From NCBI RefSeq assembly GCF_005795905.1, contig NZ_VAWE01000001.1:6871001-6935000 (forward strand): a stretch of DNA of 64,000 bases, in the 5' to 3' direction. This document shows positions 1-64,000 of the stretch, in pieces (within the stretch, counting starts at the first letter, position 1; each line of letters opens with the position of its first letter). Source of the stretch: Streptomyces marianii (GTDB lineage: Bacteria > Actinomycetota > Actinomycetes > Streptomycetales > Streptomycetaceae). The notes beneath the pieces are model-generated. The model did not search any database. It saw only the letters and a list, made by a program, of their open reading frames with translations, and was not told the origin of the DNA. The position numbers were made by a program, and so were the translations under genes.

Positions 1-213
1 CCGGGGGATCGTTTGCCCCGGCGTGTTTGCTCGGAGATGGGGCGTATTGCCGGAATGCTGGGCTCCGCCCCACCCGTCGTTCCGGACGGGTCGTCAAGAT
101 CCGCCGGGCAACACCCCTGTTGCCCGGCCGCATTGTTCTTGGCATGGACACTTCCGGTGAACAAAGGGGCATGCTACGACAGTTGAGCAGAGATCCTGCT
201 AATGGGAGGTTCC

Positions 214-1023
214 ATGAAACTGTCCCGAATCGCGGCAATCTCATCCTCACTCCTCATCGGTGCGGCCCTCGCCCTCACCGGCGCGGGCCAGGCCCAGGCC
301 GCACAGTCCGCGGCCGCGGTCGACTACGTGGCCCTCGGCGACTCGTACTCGTCGGGTCTCGGCGCCGGGTCCTATCTGGGCGACAGCGGCTCGTGCAGAC
401 GCAGCAACCGCGCCTACCCCGCCCTCTGGGCGGCCGCCAACTCACCCTCGTCGTTCGCCTTCACGGCCTGTGCGGGCGCTCGTACGGGTGATGTCCTGGC
501 CGGCCAGCTCGCCCCCCTCAACTCCGGTACCGACCTCGTGTCCATCACGATCGGCGGCAACGACGCGGGCTTCGGCGACGTGATGACGACGTGTATCCTG
601 CAGTCCGAGAGCACCTGCGTCGCCCGGGTGCAGGAGGCCAAGCACTTCGTGGACACGACCCTCCCGGCCCGGCTCGACTCGGTGTACTCGACCATCAGGT
701 CCAAGTCGCCGTCCGCCCGGGTCGTCGTCCTCGGCTACCCCCGCATGTACAAGCTCAACGGCAGCTGCATCGCCGGACTCACCGAGAAGGAGCGCGCCGC
801 GATCAACGGCGGAGCCGACCACCTCAACGCCGCGCTCGCCAAGCGCGTCGCCGACCACGGCTTCACCTTCGCGGACGTCGTGCCGTCCTTCACCGGGCAC
901 GAGATCTGCTCGGGCGCCTCATGGCTGCACAGCGTCAACTGGCTGAACATCGTCGAGTCGTACCACCCGACCGCCTCCGGACAGTCCGGGGGCTATCTGC
1001 CGCCGTTCCGTTCGGCGGCCTGA
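214..1023 (+). CDS. Secreted SGNH/GDSL esterase-lipase
   Basis: Exported serine esterase of the Streptomyces SGNH lipase type, expected to hydrolyse acyl esters outside the cell. Residues 1-30 form a Sec signal peptide (short basic start MKLSR, hydrophobic core, AQAA-type cleavage site). Block I GDSYSSG carries the nucleophile at about Ser44, block III is the GGND segment (ITIGGNDAGF), and block V SYHPTASGQ supplies the catalytic His. Six or more Cys suggest disulfides, as in the S. rimosus and S. scabies enzymes. The ATG at 214 is chosen because GGGAGG lies at 204-209; an in-frame ATG at 202 precedes that ribosome site. The 3' end overlaps the convergent kinase gene by about 31 bp. Confidence 0.93.
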   Translation: MKLSRIAAISSSLLIGAALALTGAGQAQAAQSAAAVDYVALGDSYSSGLGAGSYLGDSGSCRRSNRAYPALWAAANSPSSFAFTACAGARTGDVLAGQLAPLNSGTDLVSITIGGNDAGFGDVMTTCILQSESTCVARVQEAKHFVDTTLPARLDSVYSTIRSKSPSARVVVLGYPRMYKLNGSCIAGLTEKERAAINGGADHLNAALAKRVADHGFTFADVVPSFTGHEICSGASWLHSVNWLNIVESYHPTASGQSGGYLPPFRSAA

Positions 1024-2726
1024 CCGGACCCCTCCGAGTACGACGGCAGACCCGGCGAGGACGGGGTGCCCGACGGGGACTCCTCCTCGCACGTCACCGA
1101 GAACGCCACCCACTGCGACCTGACCGCGACCGGACTCCCGATCTCCACCCGGATCCGGTCGTGGTGCACCGCACCCTCGGTGTACGTCGGTTCCACATGA
1201 TCGATCTCCCGCGACCTCCCCTCGCCCGAGGGGAAGTCGAGCGTCTTCCAGCCCCCGTCGGAACTCCGGCCGCTCCCGGTCACCCAGCGGTACCCCACGG
1301 AGACCGGGGTGCTTCCGACGGTGACCGCCGCCCGGAACGCGGGGGCCTTCGCCTCGAGCGGGGGACACGCCCCGCGGTACTCCGCACGGATCGCGTGGAC
1401 CCGCACGTGCACGCTCTGCCGCGGCCGCTCCGTGGGCGAGGGGGCGCCACCGGTCGCTGACGCCCCGCCGTCGCCCGACGCCGCAGGGCCCTCGTCGCCG
1501 GAGGGTGTCTCCGGACCGGACGCCGAACCGCTCCCGACCGTCGTACCGCCGCTCCCGGAACCGCGGTTCGCCCCGCTGCCGTTCGTCCCCCCGGCCCCGC
1601 CGCCCACGCTTCCGCTTCCGCTTCCGCTTCCGTCGTCCAGCAGGGCGTAGGTGAGACCGCCCAGCGACAGGGCCAGGGCGGCGATCCCGGCGGCCAGTAC
1701 GACGGCCGCGCGCCGCGGTCGGTCCGCCGACGGCCCGCGACCGCCCCGGGCCGGGACCGCCGTCGTATCCGTGGGAGGGCCGAACACCCCGGCCGGTGCG
1801 ACAGGGGTGACCGGCGCGGCGGAGACCGCGGTCGCCGCGGTGGCCGCGAGGGGACCGGAGCCCGCCGGAGAACCGGTGCGGGGCGTGCCTCCCGCGCCGA
1901 AGACCCGGAGCAGCCGCTCCGCCTCCTCCGCGGACATCCGCTCCGCAGGCTCCTTCCGCAGCAGACCGGCGATCACCGGCTCCAGCGCACCGGCCCGGCG
2001 CGGTGCGGGCAGTTCCTCGTCGACGACCGCGCGGAGCGTGCCGAGCGGTGTGTCCCGGCGGAACGGCGACCGCCCCTCGACCGCCGCGTACAGCAGGACT
2101 CCCAGCGCCCACAGGTCCGATGCGGGCCCCGGGGTGATGCCGAGTGCCCGCTCCGGGGCGAGGAACTCGGGCGAGCCGACGAGTTCGCCGGTCAGCGTCA
2201 GTCCGGACGAGCCCTCGACGGAGGCGATTCCGAAGTCCGTCAGCACGACGCGGCCGTCGTTGCCGAGCAGTACGTTGCCCGGCTTCACGTCCCGGTGCAG
2301 TACGCCCGCCCCGTGGGCCGCGCGCAGGGCCGTGAGCACCTCCGCCCCGATGCGGGCGGCGCGCTGCGGGGCCATGGGCCCCTCCGCGGCGAGCGCATCC
2401 GAGAGCGAGATTCCGCGGACGAGCTCCATCACGATCCACGGCCGTCCGTCCTGCATCGCCACGTCGTAGACCGTGACCACGTTGCGGTGCGAGATCCGGG
2501 CCGCGGCCCAGCCCTCGCGCTCCAGCCGGGTGTAGAGCCGCCGCACCTCGGCGGCTCCGAGCCCGGCGGGGGCGCGGACCTCCTTGACCGCGACCTCCCG
2601 TCCGAGCAGTTCGTCGCGGGCGCGCCAGACGACGCCCATGCCGCCCTCGCCCAGCCGGGCGAGCAGGAGGTAGCGCCCCGCCACCCGCGTCTCGCCGTCC
2701 AGTCCGCCGCCCGGCACCTCGCTCAT
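993..2726 (-). CDS. Membrane-anchored Ser/Thr protein kinase (PknB-like)
   Basis: Hanks-type kinase of 577 residues. The N-terminal catalytic domain (about 15-270) has the glycine loop GEGGMGVV, the VAIK-type Lys in VAVKEV, HRDVKPGN, DFGIAS and LAPERA, so it looks active. A Pro/Ala-rich linker (270-340) leads to one membrane helix near 340-365 (ending GLTYALLDD). Next come a Gly/Ser stretch and an extracellular region of roughly 190 residues with no PASTA repeats that I can see, presumably a sensor. The ligand is unknown. It stands alone: convergent with the esterase and separated by about 58 bp from the downstream-facing end of the NicO gene. Confidence 0.93.
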   Translation of the reverse strand: MSEVPGGGLDGETRVAGRYLLLARLGEGGMGVVWRARDELLGREVAVKEVRAPAGLGAAEVRRLYTRLEREGWAAARISHRNVVTVYDVAMQDGRPWIVMELVRGISLSDALAAEGPMAPQRAARIGAEVLTALRAAHGAGVLHRDVKPGNVLLGNDGRVVLTDFGIASVEGSSGLTLTGELVGSPEFLAPERALGITPGPASDLWALGVLLYAAVEGRSPFRRDTPLGTLRAVVDEELPAPRRAGALEPVIAGLLRKEPAERMSAEEAERLLRVFGAGGTPRTGSPAGSGPLAATAATAVSAAPVTPVAPAGVFGPPTDTTAVPARGGRGPSADRPRRAAVVLAAGIAALALSLGGLTYALLDDGSGSGSGSVGGGAGGTNGSGANRGSGSGGTTVGSGSASGPETPSGDEGPAASGDGGASATGGAPSPTERPRQSVHVRVHAIRAEYRGACPPLEAKAPAFRAAVTVGSTPVSVGYRWVTGSGRSSDGGWKTLDFPSGEGRSREIDHVEPTYTEGAVHHDRIRVEIGSPVAVRSQWVAFSVTCEEESPSGTPSSPGLPSYSEGSGQAAERNGGR

Positions 2727-2784
2727 GACGAGCCCCCCATCCGCAGCAGAGCGACCATCACGGTGGAAACCCTTCCAAGCTAGC

Positions 2785-4614
2785 TCAACTCATCGCTCCT
2801 GCGGCCCCCCTGAGCGCCAATCCGCATCCCAGGACGACCACGGTGAGCGCCGTGGCGATGGGTGCCGAACGCTGGACGAGGCCGGCCAGCCTCCCGGCCG
2901 CCCGCCGCCGTGCCAACCGCGCCGCGATCCGGCCCCCGAGGCGCACGACCGCGAAGCCGGCCGCGGTGAGGGTGAGGGCCAGCCCCGCCCCGTACGCGAC
3001 GACGAGGAGCAGCCCGAACCAGGCGTGGCCCAGTGCCGCGGCGCCGACGAGTACGACCACGGCGGAGGGACTGGGGACGAGGCCGCCGGCCAGACCGAGC
3101 AGGATGCTGCGGCGCAGTGGCCGCTGCCGCTCGGAGCCGCGGCCGGGGTGGTGCCCGTCGCGGATGACGGGTTGGTGCCCGTGCCCGTCGCCGATGACGG
3201 GTTGGTGCCCGTGCCCGTCGCCGATGACGGGTTGGTGCCCGTGCCCGTCGCCGATGACGGGTTGGTGCCCGTGCCGGTCGCGGATGACGGGTTGGTGGCC
3301 GTGCTTGTGTTCCGGCTCGTGGTGGTGTCCGTGGCCGTGCTCGTGTTCCGGCTCCTGGTGCCCGTGCCCGTGCCCGTGCCCGTGTTCGCGCGTGTGCTTC
3401 CGGGCGCCGTCGTGGGCCAGCTGGTGACCGTGGTCATGAGCGTGGCCGTGGCCGTCGCCGGTGGAGTGCGTGTGCGTGTGCGTGCTGAAGCGTCCGCCGC
3501 CGAGCCAGTGGACGTGCGTGTGCCCGCGCCCCTGCGCCCGGTCCTGCCACGCCCGCCGCGCCAGCAGCGCACCCGCCACCGCGACCACGATCCCGCTCGC
3601 CATGCCCAGCCAGCCGACGACGGCCGGGGTGACGGCCGACCCCGCGACGATCAGGGCGCCCAGGGCGAGGACGCCGAGGGTGTGGGTGACCGTCACCGAG
3701 GCGCCGAGCGCCAGCACCTCCCGCAGCGAGTTCCGGCCGCCCGCCGCTGCCGCCGCGGCCATCAGGGTCTTCCCGTGACCGGGCGCGAGCGCGTGCAGGG
3801 CCCCGAGTCCCAGGGCGACGACCAGAGCGAGCGCCCCGAACGGCACGGTGAGGTCGCGCCGTTCGACCAGACCCGTCAGGGCCCGGGTCCAGCGGTCGAC
3901 CCCCCGCGGCAGCACGGACGGGGGCGCCGCCGCTGCCCCCTCGCCGAGCGCGGGTCCGCCGGGTGCGGCCGTGAGCCGTGCCGAGGTGCGGGACGGCGGG
4001 GACTCCAGCAGCCGCTGCGGGTAGCTGGACAGCCGGCGCGAGACGGACTCGCCGGGTACGTCGGACGATGCCAGTGTCGTGCGGTCGCCGCGTGCCGTGA
4101 TCTCCCGCCAGCCGGCACCCTCACCGGGTGCGGCCGTGAACGCCAGATCCGTCCTGCCGCCCGGCAGCGGCGCGCGCATCCCGCACTCGACGCGGAGGGT
4201 GGGCAGCCCCGCCTGGCCTGGCCGGACGGAGGCGCGCGCCGTCCCGGCTTCGAGCGGCACGGCCCGGCCGTCCACGAGCAGCCGGGCCTCGCGCGCAGCG
4301 ACGGCGCAGCGGTCCTCCGCCCAGGCAGCCAGCGCGGCGGGCGCCGTCTCCCGCGGCCGGATACGCGCGGTCGGGATCTCCGCGAGGTCCTCGACGTGGT
4401 CGACGCGCAACTCCCCTTCGGCGACGACGAGTCCGTCGTAGCGGTTCACGGAGAAGTTCCCCAGCGGGTGGGCCGCGGCGGGCGCGCCCGTCCCGACGAG
4501 CAGGGCGGCCGTCCCGGCCGCCACCAGAAGCGCGGCCCGGACCGCGTGCCCCCGGCCGCGCCCCCGTACGCCCTCCGGACCTCCGCGTGCCGCCCGTTCG
4601 TGTGCTGCTCGCAC
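2785..4614 (-). CDS. NicO/HupE-type nickel-cobalt exporter with His-rich loop
   Basis: Multi-pass membrane protein resembling the NicO (RcnA/HoxN-like) metal efflux family. A signal-like helix precedes the HPLGNFSVNRYDG segment and a roughly 200-residue extracytoplasmic domain. The membrane part starts at LGALHALAPGHGKTLM, the HxxxPGHGK signature of the family. A long cytoplasmic loop is crowded with His (HTHTHS, HGHGHGH) and holds five copies of a ten-residue HGHQPVI-type repeat, followed by more helices (ILLGLAGGLVPSPSAVVV). The start is uncertain. GTG 4614 sits just before the signal peptide, but the reading frame stays open to ATG 5154, which overlaps the upstream TPR stop as ATGA. The intervening ~180 codons are Arg/Pro-rich and do not look like a domain. 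Last gene of the DUF4331-TPR-NicO operon. Confidence 0.85.
   Translation of the reverse strand: MRAAHERAARGGPEGVRGRGRGHAVRAALLVAAGTAALLVGTGAPAAAHPLGNFSVNRYDGLVVAEGELRVDHVEDLAEIPTARIRPRETAPAALAAWAEDRCAVAAREARLLVDGRAVPLEAGTARASVRPGQAGLPTLRVECGMRAPLPGGRTDLAFTAAPGEGAGWREITARGDRTTLASSDVPGESVSRRLSSYPQRLLESPPSRTSARLTAAPGGPALGEGAAAAPPSVLPRGVDRWTRALTGLVERRDLTVPFGALALVVALGLGALHALAPGHGKTLMAAAAAAGGRNSLREVLALGASVTVTHTLGVLALGALIVAGSAVTPAVVGWLGMASGIVVAVAGALLARRAWQDRAQGRGHTHVHWLGGGRFSTHTHTHSTGDGHGHAHDHGHQLAHDGARKHTREHGHGHGHGHQEPEHEHGHGHHHEPEHKHGHQPVIRDRHGHQPVIGDGHGHQPVIGDGHGHQPVIGDGHGHQPVIRDGHHPGRGSERQRPLRRSILLGLAGGLVPSPSAVVVLVGAAALGHAWFGLLLVVAYGAGLALTLTAAGFAVVRLGGRIAARLARRRAAGRLAGLVQRSAPIATALTVVVLGCGLALRGAAGAMS
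3151..3300 (+). repeat. Five tandem 30-bp repeats inside the NicO gene
   Basis: Five head-to-tail 30-bp units at 3151, 3181, 3211, 3241 and 3271, nearly identical (variation C/G at two or three places). Each keeps the reading frame and encodes one ten-residue His-rich unit of the metal-binding loop on the minus strand. Copy number is expected to vary between strains. Confidence 0.95.
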
Positions 4615-5150
4615 GTCCCTGGGGCGGGTTGCGGAAGTCCCGTCTCGCCGGGAACGTCCGGCACGCACCCCCTCCCCGCCCTCCGGGCGCGGGAGGCGTG
4701 CCCTCGCGGCGCCGTCGGTCGTCGGCGCCGCCCGCTGCGCTCTCCTCCCTCCGCCCTGCGACCGCACGCACCGGATGCCCCCGCCCGGCGGGCGGACGAC
4801 GAGACCCTCGGAACACGCCCCGGTGCCGGGGGTCCCCGGCCGCGACCCGGGTGCGCTTTCACGCACGACGCGTTCCCGTGCCGCGCGCACGGCCCTCCTC
4901 GGGTGCGGCGCTCGCTCGCGCCGCGGGCGGCCGGGGCTTCCCGGCCGCGTCCCGGACGCACGGCCGATCGCCGTCGACGCGGGGCGCGGGCGAGGGACGG
5001 CCGTCGCCCGCCGCACGGGGGCCGGGTGCTCCGCCGCGACCCGCACCGCCCGGGCGCCGGGCGTGCGGACGCGGGCCAGGCACCCCCGTGCCCCGGCGGT
5101 CAGCACCAGGACCGCGAGCAGCGCCGCGAGGGTGTTCGACAACGGATCGG

Positions 5151-6461
5151 TCATGATGCCTCCAGACCGTCGAGCGCGCGGCGCGCCTCGCGCGCGCCGA
5201 TGGGGGAGAAGGCGGGGTTGAGCGCAAGGGCACGGGTCAGCGAGGCATGCGCGGCGGCCCGCTCACCCGCCGCGCGTTCGATCATGCCGCGGTGGTAGAG
5301 GAAGGCCGCGTCCCGGTAGCCCGTCGCGGTCGCCGCCCGCGCATGGGGGAGAGCCTCCTCGGAACGCCCCGAGCGATGCAGCGCCCAGGCGAGGGCGTCC
5401 TCGGTGTGCACGGTGCGGCGGCGCTGCCATTCGGCACGGGCCGCGCGCAGGGCATCGGTCCGGTCGCCGTGGTCGGCGGCCGCGAGGGCCGTGTCCAGGT
5501 CCGGGTTCACGCCGCCCGCCCGGGCGAGCCCCGTCCAGGTGCCGAGCACCTCGTACTGGCGGCGGGCGGGCCCCGGCCGGCCGCTCACCTCGTACAGCTC
5601 TCCGAGCGCGACCAACCGCCCCGGCAGCGGGGACCGGGCGACGATCGTCTCGAACTCCGCTATGGCCGCGGTGTGTTCGCCCTTGCCGGTGAGTGCCCGC
5701 GCCCGGCACTCGCGTGCCTCCAGGTTGTCGGGCTCGGCCTTCAGGGCCCGGCCGCACTGCCGCAGGGCCTCGTCGTAGCCGCCCTGGGACCAGGCGAGCC
5801 GGCCGAGCGCCGTCGCCGTGTAGGCGATGTCGGCCCGGGTGCTCGCCGAGTCCCGGGCCAGTTCCAGCACGCGCCGTGCCTCCTTGGTGTCCCCGCGCAG
5901 CTCCCGTACGTAGGCGAGCCGGGTGAACACCGGGATGCCCGGCCGGCGGGCGTCGGCCCGGCGCGCCGCCTCCAACGCCGCCGGATAGCGGCCGAGTTCG
6001 ACGAGCGCGTCGATCCGCACGGCCAGACCGCGCTCGCTGTACGGGTTGACCGCGAGTGCCCGGTCGGCGTCCCGGAGCGCCGCCGGGAAGTCGTGCCTGG
6101 CCGCCGCGAGGGCCGCCCGGCCGGCCAGCGCTTCGGCGTTGCCGTCGGGCCGCAGCCGCAGGGAGCGGGCGAACGCCTCCCCGGCCCGGGGGTACCGCGA
6201 AGGATCGCCGCTCACCCTGGCCTCCTCGACGTACGCCGCACCGAGCGACGCCCATGCGCCCGCGTCCCTGGGCTGCGCCCTCAGATGGGCCTGGAGCGTG
6301 CGCACCCCCGGTCCGGGAGCCGCCCCGGGGGCCACCGCCCCCGCGGCGGCCGTGGGCACCTCGTCCGGGCCGCCCAGCACCGCTCCCGCGGCGGTCAGCA
6401 CGCACGCCAGTCCCACGATCCCGGCCCCGAGGCGCCACACGGACCGCGTGGCCCGCTTCAT
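5151..6461 (-). CDS. TPR-repeat protein with N-terminal membrane anchor
   Basis: Protein of 436 residues. An N-terminal hydrophobic segment (SVWRLGAGIVGLACVLTAAGAVL) may be a signal peptide or anchor. It is followed by a helical array of tetratricopeptide units (for example AWASLGAAYVEEA, AAALRDADRALAVNPYSE, ALRQCGRALKAEPDN, AAHASLTRALALNPAF). No enzyme motif is seen, so a scaffold or partner role is likely. The ATG at 6461 overlaps the TGA of the DUF4331 gene (ATGA), and its own TGA overlaps an ATG at 5154. This is classic translational coupling and implies that the three products are needed together. Confidence 0.85.
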   Translation of the reverse strand: MKRATRSVWRLGAGIVGLACVLTAAGAVLGGPDEVPTAAAGAVAPGAAPGPGVRTLQAHLRAQPRDAGAWASLGAAYVEEARVSGDPSRYPRAGEAFARSLRLRPDGNAEALAGRAALAAARHDFPAALRDADRALAVNPYSERGLAVRIDALVELGRYPAALEAARRADARRPGIPVFTRLAYVRELRGDTKEARRVLELARDSASTRADIAYTATALGRLAWSQGGYDEALRQCGRALKAEPDNLEARECRARALTGKGEHTAAIAEFETIVARSPLPGRLVALGELYEVSGRPGPARRQYEVLGTWTGLARAGGVNPDLDTALAAADHGDRTDALRAARAEWQRRRTVHTEDALAWALHRSGRSEEALPHARAATATGYRDAAFLYHRGMIERAAGERAAAHASLTRALALNPAFSPIGAREARRALDGLEAS

Positions 6462-7987
6462 GACCACCTGCCGCGCCGGCGCGACCGCCACCAGGCGAGG
6501 CCGGTTCCGATGAGCACGACGCCCGCGCCCGCGGCGCCCGCGGAGAGCGCCAGCACCGTGCGGTCGTCCGTGGCGCTGCCCGACGTCAGCTCCGCGCCGC
6601 CGTCGAGCTGGCTGCGGTTGCCGGCGGCCTCCGCCAGGGGCCCGTTGGAGCCCGACGTCGGCAGCGCCACATACGGGAAGGACTTCTCGAACTCCACGTC
6701 GTTCTCGTCCACGGCGTCGCCCAGGTCGTTCTTCTTCCCGACGAGTTCGCCCTCGACGACCTGGAGCGCGATGTCCAGGACGTCGTCGGTCAGCCGGCGC
6801 CCGTTCGGGAAACCCGCGTTGTCGCCGTCCAGCACGCCGAGCCGCTTCGGCTCGCCGGTGGGCGGTACGGCCGTGTTCAGACGCAGCGCCTCGGCCGGCC
6901 GGACGCCCGGCGGCTGGTTGAGGTCCTTGACGCCGGTGAGGAACACCGACACGAGGTCGTCCCGCGGCTCCTCGGGCGCTTCGATCTTGTAGATGTCCTC
7001 GATGAGCTTGGGCAGCTCCGGCTCGGTGACGGACGTGAGGAAGTCGGCGTCGTTCCAGGGCGACGAGGCGTTGAACCGGTCCTTGTCCTTGAGCGGGATG
7101 ACCACCTCGTTCACCAGCGGCATGCCCAGCCGGGAGACCTGAGTCCAGTCCCCGCTCGCGCTCTTGCGGTGCGTGGTCGACCAGATCCCGACCACGGGCT
7201 GCCCCGCGGACTGCCGGATGTGCTCTGAGGGCACCTGCAGGGCGATGCTGTTGACGTTGTAGCCCTTCAGGGTGTCCCGGCCGACCTCGGACAGGTCGCC
7301 CCCGTACAGCAGGTCGAACACCCGCAGGTCGAGGAAGAACGGGTCGTCGGCCTGGCCGGCGAACACGGTGGTGCCGTCCTTCAGCTCGCGCACGGCCTCC
7401 TTCCGGAGCTCCGCGTAGTCCGGCATGGACGCCTTGCCCACGTTCGACGGGGCGACCGGCACATCGTTCGCGATCTTCGTGGTGGAGATCACATGCTGGT
7501 TCCGGAGCCGCATCATCTCCAGGTCGTAGGTCTGCGTGATGTTGAGGTCCGGGTCGTCCAGGCTGGTCACCGGGCCCGTGTTGAACAGGAACGTGTCACC
7601 GTTCCTGATCTGGTCGTGGAAGGTCCAGCGGTAGAGCAGGTCGCCCTGGGCGTCGCCGTCGGAGTCGATGTGGATGTCGTAGCGGGCGTCGTCCGCGAAC
7701 CGGTAGAAGTTCGGTCCGCCCGCCGGTTCCTCGAACGGCAGCCAGTTCGCGACGATCGTCGTGGTGTCCGGCCGGTCGGGGCTGACGAACGCGTACACGT
7801 CCGTGGTGTCGTACTGCGGCTGCCCGGAGATCAGCGGGGCCTCCCGGTGGCTGGAGGCGTTGGCAGCGCCCGGCGCGAGCGCGGAGCTCACTCCGGCCGC
7901 CGCGAGCCCCCCTGCCGCCAGCGCACCACAGACGAGCGAGGCGAGGTTTTTGCGCCCCCGCGTGCTCCTGATGAGATGAGAGAACAT
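6458..7987 (-). CDS. Exported DUF4331 protein with C-terminal membrane anchor
   Basis: DUF4331 family protein of 509 residues. After the basic start (MFSHLIRSTRGRK) comes a signal peptide ending in an ANASSHREAP context. The SSHREAPLISG and DTTDVYAF segments are hallmarks of DUF4331. The large body contains many Asp/Asn loops and FLDLRVFDLLYGGD. A last hydrophobic helix followed by RSRRRGR looks like a membrane anchor without a sortase motif. The biochemical role of DUF4331 is not known to me. ATG 7987 is preferred because AGGACGGG precedes it; upstream in-frame sequence is Pro-rich and non-conserved in style. First gene of the operon with the TPR and NicO genes, so a metal-related surface role is an inference from context. 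Confidence 0.88.
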   Translation of the reverse strand: MFSHLIRSTRGRKNLASLVCGALAAGGLAAAGVSSALAPGAANASSHREAPLISGQPQYDTTDVYAFVSPDRPDTTTIVANWLPFEEPAGGPNFYRFADDARYDIHIDSDGDAQGDLLYRWTFHDQIRNGDTFLFNTGPVTSLDDPDLNITQTYDLEMMRLRNQHVISTTKIANDVPVAPSNVGKASMPDYAELRKEAVRELKDGTTVFAGQADDPFFLDLRVFDLLYGGDLSEVGRDTLKGYNVNSIALQVPSEHIRQSAGQPVVGIWSTTHRKSASGDWTQVSRLGMPLVNEVVIPLKDKDRFNASSPWNDADFLTSVTEPELPKLIEDIYKIEAPEEPRDDLVSVFLTGVKDLNQPPGVRPAEALRLNTAVPPTGEPKRLGVLDGDNAGFPNGRRLTDDVLDIALQVVEGELVGKKNDLGDAVDENDVEFEKSFPYVALPTSGSNGPLAEAAGNRSQLDGGAELTSGSATDDRTVLALSAGAAGAGVVLIGTGLAWWRSRRRGRWS

Positions 7988-8265
7988 GTCGGTCCCGTCC
8001 TGTCGTGGACTCTCGTCGGGGCTTGGACCGTCGCGAACGAGACGGTCCTTGCTGCCTGGTGACAGGTGTTCGGGGCGGCGCGGCCGGAGGTTTGGTCCGG
8101 GATTCGCGGGCGTCCAACTCGCCCTGGAATCAGGTGGATTCACTGCGTAGTCGTCAACCCCCGTACGTGTGTGCTGAATCGCTCAGGCGGGATACACGAG
8201 TGTGAGGCAGGGGCGATAGGGTTAATCTGCCCGGGCCGGGTGCCCTTGTACGGGTGGGGAGTGAC

Positions 8266-8532
8266 ATGGAACAGATAACGATGCGCAGCAGGGCACGGGT
8301 CCCTGCGATCACCTGCGGTACGAGCGCGACCAGCTCGCGTCTCGACCGCCATCTCGCGGTACTCGGCGGACCCGCCGTGCCGCAGCGCGAGGCGGCCGAG
8401 GCGACGTCCCTCATGCGTGAGCTGACGACGCGTGACGTCGCGCACAGCCGCGGCAGCAAGAGCGCGCGCGTCTCGCTCTTCGCGCCGCTCCGACGACTGC
8501 GCCGCTCGCTGTTCGGCAGCCGGGGCCAGTGA
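8266..8532 (+). CDS. Small basic protein of unknown function
   Basis: Predicted 88-residue protein beginning MEQITMRSRARVPAITCGT, with a conserved-looking middle (LDRHLAVLGGPAVPQ, LMRELTTRD) and a basic Arg-rich tail (APLRRLRRSLFGSRGQ). No signal peptide or membrane helix. GGGGAG at 8256-8261 is a good ribosome site for ATG 8266. It is divergent from the DUF4331 gene, with about 280 bp between starts that must hold both promoters. I do not recognise the family. Codon use is typical of the host, so it is probably a real gene. Confidence 0.6.
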   Translation: MEQITMRSRARVPAITCGTSATSSRLDRHLAVLGGPAVPQREAAEATSLMRELTTRDVAHSRGSKSARVSLFAPLRRLRRSLFGSRGQ

Positions 8533-8728
8533 CCGGCGGGGTGGCCGGCCGGCGGCCCGGGCACGCGTGACCGTTCACGCCCACCCGTCCCCCTCGCTCC
8601 CGCCCGGTCACCGTAGGCCCGACCACCCCGCCGAGCACCACCAGCCACCGCGTGCGCGCGACCCCCGGCCCAGACCGGGGCCCGCGCGCCGGTGCCGGGG
8701 TTCCCTTCCGCCCCGCGCCGGCCCGGGC

Positions 8729-8750
8729 CGCGACCGGTCGACCGGTCGCG
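8729..8750. terminator. Perfect 22-bp palindrome between convergent genes
   Basis: A 22-bp perfect self-complementary GC-rich sequence centred on GGTCGACC lies between the ends of the small gene (8532) and the CoA transferase (8790). It is plausible as a bidirectional terminator, though it lacks a T-run. Confidence 0.45.
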
Positions 8751-8789
8751 CCCCGTCCGGAAGCCGAGAACCCGCCGTGGACATCCGTG

Positions 8790-10013
8790 TCACCCGAGGC
8801 GTTCGCCGCCCGTGTGCTCCGTGGGAACGATCCCGCACCGGTGCAGCTCGGCGATGTCGTCGGCCGTCAGCCCCGCCTCGCGCAGCAGCGCGTCCGTGTG
8901 CTCGCCGAGTGCCGGGACGGCGCCCATACCCGGCTCCGGACCGCCCGGGAGGGTGATCGGCGGCAGCATCGCCCGCAACCGGCCGACGGGCGTCGCGATG
9001 TCCCGCCAGCGGTCCCGGGCCTCCAGCTGCGGATGGGCGGCCAGATCGGCCACGGTGTTGAGACGGGCGCAGGCGATCCCCGCCTCCTCCAGCAGCGTCA
9101 CGGCGTCCGCCGTGTCCAGCCGGGCCAGCGCCCGGGCGACCACCGCGTCCGTCCTCCCGCGGTTCGCCGTGCGAGCCTTGTTGGTCGCGAAGGCGGGATC
9201 GGCCGCCAGCTCCGGGCGGCCCAGCACCAGCTCGGCGAGTCGCCGCCACTCCCGGTCGTTCTGTACCGACAGCAGTACCTGGCCCCCGTCGGCCGTGGGG
9301 TAGGCGTCATAGGGCGCGATGACCGCGTGCGCCAGACCCGTGCGCTCCGGGGCGTCGCCCCCGTGCATCCCGTGGTGCAGGGGGTGCCCCATCCACTCGG
9401 CGAGCGACTCCAGCATCGAGACCTCGACCGGACCGCCGCGTCCGGTCGTGCCTCGCCGCAGCAGGGCGGCCAGCACCCCCGAGAAGGCGTACATGGCCGC
9501 GGCGACGTCCGCCGCCGGGATGCCCGCCTTCACCGGCTGCTCCGCGGTGCCCGTCACGGACACCAGTCCGGCCTCGCACTGGACGAGCATGTCGTAGGCC
9601 CGCTTGTGCGCGTACGGGCCGGACTCCCCGTACCCCGAGATGTCCACCGCGACCAGCCGCGGGTGCGCGGCGCAGAGCGTGGCGGCGTCCAGCCCGAGCC
9701 GGGCCGCCGCGCCCTGGGCGAGGTTCTGCACGAAGACGTCGGCCTTGGCGATCAGCCGGCGGACCGCTGCCAGCCCCCGGGGATCCTTGAGGTCCACGGC
9801 GAGGGACTCCTTGCCGCGGTTGCACCAGACGAAGTGCGAGGCGAGGCCGCCCGCAGCGGTGTCGTAGCCGCGGGCGAAGTCGCCGCCGTCGGTCCGCTCC
9901 ACCTTGATCACACGAGCGCCGAGGTCGGCGAGCTGACGGGTCGCGAACGGGGCCGAGACGGCCTGCTCGACGGCGACGACGGTGATGCCTTCCAGGGGCA
10001 GCGGCTGGCTCAT
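8790..10013 (-). CDS. CaiB/BaiF family III CoA transferase
   Basis: CoA transferase of 407 residues, the usual family III length. It starts PLEGITVVAVEQAVSAPFATRQLADLGARVIKVE, the standard N-terminal Rossmann opening. NRGKESLAVDLKDPRG and KADVFVQNLAQGAAARLGLD follow. RAYDMLVQCEAGLVSVTG holds the expected catalytic Asp. The acyl substrate cannot be told from sequence. It stands alone, convergent with the small gene at 8.5 kb. No convincing Shine-Dalgarno precedes ATG 10013, so it may be leaderless or use a near-cognate site. Confidence 0.9.
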   Translation of the reverse strand: MSQPLPLEGITVVAVEQAVSAPFATRQLADLGARVIKVERTDGGDFARGYDTAAGGLASHFVWCNRGKESLAVDLKDPRGLAAVRRLIAKADVFVQNLAQGAAARLGLDAATLCAAHPRLVAVDISGYGESGPYAHKRAYDMLVQCEAGLVSVTGTAEQPVKAGIPAADVAAAMYAFSGVLAALLRRGTTGRGGPVEVSMLESLAEWMGHPLHHGMHGGDAPERTGLAHAVIAPYDAYPTADGGQVLLSVQNDREWRRLAELVLGRPELAADPAFATNKARTANRGRTDAVVARALARLDTADAVTLLEEAGIACARLNTVADLAAHPQLEARDRWRDIATPVGRLRAMLPPITLPGGPEPGMGAVPALGEHTDALLREAGLTADDIAELHRCGIVPTEHTGGERLG

Positions 10014-10099
10014 GGAAGCCGTTGATACCGTGTACGTACCACCTTTGTCACCCCGATGGGGCCCGCCGCCGGCGGGGAAGCCCCACCGGATCCAACCGA

Positions 10100-10239
10100 G
10101 GTTCCCGGCACGACGACGGCTGCGGCGCCTCGCTGCGCTGCCGAATCGCCCGAATGCGCCCGGTACGAGGACGACTCTCCGCCGCGACGCACCGCGTCCG
10201 GCGCCGCCCGCCGCGTTCCCGGGGATCGCGGGACAGCCC
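10100..10239 (-). mobile_element. Degenerate MITE-like element, type B
   Basis: Read on the minus strand this begins GGGCTGTCCCG at 10239 and contains a core (GTCCTCGTACCGGGCGCATT, then CGGGCGATTCGGCAGCGCAG) matching the element at 63.1 kb. The far terminal repeat is not recognisable, so the copy is decayed. It begins one base after the stop codon of the neighbouring gene. The left boundary is approximate. Confidence 0.65.
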
Positions 10240-11439
10240 TCAGAGCAGCACGAACTGCCCGCCCGGCCCCTCCTCGTGGTGGTCGAGCACGGAAGCGGGC
10301 GCTCGGGCGGCCCGCGGTACCCTGGGCACGCGCAGGTCGTGCCAGCCGGTACGGGCGATCTCCTCGCCCAGTTCCTCGCGCGCGCTGTCCAGTTGCCCCA
10401 GCAGCGCGAGCACCGTCACCAGCTCCAGCAGCTCCGAGCTCCACTCCTGCGGCCACCCGGACGGACGGAGTGCCCCGAGCGTCCCCGCCGCCGGCTCCGC
10501 GGTCCGCCGCGCGAACCAGTCCTCGAGCACCCGGACACCGCCCACCCGGAAGTCCCACGCCTCCGCCGGCACCGGTGCGACCCGTCCGCCGTCGATCAGG
10601 AGGGCCTCCTCCTCCGCGTCGTACACCAGCGTCACAGGGCGGGCGGGGACCGCGGCCCGGACATACGGGCGCCTGCCGCCCGGCAGCCGCGGGCGATCCC
10701 CGCCCCGCGTCCCCCTGAGCTGGATGCCGACGAGCCGCCGGCCGAGTTCCACGCCGCGCGCCCACACTCCGGCGTCCGCCGTGAACGGCACCTCGCAGCC
10801 CCGGGCCGCGGGCCGCCCGGCGGCCGCCACCCATGCGAGCACGTCCCAGGGCTCCGCCGCGTCCGGAAAACGCTCCCGCAGTGCGGCCCGCAGCCCCGGT
10901 GCCAGGTTCGGCTCACGTCCGGCGGGCCGCCGGTACAGGGGGCGTATGCGGCCGGGCCTCCCGGCGGAGCGGCCTTCCGGGAGGACGCCGGAGACCAGCA
11001 CCGCGGGGCCGTCGTCGCCCGGGACGCGGCCCTGCTCCACCACGAAGAGCTGACGGTCGTCGGCGACCCGCCACAGCTCGGGCCGTGCCACGTCGATCAG
11101 CCGGTGGTCGGGGAGGATCCACTGCTCGTCGAACGGCGCGTGGACGATGCGCACCGGCTCCGGGCAGCGCCCGCGCTCCTCGGCGAACCGTCCGGTCCCC
11201 GTGGCCTGCCCGGGCAGTGCCGCCACGGGGCGGCCCGGACCGCGGGCCCGGGTCTCCTCGAACAGGGCGGCCCGCTCCTCGCCCCCGGTCGCGACCAGGG
11301 CGTCCCAGCGGGCCCGCAGGGTCCGGGCGTCGGGCGCGACCACCCAGTCGCGACCGAGTCGCAGCGGCCCGGTCGACCACGGCATGATGTCGTCCAGTGG
11401 CACGCCGGTGCCGCCGGTGCCGCCCCCCTGGCCGCTCAT
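10240..11439 (-). CDS. Stand-alone type ISP restriction-modification C-terminal domain protein
   Basis: About 399 residues matching, from memory, Streptomyces proteins annotated type ISP restriction/modification enzyme. These correspond to the C-terminal region of single-chain ISP enzymes without the nuclease, helicase or methyltransferase parts. Recognisable stretches are DIMPWSTGPLRLGRDWVVAPD, CPEPVRIVHAPFDEQWILPDHRLIDVARPELW and PVTLVYDAEEEALLIDGGRV. No DEAD-box, PD-(D/E)XK or SAM motif is visible. Its ATG overlaps the stop of the GntR gene (ATGA at 11436-11439), so it is co-translated with that regulator. Function as a restriction enzyme is doubtful; DNA recognition or a repurposed role is inference. 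Confidence 0.75.
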   Translation of the reverse strand: MSGQGGGTGGTGVPLDDIMPWSTGPLRLGRDWVVAPDARTLRARWDALVATGGEERAALFEETRARGPGRPVAALPGQATGTGRFAEERGRCPEPVRIVHAPFDEQWILPDHRLIDVARPELWRVADDRQLFVVEQGRVPGDDGPAVLVSGVLPEGRSAGRPGRIRPLYRRPAGREPNLAPGLRAALRERFPDAAEPWDVLAWVAAAGRPAARGCEVPFTADAGVWARGVELGRRLVGIQLRGTRGGDRPRLPGGRRPYVRAAVPARPVTLVYDAEEEALLIDGGRVAPVPAEAWDFRVGGVRVLEDWFARRTAEPAAGTLGALRPSGWPQEWSSELLELVTVLALLGQLDSAREELGEEIARTGWHDLRVPRVPRAARAPASVLDHHEEGPGGQFVLL

Positions 11440-12185
11440 TCCGCCTCGACGGTCACGGAGAACGAGAACCGGTCGCCCCGGTACCGGATCCGCGCCACGT
11501 CCACCACCCGCCCCTCGTCGTCGTAGGTCACGCCCGTGTAGTGGAGGATGGGCGACAGCAGCGGCACCTGGAGCAGCTCCGCGGTCTCCGGGTCGGCGAG
11601 CCGGGCCTCCACCGTGTCCGTGATGCGGCTGATCCGTACCCCGACGGCGTCCCGCAACACCTTGGTCATCGGCCAGCGCTCGAGGTCCGCCACGTCCAGC
11701 CGGGCGGCGACGTCCGGACGTACCGCGTTCTCCGCCCAGTTCACGGGTTCCCCGCTGTCACCGTCGCAGCGCAGTCTGCGGTACGTGACGACCTCGTCGG
11801 TGTCCGGGAAGTACTCGGCGAGCCCGCCCGGCACCGGCTCCGGGGCGTGCCCGAGGACGGTCGTCAGCTCACCGGACTGCTGGGCCACGATCGCGTCGAT
11901 CGAGCCCAGCAGCCGCCGGGGCGCGCTGCGCCGGACCCCCGGTTCGATGAAGGTGCCGCGCCGCCGGTGCCGACTGATGAGCCCTTCCGACTCCAGCTCC
12001 TTCAGCGCCTGCCGCATGGTCAGCACGCTCACCCCGTAGTGCTCGGCCAGCTGCTCCTCCGTCGGCAGGCGCAGCGGGTCGTGCGGCCTGCGGCCGAGTA
12101 TGGAGGCGCGCAGCGACTGCGAGACCTGGTACCACAGGGGCAGCTTGCGGTTCAGGACGAGCGAGTCGGGGGCGAAGGCGGTCAC
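11436..12185 (-). CDS. GntR/HutC-type transcriptional regulator
   Basis: Protein of 249 residues with an N-terminal winged helix-turn-helix (LRLPTEEQLAEHYGVSVLTMRQALKELESEGLISRHRRRGTFI, the GntR signature). The C-terminal UTRA ligand-binding domain (about 95-249) shows ILHYTGVTYDDEGRVVDVARIRYRGDRFSF. It starts with GTG 12185, 24 bp downstream of hmgA on the same strand, so it probably controls tyrosine/homogentisate catabolism and responds to a related metabolite. The likely operator is the palindrome upstream of hmgA at 13566-13593. Confidence 0.9.
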   Translation of the reverse strand: MTAFAPDSLVLNRKLPLWYQVSQSLRASILGRRPHDPLRLPTEEQLAEHYGVSVLTMRQALKELESEGLISRHRRRGTFIEPGVRRSAPRRLLGSIDAIVAQQSGELTTVLGHAPEPVPGGLAEYFPDTDEVVTYRRLRCDGDSGEPVNWAENAVRPDVAARLDVADLERWPMTKVLRDAVGVRISRITDTVEARLADPETAELLQVPLLSPILHYTGVTYDDEGRVVDVARIRYRGDRFSFSVTVEAE

Positions 12186-12209
12186 GGCAACTCCGTATCA
12201 GATCCGGCC

Positions 12210-13538
12210 TCAGGACCGGAAGTGGCGCTCCAGACCCTGCCACACGTCGTCGTACGCGCTCTGCAGGTGGTCCGCGTTCGCCGCCTGGGCGGTGGCGGTC
12301 ACCGGCCAGCGGGTCTCGAACATGAACGCAAGGCCGTCGTCGATCCTCTGCGGCCTCAGCTCGGCGGCGCTCGCCCTGTCGAAGGTCTCCCGGTCGGGTC
12401 CGTGCGCCGACATCATGTTGTGCAGCGAGCCGCCGCCCGGGACGAAGCCGCCCTTTCCGGCGGTCTTCGCGTCGTAGGCGCCCTCGATGAGGCCCATGTA
12501 CTCGCTCATCACGTTGCGGTGGAAGTACGGGGGCCGGAAGGTGTCCTCGCCGACGAGCCAGCGCGGCGCGAACACCACGAAGTCGACGCCCGCGAGCCCG
12601 GGAGTGTCGCTGGGGGAGGTGAGCACCGTGAAGATCGACGGATCGGGGTGGTCGTACGAGATCGTTCCCATGACGTTGAACGTCCGCAGGTCGTAGACGT
12701 ACGGGACATGACTGCCGTGCCAGGCGACGACGTCGAGGGGTGAGTGGTCGTAGGTGGCGGTCCACAGGTTGCCGCAGAACTTGTTGACGACCTCGACGTC
12801 GCCCTCGACGTCCTCGTACGCCGCGACCGGAACCCGGAAGTCGCGGGGGTTGGCCAGTCCGTTGGCGCCGATCGGGCCCAGCTCGGGCAGGGTGAAGGGC
12901 TGTCCGTAGTTCTCGCAGACGTAGCCCCGGACGGAGCCGTCGAGCGGCTCCACCCGGAAGCGCACGCCCCGGGGGATCAGCGCGACCTCGCCGGGCTCCA
13001 CGGACAGCAGGCCCAGCTCCGTGCGCAGCAGCAGGCCGCCCTGCTCGGGCACGATCAGCAGCTCGCCGTCGGCGTCGCTGAACACCCGCCGCTCCATGGC
13101 GGCGTCGGCGTGGTAGAGGTGCACGGCCATGCCCGTGCGCTGGGCGGCGTCGCCGTTCCCGCCGAGGGTCCACAGACCGGCCAGCCAGTCCGTGCCGGGC
13201 GCGGGCTCCGGTAGCGGGTCCCAGCGGAGCCGGTTCGGGTCCGGCACGGTCTCGGTGAACGGCGCGGTGCGCAGGGTGCCGTTGTCGGCGCGGACGAACG
13301 GGGGGTGGGCGGCCGACGGCCGGATGCGGTACAGCCACGAGCGCCGGTTGTGCGCGCGGGGCTCGGTGAACGCGCTGCCGCTCAGCTGCTCGGCGTAGAG
13401 CCCGAGGGGGGCGCGCTGCGGCGAGTTCCGTCCGAGCGGCAGGGCCCCCGGGACGGCCTCCGAGTGGTGCTCGTTGCCGAATCCCGACAGGTACTCCAGC
13501 CCTTCGGCCGTCTTCCTCGCCTGCTCGATACCGCTCAT
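12210..13538 (-). CDS. hmgA: Homogentisate 1,2-dioxygenase
   Basis: Fe(II) dioxygenase that opens homogentisate to maleylacetoacetate in tyrosine/phenylalanine breakdown. 442 residues, the family length. It has the signature start [27 protein letters not shown], then [17 protein letters not shown]. The C-terminal cupin contains [18 protein letters not shown] and [18 protein letters not shown], which carries the iron-ligand HRNVMSE region. [16 protein letters not shown] is near the end. ATG 13538 has GGAG about 8 nt upstream. First gene of an operon with the GntR and ISP-domain genes; maleylacetoacetate isomerase and fumarylacetoacetase are not in the window. Confidence 0.96.
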
Positions 13539-13565
13539 CCGCACTCTCCGATGCGTCCGGTCCAA

Positions 13566-13593
13566 GGAATCCTATGGTCAACAATAGGATTCC
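13566..13593. promoter_or_regulatory. Operator palindrome upstream of hmgA
   Basis: A perfect inverted repeat, GGAATCCTAT and ATAGGATTCC, separated by 8 bp, lies 27 bp upstream of the hmgA start. The AT-rich core (CCTATTGTTGACCATAGG on the minus strand) resembles GntR-family sites. The regulator encoded downstream in the same operon is the obvious candidate, which would give autoregulation. Confidence 0.7.
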
Positions 13594-13723
13594 CGGTGTA
13601 CCCGGTCAACGGCGGCGCCCGGCCCGCTGTGGCGTGCCGCGGCCGGACGGCCGGGGAGTCGCCGGGGTGCGGGCGGACGGCGGCCCGGGTGGGTGCGGGC
13701 GAAACGGCCCTCCCCAACGTGCG

Positions 13724-13735
13724 TACCGGTCGGTA
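13724..13735. promoter_or_regulatory. Short palindrome upstream of the molybdopterin oxidoreductase
   Basis: TACCG-GT-CGGTA sits 52 bp upstream of the molybdopterin oxidoreductase start. It resembles half-sites bound by TetR-type repressors elsewhere in this window, but no regulator is adjacent. Weak call. Confidence 0.3.
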
Positions 13736-13786
13736 TGCTCATCGGTGCCCGTGCGTCATCGCTGCCGCCGCCCCGGGGAGGGCCTC

Positions 13787-16027
13787 ATGCCAGGAACCGA
13801 CGCCACCCGCACCGCCCTGCGGATCTGCCCGCTGTGCGAGGCCACCTGCGGACTGACCCTGACCGTCGAACGGGACGGCGAGGGGGAACGGGTCGGCGCG
13901 GTCCGCGGGGACCGGGCCGACGTTTTCAGCAAGGGATTCATCTGTCCCAAGGGCGCCTCCTTCGGCGAGCTGGACTCCGACCCCGACCGGCTGCGGTCCC
14001 CGCTCGTGCGCGACGAGAACGGCGAACTGCGCGAGGCGGGCTGGGACGAGGCGTTCGACCTGATCGCCACCCGGATACGTCCGCTGATCGAGAAGCACGG
14101 CCCGGACGCGGTCGGCGTCGTCCTCGGCAACCCGAACGTGCACACCATGGCCGGCGGGCTCTATCCGCCCGTGCTGCTGTCGACGCTGCGCACCCGCAAC
14201 CTCTTCACCGCCAGCACCCTCGACCAGATGCCCAAGCACGTCTCCAGCGGACTGCTCTTCGGCAGCGCGGTCGCGATCCCCGTACCCGACCTGGACCGCA
14301 CCGACCATCTGCTGCTCCTCGGCGCCAACCCCCTGGACTCCAACGGCAGCCTGTGCACCGCACCCGACTTCCCGGGCAGGCTCAAGGCGCTGCGCCGCCG
14401 CGGCGGCCGGCTCACCGTGGTGGACCCCCGCCGTACCCGCACGGCCCGGCTCGCCGACCGGCACGTGGCCATCCGGCCCGGTACGGACGCGCTGCTGCTC
14501 GCCGCACTCGTCCACGTGCTGTTCGAGGAGGGCCTCACCGACCCCGGCGCGCTCGCCGGGCAGGTCGAGGGCGTGGACGAGGTGCGCGAGGCGGTACGGG
14601 ACTTCACCCCCGAGGCCGTGGCCGCGGCCTGCGACCTGGACGCGGTCGTCGTCCGGACCCTCGCCCGCGAACTCGCCGCCGCGCCCACCGCCGCCGTGTA
14701 CGGCCGCATCGGAAGCTGCACCGTCGAGCACGGCACCCTCGCCAGCTGGCTCGTCGACGTCCTCAACGTCCTCACCGGCAACCTCGACAGGCCCGGCGGG
14801 GTCCTCTTCCCGCTGGCCGCGCACGATCGCGCACCCCGCTCCGCCACCGAACCGGTCCCGCCCGGCAAGGGCTTCGCCCTCGGCCGCTGGGCCAGCAGGG
14901 TCGCCGGCCACCCCGAGGCGAAGGGCGAACTGCCCATCGCCGCACTCGCCGAGGAGATCGAGACGCCAGGCGAGGGCCGGATCCGCGCCGTGATCACCAT
15001 CGCCGCCAACCCCGTGCTGTCCGCGCCCGACGGCGACCGGCTGGACCGGGCGCTCGGCGCACTCGACCTCATGGTCAGCGTCGACCCCTACCTGAACGAG
15101 ACCTCGCGCCACGCCGACGTCGTCCTGCCACCGCCGCCCCCGTCGCGCAGCGGGCACTACGACTTCTCGTTCAACGGGCTCGCCGTGCGCAACCAGGCCC
15201 GCTACACCCCTCCCGCCGTCCCGCTCGACGAGGGAGCGCCGGACGAGTGCGAGATCCACGCCCGGCTGATCCTGGCGGTGGGCGGTATGCACGGCGCCGA
15301 CCCGTCCACGGTCGACGACATGGTCATATCGGCCTCCCTCGCCAGGGCCGTCGCCGACCCCCGATCGCCGGTGCACGGACAGGACGCCGAGGAGCTCGCC
15401 GGTCGGCTGAGCGGCCGCACCGGCCCGGAGCGGCGCCTCGACATGATGCTGCGCCTCGGGCCGTACGACCTCACCCTCGACGATCTGCTCGCGCACCCGC
15501 ACGGCATCGACCTCGGGCCGCTCAGGCCGCGGCTGGCCCAGGTGCTCAGGACCCGCAGCGGGCGGGTCGAACTGCTGCCCGGTCCGATCGCGGAAGACCT
15601 GCCGCGGCTGCGGCAGGCGCTCGGGGCCCGGGACGGCCGGCTGGTGCTCGTCGGCCGGCGCCATCTGCGCTCCAACAACAGCTGGATGCACAACGTCCCG
15701 GCCCTCAACGGGGGTTCGAACCGCTGCACCCTCCAGGTCCATCCCGACGACGCCGCCCGGCTGGGGCTGGAGGACGGCGCCCTCGCCCGGATCAAGGCGG
15801 CCGGGGGAGAGCTGGAGGTCCCCGTCGAGGTCACCGGCGACGTGCGAACGGGGGTGGTGAGCCTCCCGCACGGCTGGGGGCACGACCGTCCGGGCACCCG
15901 GCTGCGGGTGGCGGCGGCCCGTCCGGGCGTCAACGTCAACCAGCTGCTCGACGGCTCGCTGCTCGACCCGCTCTCCGGCACCGCCGTGCTCAACGGCTTC
16001 CCCGTGGAGGTGGCGCCGGCCCGCTGA
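13787..16027 (+). CDS. Molybdopterin-dependent oxidoreductase (FdhF/NasA-like)
   Basis: DMSO-reductase-family enzyme of 746 residues. The N-terminal [4Fe-4S] motif is CPLCEATCG with the fourth Cys in FICPKG. Molybdopterin domains follow (MPKHVSSGLLFGS, LLLLGANPLDSNGS, LTVVDPRRTRTARLADRHVAIRPGTD). The C-terminal molydopterin-dinucleotide-binding domain has VGRRHLRSNNSWMHNVPALNGG and LPHGWGHD. No Tat signal, so cytoplasmic. Electron partner genes (NADH or cytochrome subunits) are not adjacent. The substrate cannot be assigned; formate-dehydrogenase-like and nitrate-reductase-like members share these motifs. ATG 13787 has GGGGAGGG 5-12 nt upstream. Confidence 0.88.
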   Translation: MPGTDATRTALRICPLCEATCGLTLTVERDGEGERVGAVRGDRADVFSKGFICPKGASFGELDSDPDRLRSPLVRDENGELREAGWDEAFDLIATRIRPLIEKHGPDAVGVVLGNPNVHTMAGGLYPPVLLSTLRTRNLFTASTLDQMPKHVSSGLLFGSAVAIPVPDLDRTDHLLLLGANPLDSNGSLCTAPDFPGRLKALRRRGGRLTVVDPRRTRTARLADRHVAIRPGTDALLLAALVHVLFEEGLTDPGALAGQVEGVDEVREAVRDFTPEAVAAACDLDAVVVRTLARELAAAPTAAVYGRIGSCTVEHGTLASWLVDVLNVLTGNLDRPGGVLFPLAAHDRAPRSATEPVPPGKGFALGRWASRVAGHPEAKGELPIAALAEEIETPGEGRIRAVITIAANPVLSAPDGDRLDRALGALDLMVSVDPYLNETSRHADVVLPPPPPSRSGHYDFSFNGLAVRNQARYTPPAVPLDEGAPDECEIHARLILAVGGMHGADPSTVDDMVISASLARAVADPRSPVHGQDAEELAGRLSGRTGPERRLDMMLRLGPYDLTLDDLLAHPHGIDLGPLRPRLAQVLRTRSGRVELLPGPIAEDLPRLRQALGARDGRLVLVGRRHLRSNNSWMHNVPALNGGSNRCTLQVHPDDAARLGLEDGALARIKAAGGELEVPVEVTGDVRTGVVSLPHGWGHDRPGTRLRVAAARPGVNVNQLLDGSLLDPLSGTAVLNGFPVEVAPAR

Positions 16028-16170
16028 GGTCCCGCGGGGCGGGCGGCGGCGCGGTCCTCGCCGGCGTGCGGCCCGCTCGCAGCCCCCCGCCCGTGGTTCC
16101 CCCCACCGGTCCCGAGCTGCCGGGGTTCTCCGCCTGTCGCCGACACGTCGGCACCTTGCCGGCGCGCGAC

Positions 16171-16222
16171 GACGGCATCCGAGGACGGCATCCGACGACG
16201 GCATCCGAGGACGGCATCCGAC
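16171..16222 (+). repeat. Four 13-bp tandem repeats
   Basis: Four consecutive units of GACGGCATCCGA followed alternately by G or C, i.e. two 26-bp units, lie in the non-coding DNA between the molybdopterin gene and the MITE. Apart from this repeat, I see nothing else in 16028-16390. Confidence 0.9.
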
Positions 16223-16390
16223 GTCGTCCGGACCGCCGGCTCCGGTGGGAGACCGAGGGCGAACGTGAGGTGCTGCCCCACGCTGACCACCCCCGGCTTC
16301 GCCGTGATCGCGTCCTTCCACGTCCGGCGGCACGGCCGGGACCGCGGGCCGGGCGGAGCGGCGCTGAACGCCCGGAGGACCCACTGCGTA

Positions 16391-16602
16391 CTAGGGCGTG
16401 TTGCGAAAGTAGCTCCGTCCGCCCGTAGGGCGGGGCCTGCGGCGTCTGGTGCATGGGGCCTCCCCCGGCCCTCCGGGCCGAGGGGAAGATCGCAAGGCGG
16501 AGGATCATCCTCGTACTGGACGTACTTGGATGACTCCGACAACGCAGCGAGCGTGCGTGCCAGGCGTCGCGGGCCAGGAGGGACTTTCGCAACACGCCCT
16601 AG
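16391..16602. mobile_element. MITE-like element, type A, complete
   Basis: A 212-bp element bounded by perfect 20-bp terminal inverted repeats (CTAGGGCGTGTTGCGAAAGT at 16391-16410 and its reverse complement at 16583-16602). It has no coding capacity. Ending in CTAG suggests a CTAG or TA target, as used by some IS5-type elements, whose transposase would have to act in trans. The right half holds a core (CATCCTCGTACTGGACGTAC, GACAACGCAGCGAGCG) also present in the type B elements at 10.1 and 63.1 kb. Confidence 0.85.
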
Positions 16603-16650
16603 TGGGCACCCGGGGATTCGAGCGTCTGTGCCTCAACGACAGGAGCGGCA

Positions 16651-16998
16651 ATGACTGATGGTGACGGGCCGATCATGAAGGGGCTCCCGGACGGCGGGGC
16701 CGAGCTGTCCGTGGTGCTCAGGCTGCGGTGGGAGGACGTGGCCGCGCTCGGCCGCGAGGCGAGTCGGCTCGCGGAGCAGCGCGGGGCGCCGGTGACCCTC
16801 GACGAGGCAGCCAGTCACCGGCTGCGTACCTGGTCGGCGGTGGCCAAGTCCCCTGAGGAGAAAGGCCAGTCCGTGCCGGCGGCGATCAGCGGGGGGCAGC
16901 AGGCCGACCGTGGCCGTGTCCAGGTCGCGTCCATCTCCCCGCCGTCCACCCGCCCGCCGCAGCCCTCCCCGACGGCGCTCGGTCAGACCCCGGCCTGA
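16651..16998 (+). CDS. Small hypothetical protein
   Basis: Predicted 115-residue soluble protein. The first 70 residues look structured (LSVVLRLRWEDVAALGREASRLAEQRGAPVTLDEAASHRLRTW), with helices typical of a small DNA- or protein-binding fold. The tail is Ser/Pro/Gln-rich and disordered. AGGAGCGG lies about 5 nt before ATG 16651. It begins 48 bp after the MITE. I do not recognise the family. Codon use is host-like. Confidence 0.6.
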   Translation: MTDGDGPIMKGLPDGGAELSVVLRLRWEDVAALGREASRLAEQRGAPVTLDEAASHRLRTWSAVAKSPEEKGQSVPAAISGGQQADRGRVQVASISPPSTRPPQPSPTALGQTPA

Positions 16999-17257
16999 GC
17001 GCCCCCGCGGTGCGGGGCGCCCCCATCCCCCGCGACCGCGGGCCGGACGCCGGACCGCCGGCCGGGCCCGGGATCCCGGCGCGTCCGGCGTCCGGTGAGG
17101 CACCCCCGGCATCCGGCCCACCCCCGGCGTCCGGCCCGGCGAGCCGCTCGCCGCCGGGCCGGCGGCCCCGGTCCGCCGCACACAGGCGCCGCCGCGGGCC
17201 GGGGACGGAGCGACCGTCCGGCGGACCGCCGCTCCCGGCTCGCGGGGCGGGTGGGGG

Positions 17258-17293
17258 GAATCACAGGAGCGAATCACATGGGGGAGAATCACA
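17258..17293 (+). repeat. Three GAATCACA direct repeats
   Basis: GAATCACA occurs at 17258-17265, 17271-17278 and 17286-17293, spaced 13 and 15 bp, just upstream of the TetR operator and the aldehyde dehydrogenase start. It could be an activator-binding array or chance. The rest of 16999-17383 is GC-rich with no gene that I can support. Confidence 0.5.
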
Positions 17294-17324
17294 TCACTCC
17301 GCGCCCGACCGACCTGGCGCCGAA

Positions 17325-17343
17325 AAACTAACACCGCTAGTTT
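17325..17343. promoter_or_regulatory. TetR operator upstream of aldehyde dehydrogenase
   Basis: AAACTAACACCGCTAGTTT, an imperfect palindrome with AAACTA/TAGTTT arms. It matches, in inverse orientation, the palindrome at 23168-23185 between the TetR gene and the acyl-CoA dehydrogenase. It lies 41 bp upstream of the ATG of the dehydrogenase gene. Confidence 0.8.
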
Positions 17344-17383
17344 GGGCTGCGGTCAGCTCTTGCCGTGCCCGAAGGAGTAGCGG

Positions 17384-18775
17384 ATGAAGGCCCACGACGG
17401 GATGTACATCGGTGGCGCGTGGCGCCCCGCCGCCGGTGCCGACACCATCGCGGTGGTCAATCCCGCGGACGAGCAGGTCATCGCCCATGTCCCGGCCGGC
17501 ACGCCGGAGGACGTCGACGCGGCGGTGCGTGCCGCCCGCGACGCCTTCCCCGGCTGGGCCGCCACCGCGCCCGCGGACCGCGCCGGGCGCATCGCCGCGC
17601 TCCGCGACGTGCTCGCCGCCCGGCAGGACGAGATCGCCGCGACCGTCACCGCCGAGCTCGGTGCCCCGGCCAGGCTCGCCCAGACCGTCCACGCCGGCCT
17701 GCCGGTCCTCGTCGCCGGCTCGTACGCCGAGCTGGCCGCCTCGTACGACTTCGAGCAGGAGGTCGGCAACTCCACGGTGCTGCACGAGCCGGTCGGCGTC
17801 GTCGGCGCGATCACTCCGTGGAACTACCCGCTCCACCAGATCGTCGCCAAGGCCGCGCCCGCCCTCGCCGCCGGCTGCACCGTGGTGCTCAAGCCCGCCG
17901 AGGACACCCCGCTCACCGCCCAGCTCTTCGCCGAGGCGGTTCACGAGGCAGGGCTGCCGGCCGGCGTGTTCAACCTCGTCACCGGGCTCGGGCCGGTCGC
18001 CGGTCAGGCCCTCGCCGAGCATCCCGGCGTGGACCTGGTCTCCTTCACCGGTTCCACCGCCGTCGGCCGCCGCATCGGCGCGACCGCGGGCGGCGCGGTC
18101 AAGCGCGTCGCGCTGGAACTCGGCGGCAAGTCCGCCAACGTGATCCTCCCCGGAGCCGATCTCGGCCGCGCCGTGAACGCCGGGATCGCGAACGTCATGT
18201 CCAACTCCGGCCAGACGTGCAGCGCCTGGACCCGGATGCTGGTGTACAGGGACAGGTACGAGGAGGCCGTGGCCCTGGCCGCGGAGGCGGTCGCCAAGTA
18301 CGTACCCGGCGACCGCCTCGGCCCGCTCGTCAGCGATCGGCAGCGGGAACGCGTCCGCGGCTTCATCGAGCGCGGCGTCGCCGAGGGCGCCCGGCTCGTC
18401 GCCGGCGGCCCCGAGGCGCCCTGCGAGACGGGCTACTACGTCTCGCCGACCGTCTTCGCCGACGTCACCCCGGAGATGACCATCGCACAGGAGGAGATCT
18501 TCGGCCCGGTGATCTCGCTCATGGAGTACGAGGACGTGGACGACGCCCTGCGGATCGCCAACGGCACGGTCTACGGGCTCGCGGGCGCCGTATGGGGCGA
18601 GCAGGACGAGGCCGTCGCCTTCGCCCGCAGGATGGACACCGGCCAGGTCGACATCAACGGCGGTCGTTTCAACCCGCTGGCCCCCTTCGGCGGGTACAAG
18701 CAGTCGGGCGTGGGCCGTGAACTGGGCACGCACGGCCTCGCCGAGTATCTGCACACCAAGTCCCTGCAGTTCTGA
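17384..18775 (+). CDS. NAD(P)-dependent aldehyde dehydrogenase
   Basis: Aldehyde dehydrogenase superfamily, 463 residues, slightly short of the typical ~480. Motifs in order: PWNYPLHQIVAKAAPALAAGCTVVLKP (cofactor fold), FTGSTAVGRRI, LELGGKSANVIL with the general-base Glu, and NSGQTCSAWTRM with the catalytic Cys. EEIFGPV and PFGGYKQSGVGRELG are near the end. AGGAG at 17373-17377 precedes ATG 17384. It is followed after 17 bp by an alcohol dehydrogenase, so the pair could oxidise an alcohol through its aldehyde to an acid. A TetR operator lies directly upstream. Confidence 0.94.
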   Translation: MKAHDGMYIGGAWRPAAGADTIAVVNPADEQVIAHVPAGTPEDVDAAVRAARDAFPGWAATAPADRAGRIAALRDVLAARQDEIAATVTAELGAPARLAQTVHAGLPVLVAGSYAELAASYDFEQEVGNSTVLHEPVGVVGAITPWNYPLHQIVAKAAPALAAGCTVVLKPAEDTPLTAQLFAEAVHEAGLPAGVFNLVTGLGPVAGQALAEHPGVDLVSFTGSTAVGRRIGATAGGAVKRVALELGGKSANVILPGADLGRAVNAGIANVMSNSGQTCSAWTRMLVYRDRYEEAVALAAEAVAKYVPGDRLGPLVSDRQRERVRGFIERGVAEGARLVAGGPEAPCETGYYVSPTVFADVTPEMTIAQEEIFGPVISLMEYEDVDDALRIANGTVYGLAGAVWGEQDEAVAFARRMDTGQVDINGGRFNPLAPFGGYKQSGVGRELGTHGLAEYLHTKSLQF

Positions 18776-18792
18776 ACCGGGAGACAACCACC

Positions 18793-19875
18793 GTGGTCCG
18801 CGCCGCAGTCCTGCCCGCCGTCGGCTCCGCCCTGGAGATCACCGGCATCCGGCTCCCCGAGCCCGGTCCCGGTCGGGTGAGGGTCCGCCTCGCCGCCGCC
18901 GGGGTCTGCCACTCCGATCTGTCCCTGTCCAACGGCACGATGCAGGTGCCGGTCCCCGCCGTCCTCGGGCACGAGGGCGCGGGCACGGTGGTGTCCGTGG
19001 GCGAGGGCGTCACCCATGTCGCCCCCGGCGACGCCGTGGTGCTCAACTGGGCGCCGTCCTGCGGGCGCTGCCACCACTGCTCCATCGGTGAGGTGTGGCT
19101 CTGCGCCGGTGCGCTCAAGGGCGCCGGTGCCGTCCACGCCGTCACCGAGGACGGCACCGAACTGCATCCCGGGCTGAACGTCGCCGCCTTCGCGGAGGAG
19201 ACCGTCGTCGCGGCGAACTGCGTGCTGCCGCTCCCGGAGGGAGTGCCGCTCACCGATGCCGCGCTGCTCGGCTGCGCGGTCCTCACCGGCTACGGCGCGG
19301 TCCACCACTCGGCCCGGGTCCGGGAGGGGGAGTCCGTCGTCGTCCTCGGCGTCGGCGGGGTCGGGCTCGCCACCATCCAGGCGGCCCGGATCGCCGGCGC
19401 CTCGAAGATCGTCGCCGTGGACGTGTCGCCGGGGAAGGAGGGCCTCGCCCTCGCCGCCGGGGCCACCGACTTCGTCGTCGCCTCGGAGAACACCGCTCGC
19501 GAGGTCCGCGGGCTGACCGGCGGGCAGGGCGCCGACGTGGCCGTGGAGTGCGTGGGCCGCGCGGTGACGATCCGCACCGCCTGGGACTCCACCCGGCGGG
19601 GCGGGCGGACCACGGTGGTCGGCATCGGCGGCAGGGACCAGCAGGTCACCTTCCACGCCCTGGAGCTGTTCCACTGGGGACGTACGCTCTCCGGCTGCGT
19701 CTACGGCAACTCCGACCCGGCCCGGGACATCCCCGTGCTCGCGGAGCACATCCGGGCCGGCCGGCTGGACCTGAGCACCCTCATCACCGAGCGGATCGGC
19801 CTCGACGGCATCCCGGCCGCCTTCGAGAACATGCTCGCGGGCAAGGGCGGCAGAGCGCTCGTGGTCTTCCCGTAG
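18793..19875 (+). CDS. Zinc-dependent alcohol dehydrogenase (class III-like)
   Basis: MDR family alcohol dehydrogenase of 360 residues. Catalytic zinc ligands lie in GVCHSDL and GHEGAG. The structural zinc lobe is CGRCHHCSIGEVWLC. The NAD fold shows GVGGVGLATIQAARIAG. It resembles the mycothiol/glutathione-type and Rv-type Zn-ADHs but has no feature that fixes the substrate. It starts with GTG 18793 behind GGGAG, 17 bp after the aldehyde dehydrogenase stop, so the two form an operon. Confidence 0.93.
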   Translation: MVRAAVLPAVGSALEITGIRLPEPGPGRVRVRLAAAGVCHSDLSLSNGTMQVPVPAVLGHEGAGTVVSVGEGVTHVAPGDAVVLNWAPSCGRCHHCSIGEVWLCAGALKGAGAVHAVTEDGTELHPGLNVAAFAEETVVAANCVLPLPEGVPLTDAALLGCAVLTGYGAVHHSARVREGESVVVLGVGGVGLATIQAARIAGASKIVAVDVSPGKEGLALAAGATDFVVASENTAREVRGLTGGQGADVAVECVGRAVTIRTAWDSTRRGGRTTVVGIGGRDQQVTFHALELFHWGRTLSGCVYGNSDPARDIPVLAEHIRAGRLDLSTLITERIGLDGIPAAFENMLAGKGGRALVVFP

Positions 19876-19911
19876 GCGAGTTCCCGTGGGCGAATCGCCC
19901 GGGGAGCTCCG

Positions 19912-20493
19912 TCAGCCCGCGCGGACGGCGATCCCCGGGTACTCCAGGGGGAGTCCGGACTCGTCGTAGACGATGCGGGACGAGAAGCCGGAGGCGGGCG
20001 CCCGGTAGTCGTAGCAGGTGTGGGTGCCCCGGTCGGTGGTGCGGGTGTAGGTCTGCTCCAGCCGCTCCACGGTGAGGTCGAGCGCGCGCACCCACGCGGC
20101 GGGCGCGGACGCCTCGGTGCCGTGGGGCAGCGCCATCCTGCGCACGGGCAGGGCGTTGGTCATGGCCGACGCCTCCAGGTCGACGTCGAAGCAGCCGTCG
20201 AGGTACGGCGCCCGTTCGCCGTCGACCGCCCAGTGGCCCGAGCCGTCCGACTCCAGCAGCACCGTGCGGCTGCCGGAGGGCGATCGGCCGTGGACGCGTG
20301 CCGTCCGTGTCCGCCACGTCGTGTCCAGTTCGATGTCGTACTCGACGGCGAAGGCATCGCCGTCCTCCGAGACGGCCGCGTAGCCGTCGATGCGCCGGCC
20401 GGCGTCCGTGACCCGGAAGAACGCCACCTCGAAGCCCTGCCTGGAGTCCTGGTGGAGCCAGGCCGCGGTGGCGGGCGGATGCGTGAATTCCAC
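19912..20493 (-). CDS. Putative glycolipid-binding domain protein (PF06475 type)
   Basis: About 193 residues matching the putative glycolipid-binding family in sequence style: QGFEVAFFRVTDAGRRIDGYAAVSEDGDAFAVEYDIELDTTWRTRTARV, then GHWAVDGERAPYLDGCFDVDLEASAMTNALPVRRM and IVYDESGLPLEYPGIAVR. No signal peptide, so probably cytoplasmic; actual binding function is untested for most members. Start is uncertain: GTG 20493 fits the family N-terminus and has AGGGTGAG upstream, while GTG 20562 has a stronger GGAGG but adds an atypical extension. Divergent from the MHS transporter. Confidence 0.8.
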   Translation of the reverse strand: MEFTHPPATAAWLHQDSRQGFEVAFFRVTDAGRRIDGYAAVSEDGDAFAVEYDIELDTTWRTRTARVHGRSPSGSRTVLLESDGSGHWAVDGERAPYLDGCFDVDLEASAMTNALPVRRMALPHGTEASAPAAWVRALDLTVERLEQTYTRTTDRGTHTCYDYRAPASGFSSRIVYDESGLPLEYPGIAVRAG

Positions 20494-20565
20494 GGGCTCA
20501 CCCTGGCACGCCCCACTCGCTACTGACGGGTAATGATCGAGCAAAAAGTCCTGCCGCGTCACCCG

Positions 20566-20595
20566 TTGACCTCCATACCATCCGGTCGGTACGGT
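20566..20595 (+). promoter_or_regulatory. Possible sigma70-type promoter of the MHS transporter
   Basis: TTGACC and TACGGT separated by 18 bp, ending 42 bp before the transporter start. The spacer contains CCGGTCGGTA, a TetR half-site-like sequence. Confidence 0.4.
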
Positions 20596-20637
20596 CCCCG
20601 CACCCTTCGTCCCCCGCACCCATCGGAGTGTGCACGC

Positions 20638-21972
20638 ATGGACACGGCACCCCCTGCCCCGCCCGCCGGCAACCCACCGGAGACCGCTCCCACCGACCGG
20701 CACCGCCGACGCGTGGCCGGTGCCGCCGCCCTGGCCTCGGCCGTCGAGTGGTACGACTACTTCGTCTTCGGTATCGCCGCCGCACTGGTCCTCGGCGACC
20801 TCTACTTCCCGGCGGGCAGCCCCTCGGCCGGAGTCCTCGCCGCCTTCGCGACCTTCGCCGTCGGCTTCCTCGCGCGTCCCGTCGGCGGGATCATCGCCGG
20901 ACAGTTCGGCGACAAGCGCGGCCGCAAGCCGATGCTCGTCCTCGCCCTCACCCTCATGGGCCTCGCCACCACCGGCATCGGCCTGCTCCCGACGTACGAG
21001 ACCATCGGCGTCGCCGCGCCGCTGCTCCTCGTGCTGCTCCGGGTGATGCAGGGCCTGGCCGTCGGCGCCCAGTGGGGCGGCGCGATGCTCATGGCCACCG
21101 AGTACGCGCCGGAGGGCAAGCGCGGGCTGTACGGCAGCCTCGTCCAGCTCGGTGTGCCCATCGGCGTGGTGACCGCCAACACCGTGTTCCTCGCCGCCGG
21201 CGCCCTCACCGACGACGCCGCGTTCGCGTCCTGGGGCTGGCGGGTGCCGTTCCTGGTCGGCTTCCTGGTGCTCGGTCTCGCCTGGTACATCCACGCCCGG
21301 GTCGAGGAGACCCCCGAGTTCCGCGAGGCCGAACAGGCCCTGGCCGAGAAGGAGAAGAACGAGCCCCGCTCACCGCTGCGGACCATCCTGCGCCGGCACC
21401 TCGGAACGGTCCTCCTGGCGGGCGGCTCCTTCGCCGTCAACACCGCGACTTTCTACATCATCATCACCGGCGTGCTGGACTACTCGACCCGCGAACTCGG
21501 GATGGAGCGCGAGGCGGTGCTCACCGTGTCCCTGTGCGTGAGCCTCACCCAGCTGGCGCTGATACCGGCGTCCGCGGCCCTCTCCGACCGCGTGGGCCGG
21601 CTGCGCATCTACGCGGCGGGTGCGATCGGGCTGCTGGTGTGGGCGTTCCCGCTGTTCCTGCTGATCGACACCGCGTCGCTGCTGTGGCTGGCCGTCGGTA
21701 CCTTCGTCACCAGCTGCTTCCTCAGCATCATGTACGGGCCCCAGGCCGCCCTGTTCGCCGAGCTGTTCACCCCCGAGATGCGCTACACCGGCGCCTCGCT
21801 CGGCTACCAGATCGCGGCCGTGTTCGGGGGCGGCCTGGCCCCGTTCGTCATGGTGCTGCTGCTGGAGGCGTCGGGCACGTCGATGGCCGTCTCCGCCTAC
21901 ATCACCGTGCTGGCCGTCGTCGCGCTCGGTTCGATCAGGGTCCTCGCGAAAAGGGCGGCTGCCCGGGAGTGA
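20638..21972 (+). CDS. MHS-family MFS proton symporter
   Basis: Major facilitator of the metabolite:H+ symporter subfamily (ProP/ShiA/KgtP-like), 444 residues with about 12 membrane helices. Seen: the family opening AAALASAVEWYDYFVFG, the loop 2-3 signature GQFGDKRGRKPMLV, RVMQGLAVGAQWGGAMLMATEYAP and SWGWRVPFLVGF. An acidic cytoplasmic loop (EETPEFREAEQALAEKEKNE) lies between the halves. The likely substrate is a carboxylate or zwitterion; it cannot be fixed from sequence. GGAG precedes ATG 20638. A strong terminator follows. Confidence 0.93.
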   Translation: MDTAPPAPPAGNPPETAPTDRHRRRVAGAAALASAVEWYDYFVFGIAAALVLGDLYFPAGSPSAGVLAAFATFAVGFLARPVGGIIAGQFGDKRGRKPMLVLALTLMGLATTGIGLLPTYETIGVAAPLLLVLLRVMQGLAVGAQWGGAMLMATEYAPEGKRGLYGSLVQLGVPIGVVTANTVFLAAGALTDDAAFASWGWRVPFLVGFLVLGLAWYIHARVEETPEFREAEQALAEKEKNEPRSPLRTILRRHLGTVLLAGGSFAVNTATFYIIITGVLDYSTRELGMEREAVLTVSLCVSLTQLALIPASAALSDRVGRLRIYAAGAIGLLVWAFPLFLLIDTASLLWLAVGTFVTSCFLSIMYGPQAALFAELFTPEMRYTGASLGYQIAAVFGGGLAPFVMVLLLEASGTSMAVSAYITVLAVVALGSIRVLAKRAAARE

Positions 21973-21990
21973 CACCCGGCGCCCCGGCCT

Positions 21991-22026
21991 TCCCGTACGC
22001 CGGTCCCGCCGGACCGGCGTACGGGA
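21991..22026 (+). terminator. Terminator after the MHS transporter
   Basis: Perfect 16-bp stem (21991-22006 with 22011-22026) and a 4-nt loop, 18 bp after the stop codon. Confidence 0.85.
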
Positions 22027-22062
22027 GCGCGGGACCGCCCGGCCCGCCGGGCGGACCGCGCG

Positions 22063-22150
22063 GCTGCTCTCGTGCCGGGCCGTTGCCGTGCCGGGCTGCT
22101 CTCGTGCCGGGCCGTTGCCGTGCCGGGCTGCTCTCGTGCCGGGCTGTTGC
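22063..22150 (+). repeat. 32-bp tandem repeat, about 2.7 copies
   Basis: Units beginning GCTGCTCTCGTGCCGGGC at 22063, 22095 and 22127 in non-coding DNA between the transporter and the truncated MITE. I see no gene in 22027-22317. Confidence 0.9.
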
Positions 22151-22317
22151 CGCCGCGGTGTGCAGCAGGCCTCCGGGCCGACGGCGCCGGTTCCGCAGCC
22201 TTGCGGGACGGGACCAGCTGGTGCCGCGTCAGGCGACGTTCGCCCCGTCGCGACGCCCGGCACGGCGACTCACGGCGTTGCCGGATGAACCGAGCAGGCC
22301 CACTGCGGGGTCGATCC

Positions 22318-22460
22318 GGCGCCTTGCGATCTTCCCCTCGGCGGGAGGGCCTGGGGAGACCCCACCCCCTCGGCCCGGAGGGCCGGGGGAGGCCCCATGC
22401 ACCAGACGCCGCAGGCCCCGCCCTACGGGCGGACGGAGCTACTTTCGCAACACGCCCTAG
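22318..22460 (-). mobile_element. Truncated, inverted copy of the type A MITE
   Basis: The reverse complement matches the left ~105 bp of the 16.4-kb element, including the terminal repeat at 22441-22460, but carries an extra ~30-bp duplicated segment (a second GCCGAGGGG). It stops matching near the element's middle, so only one end remains. It lies in opposite orientation to the 16.4-kb copy and one base from the TetR stop codon (22462-22464). Confidence 0.8.
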
Positions 22461-22461
22461 T

Positions 22462-23148
22462 CTAGGCGCGGTCCGAGGGGGCGGCTCCCGTCCGCTTCGT
22501 CCGCGCGCCCGCCTCGTAACGCGCCGCCAGTCCGTCCAGCAGGGCGCGCAGCCCCGTCTCGAACGCGCCCTCGTCGACCTTCTCCTGGTGTTCGGCGAGG
22601 AGGTGCGCCTGGCCCAGGTGCGGGTAGTCGGAGGGGTCGTAGGCGGTCGCGTCGTCCACGAAGCCGCCCGCGAACGAGCCGAGGGCCGAGCCGGTGACGA
22701 AGTAGCGCATCAGGGCGCCGATCTGGGTGGCCTGGGCGGCGGGCCAGCCGGCGCGGACCATCGCGCCGAAGACCGCGTCGGCGACCTTGAGGCCGGCGGG
22801 GCGTCGGCCGGGGCCGCGGGCCAGGACCGGGACGACGTTGGGGTGTTCGGTCAGGGCCGCCCGGTAGGAGAGAGCCCAGTCGTGCAGCGCGGTCCGCCAG
22901 TCGCGCGGGTCGGACTCGTCGAACATCGACAGATCGACCTTGGCGCTCACGGTGTCGGCCACGGCGTCCAGGATCTCGTCCTTGTTGCGGAAGTGGTTGT
23001 AGAGCGAGGGGCCGCTGACGCCGAGCTCCGCGGCGAGGCGCCGGGTGGAGACCGCGTCCAGGCCCTCCGCGTCCACCAGCGCGCTCGCCGCCGCGACGAT
23101 GCGCTCTCGGCTGAGGAGGGGCTTGCGCGGTCGGGCCATGCGGCACAT
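22462..23148 (-). CDS. TetR/AcrR regulator of the ALDH-ADH and acyl-CoA dehydrogenase genes
   Basis: TetR-type repressor, 228 residues. The N-terminal helix-turn-helix is TRRLAAELGVSGPSLYNHFRNKDEIL (about 38-63). The C-terminal ligand domain has MRYFVTGSALGSFAGGFVDD, typical of the TetR_C_1 type. Start may be ATG 23148 or ATG 23139. It is divergent from the acyl-CoA dehydrogenase with a shared palindrome at 23168-23185. The same palindrome occurs before the aldehyde dehydrogenase 6 kb away, so I infer control of both. Its stop codon abuts the truncated MITE. Confidence 0.92.
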   Translation of the reverse strand: MCRMARPRKPLLSRERIVAAASALVDAEGLDAVSTRRLAAELGVSGPSLYNHFRNKDEILDAVADTVSAKVDLSMFDESDPRDWRTALHDWALSYRAALTEHPNVVPVLARGPGRRPAGLKVADAVFGAMVRAGWPAAQATQIGALMRYFVTGSALGSFAGGFVDDATAYDPSDYPHLGQAHLLAEHQEKVDEGAFETGLRALLDGLAARYEAGARTKRTGAAPSDRA

Positions 23149-23167
23149 AGTAGGCCCCGCCGAGCAG

Positions 23168-23185
23168 AAACTAGCAGTGTTAGTT
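23168..23185. promoter_or_regulatory. TetR operator in the divergent promoter
   Basis: AAACTAGCAGTGTTAGTT lies 19 bp from the TetR start and 20 bp from the dehydrogenase start. Its reverse complement AACTAACACTGCTAGTTT differs from the 17325-17343 site at one central base. Confidence 0.85.
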
Positions 23186-23204
23186 AAAAGTGGGGTGGCC
23201 TGTG

Positions 23205-24356
23205 GTGAACCTGGAGCTGAGCGAGGAGCAGCGGGCCGCGCGCCGGCTCGCGCGTGACTTCGTGGAGCGTGAGGTCGCCCCGTACGCCGCCGAGTGGGAC
23301 CGGGCCGAGAACGTCGACAGGGCCATCGTGGGGAAGCTCGGCGCGGTCGGCTTCCTCGGTTTGACGATCGACGAGGAGTACGGCGGTTCGGGCGGCGACC
23401 ACCTCGCGTACTGCCTGGTCACCGAGGAACTCGGCCGCGGGGACTCCTCGGTCCGGGGGATCGTCTCGGTCTCCCTCGGCCTCGTCGCCAAGACCGTCGC
23501 CGCCTGGGGGAGCGAGGAGCAGAAGCGCAGCTGGCTGCCGCGTCTCACCACGGGCGAGGCCCTCGGCTGCTTCGGGCTCACCGAGCCCGGCACCGGCTCC
23601 GACGCGGGCAGCCTCACGACCCGCGCCGTGCGGGACGGCGACGCCTATGTGGTCAACGGCTCGAAGATGTTCATCACCAACGGCACATGGGCGGACGTCG
23701 TGCTGCTCTTCGCCCGCACCGGCGGCGCGCCGGGCCACCGCGGCATCTCGGCCTTCCTCGTCCCGGCCGACAGCCCCGGGCTGACCAGGCGCACGATCCA
23801 CGGAAAGCTCGGCCTGCGCGGCCAGGCCACCGCCGAACTGGTGCTTCAGGACGTCCGGGTGCCCGCCGGCGCGATGCTCGGCCCGGAGGGCAAGGGCTTC
23901 TCGGTCGCCATGTCCGCTCTCGCCAAGGGCCGGATGTCGGTGGCCGCCGGCTGTGTCGGCATCGCCCAGGCCGCGCTCGACGCCGCCGTCGGCCACGCGG
24001 CCGCGCGCGAGCAGTTCGGCAGCCCGATCGCCTCGTACCAGCTGGTGCAGGAGCTCATCAGCGACATCGCCGTGGACGTGGACGCGGCCCGCCTGCTGAC
24101 GTGGCGGGTCGCCGACCTCGTGGACCGGGGCCGGGACTTCGCCACCGCCGCCTCCCAGGCGAAGCTCTTCGCCTCCGAGGCGGCCGTCCGCGCCGCGAAC
24201 AACGCCCTGCAGGTCTTCGGCGGGTACGGCTACATCGACGAGTACCCGGTCGGGAAGCTCCTCCGCGACGCACGGGTGATGACGCTGTACGAGGGCACCA
24301 GCCAGATACAGAAGTTGATCATCGGGCGTGCCCTCACCGGGGTGTCGGCGTTCTGA
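23205..24356 (+). CDS. Acyl-CoA dehydrogenase
   Basis: FAD flavoenzyme of 383 residues that introduces the alpha,beta double bond in acyl-CoA. It opens NLELSEEQRAARRLARDFVEREVAP. Motifs: CFGLTEPGTGSDAGSL (FAD/substrate), NGSKMFITNGTWAD, AAREQFGSPIASYQLVQE, and the C-terminal QVFGGYGYIDEYPVGKLLRDARVMTLYEGTSQIQKLIIGR with the catalytic Glu in YEGTSQIQ. Several GTG codons lie close together (23190, 23202, 23205); 23205 gives the usual family start, with GGGG upstream. It shares its operator with the divergent TetR gene and, by inference, the 17.4-kb operon. Confidence 0.93.
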   Translation: MNLELSEEQRAARRLARDFVEREVAPYAAEWDRAENVDRAIVGKLGAVGFLGLTIDEEYGGSGGDHLAYCLVTEELGRGDSSVRGIVSVSLGLVAKTVAAWGSEEQKRSWLPRLTTGEALGCFGLTEPGTGSDAGSLTTRAVRDGDAYVVNGSKMFITNGTWADVVLLFARTGGAPGHRGISAFLVPADSPGLTRRTIHGKLGLRGQATAELVLQDVRVPAGAMLGPEGKGFSVAMSALAKGRMSVAAGCVGIAQAALDAAVGHAAAREQFGSPIASYQLVQELISDIAVDVDAARLLTWRVADLVDRGRDFATAASQAKLFASEAAVRAANNALQVFGGYGYIDEYPVGKLLRDARVMTLYEGTSQIQKLIIGRALTGVSAF

Positions 24357-24442
24357 GGGGCCTGCGCCGCACCGGCGCGCCCGTCCGCCGGCGTGCGACC
24401 GCCCCGCCCGCGCGGCTTCGCCCGGGAAGCCGCGCCGATGTC

Positions 24443-24458
24443 CTAAGCGCTTGCTCAG
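24443..24458. promoter_or_regulatory. TetR operator, autoregulatory copy
   Basis: CTAAGCGCTTGCTCAG, 58 bp upstream of the TetR start at 24517. It matches the perfect palindrome at 25816-25831. Confidence 0.8.
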
Positions 24459-24516
24459 GTTCGGGGTATGGTGTTCGTCCCGCACTCACAGGGACGGCGG
24501 GCAGAAGGGGTGAGCC

Positions 24517-25140
24517 ATGACTGCGGCGCAGGACACGACGGCCGAGGACGTGCCGTGGGGCGAGGTCGCGCCGGAGGCCGCGCGCAAGCTCCTCGTCGCC
24601 GCCGTCGAGGCCTTCGCCGAACGGGGCTACCACGCGACGACGACCCGGGACATCGCCGGGCGGGCGGGCATGAGCCCGGCCGCTTTGTACATCCACTACA
24701 AGACCAAGGAAGAACTGCTCCACCGGATCAGCCGGATCGGGCACGACAAGGCGCTCGAGGTGCTGTCGGCCGCTTCCGGGAGCGGCGGTACACCGGGTGA
24801 GCGGCTCGCCGAGGCGGTGCGCTCCTTCGTCCGCTGGCACGCCGGCCGGCACGACACCGCGCGCGTGGTGCAGTACGAGATCGACGCCCTGTCCGAGGAG
24901 CACCGGGCGGAGATCGTGGAACTGCGCCGGCGCAGCGACGCCGTGGTGCGCGAGATCCTGCGCGACGGCGTGGAGTCGGGGGAGTTCGACGTCCCCGACG
25001 TGCCCGGCACCACGCTGGCGGTGCTGTCGCTCTGCATCGACGTGGCGCGCTGGTTCAACGTTCGGGGGCGCAGGACGCCGGAGGAGGTCGGCGAGCTGTA
25101 CGCGGACCTCGTCCTGCGCATGGTGTCCGCACGCCGGTAG
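24517..25140 (+). CDS. TetR regulator linked to the MaoC gene
   Basis: TetR-type regulator, 207 residues. The helix-turn-helix is TTRDIAGRAGMSPAALYIHYKTKEELL. The C-terminal domain carries ARVVQYEIDALSEEHRAEIVELRRR, resembling TetR_C_4/KstR2-like acyl-CoA responsive repressors. AGAAGGGG precedes ATG 24517. It is convergent with the MaoC gene, and both promoters contain the same CTAAGC/GCTTAG palindrome, so I infer autoregulation and control of maoC. Confidence 0.92.
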   Translation: MTAAQDTTAEDVPWGEVAPEAARKLLVAAVEAFAERGYHATTTRDIAGRAGMSPAALYIHYKTKEELLHRISRIGHDKALEVLSAASGSGGTPGERLAEAVRSFVRWHAGRHDTARVVQYEIDALSEEHRAEIVELRRRSDAVVREILRDGVESGEFDVPDVPGTTLAVLSLCIDVARWFNVRGRRTPEEVGELYADLVLRMVSARR

Positions 25141-25229
25141 CGGTCCCGGCCGGGGCGGGGTCTCCGTGCACCCGGGGCGGGACCCCGGCGGCCGGCAGCG
25201 CGGATGGCGGCCGGCGGAACGGAAGTGGC

Positions 25230-25261
25230 GGCCCTCCGCGGGCGGTCCGTCCCGGAGGGCC
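25230..25261. terminator. Hairpin between convergent TetR and MaoC genes
   Basis: Nine-bp arms GGCCCTCCG/CGGAGGGCC with a 14-nt loop, between stops at 25140 and 25320. Confidence 0.5.
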
Positions 25262-25319
25262 CGCCCGTGACGCGGGAGGAGTCCCCTTGCCCAGCAGGAG
25301 CCGGGAGAGGTCCCGTGGC

Positions 25320-25781
25320 TCAGAAGAAGTAGCGGGACACCGACTCGGCGACGCACACCGGCTTGTCGCCGCCCTCGCGCTCCACGGTGACGACGGCGGT
25401 CACCTGCACGCCGCCGCCCGCCTCCTCGACGCTCCGGATGGCCGCGCTCGCCCGCAGCCGTGAGCCCACCGGGACGGGGGCGGGGAAACGGACCTTGTTG
25501 GTCCCGTAGTTGATGCCCATCCTCATGCCCTCGACCCGCATGATCTGCGGGACGAGCGCCGGTAGCAGCGAGAGCGTCAGATAGCCGTGCGCGATGGTCG
25601 TCCCGAACGGCCCGGCGGCCGCGCGCCCGGGGTCCACGTGGATCCACTGGTGGTCGCCGGTGGCCTCGGCGAAAAGGTCGATCCGCTTCTGGTCGACCTC
25701 CAGCCAGTCGCTGTGCCCCAGCTGCTCGCCGACCCCGGCGGCCAGTTCCTCGGCGGACGTGAAGATCCTCGGCTCGGCCAT
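25320..25781 (-). CDS. MaoC-like (R)-hydratase, NodN type
   Basis: Single hot-dog domain protein of 153 residues. The hydratase motif AEATGDHQWIHVDP gives the catalytic Asp and His. TTIAHGYLTLSLLPALV and GMRMGINYGTNKVRFPAPVPVGSRLRA follow the NodN/HTD2 pattern. It probably hydrates or dehydrates an enoyl-CoA. ATG 25781 is preceded by a GAGAGG-type site. A perfect TetR-type palindrome lies 35 bp upstream. Confidence 0.92.
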   Translation of the reverse strand: MAEPRIFTSAEELAAGVGEQLGHSDWLEVDQKRIDLFAEATGDHQWIHVDPGRAAAGPFGTTIAHGYLTLSLLPALVPQIMRVEGMRMGINYGTNKVRFPAPVPVGSRLRASAAIRSVEEAGGGVQVTAVVTVEREGGDKPVCVAESVSRYFF

Positions 25782-25815
25782 GTCCCTGCCTCTCTCACCT
25801 TGTCCCTGCGCGCAT

Positions 25816-25831
25816 CTAAGCGACTGCTTAG
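25816..25831. promoter_or_regulatory. TetR operator upstream of the MaoC gene
   Basis: CTAAGC-GACT-GCTTAG, perfect 6-bp arms with a 4-bp spacer, the same type as 24443-24458. Confidence 0.85.
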
Positions 25832-25995
25832 CATGGTCGGGTCGGAGGCGTCTGTCAACGGACGGCCGCGGGGCCGCACCCCTACCGCCGGGGCCTGGCG
25901 CGCCTCTCCGAGGCCGGCCGCGTCGAACCTGGGAACGCACCGGGCAACCCGCACGTGCGCGGCGCTCTCGCCCACTGCGCCCGCGGGACATGCCG

Positions 25996-26709
25996 TCAGC
26001 CGGCTTCGGACGTCCTCTCCCGCGGCACCAGGGCCAAGCTCAACGCGGTCGCCATTACGATCACCGCCGTGACCAGCAGGACCACGGCTGCGCTGAGCCG
26101 GCCGTCGTGCAGCAGCCACGCACCGGCCAGACCGCCGGCGAACATGGCCGCCACCGAGGCGGCCCGCCGGACCCGGTTGCCCGCGCCGGACGTGATGCGG
26201 GCGTCCATCGCGAGCAGGGAACCTCCGATCAGCGCCGTGAACGCCCGGGTCATGACCGTCGTCGGCATGCCCGGCATCCCCACGCGGAGCGCGGAGACGT
26301 TCCGGGTACCCATGGCCAGCGCCACGAGCCCGGTCACCATGTAGTGCCGCCCGCTGAGCGATTCGCCGTTCCGCTCGAGCCCCCAGGCCAACGCGGCGGC
26401 GACCGCCAGCACCACGCCCTCGGCGAGGAGCGCCTCCCGGAACCACCGGTGGCCCCGTACCTGTGACCTCGACTCGAACCGCGCGGAGAGCGCGGCCCCC
26501 ACGGTGAACCCCGCCAGCGAGGCCAGACACGGTGCGGTGGACAGTTCGGCCACTCCGGCCAGCGCGAACGACAGCAGCAGCATGGTGCCCGTCTGGACTG
26601 CTGTGAACACCGGTCCCAGCACGAGGAAGCTGACCGCCTCGACCATCCCCGTCGTCAGCGTGAGAGCCACCATCGCCCACGTCAGGAAGGGCCCGTGTTT
26701 CACCTGCAC
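25996..26709 (-). CDS. DUF1275 (YoaK-type) membrane protein
   Basis: Integral membrane protein of 237 residues with about six helices. Family features: MVEAVSFLVLGPVFTAVQTGTMLLL near the N-terminus, ALAMGTRNVSALRVGMPGMPTTVMTRAFTALIG in the middle (normally N..T..G), and RRAASVAAMFAGGLAGAWLL. Function of DUF1275 is not established. It begins at GTG 26709 with GGAG upstream. Monocistronic between the MaoC gene and the RNA-ligase remnant. Confidence 0.88.
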   Translation of the reverse strand: MQVKHGPFLTWAMVALTLTTGMVEAVSFLVLGPVFTAVQTGTMLLLSFALAGVAELSTAPCLASLAGFTVGAALSARFESRSQVRGHRWFREALLAEGVVLAVAAALAWGLERNGESLSGRHYMVTGLVALAMGTRNVSALRVGMPGMPTTVMTRAFTALIGGSLLAMDARITSGAGNRVRRAASVAAMFAGGLAGAWLLHDGRLSAAVVLLVTAVIVMATALSLALVPRERTSEAG

Positions 26710-26854
26710 CCGCCGAGTCTCCGCCCGCCCCGCTCCGGCCGGGACCCATTGCGCCGACCGTGGGCCCGGACCGCGGCGTACGGTGCGGCGGTCCGGGCGG
26801 ACGTGCTCCCGGGCCGGGGTGCACGGCCCCCGTACGCCACCCGGACGGACAGGG

Positions 26855-26895
26855 GCGCACGGTGGCCCGCACCCCCGTGGCGGGCCACCGTGCGC
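26855..26895 (-). terminator. Terminator downstream of the RNA-ligase remnant
   Basis: Perfect 16-bp arms (26855-26870, 26880-26895) with a 9-nt loop, 8 bp beyond the remnant's stop codon. Confidence 0.8.
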
Positions 26896-26902
26896 AGGAC
26901 GG

Positions 26903-27564
26903 TCACTCGTACTCGGTGCCGCCCTTGCGGGTGAGATAGGCCGGGCTGACGCACTTGGCGATCGCCCTGCCGCCCACCACCGGGCTCCAGCGCTCGGTCA
27001 CGGGCCGGACGACGACCCCCTCGCGCGGATGGAGCTCCGCGCCCGAGACCGTCTCCCGGCCGCTCGCCGGCTCGAGCACCGTGTCCGGTGCGAAACGGTC
27101 CTTCGTACAGGCGCGGCACCAGGGGGAGTTCCGATGTCGACCCACGGCAGCAGATCGGGTGCCGGCTCCACGTCGCCGCTCATCGTGGGCGGGATCGGCG
27201 GCGACCACTTCGTGATGCCGAGCAGTTCCGCGAAGTCGGTGCCCTCGGCGGCGGCGCGCTCCAGGTCCGTGCCGGCGAGGGCCTCGGGCCTGCACACGAT
27301 GCCCTGCGACAGCTCGCCGCGCAGCCGGACCGCCTTCACCCTGTCGGACGTCTTGCCGGCCAGCCGTCCGGTCAGGCCCAGTTCGTCCACCAGCGCTGCC
27401 GGGAGCACCGCCTGCTCGGGGATGTAGACGGCGACGTCGCCGCTGCGGTAGGCGCCCTTGGCGACGACGGACCGGTACAGACCCACCTGGGCGAGCTGCA
27501 GGGCGTCGACGTTCGGATGCTCGTGGACCGTAAGCGGCTCGGCGGTGACGCGCAGCGTCGACAT
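26903..27564 (-). pseudogene. Remnant of a DRB0094-type RNA ligase, core deleted and frameshifted
   Basis: The first ~143 codons read STLRVTAEPLTVHEHPNVDA through GITKWSPPIPPTMSGDVEPAPDLLPWVDI, the N-terminal domain of actinobacterial DRB0094-like RNA ligases. The sequence then jumps to a second frame (LPLVPRLYEGPF) and a third (TVLEPASGRETVSG, EGVVVRPVTERWSPVVGG, KCVSPAYLTRKGGTEYE), which is the family C-terminus. From memory of the family, about 140 residues are missing, including the KxDG-like nucleotidylation lysine region. The product cannot be an active ligase. Junction near 27130, second shift near 27085. Confidence 0.8.
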
Positions 27565-27794
27565 GGTCGGGCTCCTCGGTCGGGTGTCGCATCGGCCCCA
27601 ACTCTCGCCGTACGCAAATCCGATGGGCGAACGAATTCCCGTCTGCTAAAGGCTGTCCGGGAACACCGCGGGCCCCGTCCGGGCGGTCGAGGGGGCGCGC
27701 CCTGCGTCGGGGTCCGGGCCGGCACGCGGCGCACGGCAGGTGACGCGGGGGCGGGGGTCGCCCGTGAACCCGGCCCGCCCCTCGCGCCCTCGCG

Positions 27795-28406
27795 CTACGC
27801 CACCGACGCCAGCTGCCTGCCGGGTGCCTCCTTGGCGGCCCTCAGCGCCTCGTGCGTGAGCACGGGCTGGGGCACCACGATCCCGCAGCGCGAGCACACC
27901 GGGCCGAACCAGGGCTCCTGGTCCAGGTCGTGTCGCCAGACGATCCGGCGTTCCGCGCACACCGGGCAGACCGCCGCGGGAGCCGCCTCCAGCGCGGTGA
28001 TCAGACGGCGCAGCACATCGGCGAGCGGATCCGTCGGGTGCACCCGGGGGTCGTCGCACCGGGCGATGCCGTTGCCGCCCCAGGTACGCCGGTGCCAGTC
28101 GTCGAAGGACCCCGGCCGCCGCAGACCGTCGTGCTTCTCGCGCCTGCGCCGTGCCGCGAAGTCCCGTTCGTACGCGAGCCACACGGCCCGCGCCTCCTCC
28201 AGTTCGTCGAGCGCGGCCACCAGCCGCGCCGGATCGGGATCCCTGTCGTCGGGCTCGATCCCGTGCCTGGAACACAGGTGGTCCCAGGTCGCCCGGTGCC
28301 CGTAGGGGGCGAACCTCTCCAGGCACTTGCGCAGTGAGTAGCGCCTCAGCGCCAGATCGCACCGCGGGTCGCGCACCTGTCTCGCAAGACTCCGGAATCC
28401 GGCCAT
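27795..28406 (-). CDS. Hypothetical protein with C-terminal zinc ribbon
   Basis: Predicted 203-residue soluble protein. The N-terminal two thirds are helical and charged (LRKCLERFAPYGHRATWDHLCSRHG, AALDELEEARAVWLAYERDFAARRRREKHDG). Near the C-terminus CPVC and CSRC, 25 residues apart, form a probable zinc ribbon. GGAGGTGGC about 8 nt before ATG 28406 supports the start. No family recognised. Flanked by the RNA-ligase remnant downstream and a 680-bp gene-poor stretch upstream. Confidence 0.7.
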   Translation of the reverse strand: MAGFRSLARQVRDPRCDLALRRYSLRKCLERFAPYGHRATWDHLCSRHGIEPDDRDPDPARLVAALDELEEARAVWLAYERDFAARRRREKHDGLRRPGSFDDWHRRTWGGNGIARCDDPRVHPTDPLADVLRRLITALEAAPAAVCPVCAERRIVWRHDLDQEPWFGPVCSRCGIVVPQPVLTHEALRAAKEAPGRQLASVA

Positions 28407-29084
28407 CGCACTGCCACCTCCGTCGCTCGAACAGCGTCGCTGGTACTTCCGCGTCAAGGAATGGACGTACGAGTACCCCGTCCGGCTCCATCGAACATCC
28501 GTACAGCGAGATATGCGTGGCGATTCGGAAAGACCGGCGTACCGGCGCAGCGAACCGGCCGCGGTGGCCCGGGGGAGACTGATGACCACGTCGCAGCGGC
28601 CGGCGGGCGGTGCCGGGAGGTGCCGGATCCCTCCCGTGGCCGGGTGTTCGCGATGGACGGCGTCGGGCGGCGCGCGCCTCGACCGGCCCCGCCTCCGCCG
28701 CGCCTCGGAGGGAGCGGGGCCCGGGTTGGTGGCCGTACGGGGTCCACCCGGGCCAGGGTGCGCCCGTGCGTGCCCGCCGGCCGGGCGGGGGCCCGAGCGT
28801 GAACGTCCGCACCCGTTCGCCCGGTTCACGGGGCTCGTGGGCGCAGAACGCTCCGCGTCCGACGGCGGTTCCGGCGCTCACGCGGGCACGGCCCGGGGCG
28901 TCCCGCGCGAAGGTGCCCGGAAGCCGTGGGCCTTGACGGGGTTTGGCCGATTAACGGCCCACAAGCGGAGACTTGCGCACGAGTCCGCGATACCGCGATC
29001 CCGCGAGTCCGCGATCCCGCGATCCTGTGGTGCCGGAGGGCCCGCGGGCACCACGCCAACCCCTCCGCAGCGGGGGGCGACCCC
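28407..29084. other. Gene-poor stretch of about 680 bp
   Basis: Very GC-rich, with overlapping open frames in several phases and none showing a ribosome site, domain or plausible composition. It contains two 24-bp tandem units (28981-29004 and 29005-29028, starting GAGTCCGCGAT) made of smaller CCGCGAT repeats. No gene called. Confidence 0.6.
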
Positions 29085-30335
29085 TCACCGGTACAGCAGA
29101 TACCCCCGTCGCACCGCGCGGAACGCGGCCAGGTCCTGCTGCCACGCCCCGACGACCTCGTCCGTCCCGGCGCCCGCGTCGACCATCGTGCGCACCAGCG
29201 CGGAACCGGTGAGCTTGTCGATCCAGTTGTCGGGCCGCCAGGCGAAGCCGCTCCAGCCGCGCTTCGCCGTCACCAGCAGCCCGATGCCGGTGCGGACCGG
29301 GTCGAACGCCTCGCGGTCGTGCACATGGAGCTGCACCCCGCCCACCGTCTTGCCCTGGAACTTGGAGAAGGTCGGTGCGAAGTAGGCCTCGCGGAAGCGC
29401 ACCCCGGGCAGGCCCAGCGCGTTGGCCGCCGCCGCCCACGCCCGGTCGATGCCCTCCGCGCCGAGCAGTTCGAACGGGCGGGTGGTCCCTCGCCCCTCCG
29501 ACAGGTTGGTGCCCTCGAAGAGGCAGGTGCCGGAGTAGACGAGCGCGGTCTCCGGCGTCGGCATGTTGGGGCTCGGCGGCACCCAGGGCAGCTCCGTGGC
29601 GTCGAAGAAGTCCTCCCGCCGCCAGCCCGACATCCGCACCACGTCCAGCTCCGCCGGCGCGGTCAGGAACTCGCCGTTGAACAGCCGGGCCAGTTCGGCG
29701 ACGGTCATCCCGTGCGCCTGGGCGATCGGCTCACGGCCGACGAAGGTGGCGAAAGCCTTGTCCAGGACCGGTCCGAGGGCCGCGCGCCCCGTCACCGGAT
29801 TGGGCCGGTCCAGCACGACGAACCGCTTCCCGGCCAGGACCGCCGCCACCATGCAGTCGTACAGCGTCCAGATGTAGGTGTAGAAGCGGGCCCCGGCGTC
29901 CTGGATGTCGAACACGACCGTGTCCACGCCGGACGCGATGAAGATGTCGGCGAGCGGCTGCCCGCTCTTCAGGTACGTGTCGTAGACCGGGAGTCCGGTC
30001 GCGGGGTCGTCGTAGCGGCCCTCGGAGCCGCCGGCCTGGGCGGTGCCGCGGAATCCGTGCTCCGGTCCGAAGACGGCGACCAGGTCCACCCGTTCGTCCG
30101 CGTGCATCACGTCGACGACATGACGGGTGTCGCGGGTGACGCCGGTGGGATTGGTGACGACACCGACCCGCTCGCCGGACAGCAGGCGGTAGCCGTCGGC
30201 AGCGAGCCGTTCGAAGCCGGTGCGCACCCGGCTCCGCCCGCCGTGCGCCGTCGCGGTCGCGGCGGCGGAGGCGGTCGCGGCCAGGGCTCCGGCGGCGCCT
30301 CCCGCGGCCAGCAGACCCCTTCTGGACAGGCTCAT
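29085..30335 (-). CDS. DUF1343 / NamZ-like exo-beta-N-acetylmuramidase, Tat-exported
   Basis: Protein of 416 residues. The N-terminus MSLSRRGLLAAGGAAGALAATAS is a twin-arginine signal. The body follows DUF1343: RVGVVTNPTGVT, VDLVAVFGPEHGFRGTAQAG, VDTVVFDIQDAGARFYTYIWTL, FVVLDRPNPVTG, LPWVPPSPNMPTPETALVYSGTCLFEGTNLSEGRGTTRPFE. In Bacillus and Tannerella, NamZ trims MurNAc from peptidoglycan fragments, so cell-wall recycling is a fair inference. GGAGGTAGTGGG precedes ATG 30335. Divergent from the SDR gene. Confidence 0.9.
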   Translation of the reverse strand: MSLSRRGLLAAGGAAGALAATASAAATATAHGGRSRVRTGFERLAADGYRLLSGERVGVVTNPTGVTRDTRHVVDVMHADERVDLVAVFGPEHGFRGTAQAGGSEGRYDDPATGLPVYDTYLKSGQPLADIFIASGVDTVVFDIQDAGARFYTYIWTLYDCMVAAVLAGKRFVVLDRPNPVTGRAALGPVLDKAFATFVGREPIAQAHGMTVAELARLFNGEFLTAPAELDVVRMSGWRREDFFDATELPWVPPSPNMPTPETALVYSGTCLFEGTNLSEGRGTTRPFELLGAEGIDRAWAAAANALGLPGVRFREAYFAPTFSKFQGKTVGGVQLHVHDREAFDPVRTGIGLLVTAKRGWSGFAWRPDNWIDKLTGSALVRTMVDAGAGTDEVVGAWQQDLAAFRAVRRGYLLYR

Positions 30336-30446
30336 CCCACTACCTCCGTGATAGCTACAACTGTCATGGTCATGAACGCTAGCGCGGGCCCGTGTCGTGG
30401 GGAACGCTCCCGGCGCGACGTCCGCCACGGCCCTCTTCCGCGTGCA

Positions 30447-30466
30447 CATACCGACTGGTTAGTCTG
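30447..30466. promoter_or_regulatory. TetR operator upstream of the SDR operon
   Basis: CATACCGACTGGTTAGTCTG, 36 bp before the SDR start. It matches the reverse complement of the site at 35944-35963 upstream of the phosphotransferase gene (CATACCGACTGGTCGGTC). Confidence 0.85.
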
Positions 30467-30502
30467 CCGTTCTGAGTGAGCCGCGACGGAGAGGCAGGTC
30501 CG

Positions 30503-31267
30503 ATGAGTACGGTGCAGGGCGCGAACGTGGTGGTCACCGGCGCGGGCGGCGGCATCGGCGCCGCGCTCGCCCGCCGATTCGCGGCGGAGGGGGCACGCGT
30601 CGTCGTCAACGACATCGACCCCGGCAGGACCAAGGCCGTCGCGGACGGGATCGGCGCCCTCGCCGTCCCCGGCGACGCCTCCACCGTCGTCGACGAGGCC
30701 AGGGAAGCGCTCGGCGGCACCGTCGACGTCTACTGCGCCAACGCCGGACTCGCCTCGCCCGGCGACGCCCTCGCCGACGAGGACGTCTGGGCCTCCGCCT
30801 GGGACGTGAACGTGATGGCGCACGTCCGCGCCGTGCGCACGCTGCTTCCCGGCTGGCTGGAGCGTGGCAGCGGCCGGTTCGTCTCCACCGTGTCCGCCGC
30901 CGGACTTCTCACGATGATCGGCGCGGCCCCGTACAGCGTCACCAAGCACGGCGCGCTCGCCTTCGCCGAGTGGCTGTCGCTGACGTACCGTCACCGCGGC
31001 CTGAAGGTCCACGCGATATGCCCGCAGGGCGTCCGCACGGACATGCTGACCGCGGCGGGTTCGGCGGGCGAACTCGTCCTCGCCCCCGGCGCCATCGATC
31101 CCGAGGACGTCGCCGACGCCCTGTTCGAGGGCATCGAGACGGACCGCTTCCTCATCCTGCCGCACCCCGAGGTCGCCGGTTACCATCAGGCCCGCGCCGG
31201 CGACCCCGAGCGCTGGCTGGGCAGCATGAACCACATCCAGCAGAAGTGGGAGGGCACGGCCCGATGA
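30503..31267 (+). CDS. Short-chain dehydrogenase/reductase (LvaD-like role proposed)
   Basis: Classical SDR, 254 residues. Cofactor motif TGAGGGIG (about 11-18), NAG-type segment CANAGLA, catalytic Ser in VSTVSAAG and YSVTK (Tyr/Lys near 143-147). GGAGAGG precedes ATG 30503. The stop overlaps the start of the acyl-CoA synthetase (ATGA). In the Pseudomonas levulinate pathway an SDR reduces the 4-keto group of levulinyl-CoA to 4-hydroxyvaleryl-CoA. The same job is proposed here from context only. Confidence 0.92.
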   Translation: MSTVQGANVVVTGAGGGIGAALARRFAAEGARVVVNDIDPGRTKAVADGIGALAVPGDASTVVDEAREALGGTVDVYCANAGLASPGDALADEDVWASAWDVNVMAHVRAVRTLLPGWLERGSGRFVSTVSAAGLLTMIGAAPYSVTKHGALAFAEWLSLTYRHRGLKVHAICPQGVRTDMLTAAGSAGELVLAPGAIDPEDVADALFEGIETDRFLILPHPEVAGYHQARAGDPERWLGSMNHIQQKWEGTAR

Positions 31268-32919
31268 CCGCCTCCCCCTACGCGGCCCGGCCCTGGCTCT
31301 CCCAGCTGACCGACGCCCAGCGCGCCCCCGTGCACCCGCCCACGAGCGTCGTGCACTCCTTCCGCGCCGCGGTCGGACGCGCCCCGGACCGCACGGCCCT
31401 CGCCTACTTCGACGGGCGCCTCAGCTACCGCGAGACCGACGCGCTCTCCGACTCCGTCGCCGGCCGTCTCGCCGCCCGGGGAGTGGCCCCCGGCGACCGG
31501 GTGGCCGTGATGCTGCAGAACACCCCCCAGTTCGTCCTCGCCCTGCTCGGCGCGTGGAAGGCCGGGGCGACCGTCGTCCCGCTGAACCCCATGTACAAGT
31601 CGGCCGAGGTCGCCCATGCCCTGGAGGACTCGGGCGCGACGGTGCTGATCTGCTCCGACCGCGCCTGGGAGACGCATCTGCGCGACACCGCCGCGGCCAG
31701 CCCCGTCCGGTTCGCCGTCACCGCCTGCGAGCTGGACCTCCAGACGCGCGACGACGACCGCGTCCTCGGCTTCGAGCGGCTGCCTGCGCCCCACGACACC
31801 GACGACCTCGTCACCGTCGCCCGCGCCGGGCTCGCCGCGCCCGAGGGCCGGGACCCGGCCGCCACCGACGTGGCCCTCATCAGCTACACCTCCGGCACCA
31901 GCGGCCGGCCGAAGGGCGCCATGAACCTGCACGGCGGCATCACCTTCAACGCCGAGCGCCAGCGCAACGGCCACCCCGTCCCCGAAGGCGCCTGCTACTT
32001 CGCCCTGGCACCGCTCTTCCACATCACGGGCATGGTGTGCGAACTCGCGGCCTGCGTGGCCAACGCGGGCACCCTCGCGCTCGCGTACCGCTTCGACGCG
32101 GGCGTCGTCCTCGACGCCTTCCTCGAACACCGGCCCGCCTACACCGTCGGCCCCTCCACCGCCTTCATGGCGCTGGCCGCCCATCCCGGCGCCGGCCCCG
32201 ACCACTTCGCGTCCTTCGCCGTCGTCTCCTCCGGGGGCGCGCCCGTGCCGCCCGCCCTGGTGGAGAAGTTCCGCGCGGGCTTCGGGCCCTACATCCGCAA
32301 CGGCTACGGGCTCACCGAGTGCACTGCGCCCTGCGCCTCGGTGCCTCCCGAGAAGGAGGCCCCGGTCGACCCCGCCTCCGGCACTCTCTCCGTCGGCGTC
32401 CCCGGGCCGGACACCGTCGTACGGATCCTCGACGACAACGGCGACGAGGTCCCGTTCGGTGAGCACGGCGAGATCGCCGTCCGCGGACCGCAGGTCGTGC
32501 CCGGCTACTGGCGGCTGCCCGAGGCCACCGCGGCCGGCTTCCCCGACGGCGAGCTGCGCACCGGGGACATCGGCTTCATGGACGCCGACGGCTGGCTCTA
32601 CGTGGTCGACCGAAAGAAGGACATGATCAACGCCTCGGGCTTCAAGGTCTGGCCGCGCGAGGTCGAGGACGTCCTCCACACCCACCCGGCCGTCCGGGAG
32701 GCGGCCGTCGTCGGCGTGCCGCACGCCTACCGGGGCGAGACCGTCAAGGCGTACGTCAGCCTCCTGCCCGGTACGGCCGTCGGCCCCGACGAACTCGCCG
32801 GATACTGCGCCGACCGCCTCGCCGCGTACAAGTACCCGCGGCAGGTGGAGATCCTGGACGAGCTCCCGAAGACGACTAGTGGGAAGATCCTCAGGCGGGA
32901 ACTGCGTTCCCGCACCTGA
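31264..32919 (+). CDS. AMP-forming acyl-CoA synthetase
   Basis: ANL superfamily acyl-CoA ligase, 551 residues. P-loop YTSGTSGRPKG (near residue 207), YGLTE (near 347), GELRTGDIGFMDADGWLYVVDRKKDMI (A8 hinge), and TTSGKILRREL with the catalytic Lys near the C-terminus. It activates a carboxylic acid to its CoA ester; chain length is not readable. Coupled by ATGA to the SDR gene and followed by the TetR gene on the same strand, so it probably feeds the kinase and dehydrogenase encoded by the converging operon. Confidence 0.94.
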   Translation: MTASPYAARPWLSQLTDAQRAPVHPPTSVVHSFRAAVGRAPDRTALAYFDGRLSYRETDALSDSVAGRLAARGVAPGDRVAVMLQNTPQFVLALLGAWKAGATVVPLNPMYKSAEVAHALEDSGATVLICSDRAWETHLRDTAAASPVRFAVTACELDLQTRDDDRVLGFERLPAPHDTDDLVTVARAGLAAPEGRDPAATDVALISYTSGTSGRPKGAMNLHGGITFNAERQRNGHPVPEGACYFALAPLFHITGMVCELAACVANAGTLALAYRFDAGVVLDAFLEHRPAYTVGPSTAFMALAAHPGAGPDHFASFAVVSSGGAPVPPALVEKFRAGFGPYIRNGYGLTECTAPCASVPPEKEAPVDPASGTLSVGVPGPDTVVRILDDNGDEVPFGEHGEIAVRGPQVVPGYWRLPEATAAGFPDGELRTGDIGFMDADGWLYVVDRKKDMINASGFKVWPREVEDVLHTHPAVREAAVVGVPHAYRGETVKAYVSLLPGTAVGPDELAGYCADRLAAYKYPRQVEILDELPKTTSGKILRRELRSRT

Positions 32920-32989
32920 GACAGCGCCGCGCCCCGGCCACGAGGGGACTTCGGCGCACGGCGACCGAGCGGAAAGGCGGGTGGCGGCA

Positions 32990-33583
32990 ATGGCCAGGAC
33001 GACGGACGGGAACGGCACCCCCGTCCCCCAGAGGCTGCTGGCCGCCGCCACCCGGCTCTTCGCCGAGCAGGGCTACGACCGCACGTCCGTCCAGGAGATC
33101 GTCGAGGCGGCGGGCGTCACCAAGGGCGCCCTCTACCACTACTTCGGGTCCAAGGAGGACCTGCTCCAGGAGGTCTACTCCCGGGTCCTGAGACTCCAGC
33201 AGGAGCGCCTGGACGCCTTCGCGGAGGCGGACGCCCCCGTCGACGAACGGCTGAGGTCGGCGGCCGCCGACGTGGTCGTCACCACCATCGAGAACCTCGA
33301 CGACGCCTCGATCTTCTTCCGTTCGATGCACCATCTCAGCCCGGAGAAGAACAAGCAGGTCCGCGCCGAGCGCCGCCGCTACCACGAGCGGTTCCGCGCA
33401 CTCATCGAGGAGGGGCAGGAGAGCGGGGTGTTCTCCGACGCGACCCCCGCCGACCTGGTGGTGGACTACCACTTCGGCTCCGTGCACCATCTGTCCACCT
33501 GGTACCGCCCCGACGGCCCGCTCAGCCCGCAGCAGGTCGCCGACCACCTCGCCGACCTGCTGCTCAGGGCACTGCGTCCCTGA
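32990..33583 (+). CDS. TetR regulator of the acyl-CoA cluster
   Basis: TetR-type regulator, 197 residues. Helix-turn-helix TSVQEIVEAAGVTKGALYHYFGSKEDLL. The C-terminal half (FFRSMHHLSPEKNKQVRAERRRYHERFRALIEEG) resembles the TetR_C_17/KstR2-like ligand domain, often acyl-CoA responsive. GGAAAGG precedes ATG 32990, 70 bp after the synthetase. The matched palindromes at both outer ends of the cluster are the inferred binding sites. Confidence 0.92.
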   Translation: MARTTDGNGTPVPQRLLAAATRLFAEQGYDRTSVQEIVEAAGVTKGALYHYFGSKEDLLQEVYSRVLRLQQERLDAFAEADAPVDERLRSAAADVVVTTIENLDDASIFFRSMHHLSPEKNKQVRAERRRYHERFRALIEEGQESGVFSDATPADLVVDYHFGSVHHLSTWYRPDGPLSPQQVADHLADLLLRALRP

Positions 33584-33600
33584 CACCCCGCGGGTGCGGT

Positions 33601-33646
33601 CGGCGTGGGGCGCCGGAGGGCTCAGGCCCTCCGGCGCCCCACGCCG
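33601..33646. terminator. Bidirectional terminator between the two converging operons
   Basis: Perfect 21-bp stem (33601-33621 with 33626-33646) and a 4-nt loop, 17 bp after the TetR stop and 12 bp before the stop of the opposing dehydrogenase. Confidence 0.92.
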
Positions 33647-33658
33647 GAGGCGCGTCCG

Positions 33659-34873
<1,215 letters not shown>

Positions 34874-34879
34874 GGGTGA

Positions 34880-35902
34880 TCAGCCTTCCTGAAGGGTGGT
34901 GAGGCCGTGGTCGATGAACAAGGGGACGAGTTCGCCGATCCGGTCGAAGCCGGCGCCGACGGTCTGGCCGAGTGTGTAGCGGTAGTGGATGCCCTCCAGG
35001 ATCACGGCGAGCTTGAACCAGGCGAACGCCGTGTACCAGGAGACGGCGGAGGTGTCCCGGCCGGAACGGGCCGTGTAGCGCTCGACCAGCTCCTCGGCGT
35101 CCGGGTGGCCGGCCGCCCCGGCCGTGGTGCTGACGGGGGAGTCCGGCAGCTCCAGCTTCCGGCTGTACATCACCAGCAGCCCGAGGTCGGTGAGCGGGTC
35201 GCCGAGCGTGGACATCTCCCAGTCGAGGACGGCCTTGATCCGGTCGTCCTCGCCCACCAGCACGTTGTCGAGGCGGTAGTCGCCGTGGACGACGGTGGGC
35301 GCGGGGGAGCGCGGCAGGGTGCGGCCGAGGGCTGCGTGCAGTTCGTCGATGCCCGCGAGGTCGCGGCCCCGGGAGGCGGCGAGCTGCTTGCCCCAGCGGC
35401 GCAGCTGACGGTCGAGGAAGCCCTCCGGGCGGCCGAAGTCGCCCAGCCCCACGGCCTCCGGGTCCACGGCGTGCAGATCGACGAGGGTGTCGACGAGACC
35501 GAGGACGGCCTCGCGGGTCCGCTCGGGGCCGAGTGGCGCCAGCTGCTCCGCCGTGCGGTACGGAGTGCCCTCGACGAACTCCATGACGTAGAAGGGCGCG
35601 CCGAGCACGTCCTCGTCCTCGCACAGCAGCAGCGGCTCAGGCACCGGGACGGCCGTCGGGTGCAGCGCGCTGATGACCCGGTGCTCGCGCTTCATGTCGT
35701 GAGCGGTGGCGAGCACATGGCCGAGGGGCGGGCGCCGGACGATCCACCGGCCGGCGCCGTCCGTGACGGCGTAGGTGAGGTTCGAACGGCCGCCCTGGAT
35801 CAGCCGGGCCTCGAGCGGTCCGCTCACCAGGCCCGGCCGCGCGCGGTCGAGATGGACCCGCAGCCGGTCGGGGTCGAGGCCCGGGGGGTGGACTGAGCTC
35901 AT
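34880..35902 (-). CDS. APH-like phosphotransferase (LvaA / ACAD10-11 kinase domain type)
   Basis: Protein kinase-like fold phosphotransferase, 340 residues. SNLTYAVTDGAGRWIVRRPP is the N-lobe with the ATP-binding strand. VVHGDYRLDNVLV is the catalytic loop (HGDxxxxN) and VLDWEMSTLGDPLTDLGLL the metal-binding Asp segment. This is the family fused to the dehydrogenase domain in eukaryotic ACAD10/11 and separate in bacteria, where LvaA phosphorylates the 4-hydroxyl of acyl-CoA. GGAGGTACC precedes ATG 35902. First gene of the two-gene operon, with the operator 42 bp upstream. Confidence 0.92.
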   Translation of the reverse strand: MSSVHPPGLDPDRLRVHLDRARPGLVSGPLEARLIQGGRSNLTYAVTDGAGRWIVRRPPLGHVLATAHDMKREHRVISALHPTAVPVPEPLLLCEDEDVLGAPFYVMEFVEGTPYRTAEQLAPLGPERTREAVLGLVDTLVDLHAVDPEAVGLGDFGRPEGFLDRQLRRWGKQLAASRGRDLAGIDELHAALGRTLPRSPAPTVVHGDYRLDNVLVGEDDRIKAVLDWEMSTLGDPLTDLGLLVMYSRKLELPDSPVSTTAGAAGHPDAEELVERYTARSGRDTSAVSWYTAFAWFKLAVILEGIHYRYTLGQTVGAGFDRIGELVPLFIDHGLTTLQEG

Positions 35903-36701
35903 CGGGGTACCTCCGGTGGGGCGGCAGATCGGGTGCGCTCATGATGACCGACCAGTCGGTATGTCGTCCAGGGTGAGGCGGCGCCAGTGCGTGAACCCGA
36001 CTCCCGGGCCTGGTCGTACGAACGCGTGGGTGAACGCCGTTCATGCATGGGTAAAGCGCCGATCATCGTCGAGGCCCGGCCGGCGGGGCCGCCCCGGGCC
36101 GCCCCGCCGGCCACCCGGTGCGTCCTCCGTTCCTCCACATCGAGGCCGCGCCGACATGGTCCGCCCGGGGAGTGCGGTGCGTGTGTCCGCGGCGGGACGC
36201 CCCGCCCGGCCCGCTCGCCGAGGTCCCGCCGGGGCGTTCGGTCATGGATCTGAACGGCCTGCGCGTCCTGACCGGTCAGGTGTGCGGTGCCTCACGGGCC
36301 TCGGCGAGCGGGCCGACGCGGGCCGACGCGGGCGGACCGCAGAGGTGTGGAGAGGCGGGGAAGCGCCGGTTCCCGGTCTTCCGCGCCGTCGAGGCCGCCT
36401 GCCTCGACGCGCTCGGCGAGGCAGGCGGACCGCGTGCGTCGTGGGCCGCCGGATCGGTGTCCCTCGGCCGGGGCGACGTTCTCGGCGCCGAGGGGGCGGA
36501 ACGGCCCGAGCGCGCGGGGCGAACCGCTCGGCGAGACCGTCGGGGCGAGGGGTGTTCCACCCTGGTGAGCCGGGGTTCCGGTGAACACCGCGCCGCGCTC
36601 CGGGGGGCGGGCGGCCGTGTCACCCGCGGTCCGCGGTACGGGTGGTGCCGGGGCGGATCAGCCGCGGGTGGTGCCGGGCCGGAGGTCGGGGCGGGGTCGC
36701 G
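35903..36701. other. Intergenic stretch of about 800 bp
   Basis: Holds the operator at 35944-35963 and then very GC-rich DNA with overlapping frames that look random (Arg/Ala/Gly/Pro). One frame from ATG 36244 is open but has no ribosome site or domain. I see no supportable gene. Confidence 0.6.
35944..35963. promoter_or_regulatory. TetR operator upstream of the phosphotransferase gene
   Basis: The central ACCGACCAGTCGGT is an almost perfect palindrome. Its reverse complement matches the 30447-30466 site at 13 consecutive bases (CATACCGACTGGT). Confidence 0.85.
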
Positions 36702-36998
36702 TCAGTGGTCGTCCCAGTGCCCGTCGTGGGCCGCGTGGCGGTGGCCGTCGTGGACGTAGTCGACGTGGTCGCCGTGCCGGACCGACACGTGCCCGCAGCC
36801 CTGCCCGTGCTGATGGGGGTGGTCGGCGTGGGTGTGGTGTCCACCCGGTTCGCACTCGTCCCAGTGGCCCTGGTGAGAGCGGTGCATGTGGCCGTCGTGC
36901 GCGTAGTCGATGTGATCGCCGTGCACGATCTCGGTGTGCCCGCAACCCGGGCCGTGGGCGTGCTCGTGGGTGGGGTGTTCCTGGTGGAGAACGGTCAT
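36702..36998 (-). CDS. Small His-rich protein with internal duplication
   Basis: Predicted 98-residue protein, about a quarter His. Two similar modules follow each other: CGHTEIVHGDHIDYAHDGHMH, then CGHVSVRHGDHVDYVHDGHRH, each ending with a GHWD segment. Regular His/Asp/Cys spacing strongly suggests binding of zinc, nickel or a similar metal. No signal peptide, so probably a cytoplasmic metal buffer or chaperone. It starts at ATG 36998, divergent from the quinone-oxidoreductase-like gene. I do not recognise a named family. Confidence 0.78.
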   Translation of the reverse strand: MTVLHQEHPTHEHAHGPGCGHTEIVHGDHIDYAHDGHMHRSHQGHWDECEPGGHHTHADHPHQHGQGCGHVSVRHGDHVDYVHDGHRHAAHDGHWDDH

Positions 36999-37172
36999 GC
37001 TGCTCACCTTCGGAGTCGATCGGGCGGCGATGGTCCGGTGACCATCGGCCGGCACCACGCTAGTCCGGAAAGTCTGTTTGTTCTGTTTTCTTCGATCGCG
37101 CCGCGAGCCTTTCCCCCCGAGCCAAGGCGCTCCGGCTTGCGGAACGCATGCGCGCGCCGGAGTGTCGGACGT

Positions 37173-38111
37173 ATGAAGGCGATCAGCTACCGCCGCTACG
37201 GCGGTCCCGAGGTGCTGGAGTGCGGCGAGCTCCCGATGCCCAAGCTCGGCCCGGACTCCGTCCTGGTCAAGGTGCGCGCGGCGGCCGTCAACCCGGTCGA
37301 CTGGAAGTGCCGCGAGGGCCATCTGGATCCGGTCCTCGACGCCGTCTTCCCGGTCGTCCCGGGCTGGGACCTCTCCGGTGTCGTCGTCAGGCCGGGGGTG
37401 TCGGTTCCCGAGTTCTCCGAGGGCGAGGAGGTCATCGGGTACGTCCGTGAGGACTTCCTGTCGCGAGGCACCTTCGCCGAGTACGTCGCGGCCCCGGTCC
37501 GCACCCTCGCCCGCAAGCCGCGCAATCTGAGCTTCGAGGAGGCGGCCGGGCTGCCGCTGGCAGGCCTCACCGCCTACCAGGTGATCACCCAGGGGCTGGG
37601 CGGCGTCACGCATGGCGACACGGTCCTGGTCCACGCGGCGGCCGGCGGGGTGGGATCGATCGCGGTCCAGCTGGCGCGGCACTTCGGCGCGCGGGTGATC
37701 GGCACCGGGAGCGAACCGTCCCACGAGTACCTGCGCGACCTGGGCGCCGAGCCGGTGGCGTACGGCGAGGGGCTGGCCGAGCGGGTACGGGCCCTGGCCC
37801 CGGACGGGGTGAGCGCGGTCTTCGACTGCGTGGGGGGAGAGGCCCTGGCGCAGTCAGCCCCGCTGCTCGCCGAGGGCGGCAGGATCGCCTCCATCGCCGA
37901 TCACGCCGTGACCGGGCTGGGCGGGCGCTATGTGTTCGTACGGCCCAACACGGCCGACCTCTACCGGCTCAGCGAACTGGCCGAGGAGGAGGTCGTCTCC
38001 GTCCATGTGGCGCGGGTCCTCCCGCTGGAGCGGACGGCCGAGGCGCACCGGCTCAGCCAGGAAGGCCACACCCGCGGCAAGATCGTCGTCACCGTCGCGG
38101 ACGCCTCCTGA
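37173..38111 (+). CDS. NADP-dependent quinone oxidoreductase-like protein
   Basis: MDR-superfamily protein without zinc ligands, 312 residues. It opens MKAISYRRYGGPEVLECGELPMPKLG, then VNPVDWKCREG and VPGWDLSGVV. The Rossmann motif is VHAAAGGVGSIAVQLARHFGARVIGT, and DCVGGEAL follows. The usual activity of the family is NADPH-dependent reduction of quinones or alpha,beta-unsaturated carbonyls. GCCGGAGTG precedes ATG 37173. Monocistronic. Confidence 0.92.
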   Translation: MKAISYRRYGGPEVLECGELPMPKLGPDSVLVKVRAAAVNPVDWKCREGHLDPVLDAVFPVVPGWDLSGVVVRPGVSVPEFSEGEEVIGYVREDFLSRGTFAEYVAAPVRTLARKPRNLSFEEAAGLPLAGLTAYQVITQGLGGVTHGDTVLVHAAAGGVGSIAVQLARHFGARVIGTGSEPSHEYLRDLGAEPVAYGEGLAERVRALAPDGVSAVFDCVGGEALAQSAPLLAEGGRIASIADHAVTGLGGRYVFVRPNTADLYRLSELAEEEVVSVHVARVLPLERTAEAHRLSQEGHTRGKIVVTVADAS

Positions 38112-38160
38112 CGGCAGGGGACGCCCCGCCCCTCGCCGGCCGCTTCCCGCAGGTGCCCCC

Positions 38161-38478
38161 TCACCACACGATGGCGACGGCGAACACGGCGAGTGCGAGC
38201 GTGCAGGCGGTCGCCGCGATCGCCTGGCCGAAGGGCATCGCACCCGGAGGCCGTCCCAGGGCCATGGTCCGGACGCGCCGGTGCGCCACCGCGAGGAATC
38301 CGAGCCACACCGCCGCGCTCAACGCGAAGGAGACGCCATCGCCCGCCGTCACCGTGCCGTGGCGCACCACCTGACGGACCGCGAGCACCGCCGCGACCGT
38401 GAACGCCAGCGTCGTACGCCGCCAGGCCAGCCGGGTCCGCTCCGGCTGGAGCCCCGGATCGCGCGTGAGGGCGCTCAT
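38161..38478 (-). CDS. DUF202 membrane protein
   Basis: Small membrane protein, 105 residues, with three helices and the DUF202 opening LQPERTRLAWRRTTLAFTVAAVLAVR. Function unknown. Its ATG overlaps the stop of the YidH-like gene (38475-38478), so both are made together. Confidence 0.9.
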   Translation of the reverse strand: MSALTRDPGLQPERTRLAWRRTTLAFTVAAVLAVRQVVRHGTVTAGDGVSFALSAAVWLGFLAVAHRRVRTMALGRPPGAMPFGQAIAATACTLALAVFAVAIVW

Positions 38479-38864
38479 CCCCGCCCCGAGGCCACGACCA
38501 GCACCATGGTGACCGAGACGGCGCCCACGACCAGGGCCAGCAGGGAGGGGAAGCGGGACAGCGGCAGGTCCTCGCCGCGCCGCATCGCCAGCTCGCAGCG
38601 CACCCAGTGGTGGACCGCGCGGAACGCGCACAGCACCCCCGCCCCGATCAGTGCGAGCGACAGTCCCACGCGAATCCCCCACCGCAGATCGGGCAGGAAC
38701 TGGTCGACGGCGAAACCCCCCGCGATGAGCGCGAGCGCGGTCCGGATCCAGGCGAGGAACGTGCGCTCGTTGGCGAGCGAGAACCGGTAGTCCGGGGTCT
38801 CGCCCTCCTCCTGGATCCGCTGCGGCGCGAACCACAGGCGCAGGCTCCGTACGAAGTCGCTCAC
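38475..38864 (-). CDS. YidH-like DUF202 membrane protein
   Basis: 129-residue protein with PDYRFSLANERTFLAWIRTALALIAGGFAVDQF, the YidH/DUF202 signature, and three predicted helices. It starts at GTG 38864. Paired DUF202 genes like this are common in actinobacteria. A membrane complex is inferred; the role is unknown. Confidence 0.9.
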   Translation of the reverse strand: MSDFVRSLRLWFAPQRIQEEGETPDYRFSLANERTFLAWIRTALALIAGGFAVDQFLPDLRWGIRVGLSLALIGAGVLCAFRAVHHWVRCELAMRRGEDLPLSRFPSLLALVVGAVSVTMVLVVASGRG

Positions 38865-38896
38865 GCGCCGCACCCTACCCGCGCGGTGGGGCGACA

Positions 38897-38940
38897 CCCC
38901 GTCCGGCGGGGCCACGGTGCCGTGGCGCCGCCGGACGGGG
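38897..38940 (-). terminator. Terminator after the NUDIX gene
   Basis: Perfect 13-bp outer arms (38897-38909, 38928-38940) with a nested GCCACGG/CCGTGGC hairpin, 4 bp beyond the NUDIX stop. Confidence 0.75.
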
Positions 38941-38944
38941 GCGC

Positions 38945-39499
38945 TCAGTGCTCCCGCTCCCGTCGCAGCCGCTCGTATGCCGCCAGCCCGTCCGGGACCC
39001 ACTCCCACTCGTCGAGCCGCGCCTCCAGCTCGGACTCGGGCAGGAACCGGTGCCAGGCGACCTCCTCCGCCTGCGGACGCACCGGGAGTTCGCAGCGCAC
39101 CTCGTAGACGGCCGACCACCAGGTGTGCCAGACCGGCTCGGGTCCGCCGGCCGGCGCCGGCGCGGACGCCTCGTAGAGGAACTTGAAGAGCGGGACCGGA
39201 CGCGGCAGCCCACGGACCCCCAGCTCCTCCTCGGCCTCGCGCAGCGCCGCGTCGTCGTACGACTCGCCCGCCCCGACGACACCGCCGACGAACATGTCGT
39301 ACAGGGACGGGAAGACGAGCTTCGTCGCCGTGCGGCGGTGCACGAAGACCCGCCCCTCGACGTCCCGCGCGAGGACGAACACGGCGCGGTGCCGCAGGCC
39401 GCGCGCGTAGGCCTCGCCGCGCGGCGCCCGGCCCACGACCTCGTCGTTCTCGTCGACGATGTCCAGGATCTCCTCGGAGGGATGCGCAGAGGTGTTCAT
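38945..39499 (-). CDS. NUDIX hydrolase (YfcD/IDI-like)
   Basis: 184-residue NUDIX protein. The Nudix box runs from GGVVGAGE through REAEEELGV and is complete. The N-terminal EILDIVDENDEVVGRAPRGEAYARGLRHRAVFVL is the pattern of the YfcD/isopentenyl-diphosphate-isomerase-like branch. The substrate is unknown; a nucleoside diphosphate derivative or a similar pyrophosphate is likely. ATG 39499 is preferred over an upstream TTG. Confidence 0.92.
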   Translation of the reverse strand: MNTSAHPSEEILDIVDENDEVVGRAPRGEAYARGLRHRAVFVLARDVEGRVFVHRRTATKLVFPSLYDMFVGGVVGAGESYDDAALREAEEELGVRGLPRPVPLFKFLYEASAPAPAGGPEPVWHTWWSAVYEVRCELPVRPQAEEVAWHRFLPESELEARLDEWEWVPDGLAAYERLRREREH

Positions 39500-39769
39500 G
39501 GCGCCATCCAACCAGCCGGGGGAGCGGACGCCGGGCCGGCCGGAAGGGGAAGCGGCCCGGCGACCCGTCCCCCGGACCGCCGGCGAACCGCGGGCGAGAC
39601 GGCCGGAAGCGGACTCCGGCCCGGCCCGTGGACCGCGCCTCGGGGTCCGTGGCCACCGCCGCCACTTTCCCCGGTGGGAAGTGTTGACGAGTTACTGCCG
39701 CGTACAGAAGATCGGAGCCATCGCACTGGGTCGCGCCGCCGGGCGCCCGCTCCGAGAGGGACACCAACC

Positions 39770-41425
39770 ATGGCGAACGACGCCGATGTCATCGTGATCG
39801 GGGCAGGGCTGGCGGGTCTCGTGGCCACCGCGGAACTCGTCGACGCCGGGCGGAAGGTCATCCTGCTCGACCAGGAGCCGGAGCAGTCGTTCGGCGGGCA
39901 GGCCCACTGGTCGTTCGGCGGCCTCTTCCTGGTCGACTCGCCGGAGCAGCGGCGGATGCGCATCAAGGACAGCCACGACCTGGCGTTGCAGGACTGGCTC
40001 GGCACGGCCGGGTTCGACCGCGACGAGGACCACTGGCCACGCCGCTGGGCGGAGGCCTACGTCGACTTCGCCGCCGGTGAGAAGCGGCCCTGGCTGCACG
40101 CCCAGGGCGTCAGGTTCTTTCCGGTCGTCGGCTGGGCCGAGCGCGGTGGCTACGACGCGAACGGGCACGGCAACTCGGTACCCCGGTTCCACATCACCTG
40201 GGGGACCGGGCCCGGCATCATCGAGCCGTTCGAGCGCCGGGTGAGGGAAGGCGTCGCCCGCGGACTGGTCGAACTGCGCTTCCGCCACCGGGTGACGGGG
40301 CTCGCCCGTACCTCGGGAGCCCTCGACACCGTCACCGGCGAGATCCTGGAGCCGTCCGCGGTGGAGCGGGGCGAGGCGAGCAGCCGCGAGGTCACCGGGT
40401 CGTTCGAACTCCGCGCCCAGGCCGTCGTCGTCACCTCCGGCGGCATCGGCGGCAACCACGACCTCGTACGCGCCCAGTGGCCCGAGCGGCTCGGCACCCC
40501 GCCCGGGAAGCTGCTCTCCGGCGTCCCGGCACATGTCGACGGACTGATGCTCGGCATCGCCGAGTCGGCCGGCGCCCGCCACATCAACCGCGACCGCATG
40601 TGGCACTACACCGAGGGCATCGAGAACTGGAACCCGATCTGGGCCCGGCACGGCATCCGCATCCTGCCCGGGCCGTCCTCGCTCTGGCTGGACGCGCGCG
40701 GACGGCGACTGCCCGTCCCGCTGTTCCCCGGCTTCGACACACTCGGCACGCTGGAGCACATCACCCGGACCGGCCACGACCACACCTGGTTCGTGCTCGA
40801 CCAGCGCATCATCGGCAAGGAGTTCGCACTCTCCGGCAGTGAGCAGAACCCCGACCTCACCGGCCGCTCCGTGCGCGGGGTCATCGGCCGGGCGCGGGCC
40901 GAAGTGCCGGGGCCCGTCAGGGCGTTCATGGACAACGGGGCCGACTTCGTGGTCGAGAAGGACCTGACGGCGCTGGTGCGAGGGATGAACGCGCTCACCG
41001 AGGAACCCCTCATCGACGAGGCCGCGCTGCGCCGCGAGATCATCGCCCGGGACAGGGAGATCGCCAATCCCTTCACCAAGGACCTCCAGGTCACGGCCAT
41101 CCGCGGCGCCCGCAAGTACCTCGGCGACAGGCTCATCCGCACCGCGTCCCCGCATCGCATCCTCGACCCCGGGGCAGGTCCCCTCATCGCCGTGCGGCTC
41201 AACATCCTCACCCGGAAGTCGCTCGGGGGCCTGGAGACGGACCTCTCGTCCCGGGTCCTCGCCGACGGCGGCGAGCCGCTGCCGGGGCTGTACGCGGCGG
41301 GCGAGGCAGCCGGGTTCGGCGGCGGCGGCGTGCACGGCTACCGCTCCCTCGAGGGCACCTTCCTCGGCGGCTGCATCTTCTCGGGGCGCGCGGCGGGCAG
41401 GGCGGCGGCGAAGGCGGTGTCGTGA
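39770..41425 (+). CDS. FAD-binding dehydrogenase (3-ketosteroid dehydrogenase-like)
   Basis: Flavoprotein of 551 residues. N-terminal dinucleotide motif VIVIGAGLAGLVATAEL. A conserved FAD-binding C-terminal end runs GLYAAGEAAGFGGGGVHGYRSLEGTFLGGCIFSGRAAG. It belongs to the FAD-dependent oxidoreductase 2 / KstD-like group, often annotated FAD-binding dehydrogenase. There is no covalent-flavin or heme domain. The substrate is unknown; no steroid genes surround it. GAGAGGG precedes ATG 39770. Confidence 0.92.
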   Translation: MANDADVIVIGAGLAGLVATAELVDAGRKVILLDQEPEQSFGGQAHWSFGGLFLVDSPEQRRMRIKDSHDLALQDWLGTAGFDRDEDHWPRRWAEAYVDFAAGEKRPWLHAQGVRFFPVVGWAERGGYDANGHGNSVPRFHITWGTGPGIIEPFERRVREGVARGLVELRFRHRVTGLARTSGALDTVTGEILEPSAVERGEASSREVTGSFELRAQAVVVTSGGIGGNHDLVRAQWPERLGTPPGKLLSGVPAHVDGLMLGIAESAGARHINRDRMWHYTEGIENWNPIWARHGIRILPGPSSLWLDARGRRLPVPLFPGFDTLGTLEHITRTGHDHTWFVLDQRIIGKEFALSGSEQNPDLTGRSVRGVIGRARAEVPGPVRAFMDNGADFVVEKDLTALVRGMNALTEEPLIDEAALRREIIARDREIANPFTKDLQVTAIRGARKYLGDRLIRTASPHRILDPGAGPLIAVRLNILTRKSLGGLETDLSSRVLADGGEPLPGLYAAGEAAGFGGGGVHGYRSLEGTFLGGCIFSGRAAGRAAAKAVS

Positions 41426-41683
41426 CCGGGGGCGCGTGGGTGTGGCGCCGGTGGGACATGGCGGGCGGCCCGGGGCGGGTTGCGCGGAGGCGGTTCGAGG
41501 GCATCTCCGCAGGACAGTGGCCCTGACCAACCCGCTGGTGCGCGGGGCGGGTTGACCTGTCCCGCGTGGCGCGGATGGGCAGCGGCGGGGTTGCGGAAGG
41601 GCCGGCCTTGACGGGGAGCCTTCGCTGCCGCTTTGCTGAGCGCGATCATTCGCTCACAGTCTGATGTGAAAGTAGCAACGCGG

Positions 41684-42640
41684 ATGCCCCCACCTCCGCC
41701 TCCGCTCGGCCGCCGCCGTCGCGCCGGGCGCTCCGGCCGGCCCTTCGACACCGCACTCGACGACACTGAACTCGCGTCGGCACGAGCACAGTTGACCCAC
41801 GGCCGGTGGAGCGCCGTGCGGTCGCTGCTCACGGCGACCGGTGACGACTGGGACCGCCGGGGCCATCGGCTCGTCGTCCTCGGCGAGCCGCCGTCGAGCG
41901 CCGCCTGGGCGCGTGACTGGCTCCTGGCGGAGCCTGACAGCGCCGACGCCGCAGTGCTGCTCGCCTGCGCCGAGGTCCGGGCCGCTCTGCGCGGCAAGGA
42001 ACGGCCGGAGTCCGCCAGGGCCGCCTGCCTCGTGGCGGCGGGGCTCGCGCCCCGGGACCCGACGCCGTGGCTCGCCCAGTTGCTCCTCGCCCGCACCCTG
42101 GGCACCGAGGGGGAGGTCGCCCGTCTCTTCGACGAGGTACGGGTCCGTCACCCCGAGCACCACCACGCGCACCATCTGATGGCCGCCCGGCTCGCCGAAC
42201 GCCGTGCCGGTGCCGGGCAGGACCCGCTCCACGAGGTGTACGACTTCGCGTCCTGGGCGGCCGAGCAGGCCCCGGCCGACTCCCCCCTCGCGGTTTTGCC
42301 CGTCGTCGCGCACGCCGAGCGGTACCGGGTGCTGGCGGCGGCCGGCCGCGAGCCGGTCGACCCCCTCGCCTCCGGCCACTGGACCGGCCGGCGGGCCCGC
42401 CTGGTGATGAAGGCGGCCTTCGACTGGTGGCTGGAGTGGGAGGGCGAGGACCACCCGCGCAACCGTCTCGACCTCAACTACCTCGCCCACGCCAAGTACT
42501 GCGAGGGACGCTCCGCCGAGGCGGCGGCCCTGTTCCACCGCATCGGGCCGCACGCCACCCCAGACCCCTGGTCCTATCCGGACCGGGACCCGCACCACGC
42601 TTTCCAGGCCGCGCGCGACGCCGCGCTCGGCTCCGTCTGA
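41684..42640 (+). CDS. Streptomyces-type hypothetical protein, TPR-like
   Basis: About 318 residues, helical, of a type common in Streptomyces and without known function. Segments such as WSAVRSLLTATGDDWDRRGHRL, ADAAVLLACAEVRAALRGKERPESARAACLVAAGLAPRDPTPWLAQLLLARTLG and HHHAHHLMAARLAER are tetratricopeptide-like helix pairs. LDLNYLAHAKYCEGRSAEAAALFHRIGPHAT is near the end. Start uncertain: ATG 41684, GTG 41666 or TTG 41633. It ends 30 bp before the APC permease. Confidence 0.8.
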   Translation: MPPPPPPLGRRRRAGRSGRPFDTALDDTELASARAQLTHGRWSAVRSLLTATGDDWDRRGHRLVVLGEPPSSAAWARDWLLAEPDSADAAVLLACAEVRAALRGKERPESARAACLVAAGLAPRDPTPWLAQLLLARTLGTEGEVARLFDEVRVRHPEHHHAHHLMAARLAERRAGAGQDPLHEVYDFASWAAEQAPADSPLAVLPVVAHAERYRVLAAAGREPVDPLASGHWTGRRARLVMKAAFDWWLEWEGEDHPRNRLDLNYLAHAKYCEGRSAEAAALFHRIGPHATPDPWSYPDRDPHHAFQAARDAALGSV

Positions 42641-42670
42641 ACCACCCATCCCCGAAGGGACCGCCCCGCC

Positions 42671-44236
42671 ATGCCGCCGGCCAGTTCGAGCACCAGCACG
42701 AGCGCCACCAGCACGAGCGAGATCAACACCTACAAAGGACAGGAACGGGCGCTGCGGGCCGGCCGGCTCGGGACCGCGGGCCTGCTGCTCTCGGTCCTCG
42801 CGGCCAGCGCACCGCTGATGGTGGTGGCCGGGGTCATGCCCACCGTCTACGGCGTGATGGGCATCGTCGGCCAGCCCCTGCTGTACGTCGTCCTCGGCGT
42901 CGTCCTGATGCTGTTCAGCGTCGGCTACGCCGAGATGAGCCGCCACGTCCACAACGCGGGCGCCTTCTACGCCTACATAGCCCGCGGCCTCGGCCCCACC
43001 TCGGGCGCCGGGGCCGCGCTCGTCGCCCTCGTCGCGTACAGCGCGATGCAGGTCGGCATCTACGGCATCCTCGGCTTCGAGGTTTCGGGGCTGCTCGCCG
43101 CCCACCTCGACCTGACCGTCGCCTGGTGGGTGCCGGCGCTCGCCGCCGCCGCCGTCGTCGCCGTCCTGGGCTGGCTGAAGATCGACCTCAACGCCAGGGT
43201 GCTCGGCGTCCTCCTGGTGGTCGAGTGCGCCCTCGTCGTCGTCTTCGACGTCGCCGCCGTCGCCGACCCCGGTCCCGAGGGACTCTCCCTGAGCGCCTTC
43301 GACCCCGGCACGCTCACCGGCGCGGGTCTCGGCACCGCCCTCTGCTTCTGCATCGCGGCGTTCGTCGGCTTCGAGCAGTCCCCGGTGTACGCGGAGGAGA
43401 CCAGCCGTCCCCAGATCGTCGTCTCACGCGTGATGTTCCTCGCCGTCGGCTACGCCGCGCTGTTCCTCGCGCTCAGCGCCTGGGCGCTCACCGTCGCCAC
43501 CGGCCCCGGCGCCGTCACCCGCGAGGCGGCCGAGCAGGGCCCCGGCCTGCTGTTCTCGCTCACCGGCAGCCGGCTCGGCGCCACCTTCACCGATGTGCTG
43601 CACGTCCTCTTCCTGACCGGTATGTTCGCGGCGCTGCTCAGCTTCCACAACGTCGTCGCCCGGTACGCGTTCGCCATGGGCAGGGAGGGCCTGCTGCCCG
43701 CCGGCTTCGGCCGGACGAGCCGCACGAGCGGCGCCCCCGCCACCGGATCGGTGCTCCAGTCCGTCGTCTCCGTCGCGGTGATCGCCGCCTTCGCCGCCAC
43801 CGACGCCATGCCCGCGGGCGACCCGACCACTCCGGTGCTGCGCCTGTTCACCTGGATGGGCAACATCGGGGCCCTCGGGGTGATCCTGCTGATGGCGGCC
43901 GCCTCCTTCGCCGTGATCGCCTTCTTCGTCCGCCGCGGCGCGGCCGGCCCGCTGGCCTGGCGGCTCGTCTGCTCCGGGCTCGCGGGACTCGCTCTCCTCG
44001 CGATCGCCGTCTACACGGTGAAGGACTTCGACGTCCTGATCGGCGCCGGCCCCGGCTCCTCGCTGAGCTGGATCCTGCCCGGCATCATCGGCGGCTCCCT
44101 GGTCGGGGGGCTGGTCTACGGCGTGGTCCTGAAGTCCGTACGGCCCGAGGTGCACGCCCGGATCGGGCTCGGCAACGAGGCCTTCCGGCTGGAGCAGGCC
44201 GCCGGGACGGAGCCCGCGCCCGGCGCCCAGGTGTGA
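42671..44236 (+). CDS. APC-family amino-acid permease
   Basis: 521-residue membrane protein with 12 or more helices. APC features: LSVLAASAPLMVVAGVMPTVYGVMGIVGQPLLYVVLG, YAEMSRHVHNAGAFYAYIARGLG, and CIAAFVGFEQSPVYAEETSRPQIVVSRVMFLAV. The Ser/Thr-rich N-terminal tail is cytoplasmic. The substrate, an amino acid or amine, is unknown. AAGGGA lies upstream of ATG 42671. Confidence 0.92.
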   Translation: MPPASSSTSTSATSTSEINTYKGQERALRAGRLGTAGLLLSVLAASAPLMVVAGVMPTVYGVMGIVGQPLLYVVLGVVLMLFSVGYAEMSRHVHNAGAFYAYIARGLGPTSGAGAALVALVAYSAMQVGIYGILGFEVSGLLAAHLDLTVAWWVPALAAAAVVAVLGWLKIDLNARVLGVLLVVECALVVVFDVAAVADPGPEGLSLSAFDPGTLTGAGLGTALCFCIAAFVGFEQSPVYAEETSRPQIVVSRVMFLAVGYAALFLALSAWALTVATGPGAVTREAAEQGPGLLFSLTGSRLGATFTDVLHVLFLTGMFAALLSFHNVVARYAFAMGREGLLPAGFGRTSRTSGAPATGSVLQSVVSVAVIAAFAATDAMPAGDPTTPVLRLFTWMGNIGALGVILLMAAASFAVIAFFVRRGAAGPLAWRLVCSGLAGLALLAIAVYTVKDFDVLIGAGPGSSLSWILPGIIGGSLVGGLVYGVVLKSVRPEVHARIGLGNEAFRLEQAAGTEPAPGAQV

Positions 44237-44299
44237 CGGAATTCTGACGGATACCCGCGGCAGCTGGATCCCGGCGGCCGCGGGTGCTCGAATCCAAGG

Positions 44300-45325
<1,026 letters not shown>

Positions 45326-45938
45326 ACCCTCTGCCCGCGTCGGGAGGTTCGGCGCCGCCGAGCGCCTGGTGCACCGTGCCACGGCTGCGCTGATGCTGCT
45401 GTGCGTCGCCACGGCCGCCTGTCTCTACGTGCCCGCACTCGCCGAACTCGTCGGCAGGCGCGCACTCGTGGTGACCCTGCACGAGTGGTCCGGGCTGCTG
45501 CTACCGGTGCCGTTCCTGCTGGGCCTGGCCTCCCGCGCGTTCCGGAAGGACCTGCGGCGGCTGAACCGCTTCGGGCCGCACGACCGCACCTGGCTGCGGG
45601 CCGCGCTCCGCCGCCGGCGCGGTCCCGGGGAGCGCCCTGCCGGGAAGTTCAACGCAGGGCAGAAGCTGTACGCGGCGTGGATCGCGGGCGCGGTGCTGGT
45701 GATGCTCGGCACGGGGCTGCTGATGTGGTTCACGCATCTCGCCCCGCTGGTCTGGCGCAACGGCGCGACGTTCGTCCACGACTGGCTGGCGCTCACCATC
45801 GGAGTCGTACTGATCGGGCACATCAGGATGGCGTTCGCCGACCCGGAGGCGCGCCGTGGCATGCGTTCCGGTTCGGTCGAGCGCCGGTGGGCCCGCCGGG
45901 AGCACCCGCTGTGGGATCCCGACCGGGACTGACCGCGG

Positions 45939-46163
45939 CTACCGCACGAGGGACGGCAGCAGCACGAGGACGGTGCCGACGACCGAGACGACGGTCTCCA
46001 TCACCGACCAGGTCTTCAGCGTCTGGCCGACGTTCGTCCCGAAGTAGCACGGCGATGACGGCGATGACGGCGAGTACCGCCATGCCGAGCTGTGCGTCGC
46101 CCGCCGCGGATACCCTGTTCGGCGGCGTCCGCTTGCCGGCATCTCGACGCTGAGACGGGTCAC
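45939..46163 (-). pseudogene. gntP: Remnant of a gluconate permease (GntP)
   Basis: The 5' end reads MTRLSVEMPAS, followed in a shifted frame by GDAQLGMAVLAVIAVIAVLL, the GntP N-terminus. The 3' end reads FGTNVGQTLKTWSVMETVVSVVGTVLVLLPSLV, the GntP C-terminus. Roughly 380 residues between them are gone. It begins 9 bp after gntK on the same strand, the usual place for gntP. It cannot function. Confidence 0.8.
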
Positions 46164-46172
46164 GGTGGTTCC

Positions 46173-46682
46173 TCAGTCCTCGAGCCGGCGCAGCGCGGCG
46201 ACGGCCCGCTCGGTGATTTCCTGGGGGGAGCCGGAGACGTCGACGGCGACGCCGGCCTCGTCGCCCCGCAGGGGCTGCAGGGTGGCGAACTGCGAGTCGA
46301 GCAGCGCGGTGGGCATGAAGTGGCCCGTGCGCTCGGCCATCCGGCGTTCGATCAGCGCGCGGTCGCCGGTCAGATGGAGGAACTCGACGTCCGGTGCCGC
46401 GGCCCGCAGCCGGTCCCGGTAGTTCCGCTTGAGCGCGGAGCAACTGACGACACCGCCGAGCCCGGCCCTGCCGTGCGCCCAGCGGCCGATGGCGTCCAGC
46501 CAGGGCCCGCGGTCGGCGTCGTCCAGCGCGACGCCGGCGGACATCTTGGCGATGTTGCCCGCGGGAAGGAAGTCGTCGCCCTCGGCGTAGGGAACGCCCA
46601 GTGCCTCGGCGAGCAGGGGACCGATGGTGGTCTTGCCGGTCCCTGCCACGCCCATCACCACAACGACGTGGGGGGTGCTCAT
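46173..46682 (-). CDS. gntK: Gluconokinase
   Basis: Carbohydrate kinase of 169 residues converting gluconate to 6-phosphogluconate. P-loop GVAGTGKTT (about 11-19), GDDFLPAGNIAKMSAGVALDDADRGPWL (substrate binding), VVSCSALKRNYRDRLR and FLHLTGDRALIERRMAERTGHFMPTALLDSQFATLQ are all intact. Downstream is only a wreck of the gluconate permease, and no GntR regulator gene lies upstream, so the enzyme must rely on another importer or on internal gluconate. Confidence 0.95.
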   Translation of the reverse strand: MSTPHVVVVMGVAGTGKTTIGPLLAEALGVPYAEGDDFLPAGNIAKMSAGVALDDADRGPWLDAIGRWAHGRAGLGGVVSCSALKRNYRDRLRAAAPDVEFLHLTGDRALIERRMAERTGHFMPTALLDSQFATLQPLRGDEAGVAVDVSGSPQEITERAVAALRRLED

Positions 46683-47159
46683 AGGTGCCTCGCTGTCCTC
46701 GTCGGCATCGGCCCGGACGTCGGTCGGACGCCGGGCCGTGCGCTACTGAAACCTCTTGGGTACGACGTTGGCCGCCGTCACCCTCCATGTCCATGTCCAT
46801 GTCCATGTCCAGGTCGCCGAAGCCGTTCGCGAAGGCGACGCCGAGCGTGCCGAGGGGCTGACTCGGCAGATCGTCGCCGGGGCCCTCCAGGAGCTGGACG
46901 TACTCGCTCCGTGAGGCGGTCCGCCACGCCTCGATGAGACGGCGCGCTCTTGCTTTTCCTTGCCGAAACCTCTGAAATTCCTCAGATTTGTGCCTGAGTG
47001 AGGTTCGCCACTACCAAGATCCCAAGGTTTCCATGATCATGTGGTGTCGGGCCGTCTGCGCCCGCCCTGTCTTGCCGCGGTGAGCCACCTCCGCACCGCG
47101 GCAAGGCCGCCGGAGTAGTTCCGGTACCGCACACCCCCCTCACGAAGGCGAACACCTAT
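46683..47159. other. Region upstream of gntK with a coding-like fragment and a CATGTC microsatellite
   Basis: On the minus strand, about 46770-46990 reads KSEEFQRFRQGKARARR, LIEAWRTASRSEYVQLLEG and PLGTLGVAFANGFGDLDMDM without any start codon after a TAG, so it looks like the tail of a lost gene. The repeat (CATGTC)n at 46788-46812 encodes the DMDM run. GAAACCT motifs occur at 46748, 46965 and, inverted, at 47026-47032. No intact gene. Confidence 0.45.
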
Positions 47160-48623
47160 ATGAGTGACCGCACCATGACTGCGGCCGATACGCCTGTCGC
47201 CGGCCCCCCGGCCACCGCCGCCCCCCACGTGGACGCCGGAGACGCCGGGTACCGCAAGGACCTCAAGTCGCGACACATCAACATGATCGCCATCGGCGGT
47301 GCCATCGGTACGGGCCTCTTCCTCGGTGCGGGTGGCCGGATGGCCAGCGCCGGCCCGTCGCTCTTCATCGCGTACGCACTCTGCGGCGTCTTCGCGTTCT
47401 TCGTCGTCCGCGCGCTCGGCGAGCTGGTCCTCTACCGGCCCTCTTCCGGGGCCTTCGTCTCCTACGCCCGTGAGTTCATGGGCGAGAAGGGCGCCTACAC
47501 CGCCGGCTGGCTGTACTTCCTCAACTGGTCGACCACCGCCATAGCGGACATCACCGCGGCCGCGGTGTTCGCCCACTACTGGTCGGCGTTCAGCGACGTC
47601 CCGCAGTGGGTGCTCGCGCTGATCGCCCTCGCCGTCGTCCTCACCGCCAACCTGATCTCGGTGAAGTACTTCGGCGAGATGGAGTTCTGGTTCGCGATCA
47701 TCAAGGTCGGCGCACTGGTGCTCTTCATGCTCATCGGCATCTTCCTCGTCGTCACCCAGCACGACGTCGGCGGCCACACCCCTGGCCTGTCCACCATCAC
47801 GGACAACGGCGGCGTCTTCCCGAGCGGCGTCATGCCCATGCTCCTGCTCATCCAGGGCGTCGTCTTCGCCTACGCCTCCGTCGAGCTGTGCGGCGTCGCC
47901 GCCGGTGAGACCGAGAACCCCGAGAAGATCATGCCGAAGGCGATCAACTCGATCATGTGGCGCGTCGCCCTGTTCTACGTCGGCTCCGTGGTGCTGCTCT
48001 CCCTGCTGCTGCCGTACACGGCTTTCACCGGCGACCAGAGCCCCTTCGTCACGGTCTTCAACAAGCTCGGCATCCCGGGCGCCGCGAGCATCATGAACCT
48101 CGTCGTGCTCACCGCCGCGCTGTCCAGCCTGAACTCCGGCCTCTACTCCACCGGCCGGATCCTCCGTTCGATGTCGATCTCGGGTTCCGCGCCGAGGTTC
48201 ACCGGCGTGATGAACAAGGGCGGCGTCCCCTACGGCGGCATCCTGCTCACCGCGGGCTTCGGCATCCTCGGCGTCTTCCTGAACTACGTGATGCCGGGCG
48301 ACGCCTTCGAACTGGTGCTGAACTTCGCCTCGATCGGCATCATCGGCACCTGGGGCATGATCATGGTCTGTTCGCTGCTGTTCGTGAACCGCTCCAGGGA
48401 AGGCCGGCTCACCCGCCCGGCATACCGGCTGCCCTGGGCCCCCTGGACCCAGATCGTCACGCTGGTCTTCCTCGCCTCCGTCCTGGTCCTGATGTGGATG
48501 GACGGCGGGATCAGCCGCACCACCGTCAACTGCCTGCCGCTGATCGCGCTCGCCCTCGTCGGCGGCTGGTTCACGGTCCGCGACCGGGTCCGGCGCATCG
48601 CCGCCGAGCGCCGGTCCGACTGA
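47160..48623 (+). CDS. Amino-acid permease, AnsP/GabP-like
   Basis: APC-superfamily transporter of 487 residues with 12 helices. The AAT-family opening is [46 protein letters not shown]. Then [37 protein letters not shown] and [29 protein letters not shown]. It resembles L-asparagine permeases of actinobacteria, though GABA or another amino acid is possible. GAAGG upstream of ATG 47160. A strong terminator follows. Confidence 0.92.
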
Positions 48624-48654
48624 GCCCCCCGGCCGCCGCGCCGCACCACCAGGA

Positions 48655-48688
48655 CGAGGTCCCCCGCCCGAACCGGCGGGGGACCTCG
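48655..48688 (+). terminator. Terminator after the amino-acid permease
   Basis: Perfect 14-bp arms (48655-48668, 48675-48688) and a 6-nt loop, 31 bp beyond the stop. Confidence 0.85.
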
Positions 48689-48883
48689 CCGTCGCCCGGG
48701 AGCGCGCCGGTGGCGGTCCGGGTCCCCGGGTCTCTCCCCCCCCGCCGGCCGGACCGCCCCGAGTGCCGGTCACCCGCGTTCCTCACGAGCAGGTGCCTTT
48801 CGACGCCCGGCGCGCACGGACCAACCCCTGCGCACGCCATAGTGGGTGGTGACGTCAGTGCGCGACGAAGGGCAGGTCCAGCA

Positions 48884-49969
48884 ATGCCGCAGCAGGTGCA
48901 AGGTGTGGTCGCACCCGGGAAGAACGAACCGGTGCGGGTCGAGGCGATCGTCGTCCCCGACCCGGGACCCGGGGAAGCCGTGGTGAAGGTGCAGGCCTGC
49001 GGGGTCTGCCACACCGATCTGCACTACAAGCAGGGCGGGATCAACGACGACTTCCCGTTCCTCCTCGGCCACGAGGCGGCCGGCGTCGTCGAGTCGGTCG
49101 GCGACGGCGTGACCGAGGTCGAACCGGGCGACTACGTGATCCTCAACTGGCGGGCCGTGTGCGGCCACTGCCGCGCCTGTCGGCGAGGACGCCCCTGGTA
49201 CTGCTTCGACACCCACAACGCCCGGCAGAGGGTGACCCTCACGGACGGCACTGAACTGTCGCCCGCCCTGGGTATCGGCGCGTTCGCCGAGAAGACCCTC
49301 GTCGCCGCCGGCCAGTGCACCAAGGTGGACCCGGCGATCTCCCCGGCCGCCGCGGGCCTGCTCGGCTGCGGCGTGATGGCCGGCATCGGCGCCGCCGTCA
49401 ACACCGGCCAGGTGGGCCGGGGGGACTCCGTGGCGGTCATCGGTTGCGGCGGTGTCGGCGACGGGGCCGTCGTGGGCGCACGACTGGCCGGGGCGACCCG
49501 GATCATCGCCGTCGACGTCGACGACCGGAAGCTGGAGACCGCCAGGACGATGGGCGCCACCCACACCGTCAACTCCCGTGGCGGGGACCCCGTGGAGGCC
49601 ATCCGCGAGCTGACGGACGGCTTCGGCGCGGACGTCGTGATCGACGCAGTCGGCCGGCCCGAGACGTACCGGCAGGCGTTCTACGCCCGCGACCTCGCCG
49701 GCACCGTGGTCCTCGTCGGCGTCCCCACTCCCGACATGAAGCTGGAACTGCCGCTCCTCGACGTCTTCGGCCGGGGCGGCGCGCTCAAGTCCTCCTGGTA
49801 CGGGGACTGTCTGCCCTCCCGCGACTTCCCCACGCTCGTCGACCTGCACCTCCAGGGCCGGATCGACCTCGACGCGTTCGTCACCGAGACCATCGGACTC
49901 GGCGACGTGGAGAAGGCCTTCGCCCGGATGCACGCGGGCGACGTGCTGCGCTCGGTGGTGGTCCTGTGA
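48884..49969 (+). CDS. mscR: S-(hydroxymethyl)mycothiol dehydrogenase
   Basis: Zinc alcohol dehydrogenase of 361 residues that oxidises the formaldehyde-mycothiol adduct, the actinobacterial counterpart of glutathione-dependent formaldehyde dehydrogenase. Start [70 protein letters not shown] matches that family. Structural zinc site [15 protein letters not shown], Rossmann motif [24 protein letters not shown] precedes ATG 48884. The stop overlaps the GTG start of an MBL-fold hydrolase, the usual partner. Confidence 0.94.
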
Positions 49970-50595
49970 CCGCCCGCATCGACCACCTGGTCACCTCCGG
50001 CACCTTCTCCCTCGACGGCGGCACCTGGGAGGTCGACAACAACGTCTGGATCGTCGGCGACGACGAGGAGGCGATCGTCGTCGACGCGGCCCACGACGCC
50101 GACGCGATCCTCGCCGCCCTCGGCGGCCGGACGCTGCGCGCCGTCGTCTGCACCCACGCGCACAACGACCACATCGACGCGGCTCCGGCGCTCGCCGAGG
50201 CCACCGGCGCGCCGGTCCTGCTGCACCCGGACGACCTTCCCCTGTGGAAGCAGACCCATCCCGGCCGGGCTCCCGACGGCGAACTCGCCGACGGGCAGAC
50301 CCTGACCGTCGCCGGCACCGCACTGACCGTCCTGCACACCCCCGGCCACGCGCCCGGCGCGATCTGCCTCCACGCTCCCGAACTGGCCACCGTCCTCACC
50401 GGCGACACCCTGTTCCAGGGCGGCCCGGGAGCGACGGGCCGGTCGTTCTCCGACTTCCCGACGATCATCGACTCGGTCCGGGACCGGCTCCTCACGCTTC
50501 CACCGGAGACACTGGTCCGCCCCGGCCACGGAGAGACGACCACGATCGGCGTCGAGGCGCCGCACCTTCAGGAGTGGATCGACCGCGGCCACTGA
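49966..50595 (+). CDS. MBL-fold hydrolase coupled to the mycothiol dehydrogenase
   Basis: Metallo-beta-lactamase fold protein, 209 residues. Metal motif [12 protein letters not shown] (HxHxDH), [22 protein letters not shown] and [10 protein letters not shown], as in glyoxalase II-like enzymes. GTGA overlap with the preceding gene. By position it probably hydrolyses S-formylmycothiol or a related thioester to complete formaldehyde detoxification. The last ~28 bp overlap the convergent pseudouridine synthase. Confidence 0.93.
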
Positions 50596-51515
50596 GCGAG
50601 CCGCCGGCGGCTGGTGAACCGGCGCGGCTCCCCGGTGATGGGGTCGGTGAACTCCAGTGTCCGTGCGAGCAGTTGCAGCGGACGCGAGAAGTCCTCCGGC
50701 GCCTCGGCCGGGAGCGCCGCGGGATACAGCGGGTCGTTCAGGATCGGCAGCCCCAGACCGCTCATGTGCACCCGCAGCTGATGGGTGCGGCCGGTGGCCG
50801 GCAGCAGCCGGTACCGGCCCAGCCCGCCCCTCCGCTCCAGCAGCTCGATCCGGCTCTCGCTGTCGGGCTCGCCCGGCACCTCCCGCGCCGCGGGCACCCC
50901 GCGTTCCTTCTCGATGCGGCTCCGTACGGTCACGGGCAGTGCCACCGCCGGGTCGTACGGAGCCACCGCCTCGTACTCCTTGCGCACCCGGCGGTCGCGG
51001 AAGAGCGTCTGGTAGGCGCCGCGGTCACCGGGCCGCACGACGAACAGCACGAGCCCCGCGGTGAGCCGGTCCAGCCGGTGCGCAGGCTGGAGCCCGGGCA
51101 GCCCCAGATCGCGCCGCAGCCGAGCCAGCGCGGTCTCCGTGACGTGGCTGCCACGCGGTGTCGTCGCCAGGAAGTGCGGCTTGTCGGCGATCACCATCCG
51201 TTCGTCGCGGTGGGCGATCCCGATCTCGAACGGCACCGGCGTCTCGGGCGCGAAGTCGCGGTGGAACCACACGTACCGCCCGGCGGTGTACGGCTCGTCC
51301 GTGGCGACGGGACCGTCCGTGCCGACGAAGCGTCCGTCCCGCAGCATCGCGTCCACCCGCCCGGCGCCGACCGCCCCGGCGAACCGGTGGACGAGATGGT
51401 CCCGCACCGTGGGCCAGGCGCCGTCCGGGTCCTCGGGAAGCCGCAGCCGCACCGGGTCGATCCCGTCCCGCTGCGGCAGCGGGGCCGCCGGAGCCGCCCG
51501 CCGTCCGCGTCCCAC
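50568..51515 (-). CDS. RluA-family RNA pseudouridine synthase
   Basis: 315-residue enzyme isomerising uridine in RNA. The catalytic motif HRLDRLTAGLVLF holds the nucleophilic Asp. It also shows HRDERMVIADKPHFLATTPRG, YRLLPATGRTHQLRVHMSGLGLPILNDPLY and a degenerate N-terminal S4-like part (VRDHLVHRF). The target site (rRNA or tRNA) is not determined by sequence. It overlaps the end of the MBL gene. Confidence 0.93.
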   Translation of the reverse strand: MGRGRRAAPAAPLPQRDGIDPVRLRLPEDPDGAWPTVRDHLVHRFAGAVGAGRVDAMLRDGRFVGTDGPVATDEPYTAGRYVWFHRDFAPETPVPFEIGIAHRDERMVIADKPHFLATTPRGSHVTETALARLRRDLGLPGLQPAHRLDRLTAGLVLFVVRPGDRGAYQTLFRDRRVRKEYEAVAPYDPAVALPVTVRSRIEKERGVPAAREVPGEPDSESRIELLERRGGLGRYRLLPATGRTHQLRVHMSGLGLPILNDPLYPAALPAEAPEDFSRPLQLLARTLEFTDPITGEPRRFTSRRRLAQWPRSIHS

Positions 51516-51567
51516 AGCTCCTCACCTCATCCCCGCACCGACCGGTGCGCCAGCCCGGCACAAACAA

Positions 51568-51592
51568 AGAACCCCAGCTCAGCTGGGGTTCT
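51568..51592 (-). terminator. Intrinsic terminator of the tRNA-Leu gene
   Basis: Twelve-bp arms AGAACCCCAGCT/AGCTGGGGTTCT around a single central base (effective loop a few nt). On the minus strand it is followed by CTTTGTTTG, a T-rich tail, 8 bp downstream of the tRNA. Confidence 0.9.
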
Positions 51593-51599
51593 CTGGTGG

Positions 51600-51684
51600 T
51601 GTCCGAGGGGGGACTTGAACCCCCACGCCCGATAAAGGGCACTAGCACCTCAAGCTAGCGCGTCTGCCATTCCGCCACCCGGAC
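51600..51684 (-). tRNA. tRNA-Leu (anticodon GAG)
   Basis: Reads GTCCGGG at the 5' end, pairing with CTCGGAC at the 3' end over 7 bp. D-arm region GGAATGGCAGACG, anticodon stem CTAGC/GCTAG with loop TTGAGGT (GAG). A long class II variable arm (GCCC..GGGC) and T-arm GGGGGTTCAAGTCCCCC follow. Discriminator A; CCA not encoded. Length 85 nt. Confidence 0.97.
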
Positions 51685-51892
51685 AAGGTGTCTGTCTCCC
51701 GGCCCTGGGCCGTTCCGACGTGGAAAACCATAGCAAACATTCGGGGGTGCTCGATCACGCGCCCGTCCCCGGCACCCGGGGCCGGCCCGCCGCCGGCGAC
51801 GGGCGTGTGTCGGCGGGCGGCCGCCCTTGGGGTGCGGCCCCGGGAGGGGGAGGATGTGGGGGACCACCAGAGCGACAGCGGGAGGAATCAGC

Positions 51893-53218
51893 GTGAGCGA
51901 GACGGACACCGCCCGGAAGGTCTCCGGCGAGGACGAGGTCGTCGACCTCTGTCGCGATCTGATCCGGATCGACACCAGCAACTACGGCGACCACTCGGGC
52001 CCGGGCGAGCGGGCGGCCGCCGAGTACGTGGCGGAGAAGCTCGCCGAGGTCGGTCTGGAACCCAGGATCATCGAGTCGCACCCGGGCAGGGCCTCCACAG
52101 TGGCTCGGATCGAGGGCGAGGACCCCTCCCGCCCGGCACTGCTCATCCACGGCCACACCGACGTCGTTCCGGCCAGCGCCGACGACTGGACCCACCACCC
52201 CTTCTCCGGGGAGATCGCCGACGGCTGCGTCTGGGGCCGGGGTGCGGTGGACATGAAGGACATGGACGCGATGACCCTCGCCGTCGTGCGCGACCGGCTG
52301 CGCAGCGGCCGCCGGCCTCCGCGCGACGTGGTGCTGGCGTTCCTCGCGGACGAGGAGGCGGGCGGTACGTACGGCGCCCGGCACCTCGTCGACCGCCACC
52401 CCGATCTCTTCGAGGGGGTCACCGAGGCGATCGGCGAGGTCGGCGGCTTCTCCTTCACCGTCAACGAGAACCTGCGGCTCTACCTCGTCGAGACGGCCCA
52501 GAAGGGCATGCACTGGATGCGGCTCACGGTCGAGGGCACCGCCGGGCACGGCTCCATGACGAACCACGACAACGCCATCACCGAGCTCTGCGAGGCCGTC
52601 GGCCGGCTCGGCCGCCACACCTGGCCGGTGCGGGTGACCAAGACCGTGCGGTCCTTCCTGGACGAACTGTCGGACGCGCTCGGCACCCCGCTCGACCCGG
52701 AGGACATGGAGGCGACCCTCGCCAAGCTCGGCGGCATCGCCAAGATGATCGGGGCCACGCTCCGCAACTCCGCCGCGCCCACCATGCTGGGCGCCGGCTA
52801 CAAGGTGAACGTCATCCCGGGGCAGGCGACCGCTCACGTGGACGGACGCTTCCTGCCCGGCTACGAGGAGGAGTTCCTCGCCGACCTCGACCGGCTCCTC
52901 GGCCCCCGGGTCCGCCGCGAGGACGTCCACGCCGACAAGGCGCTGGAGACGAGCTTCGACGGCGACCTCGTGGACGCCATGCAGTCGGCGCTGCGCGCCG
53001 AGGACCCGATCGCCCGGGCCGTGCCGTACATGCTCTCCGGCGGCACCGACGCCAAGTCCTTCGACGACCTCGGCATCCGCTGCTTCGGTTTCGCGCCGCT
53101 GAAGCTGCCGCCGGAGCTGGACTTCGCCGGGATGTTCCACGGGGTGGACGAGCGCGTGCCGGTGGACGGCCTGAAGTTCGGCGTACGGGTGCTGGACCGC
53201 TTCCTCGACGAGAGCTGA
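51893..53218 (+). CDS. M20-family metallopeptidase (dipeptidase/deacylase)
   Basis: 441-residue peptidase. Metal ligands and catalytic residues are visible: LLIHGHTDVVP (His, Asp), WGRGAVDMKDMDA (bridging Asp), ADEEAGG (catalytic Glu and ligand). The dimerisation domain shows EGTAGHGSM, and FLPGYEEEFL with MLSGGTDAKSFDDLGIRCFGF closes the site. This is the CPG2/ArgE-like dipeptidase group. Start GTG 51893 with GGGAGGA upstream; the longer in-frame opening from 51827 is Gly/Arg-rich and unlikely. Cytoplasmic, no signal. Confidence 0.93.
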   Translation: MSETDTARKVSGEDEVVDLCRDLIRIDTSNYGDHSGPGERAAAEYVAEKLAEVGLEPRIIESHPGRASTVARIEGEDPSRPALLIHGHTDVVPASADDWTHHPFSGEIADGCVWGRGAVDMKDMDAMTLAVVRDRLRSGRRPPRDVVLAFLADEEAGGTYGARHLVDRHPDLFEGVTEAIGEVGGFSFTVNENLRLYLVETAQKGMHWMRLTVEGTAGHGSMTNHDNAITELCEAVGRLGRHTWPVRVTKTVRSFLDELSDALGTPLDPEDMEATLAKLGGIAKMIGATLRNSAAPTMLGAGYKVNVIPGQATAHVDGRFLPGYEEEFLADLDRLLGPRVRREDVHADKALETSFDGDLVDAMQSALRAEDPIARAVPYMLSGGTDAKSFDDLGIRCFGFAPLKLPPELDFAGMFHGVDERVPVDGLKFGVRVLDRFLDES

Positions 53219-53257
53219 GCCGGCCGGGAGCAGCCCCCCGAGGACGGAGGCCAGGGG

Positions 53258-53282
53258 CCCCGCGGCAATCGGAGCCGCGGGG
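53258..53282 (+). terminator. Terminator after the M20 peptidase
   Basis: Nine-bp arms CCCCGCGGC/GCCGCGGGG with a 7-nt loop, 39 bp after the stop codon. Confidence 0.6.
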
Positions 53283-53461
53283 CGTCCCTCGCTGCGGGCG
53301 GGGTGGTCCCGTCGGGCGGAGGCGGAGCGGCAACATTCGTCCGCGCGTGCGCATTTGACTGAGAAGGGTGAATGGGCTCATACGCTAGTAGCCCCATTAG
53401 CCCCTCCTCGTTACAGGTGTGCGGTCCGCAGTTGGGATCGCATTGCCAACTAGGAGGAATA

Positions 53462-53695
53462 ATGATCAAGAAGGTCGTCGCCGCTGCGGCTGCCACTGGT
53501 GGTCTGGTTCTCGCGGGTGCGGGCATGGCCGTCGCCGACTCGGGTGCCCAGGGTGCCGCCGTGAACTCCCCCGGCGTGCTTTCGGGCAACGTCGTGCAGG
53601 CGCCCGTCCACGTGCCGGTGAACGTCTGTGGCAACACGATCTCCGTGATCGGTCTGCTGAACCCGGCCTTCGGCAACGTCTGCGTCAACGACTGA
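53462..53695 (+). CDS. chpH: Short chaplin
   Basis: 77-residue secreted hydrophobic protein that assembles into amyloid fibres on aerial hyphae and lowers surface tension. Signal peptide MIKKVVAAAAATGGLVLAGAGMAVA, then one chaplin domain (SPGVLSGNVVQAPVHVPVNVCGNTISVIGLLNPAFGNVCVN) with two Cys. That fits ChpD/F/G/H and excludes Cys-free ChpE; adjacency to a two-domain long chaplin fits chpH. GGAGGA lies 6 nt before ATG 53462. Confidence 0.95.
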   Translation: MIKKVVAAAAATGGLVLAGAGMAVADSGAQGAAVNSPGVLSGNVVQAPVHVPVNVCGNTISVIGLLNPAFGNVCVND

Positions 53696-53730
53696 CGTTG
53701 CGTCTCGCTCCTGTGAGGGATTGACCCGGC

Positions 53731-53763
53731 GGCCCCGGAGTGCACGCCGTGCACTCCGGGGCC
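53731..53763 (+). terminator. Terminator between the two chaplin genes
   Basis: Perfect 15-bp stem (53731-53745, 53749-53763) and a 3-nt loop, 36 bp after the short chaplin. Confidence 0.85.
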
Positions 53764-53832
53764 GCCCGCATTCACCCCGCTCCCGGGCACGGTGCCCGGG
53801 GCAGTCCGGACGTCAGAAGGCAGGAACCAGCT

Positions 53833-54639
53833 ATGCGACAGGTCACGCGCAAGGGCCTGATCACCGTGGCGGCCGCGGGCGGCGTGCTCGTCCTCGGCAG
53901 CGGCTACGCACACGCGCACGGCGGCGCGGGGGCCCACGGCGGCGCCTCCGACTCCCCGGGCGTGCTCTCCGGGAACACGGTCCAGGTGCCGGTCCACGTC
54001 CCGGTCAACGTCTGCGGCAACACCGTCAACATCATCGGCGCGCTGAACCCCGCGTTCGGCAACGGCTGCGCCAACACCTCGGCGGACGGCGGCGAGGGCG
54101 GCGCCCACGCCGAGGGCGTCTCGTCGAACTCTCCCGGCGTCGGCTCCGGCAACGTCGTGCAGGCGCCCGTCCATGTGCCCGTGAACGCCTGCGGCAACAG
54201 CGTGACGATCGGCGGGCTCGGCAACGGCGCGCTCGGCAACGACTGCGGCAACGCCGACGGCGGGAACCCCGGTGAGCCCGGTGAGCCGGGGGAGCCGAAC
54301 GAGCCGAACGAGCCGAACGAGCCCGGTGAGCCCGGTGAGCCCGGTGAGCCCGGTGAGCCCGGTGAGCCGGGGGAGCCGGGGGAGCCGGGGGAGCCGAACG
54401 AGCCCGGTGAGCCGGGGGAGCCGAACGAGCCCGGGACGCCCGTCCAGCCCGGCGTGCCGGGTACGCCGGTCGAGCCCACCACGCCGAACACGCCGGGGGC
54501 CAACACCGTCACACCGCCCGAGGCCACCGAGGAGCTCGCCCGGACCGGCGCCGGCTCGCTCGGCCTGGGGGCATCCTCGGCCGCCGGCCTGCTGCTCGGC
54601 GGAGCGCTCCTCTACCGCAAGGCCCGTGCCTCCGTGTGA
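53833..54639 (+). CDS. chpC: Long, sortase-anchored chaplin with two chaplin domains
   Basis: 268-residue cell-wall protein. A signal peptide (to about residue 28) is followed by chaplin domain 1 (GNTVQVPVHVPVNVCGNTVNIIGALNPAFGNGC) and domain 2 (GNVVQAPVHVPVNACGNSVTIGGLGNGALGNDC). A Pro-rich stalk of GEP and NEP triplets spans roughly 145-215. LARTG, a hydrophobic helix and a KARA tail form a class E sortase signal. Long chaplins with two domains are ChpA, B and C; the position beside chpH suggests ChpC. No sortase gene lies in the window. The second domain is shorter and Gly-richer than usual. Confidence 0.93.
   Translation: MRQVTRKGLITVAAAGGVLVLGSGYAHAHGGAGAHGGASDSPGVLSGNTVQVPVHVPVNVCGNTVNIIGALNPAFGNGCANTSADGGEGGAHAEGVSSNSPGVGSGNVVQAPVHVPVNACGNSVTIGGLGNGALGNDCGNADGGNPGEPGEPGEPNEPNEPNEPGEPGEPGEPGEPGEPGEPGEPGEPNEPGEPGEPNEPGTPVQPGVPGTPVEPTTPNTPGANTVTPPEATEELARTGAGSLGLGASSAAGLLLGGALLYRKARASV
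54270..54431 (+). repeat. 9-bp GEP/NEP-coding repeats in the long chaplin
   Basis: About 17 consecutive 9-bp units of GGTGAGCCC, GGGGAGCCG or AACGAGCCG type encode the Pro-rich wall stalk. Units keep frame, so length can change by slippage. Confidence 0.9.
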
Positions 54640-54655
54640 TGGTGCGATGACACAA

Positions 54656-54687
54656 CGGAGCGGGTCCGCAACCGCGGGCCCGCTCCG
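54656..54687. terminator. Bidirectional terminator between the chaplin and DUF5703 genes
   Basis: Fourteen-bp arms (54656-54669, 54674-54687) with one G-T pair and a 4-nt loop, between convergent genes. Confidence 0.8.
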
Positions 54688-54706
54688 TCCTTCGTGCAGC
54701 AGACGC

Positions 54707-54895
54707 TCACCAAGTGGCGCGCACCTGACGGATGATGCGACGGCGGAGCCGTACGCGGCGGCTGCCGTCACGGAGGAGAGTCAGCCTGTCCAACTCCCAG
54801 TGTCCGTATTCGGCATGGTCGGTCAGCAGACGGGTGGCCTCCTTGCGGGAGACCCCGCGAGGCACGTACACGTCGACAAATTCGTATTCCGGCAT
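54707..54895 (-). CDS. DUF5703 family small protein
   Basis: 62-residue basic protein (MPEYEFVDVYVPRGVSRKEA, then LLTDHAEYGHWELDRLTLLRDGSRRVRLRRRI), matching my recollection of the strongly conserved actinobacterial DUF5703. Function unknown. It ends in Arg-rich sequence, which may bind nucleic acid. Divergent from the hypothetical gene at 54943, leaving only 47 bp for both promoters. Confidence 0.88.
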   Translation of the reverse strand: MPEYEFVDVYVPRGVSRKEATRLLTDHAEYGHWELDRLTLLRDGSRRVRLRRRIIRQVRATW

Positions 54896-54942
54896 CGCAT
54901 CTATTGTGCGGGCACGGGCCGACTACGGATAGCGTCTGCACT

Positions 54943-55596
54943 ATGTCTGATGCATCCGCTCCTGCGCAGCCCACGGCTGCCGAGGTCCGCGCCGCCGCCG
55001 AGGCGGTCAAAGCAGCGCTGGACCGCCACCTCGAAGCGGTCGAACGCCGCACGGGAGAGGACGACCCGGCGGTGTACGCGGCCTTCAACGCCCTTGCCGC
55101 CGCGGCCGAGGCGTACGACGAGCGGCTGTACGACCGCTATGACGAGGTCACCCCCTTCGAGATCCCCGGCGCGGACGACTCGATGCCGCCGTACACGGGA
55201 CCGGACGAACCGAACGCGCTGAGTGTTCTCATCCGACGCGACTACGCCGTCGTGGAGCCTCAGCGTCTGCTCGCACAGGCCCAGCGGGTCGCGGATCTCG
55301 ACCGGGACGAGAACGCGGACGACACCTCCGCGGCGGTCGTGGGGGCGAGTGTGCACGCCGCGCTGGGGGTGCTGTTCGGCGAGTTCGAGCCGGACGAGAT
55401 CGCGTCCCGGCACAAGGAGTTCGGCCTGGAGGAGGGCGACTCCACCCTGTGGGTCGCCGCCGCCGATGAACTCCCCGAGCCTGGCGAATGGCTCAGCACC
55501 CCCTTCGACCAGGCGGACCCGGAGCGTGTCGTCTGCCGCTTCGACGTCAGCTCCGTCTTCGACGAGGAGGACCTGGACGACCTCCACTCCGCGTGA
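54943..55596 (+). CDS. Conserved actinobacterial hypothetical protein
   Basis: 217-residue acidic, soluble protein. It opens with an amphipathic helix (PTAAEVRAAAEAVKAALDRHLEAVERR), then DPAVYAAFNALAAAAEAYDERLYDRYDEVTPFEIP, ALSVLIRRDYAVVEPQRLLAQAQRVADLD and ERVVCRFDVSSVFDEEDLDDL. No enzyme motif. ATG 54943 has only a weak GGAT ribosome site and the start may be near the transcript end. I do not recognise a named family. Confidence 0.82.
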   Translation: MSDASAPAQPTAAEVRAAAEAVKAALDRHLEAVERRTGEDDPAVYAAFNALAAAAEAYDERLYDRYDEVTPFEIPGADDSMPPYTGPDEPNALSVLIRRDYAVVEPQRLLAQAQRVADLDRDENADDTSAAVVGASVHAALGVLFGEFEPDEIASRHKEFGLEEGDSTLWVAAADELPEPGEWLSTPFDQADPERVVCRFDVSSVFDEEDLDDLHSA

Positions 55597-56058
55597 GCGG
55601 AACCGCTTGGTGCGTCGCGCGAGACCCCCGCGGCGACCGCCCGTCTCCACGCCGGGCCTCGCCGCGCCGTGCCGCGTGGGCGGAAGCCGGCCCGGCGGCC
55701 CGCCCGTCCGCGTCCGCAGCAACGGGCGGCCACGCCCACCCTCGGACCTGGGCGCCGCGTCCCCTTACGGCTTCCCGGGCGAGGCCGTGCACGGCCGCTG
55801 GCTGAGGCTCACCCGGGCACCGTCATACCGTGCCCGGCCGCGAGCGGAACGCCGTGCACGGGCCGTGGTGGGTGCCGTTCACTCCCGGTCGGGGCCTCGT
55901 GGCGCCGTGCGCGGCGGTGGCGCCCGGGGTGGGGGCACGCCCGGGGTGCGGGTGGGCGGGGGCGGCGCTGCCCGGCAGAGAGGCCGCTCACACCCAAGGG
56001 TGAGGGCCCTCACCGGGGCGCCACCTCGTATCGCGCTGCGCCGGAGCGTCGCATCCGC
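55597..56058. other. Intergenic stretch of about 460 bp
   Basis: Downstream of the hypothetical gene and downstream of the RecD-like gene (convergent ends). GC-rich, with no open frame that has a ribosome site and no perfect hairpin longer than about 8 bp. Nothing called. Confidence 0.6.
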
Positions 56059-58356
56059 TCAGGCGCCGGCGGCCTCGGCGCCCGGCGCGAGCAGGCTTTC
56101 CAGAAGCGGGCGCAGCCGGGTCGTCCGGTCCTCGGACGGGATCTCGGCCACCGCGCGCGCCAGAGCCTGCTCCACTCCGTGGACCACGGACAGATGGCGC
56201 TCCCCGCGACTGAACGCCGTGTAGACCCAGGGGCGGCTGAGGCCCTGTGCCGCGTCCCCCGGCAGCACCACGACGACCGCGGGCCAGCGCATCCCGGCCG
56301 CCTGGTGTGCCGTGAGCGCCCAGCCGTGCCGGAGCGTCGACTCCACCAGGTCCTTCGGGACGAGGACGGCCCTGCCCTCGCAGTCGACGCGCAGCCCTTC
56401 CGCGTCGGCCGAGACCACCGTGCCGGTCAGGGTCCGCCCGGGAGCCGGGGTGTAGGCGACACGGTCGGCAGGGTCGAAGCCGCCGAATCGGCCGGGACCG
56501 GGGTTGAACCGCTCCTTGAGGGCGGCGTTGAGCGCCCTCGTGCCCGCGGAGCCTCCATGGCCGACCGTGATGACCTGGGTGTCGGCCGACGGCACCCCGA
56601 TCGCCCTCGGGACAGAGTCGGCGACCAACTGGACCGTACGGTGCACGGCCTCGCCCGCGTCCCGCACCGGAACGATCACGACCTCCTTGCCGGGGGCCTC
56701 GACCCGGTTGAGTTCGCCGACGCCGATCCCGGAGACCAACTCGCCCAGTGGCCCGGGATCGGGCGTGCGGGAGGCGACGACCGGGCACACCCGGGCGGCC
56801 AGCACATCGGCGAACACCCGACCCGCGCCGGCCGACCACAGCACACCCGGGTCCCCGCTCAGCACCAGCCGGCAACCGTCCGGCAGGGACTCCACCAGCA
56901 CGGCCGCGGTCTCGACGTCGAGCTGCGGCGCGTCGAGGACCGCGAGCAGATCCACGGCCAGCGTCCCGTCCTCCTCCCGGCCGGGGCCCTCGGCGCCGGA
57001 GAGCAGCCCCTCCACCGTGACCGCGCCGGCACCCAGCCCGCGCCGGCCGTTCTCGCTGTGCGCGACGGCGACCGCCCGCAGGCCGAGGGCGCGGGCGGCC
57101 TCCACAAGGGCGGCCGGCTCGGCGCGGGCCGCCCCACCGCCCGTGTGCGCGACCATGCCGTGCCCGGCGGCGGCGCGGACCAGCTCCGAGGCCGACGGTG
57201 ACCCCGCGGCCCCGGCGGCCTCCTCCCAGGACGCCGGCTGCGCGGTCTTGACCAGCCGGGCCAGACCGTCGGCGAGGCTCTCCTCCGCCAGGGCGTACCG
57301 GTCCAGGCCCAGCAGGACCGGGACCGTGGCCTGCGGCCCGGAGTCCTCCCCGGCCTCCGGCGCCCCGTGCTCATCAGGCCCTTCGGGACCCTCGGCCTCC
57401 TCCGGTTCCACGGCGTCGGCGCCGTCCTGGAAGACCAGCACGACCCCCTCGGCGATGGCGTGCTGCAACGCCTCGTCCGGGTCCGGCACCGAGTGTCCGG
57501 CGAGCGCCGTACGCACCGCCGCGGAGTCCAGAGCCGTGTGCCCCCGGAGCGCGGCACGCTCCAGCAGCCAGCCGACCAGTGCCGCGGCCCGCCGGCCGTC
57601 GTCCGGCCGGCACTCCGCGCCCAGCAGGGCCCGGGCGAAACCGTCCGCCTGCTCCGGCTGCACCCCGGGCACCGCCAGCAGCCGCCAGGGATCCTCCCGG
57701 AGCGCGTCGGCCGCCTGCTCACCGAGCACTCCGGCGACCCGGGCGGCCAGGCCCTCCGGCGCACCGCCCGACACCAGGACCTCCAGAACGGCCGCCACCG
57801 TGCCCGGATCGGCCTGCTGCCGTGCGGGCTCGGGCGCCGGCACCCTCGGCCGCCCGGGCCCGGCCACCGACGTCGGAGCCGGCCTCCTCGGCGCGGCGGA
57901 GGCGTCGAAGAACGTGCCCGACGGCTTGGCGCCGCTCTCCACGGCCCGCACCGCCGCCAGCAGATCGGCCGCGGTGCCGCTCAGCTTCCCGCCGGCCGCG
58001 ACCGGCCCGGCCTTCTCGGCCTTGCGCTTCTCGATCCGTGACCGCAGCTCCCGCTGCGCGGCCAGCTCCGCCTGGGCCTCGGACACCCCGGCGTCCCCGG
58101 CGGCCTCGCCGTCGACCGCGCTCGCGGCCTCTGAGGGATCCTCGGCGGAGGGATCCTCCGCGACTCCTCCGCCGTCCGCTGCCCGCGGCTCCGCTCCGCC
58201 GGCCGGTGCGGCACCGGGCACCTGGTCCGGCTCCGTCCCGGCACTTCGCCGTTCCGCGGTGACGGGCGTGCCCGGACCGGAGTCCGCGGGCGCGGAGCCC
58301 TCGGACGCGGGATCCTCGGCGGGGGTGCCGGGGCTCGCCCCGGGAAGCGCAGTCAC
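56059..58356 (-). CDS. RecD2-like helicase homologue with degenerate ATPase motifs
   Basis: 765-residue protein. Residues 1-95 are disordered and acidic. About 170-290 resemble the helix-hairpin-helix region of RecD2 (ALREDPWRLLAVPGVQPEQADGFARALLG). From about 380 to the end follows the two RecA-like domains, but Walker A is replaced by HTGGGAARAEP (no GKT, near 400). Walker B is VLDAPQLDVETAAVL (near 470) where RecD has DEAS. The late TVHKSQG-type motif is TAHQAAG (near 680), and YTALTRA is YTAFSRG. ATP hydrolysis therefore looks lost. The GTG start overlaps the aldo/keto reductase stop. Confidence 0.82.
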   Translation of the reverse strand: MTALPGASPGTPAEDPASEGSAPADSGPGTPVTAERRSAGTEPDQVPGAAPAGGAEPRAADGGGVAEDPSAEDPSEAASAVDGEAAGDAGVSEAQAELAAQRELRSRIEKRKAEKAGPVAAGGKLSGTAADLLAAVRAVESGAKPSGTFFDASAAPRRPAPTSVAGPGRPRVPAPEPARQQADPGTVAAVLEVLVSGGAPEGLAARVAGVLGEQAADALREDPWRLLAVPGVQPEQADGFARALLGAECRPDDGRRAAALVGWLLERAALRGHTALDSAAVRTALAGHSVPDPDEALQHAIAEGVVLVFQDGADAVEPEEAEGPEGPDEHGAPEAGEDSGPQATVPVLLGLDRYALAEESLADGLARLVKTAQPASWEEAAGAAGSPSASELVRAAAGHGMVAHTGGGAARAEPAALVEAARALGLRAVAVAHSENGRRGLGAGAVTVEGLLSGAEGPGREEDGTLAVDLLAVLDAPQLDVETAAVLVESLPDGCRLVLSGDPGVLWSAGAGRVFADVLAARVCPVVASRTPDPGPLGELVSGIGVGELNRVEAPGKEVVIVPVRDAGEAVHRTVQLVADSVPRAIGVPSADTQVITVGHGGSAGTRALNAALKERFNPGPGRFGGFDPADRVAYTPAPGRTLTGTVVSADAEGLRVDCEGRAVLVPKDLVESTLRHGWALTAHQAAGMRWPAVVVVLPGDAAQGLSRPWVYTAFSRGERHLSVVHGVEQALARAVAEIPSEDRTTRLRPLLESLLAPGAEAAGA

Positions 58357-59336
58357 AGCGTGCTCCAGTCCTGATCGGGATAGCGGTGCACGGGCGCCGA
58401 CACGTCGTCCAGCGCCCGGCAGATCTCGTCAGGAAGACTAAGACCCTCCACTGACAACGCCTGCGTGAGCTGCTGCGCGTTGCGGGCGCCGACGATCGGC
58501 GCCACTACGCCCGGCCGGTCGCGGACCCAGGCGAGCGCCACTTCGAGCGGGGTCGTCGCCAGCCCGTCCGCGGCCGTGGCGACCGCGTCCACGATGCGCG
58601 TCGCCGACTCGTCCAGGTACGGCTCCACGAAGGCGGCCAGCTGCTCCGACGCCCCGCGCGAGTCCGCGGGCGTCGCAAGCCGGTACTTGCCCGTGAGCAC
58701 ACCGCGGCCCAGCGGGGACGCCGGCAGCAGCCCCACGCCGAGGTCCCGCGCCGCGGGCAGTACCTCCCGCTCGACGCCGCGCTGCAGCAGCGAGTACTCC
58801 ATCTGCGTGCCGGCGAGACGGGTCCGTGTGCCCGGCACGGCGAGCTGCCACGCGGCGGCCTTCGCGAGCTGCCAGCCGCAGAAGCCCGACACCCCCGCGT
58901 AGCGCGCGCGGCCGCTGCTCACCGCGATGTCGAGCGCCTGGAGCGTCTCCTCCAGCGGTGTGTGCGGGTCGAAGCCGTGGAGCTGCCACAGGTCCACGTG
59001 GTCGGTGCCCAGCCGCTCCAGCGAGGCGTCCAGGGCCGTCAGCAGATGACCGCGCGAGCCGTCGAACCGCCGCATGGGGTCGAGCACGCTGCCGGCCTTC
59101 GTGGCGATGACCAGATCGCGCCGCGGAACCAGTCGTTCCACCAGCCGGCCGAGCAGGTACTCCGCCTCGCCGCCGCCGTACACGTCCGCCGTGTCGACCA
59201 GCGTGCCGCCCGCGTCCCAGAAGGCCTTCAACTGGTCGGCAGCGTCGTGCTCGCCGGTGTCCCGCCCCCAGGTGAGGGTGCCGAGCCCGATCCGGGACAC
59301 GCGCAGGCCGGTACGGCCGAGTTGCCTCTGCTCCAT
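58353..59336 (-). CDS. Aldo/keto reductase
   Basis: 327-residue NADPH-dependent (beta/alpha)8 reductase of the YdhF/YajO-like group. The tetrad is present: Asp and Tyr in DTADVYGGGEAEYLLG, Lys in IATKAG and His in WQLHGFD. It opens MEQRQLGRTGLRVSRIGLGTLTWG. ATG 59336 gives the family start. Its stop overlaps the GTG of the RecD-like gene, so the two are co-translated; the link in function is unclear. Confidence 0.94.
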   Translation of the reverse strand: MEQRQLGRTGLRVSRIGLGTLTWGRDTGEHDAADQLKAFWDAGGTLVDTADVYGGGEAEYLLGRLVERLVPRRDLVIATKAGSVLDPMRRFDGSRGHLLTALDASLERLGTDHVDLWQLHGFDPHTPLEETLQALDIAVSSGRARYAGVSGFCGWQLAKAAAWQLAVPGTRTRLAGTQMEYSLLQRGVEREVLPAARDLGVGLLPASPLGRGVLTGKYRLATPADSRGASEQLAAFVEPYLDESATRIVDAVATAADGLATTPLEVALAWVRDRPGVVAPIVGARNAQQLTQALSVEGLSLPDEICRALDDVSAPVHRYPDQDWSTL

Positions 59337-59515
59337 GGGCGCGAGATTACTGGCCACGGCTCCACCCGGAGCGACCCTGTGGACAACTCGCCAGCCAAGC
59401 GGTCGCCGGGCCACCCCTGACGTGACGCCGTTCCCCGCGCTAGAGTCCGCGACAAGGACGTTACTCATCGGTAAATCGGTACATCCGAAGCACACGGAGC
59501 GATAAGGGGAGCGGT

Positions 59516-60565
59516 ATGCGGCTGGGCATCAACCTCGGCTACTGGGGCGCGGGCATGGACGGCGACAACCTCGCCGTCGCCCAGGAGGCGGACCGTCTCG
59601 GCTACGACGTCTGCTGGGCCGCCGAAGCGTACGGCTCCGACGCGCCGACGGTCCTCTCCTGGGTCGCCGCCCAGACCGAGAGCATCGACGTGGGCTCCGC
59701 GATCCTCCAGATCCCCGCCCGCCAGCCGGCGATGACGGCGATGACCGCCGCCACCCTGGACTCGCTCTCCGGCGGCAGGTTCCGCCTCGGCCTCGGCGTC
59801 TCGGGACCGCAGGTGTCGGAGGGCTGGTACGGCGTCAGGTTCGACAAGCCCCTCGCCCGCACCCGCGAGTACGTGGAGATCGTCCGCAAGGCGATGACCC
59901 GCGAGCGTCTGACGTACGAGGGCGAGCACTGGACGCTCCCGCTCCCCGGCGGTCCGGGCAAGCCCATCAAGCTGACCGTCCACCCCGAGCGCGAGCGCAT
60001 CCCGCTGTACATCGCCGCCATCGGCCCCAAGAACCTGGAGCAGACCGGCGAGATCGCCGACGGTGCGCTGCTGATCTTCCCCTCCGCCGAGCACCTCGAG
60101 GACACCGCGATCCGGTACATCCGCGCGGGCCGCGAGAAGGCGGGTAAGACGATGGACGGCTTCGACGTCTGCCCCACGGTGCCGCTCGCGGTCGGCGACG
60201 ACGTCCGGGCCCTCGCCGACATGTTCCGCCCGTACACCGCGCTGTACGTCGGCGGGATGGGCAGCCGCAAGCAGAACTTCTACAACCAGCTGGCCCAGCG
60301 CATGGGCTACGAGAAGGAAGCCGCGGAGATCCAGGACAAGTACCTCGCCGGGGACAAGGCCGGCGCGGCGGCGGCCGTGCCGCACGAGCTGATCGACTCC
60401 ACCGCCCTGCTGGGCACCGTCGACCGGATCGCGGACCGCATGCGGTCCTACGCCGCCGCCGGCGTGACCACCCTGACCCTCGCCCCGGCCGGCTTCACCC
60501 TGGACGAGAGGCTGACCGCCCTGCGGGCCGGCACCGAGGCCCTGGAGCGCGCCGGACTCGCATAA
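59516..60565 (+). CDS. LLM-class F420-dependent oxidoreductase
   Basis: Luciferase-like TIM-barrel protein of 349 residues, of the kind that uses F420 in mycobacteria and streptomycetes. Features: MRLGINLGYWGAGMDGDNLAVAQEADRLGYDVCWAAEAYGSD, ILQIPARQPAMTAMTAATLDSLSGGRFRLGLGVSGPQVSEGWYG, IPLYIAAIGPKNLEQTGEIADGALLIF. Substrate unknown. ATG 59516 follows GGGGAGCGGT. Divergent from the aldo/keto reductase. The following 440 bp to the ferritin-like gene contain only a weak 12-bp inverted repeat (60587-60598/60632-60643). Confidence 0.93.
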   Translation: MRLGINLGYWGAGMDGDNLAVAQEADRLGYDVCWAAEAYGSDAPTVLSWVAAQTESIDVGSAILQIPARQPAMTAMTAATLDSLSGGRFRLGLGVSGPQVSEGWYGVRFDKPLARTREYVEIVRKAMTRERLTYEGEHWTLPLPGGPGKPIKLTVHPERERIPLYIAAIGPKNLEQTGEIADGALLIFPSAEHLEDTAIRYIRAGREKAGKTMDGFDVCPTVPLAVGDDVRALADMFRPYTALYVGGMGSRKQNFYNQLAQRMGYEKEAAEIQDKYLAGDKAGAAAAVPHELIDSTALLGTVDRIADRMRSYAAAGVTTLTLAPAGFTLDERLTALRAGTEALERAGLA

Positions 60566-61005
60566 CGCCTGCCGGAGGACCGGACCCCCGCCCGGCGGTC
60601 GGTGTACGGCCCGAACGCGGGGCGGGCTCTCCCGCCGGGCGGGCCCCGGCCGCCGGTCACCAGCCGTCCGCCGCGGACGGCGCCAGACATGCCTGCGGCC
60701 GTGGTGGGGGCTCGGGGTCATCCCCGCCACGGCCGTCACGAGGTCTAACGCCTCACCCCGTCCTCGGTCACGCCCCGGACGCGGGCATCGTCGACATGCC
60801 GGCGCCGGGCATCGTCGCCACCGGTCCGCGCCCGCCGTCCGCCTCCGACGGGGGCGCCCGTCCGTCCGCCGGGGGCCGGTATGCCCTTGTGATCCTTCTT
60901 TCGGCGGAGTCGCCACGCTCACCTGTTGCCTGTCCGTCCGGTCCGCATTTGACTCGTTCTCTGCGGACGCCCGTCGCCCACGGGTGCCTCACGGAGGTGG
61001 CAGTG

Positions 61006-61791
61006 ATGCTCTCGGCCCGAAGCCTTTTCCAGGAAATCCTCGAGAACGACGATTCCTACCAGCTCTTCTGTTCGATCGCGGCCAGCGGCGAGGCCCAGGG
61101 CGGCTGGGAGAACGGCCGTATCGCCGCGCTCGTGCCCGACACCATGCGGGCGCTCGCGCCGAAGATCACCCGGCACGGCGCGGACGAGGACAAGCACGGC
61201 CGGATCTTCAACGCCCTGCTGAGGAAGCGGGGTCTGGACCCGGTCGGAGTCCCGCCCGAGACCGACTACACGATGCTCCTGGAGCGGCAGGGGATCGGAC
61301 TGGCGCACGAGAAGCTGCGCCGTGACGAACGGCTCACCGAGCGGGACATCGTCGTCTACCTCTCGCACAGCCGGGTCACGGAGCAGCGCGCCGCCGACCA
61401 GATGGACATGCTGGTGCGGTTCTTCGGCGACCACCCCGAGGTCGGCAGGGCCGTCAGGCAGATCTGCAACGACGAGGACAACCACCTCTCCTACTGCCAC
61501 GAGGAACTGCTCCGCCTCGCCCGCGCCGGGCACGGACGCGCCATCCAGGGCACCCTGCGCGAGTGCGCCCTCACCGAGATCGCCGTCTACCGGGACGTCA
61601 GCCTCGCGGTCATGTCCCACATGGGGCGGATCCTCAACTGGCCCAGATCCAAGTCGGCGGTGCTCGCCGGTGGTATCCACGCCCTGTACGCCTTCGAACG
61701 CGCCGGTGGCTGGCGGCGCATGGTCACCCTCAGGATGCCCGAGCGCCGCGACGCCCTCGGCGGCCCCGCGACCACGGCCCCCGTCGTCTGA
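61006..61791 (+). CDS. Ferritin-like domain protein
   Basis: 261-residue helical protein with spaced Glu/His of a ferritin-like four-helix bundle: DEDKHGRIFNALL, DEDNHLSYCHEELLRLA and TEIAVYRD. Metal-binding pairs ExxH-type (DEDKH, DEDNHLSYCHE) are clear, so a di-iron oxidase or oxygenase role is possible. A C-terminal hydrophobic piece (KSAVLAGGIHALYAFERAGGW) may touch the membrane. GGAGGTGG lies directly before ATG 61006 (GTG 61003 is also possible). No named subfamily recognised; convergent with corA. Confidence 0.82.
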   Translation: MLSARSLFQEILENDDSYQLFCSIAASGEAQGGWENGRIAALVPDTMRALAPKITRHGADEDKHGRIFNALLRKRGLDPVGVPPETDYTMLLERQGIGLAHEKLRRDERLTERDIVVYLSHSRVTEQRAADQMDMLVRFFGDHPEVGRAVRQICNDEDNHLSYCHEELLRLARAGHGRAIQGTLRECALTEIAVYRDVSLAVMSHMGRILNWPRSKSAVLAGGIHALYAFERAGGWRRMVTLRMPERRDALGGPATTAPVV

Positions 61792-61934
61792 GGCCCGGCA
61801 GGGCCTGGAGCCGATGCCGGTGACGACGCGGCGCCCCGGCGCCGGCCGCCCGCACTTCCTTGCAGGCCCTCACCCGTTCAAGATCCCTCAACCGAGATCT
61901 GCCTCACCGTCCACAACCTCCCGGGACAGAACAC

Positions 61935-62924
61935 CTAGAGCCAGCCGCGGCGCTTGAACAGCCGGTACAGCCCGTACACCACGAGGACCATCAGGGCGAT
62001 CGCGGCCGGATAGCCCCACTTCCAGGTCAGCTCAGGCATGTGCTCGAAGTTCATGCCGTAGACGCCGGCGACCAGCGTCGGTACCGCCGCCATGGCGGCC
62101 CAGGCGGAGATCTTGCGCATGTCGTCGTTCTGCCGCACGCCCGTCTGTGCGAGGTGGGCGGACAGCACGTCGGACAGCAGCCGGTCCAGTCCGTCCACCT
62201 GCTCGTTGGCACGCGTCAGATGGTCGTTGACGTCGCGGAAGAACGGCTGGGAATGCTCGTCCACGAAGGGCACCGACGCACCGGCGAGCTTGGCCATCGG
62301 TGCGGCCAGCGGCCCGGTCGCCCGCCGGAACTCGAGCACCTGCCGCTTGAAGCCGTAGATCTTGGCAGCCGTGTGCCGGGTGTCGCCGGCGGGTGCGAAG
62401 ACGGCGGCCTCCAGCTCCTCCAGATCCACCTGGAGCTCGGCGGCCACCTCGATGTAGCGGTCCACGACGGCGTCGCTGACGGCGTACAGCACGGTCGTCG
62501 GACCGTGGCGCAGGACGTCCGGGTCGGCCTCCAGCCGCCGTCGCACCGCCCCGAGGGGCGCGGCCTCGCCGTGCCGCACCGTCACGACGAAGCAGTCGCC
62601 GACGAAGACCATCACCTCGCCGGCGCTGACAGTGTCCGACTCCGGCTCGTACACGACGGGTTTGAGGACCACGAAGAGCGAGTCGTCGTAGACCTCCAGC
62701 TTCGGCCGCTGATGGGCCTTGAGGGCGTCCTCGACGGCCAGCGGGTGCAGCCCGAACTCACTGCTGACGCGGTCGAACTCCTCCTCGTTCGGCTCGTGCA
62801 GCCCGATCCACAGGAACGTGTTCCTGGACGTACGGGCCAGTGCGAGCGCGTCGGAGAGATCCTCCGGGCCCTCGGCCCGGCGGCCGTCCCGGTAGATGGC
62901 GCAGTCCACGATCACGGCGCGCAT
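61935..62924 (-). CDS. corA: CorA-type magnesium/divalent cation transporter
   Basis: 329-residue CorA. A large N-terminal cytoplasmic domain (LWIGLHEPNEEEFDRVSSEFGLHPLAVEDALKAHQRPKLEVYDDSLFVVLK) and a long helix end in two membrane helices. The pore signature GMN is in VYGMNFEHMPELTWKWGYP, followed by a second helix and KRRGWL. Complete. ATG 62924 gives the usual RAVIVDCAIY start. Monocistronic. Confidence 0.96.
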   Translation of the reverse strand: MRAVIVDCAIYRDGRRAEGPEDLSDALALARTSRNTFLWIGLHEPNEEEFDRVSSEFGLHPLAVEDALKAHQRPKLEVYDDSLFVVLKPVVYEPESDTVSAGEVMVFVGDCFVVTVRHGEAAPLGAVRRRLEADPDVLRHGPTTVLYAVSDAVVDRYIEVAAELQVDLEELEAAVFAPAGDTRHTAAKIYGFKRQVLEFRRATGPLAAPMAKLAGASVPFVDEHSQPFFRDVNDHLTRANEQVDGLDRLLSDVLSAHLAQTGVRQNDDMRKISAWAAMAAVPTLVAGVYGMNFEHMPELTWKWGYPAAIALMVLVVYGLYRLFKRRGWL

Positions 62925-63068
62925 TCTTCCGCCCCCGCGCCCCGGGCGCACCTCGGCGGTGCGAACCGCCGGGGCGCACCGCCCAGTTCCTGCCGGAGGG
63001 AGGGGCGGACGAGCCGCCCGGTGTGCGGGTCACCGCCAGGTCCCCCGGACACGTCCTGACTTGGCTGA

Positions 63069-63228
63069 GGGCTGTCCCGTCATCACCGGTGGATCAGCGT
63101 GCGGCGTCAGACGCGGTACGTCGCAACGCGGAGGGTGGTCCTCATACTGGGCGTATTCGGGCGATCCGGCAACGCAGAGAGGTGCCGCAGCTGTCGTCGT
63201 GCGCCCGCTGGGGATTACGGGACAGCCC
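63069..63228. mobile_element. MITE-like element, type B, complete
   Basis: A 160-bp non-coding element with perfect 12-bp terminal inverted repeats GGGCTGTCCCGT (63069-63080) and ACGGGACAGCCC (63217-63228). The core (GTCCTCATACTGGGCGTATT, CGGGCGATCCGGCAACGCAG) matches the 10.1-kb copy and the right half of the type A element at 16.4 kb. It ends 14 bp before the histidine phosphatase start, so it may supply or disturb that gene's leader. Confidence 0.8.
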
Positions 63229-63242
63229 GTAGGCTGGCCGCC

Positions 63243-63950
63243 ATGGCCACGTTGATCCTCGTACGCCACGGACGGTCCACCGCCAACACCGCGGGGGTGC
63301 TCGCGGGCTGGACGCCGGGCATCGCGCTCGACGAGCACGGCACCGCGCAGGCGGCCGCCCTGCCCGCGCGGCTCGCCGGGCTGTCACTCGCGGCCGCCGT
63401 CACCAGTCCGCTGCAGCGCTGCCGGGAGACCCTGCAGCCGCTGCTCGACGCACGGCCGGGCCTTCCGCTCCACGGCGACGCGCGGATCGGCGAGTGCCAC
63501 TACGGCGAGTGGTCCGGCCGCAAGCTGACGGAACTCGCCGGCGAGCCGTTGATGGAGGTCGTCCAGCGGCACCCGTCCGCCGCGGCGTTCCCCGGCGGCG
63601 AGTCGATGCGGGCCATGCAGGGCCGGGCCGTCGACGCCGTGCGCGACTGGAACGCCCGGATCGAGCGGGACCACGGCGAGGACGCCGTGTACGTGATGTG
63701 CTCCCACGGCGACGTCATCAAGTCCGTCGTGGCGGACGCCCTCGGCATGCACCTCGACCTCTTCCAGCGGGTCCACGTCGAACCGTGCTCCGTGACGGCG
63801 ATCCGCTACACCCGTCTGCGGCCCTTCCTGCTGAGGCTCGGCGACACGGGTGACCTGGACTCCCTCCGGCCGCGCGAGAACGTGAACGAGCCCCGTGAGG
63901 GCGGGACGGACGGGTCGGCGGTGGTCGGCGGCGGCGCGGGCGCACCGTGA
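63243..63950 (+). CDS. Histidine phosphatase family protein (phosphoglycerate mutase-like)
   Basis: 235-residue enzyme. The phosphohistidine motif LILVRHGRSTAN lies at residues 4-15 and the second His in VMCSHGDVIKSV. ECHYGEWSGRKLTEL and FPGGESMRAM complete the active site. It resembles the MSMEG_4193-type phosphatases of actinobacteria. Ends with an acidic, Gly-rich tail (EGGTDGSAVVGGG). The substrate, a phosphorylated sugar or other phosphate ester, is unknown. The last 50 bases of the window hold no start of another gene that I can see. Confidence 0.93.
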   Translation: MATLILVRHGRSTANTAGVLAGWTPGIALDEHGTAQAAALPARLAGLSLAAAVTSPLQRCRETLQPLLDARPGLPLHGDARIGECHYGEWSGRKLTELAGEPLMEVVQRHPSAAAFPGGESMRAMQGRAVDAVRDWNARIERDHGEDAVYVMCSHGDVIKSVVADALGMHLDLFQRVHVEPCSVTAIRYTRLRPFLLRLGDTGDLDSLRPRENVNEPREGGTDGSAVVGGGAGAP

Positions 63951-64000
63951 TCGCCGGGCGCAGTAGGGTGGACGGGCCGAACCCCGGAAGCCCGCTTCCG

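Follow-up and report, generated by a model that had tools for sequence, protein, structure and literature searches.

Five genes of Streptomyces marianii quite probably form a repressor-controlled module that prepares 4-hydroxyacyl-CoAs for beta-oxidation much as mammalian ACAD10/ACAD11 do, with the kinase and the dehydrogenase as separate proteins. They lie in a window of 64,000 nt, the whole stretch of DNA analysed here (contig NZ_VAWE01000001.1, positions 6,871,001-6,935,000, forward strand). Newly described are the genus-wide co-occurrence of the kinase and dehydrogenase genes and a palindromic site (ATACCGACYRGTYRGY) upstream of both operons.

Gene layout and proposed scheme

Each of the five genes is present as an open reading frame at the position given below, and Pfam assignments are concordant for 5/5. 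Open reading frames and Pfam domains agree with the initial annotation in placing the SDR, ligase and TetR genes in one operon and the kinase and dehydrogenase genes in another that converges on it (window positions):

30447..30464, plus strand: operator-like site CATACCGACTGGTTAGTC, upstream of the SDR operon, 38 bases before the SDR start
30503..31267, plus strand: SDR dehydrogenase/reductase, 254 aa (TGAGGGIG from residue 12, D37, S131, Y144, K148)
31264..32919, plus strand: AMP-forming acyl-CoA ligase, 551 aa (4-bp overlap with the SDR gene)
32990..33583, plus strand: TetR-family regulator, 197 aa, with a TetR_C_24 ligand domain
33600..33647, no strand: 22-bp hairpin where the two operons converge
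33659..34873, minus strand: ACAD11-type dehydrogenase family protein, 404 aa (R258, R263, H266, R269, D385)
34880..35902, minus strand: APH-type kinase of the ACAD11/LvaA kind, 340 aa (R72, E73, R165, D208, N213, D227)
35946..35963, minus strand: operator-like site CATACCGACTGGTCGGTC, upstream of the kinase-dehydrogenase operon, 43 bases before the kinase start

The hairpin, which occupies an intergenic gap of 75 bp and folds strongly (-66.5 kcal/mol, z -8.1 for the 69 bases 33590-33658), is probably a terminator common to both operons.

In the scheme that we infer, the ligase would convert a 4-hydroxy (or 4-keto) acid to its CoA thioester, the SDR would probably interconvert keto and hydroxy groups at the 4-position, the kinase would phosphorylate the 4-hydroxyl, and the ACAD11-type flavoenzyme would expel the phosphate to give a 2-enoyl-CoA. 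A TetR regulator of the PfmR kind would sit on both operators and be released once acyl-CoA accumulates. The SDR has D37, a residue usual in NAD users and compatible with oxidation as well as reduction. The substrates would be 4-hydroxy acids of mixed length rather than mainly levulinate. Oleate hydratase was considered as a general, obligatory source of 4-hydroxyacyl-CoA and rejected, as it is found in 19/101 Streptomyces genomes (E <= 1e-60) versus 97 for the kinase-dehydrogenase pair; the genome of the window has one. In the literature found, no activity is reported for any Streptomyces member of the module.

The dehydrogenase and the kinase

The dehydrogenase is 54% identical to mouse ACAD11 and scores 465 bits against it; among ordinary acyl-CoA dehydrogenases in the PDB the top score is 162 bits. 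Its R258, R263, H266, R269 and D385 correspond to mouse R626, R631, H634, R637 and D753, i.e. to 5/5 named active-site residues. R626, H634 and R637 are described as phosphate-binding, R631 as conserved and D753 as catalytic, and the residues are reported as needed (PMC12440821). The phosphate-binding motif is missing from both other dehydrogenases of the same genome that were checked. In a tree of 98 rows (thinned from 115 before building) the window protein falls inside a 95-row ACAD11-type clade together with mouse ACAD11 (support 99/98), with two other acyl-CoA dehydrogenases of its own genome and LvaC outside, all on long branches. The full motif and the clade thus bear out the assignment of this protein as ACAD11-type; elimination of a 4-phosphate is its predicted enzymatic step. 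Mouse ACAD11 is nested among the bacterial enzymes in the tree, so the bacterial forms may be simple models for ACAD11.

The kinase is 35% identical to the ACAD11 kinase domain and has a confident predicted model (pLDDT 91). R72, E73, R165, D208, N213 and D227 are invariant in alignments of 17 and 23 kinases; D208, N213 and R165 match the catalytic D220 and N225 and the CoA-contacting R176 of ACAD11, and R72 is the counterpart of a CoA-contacting arginine beside the alpha-C glutamate (R86 in the paper, residue 84 of the printed chain by offset, and matched here by its description). In two trees limited to ORFs of >300 aa, the actinobacterial kinases stand beside, not inside, the clade of Pseudomonadota kinases and the ACAD11 kinase domain (support 92/75 and 93/71), the first tree having no outgroup and the second one whose long branch meets the long branch of LvaA. 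Because the window kinase is not part of the clade that unites the Burkholderia kinases with the ACAD11 kinase domain, it may act on a different substrate. Both proteins fall with the ACAD11-type families, the dehydrogenase inside the ACAD11-type clade and the kinase next to the ACAD11 kinase clade, and neither joins LvaA or LvaC in trees that hold one LvaA and one LvaC, whose long branches make the placement unsure.

Distribution and the operator-like sites

Both the kinase and the dehydrogenase genes occur in 97/101 Streptomyces genomes and both are missing from the other 4. They adjoin each other in 95/97 of the genomes that have both, which places the linkage beyond chance; of the two remaining cases, one (G017) is split over contigs and the other (G079) has distant copies only. 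Across the phylum survey (198 genomes), 75 have both genes, 14 one and 109 neither. The SDR and TetR genes are present without an adjacent ligase gene in 4/20 fetched Streptomyces loci, and one genome (G012) has its SDR-ligase operon at a distance of 1.8 Mb, the 12 kb around that operon containing no TetR match. A second Streptomyces cluster (L246) combines the site with paralogs of four module genes (kinase, dehydrogenase, SDR and ligase). In eight loci the TetR and dehydrogenase genes are separated by inserted genes; these were dismissed as a shared part of the module, because the six loci read by Pfam had varied contents (two M28 peptidases, two histidine kinases, a zinc dehydrogenase and a MarR-acetyltransferase).

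The near-identical 18-base site occurs twice in the window versus 0.08 expected, with 1/100 shuffles reaching 2 matches, the search pattern being one of the two sites itself. The interval given in the initial annotation ends at 30447 and 35963, exactly the outer ends of the two copies, although the sites went unmentioned there. Genome-wide, 125 copies were found in 61 Streptomyces genomes, versus 5 for a reversed control pattern; 111 of them stand at the kinase operon or are of the SDR-operon type. The site precedes the kinase gene in 56/58 kinase-bearing genomes and is absent (0 sites) from 3/3 Streptomyces genomes without the module. Locus scans with hand-made control patterns placed ACCGACYRGTCGGY with zero mismatches before the kinase in 50/50 Streptomyces loci (43 genomes). 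The site also stands before the SDR in 12/12 loci with a readable SDR upstream region, the window included. It is of a repressor type and rare elsewhere in the Streptomyces genomes examined.

Similar sites, accompanied by TetR relatives, also occur in Microbispora and Bacillaceae. In the latter, such a site precedes an ACAD11-type gene in 6/7 loci, with a TetR relative in 5/7, and one cluster (L145, read by Pfam) carries a beta-oxidation set of thiolase, 3-hydroxyacyl-CoA dehydrogenase and enoyl-CoA hydratase. Among ten other actinobacterial loci scanned, only L156 has a module-side site (<=1 mismatch). The exact site of L103 and the one-mismatch site of L083 stand in loci that have no TetR match. 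Outside Streptomyces the two genes are often apart, a kinase match lying nearby in 3/20 fetched loci; coordinates reveal further neighbouring pairs, e.g. in genomes G139, G145, G151, G251 and G261. A dedicated TetR and one ancestral operator could define a 4-hydroxyacyl-CoA regulon across Actinomycetota and Bacillota, and with it the bacterial ACAD10/11 pathway, which in Streptomyces would be core, near single-locus and given to scavenging self-made hydroxylated lipids rather than outside carbon; we offer this wider picture tentatively, as a possibility somewhat short of an even chance.

The relatives of the kinase are named "phosphotransferase family protein", "aminoglycoside phosphotransferase (APT) family kinase protein" or "acyl-CoA dehydrogenase" in their sources. 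Nearly every sampled Streptomyces genome has the kinase-dehydrogenase pair. Interpreting it as 4-hydroxyacyl-CoA catabolism under a defined switch opens a route to the natural substrate, which the TetR inducer would report, and the like sites allow the pathway to be approached in Bacillaceae as well.

Alternative readings and known systems

The initial annotation saw four equivalents of the levulinate enzymes here, and a genuine pathway for levulinate (4-ketovalerate), equivalent in Streptomyces to lvaABCDE, would use the same enzyme classes. For comparison we took the operon in Pseudomonas locus L213, reached via the kinase search and recognised by gene order and domains; of nine Pseudomonas loci from the first scan, the three inspected (L085 by Pfam, L102 and L111 by ORF lists alone) were not lva-like. 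Among the own-genome sequences compared, none matches LvaA better than the window kinase (31% identical) or LvaC better than the window dehydrogenase (36%), but both Lva proteins, on long branches, lie outside the clades of the window proteins. The equivalence is not supported for the SDR, which is not close to LvaD (27%, 32 bits, versus 58 bits for another SDR of the same genome), and the likeness of the ligase to LvaE is only generic (32%, 198 bits, versus 417 bits to the general long-chain ligase family). The noted lack of a visible LvaB extends to the whole genome, where none of 5 DUF6285 matches exceeds the family cut-off; this absence is not damaging, because the analysed region of P. 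citronellolis, a levulinate user, likewise yielded no lvaB (PMC6692424). A TetR stands in place of the sigma-54 LvaR-type regulator (with PrpR_N in L213), and the five genes include no transporter. A second lva-like cluster in the genome was sought and rejected, since the motif is missing from the next dehydrogenase (C1:8212799) and all DUF6285 matches stay below the cut-off. Presence of the module in nearly every sampled Streptomyces genome is also a poor fit to a niche levulinate pathway, and we regard this reading as unlikely. What stands of the original proposal is the 4-hydroxy/4-keto acid chemistry, well supported by the ACAD11-type motif and the kinase residues, and not its assignment to levulinate.

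About as unlikely, perhaps by a shade more so, is action of the pair on another hydroxylated acyl-CoA (e.g. branched, steroid- or lactone-derived) by the same phosphorylate-eliminate logic but not on a straight-chain C4 position. The folds closest to that of the kinase include 25-hydroxysteroid kinase structures, and a Tsukamurella relative adjoins a gene of the phosphotriesterase family, which includes lactonases; yet the steroid kinase reaches only 42 bits by sequence, and the dehydrogenase retains all residues named for holding the 4-phosphate in ACAD11. That motif and the co-occurrence of kinase and dehydrogenase across the 198 genomes make an ordinary fatty-acid catabolic cluster with a misleading kinase annotation very improbable, even though ligase, SDR and TetR each come from common families.

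The proposed 4-hydroxyacyl-CoA module shares enzyme classes and logic with the lva operon, whose LvaC in L213 also has R...R..HCMR and the catalytic D. That LvaC is 36% identical to mouse ACAD11, unlike the 62% and 56% given for LvaC versus ACAD10/11 in PMC11342911. LvaB, LvaR and the transporter of Pseudomonas lvaABCDEFG are not parts of the Streptomyces module, nor is its SDR LvaD-like (cf. PMC6692424). Burkholderia likewise has a separate kinase and ACAD11-type dehydrogenase, tested together with ACAD10 parts (PMC11342911); these relatives fall in other clades than the window proteins, and a scan of Burkholderia loci found no site (<=1 mismatch) before either gene. In Thermus thermophilus the TetR repressor PfmR (TTHB023) controls fatty-acid genes; its published sites, TACCGACCGNTNGGTN and CCTACCGACCGGTCGG (0.3 nM), closely resemble the Streptomyces site, with a TACCGAC-type palindrome before regulated operons in both (PMC7022988). 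Its target genes differ, and the module TetR is predicted to bind the site found here. Mammalian ACAD10 and ACAD11, which act in 4-hydroxy acid catabolism (PMC12440821, PMC11342911), combine an APH-type kinase with an ACAD-type flavoenzyme as the module does, with matching key residues. The module differs from them in comprising two proteins, in forming a bacterial cluster with its own regulator, in a kinase from a neighbouring clade and in a substrate that is so far a prediction. As the mammalian enzymes do, it probably converts awkward 4-hydroxy fatty acids into ordinary fuel.

Gene layout and the operator-like site in Streptomyces

The five genes that the initial annotation had assigned to two converging operons are present as open reading frames in agreement with Pfam, and the module spans 30503 to 35902 of the window.

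30447-30464, + strand: operator-like site, SDR side
within 30503-35902, + strand: SDR, ligase and TetR genes (ORF and Pfam)
within 30503-35902, - strand: kinase and dehydrogenase genes (ORF and Pfam)
35946-35963, - strand: operator-like site, kinase side

The SDR and ligase genes overlap by 4 bases, the kinase and dehydrogenase genes are spaced by 6 bases, and the 75-base gap where the operons converge contains a 22-bp hairpin. A NamZ-type exo-muramidase gene (29085-30449, opposite strand) lies immediately left of the module.

The two window sites differ at 2 of 18 bases. An exact ACCGACYRGTCGGY precedes the kinase in all 50 kinase-promoter loci compared (30 best-scoring and 20 hand-picked; 43 genomes, including that of the window), and none of three hand-made control patterns gave an exact match before the kinase in these loci. 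The site also precedes the SDR in 12/12 loci with a readable SDR upstream region. A count over 61 whole Streptomyces genomes gives 125 copies of ATACCGACYRGTYRGY (reversed control, 5), with 56 before the kinase, 55 of the SDR type (ending TTAGT) and 14 elsewhere; the three genomes lacking the module have no site. A convergent pair of sites at most 12 kb apart was found in 49 of the 58 kinase-bearing genomes. The two sites fall on separate contigs in G008, G017 and G024; the front part of the kinase is missing from the data in G041 and G050, the latter an incomplete genome with no site; no exact SDR-type site was found in G011 and G045. The SDR operon has been relocated with its site retained in G060 (sites 13 kb apart) and in G012 (1.8 Mb from the kinase operon), which makes the relocated SDR-ligase operon of G012 (L244, 4959) a natural case for testing co-regulation.

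Four of the 14 extra copies, from three other Streptomyces genomes, are on contigs carrying a second ACAD11-type dehydrogenase (L246, 5127; L247, 5105; L245, 3634). Of these, only L246 was read in more detail; it is a beta-oxidation cluster of larger size, with thiolase, HAD hydrolase, ligases, SDRs and enoyl-CoA hydratase genes as well as paralogs of the window dehydrogenase (61% identical), kinase (APH, 43%), SDR (46%) and ligase (59%); L247 has SDR (45%) and dehydrogenase matches, and L245 a dehydrogenase match only. Single sites lie elsewhere in G009 (C1:4251087), G013 (C1:3913235) and G049 (C1:4409370) (L248-L250). In the own genome a perfect ACCGACCAGTCGGT at C1:1123341 (L040, ~5342), ~12 bases upstream of a gene for a PF21863 helix-turn-helix protein, is possibly a third target of the TetR, or may be due to chance. 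The own genome also has eight perfect palindromes ACCGACAGGTCGGT with a different centre (e.g. C1:155463, C1:2048287), perhaps sites of another regulator.

Distribution of the genes and of the site

Kinase (E <= 1e-30) and dehydrogenase (E <= 1e-130) each occur in 97 of 101 Streptomyces genomes, the same four (G035, G037, G051, G094) lacking both. They adjoin in 95 of the 97, the exceptions being G017 (separate contigs) and G079 (distant copies only, 50% and 62% identical, 8 kb apart). Among 20 fetched Streptomyces loci, five of them cut off by the end of the fetched stretch, all five genes are found in 9, SDR and TetR without the ligase in 4, and kinase and dehydrogenase alone in 2, one of these two having SDR and TetR ~11 kb away. 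A phylum sample of 198 genomes (thresholds E <= 1e-90 and 1e-75) contains both genes in 75, the dehydrogenase alone in 7, the kinase alone in 7 and neither in 109 (Fisher P ~1e-37, kinship ignored). Outside Streptomyces the two genes are often separate, with a nearby kinase match in 3 of 20 fetched loci (one of these 20 being a second copy from a Streptomyces); further neighbours were found by coordinates, e.g. in G139, G145, G151, G251 and G261.

Only one of ten non-Streptomyces actinobacterial loci scanned carries the site next to the module with no more than one mismatch: Microbispora L156, with a 70% identical TetR, an exact site upstream of the TetR and one with a single mismatch upstream of the kinase. 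A separate scan revealed an exact site before the dehydrogenase in Nocardiopsis L103, a locus with no TetR match. In Bacillaceae, ACYRACYRGTYRGT precedes the dehydrogenase in six of seven loci (exact in five, one mismatch in L108), five of the seven having a TetR match; further exact sites directly follow the TetR gene in L114, L121, L145 and L148, and in L096 and L108 one-mismatch sites stand ~150 bases upstream of an ordinary dehydrogenase match. The L145 cluster runs dehydrogenase, SDR, thiolase, SDR, ligase, TetR, 3-hydroxyacyl-CoA dehydrogenase, enoyl-CoA hydratase, kinase, and its TetR carries TetR_C_24, as does that of the window. Streptomyces and Bacillaceae TetR proteins are 26-29% identical overall and share the helix-turn-helix string VTKG(A/T)(L/F)Y. 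Of the 129 kinase and dehydrogenase promoters taken from the 85 broad loci, 6 carry the pattern exactly and 9 carry it with at most one mismatch (L083, likewise with no TetR match, is among the 9), as against none for three controls at either level; with two mismatches allowed the controls catch up (10 vs 1, 7 and 3). The obvious reading, by analogy, would be a PfmR-like repressor acting at the module sites, since PfmR, a repressor of Thermus, binds CCTACCGACCGGTCGG at 0.3 nM (PMC7022988).

The dehydrogenase and the kinase

The best PDB sequence matches of the window dehydrogenase are mouse ACAD11 (465 bits), the bacterial protein 4hr3 (454 bits) and human ACAD11 (449 bits); the next is an ordinary dehydrogenase at 162 bits. 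The account of ACAD11 in PMC12440821 describes a phosphate clamp (R626, H634, R637), a family-conserved R631 and a catalytic D753, which align with R258, H266, R269, R263 and D385 of the window protein. In a tree of 98 rows (thinned from 115) the string R...R..H.MR is present in all 96 rows other than the own-genome outgroups (94 HCMR, 2 HAMR) and was not found in these two outgroup dehydrogenases. The window protein falls in the actinobacterial group of a 95-row ACAD11-type clade (99/98), and bacterial sequences surround that of mouse ACAD11 in the tree; LvaC lies outside this clade on a long branch, its placement flagged as unsure by the program. The clamp residues and the tree position bear out the proposed ACAD11-type assignment.

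The window kinase shares 40% identity with 9o56, 37% with 3dxp, 35% with the ACAD11 kinase domain and 31% with LvaA; its closest relatives, at 98% identity, bear names that place the genome in Streptomyces. Kinase residues named for ACAD11 (D220, N225, R176; PMC12440821) correspond to D208, N213 and R165, and the arginine beside the alpha-C glutamate, numbered R86 in that paper and residue 84 by the offset fitting the others, was matched by description to R72; all four are invariant across alignments of 17 and 23 kinases. The closest fold to the structure model (mean pLDDT 91) is 3dxp, followed by Rv3168 and a 25-hydroxysteroid kinase, with ACAD11 at rank 20 amid many aminoglycoside kinases. 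Two trees place the actinobacterial kinases beside a Pseudomonadota clade containing the ACAD11 domain (92/75, 93/71). LvaA falls outside all of these, a placement that is unsure because its long branch meets the outgroup.

Proposed pathway and comparison with the lva operon

In the proposed pathway the ligase would act first and the SDR second, both steps being placed solely by linkage and enzyme class. Phosphorylation by the kinase and an ACAD11-type elimination to a 2-enoyl-CoA would follow, as suggested by the conserved residues together with the work on ACAD10/11 and Burkholderia enzymes reported in PMC12440821 and PMC11342911. All four steps would be under TetR control. Levulinate is a possible substrate, nothing pointing to it in particular. 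Oleate hydratase is a source of hydroxy fatty acids, which beta-oxidation would shorten to 4-hydroxyacyl-CoA; the enzyme is present in the own genome and in only 19 of 101 Streptomyces. A Tsukamurella kinase-dehydrogenase pair has a phosphotriesterase-family gene (L074, 8544-9527) close by, which hints that the substrate might be a gamma-lactone, since this family includes lactonases.

Within the library searched, no paper was found that joins the lva operon, levulinic acid and Streptomyces, none that joins ACAD11 and Streptomyces, and none that joins 4-hydroxyacyl-CoA, phosphorylation and Actinobacteria. For comparison we used Pseudomonas locus L213, which we take as the lva operon from its gene order (APH kinase, 118-aa DUF6285 protein, acyl-CoA dehydrogenase, SDR, ligase, SSF transporter) and the description available in PMC6692424; its regulator is divergent, sigma-54 dependent in type, with a PrpR_N domain. 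The window proteins score 82 bits (kinase vs LvaA), 226 bits (dehydrogenase vs LvaC), 32 bits (SDR vs LvaD) and 198 bits (ligase vs LvaE). The lack of a visible LvaB noted in the initial annotation extends to the own genome as a whole, where a family profile search gave no DUF6285 match above cut-off. These scores and the DUF6285 result bear out only part of the Lva equivalence originally proposed: the module is not an lva operon, but its kinase and dehydrogenase would act as their lva counterparts do.
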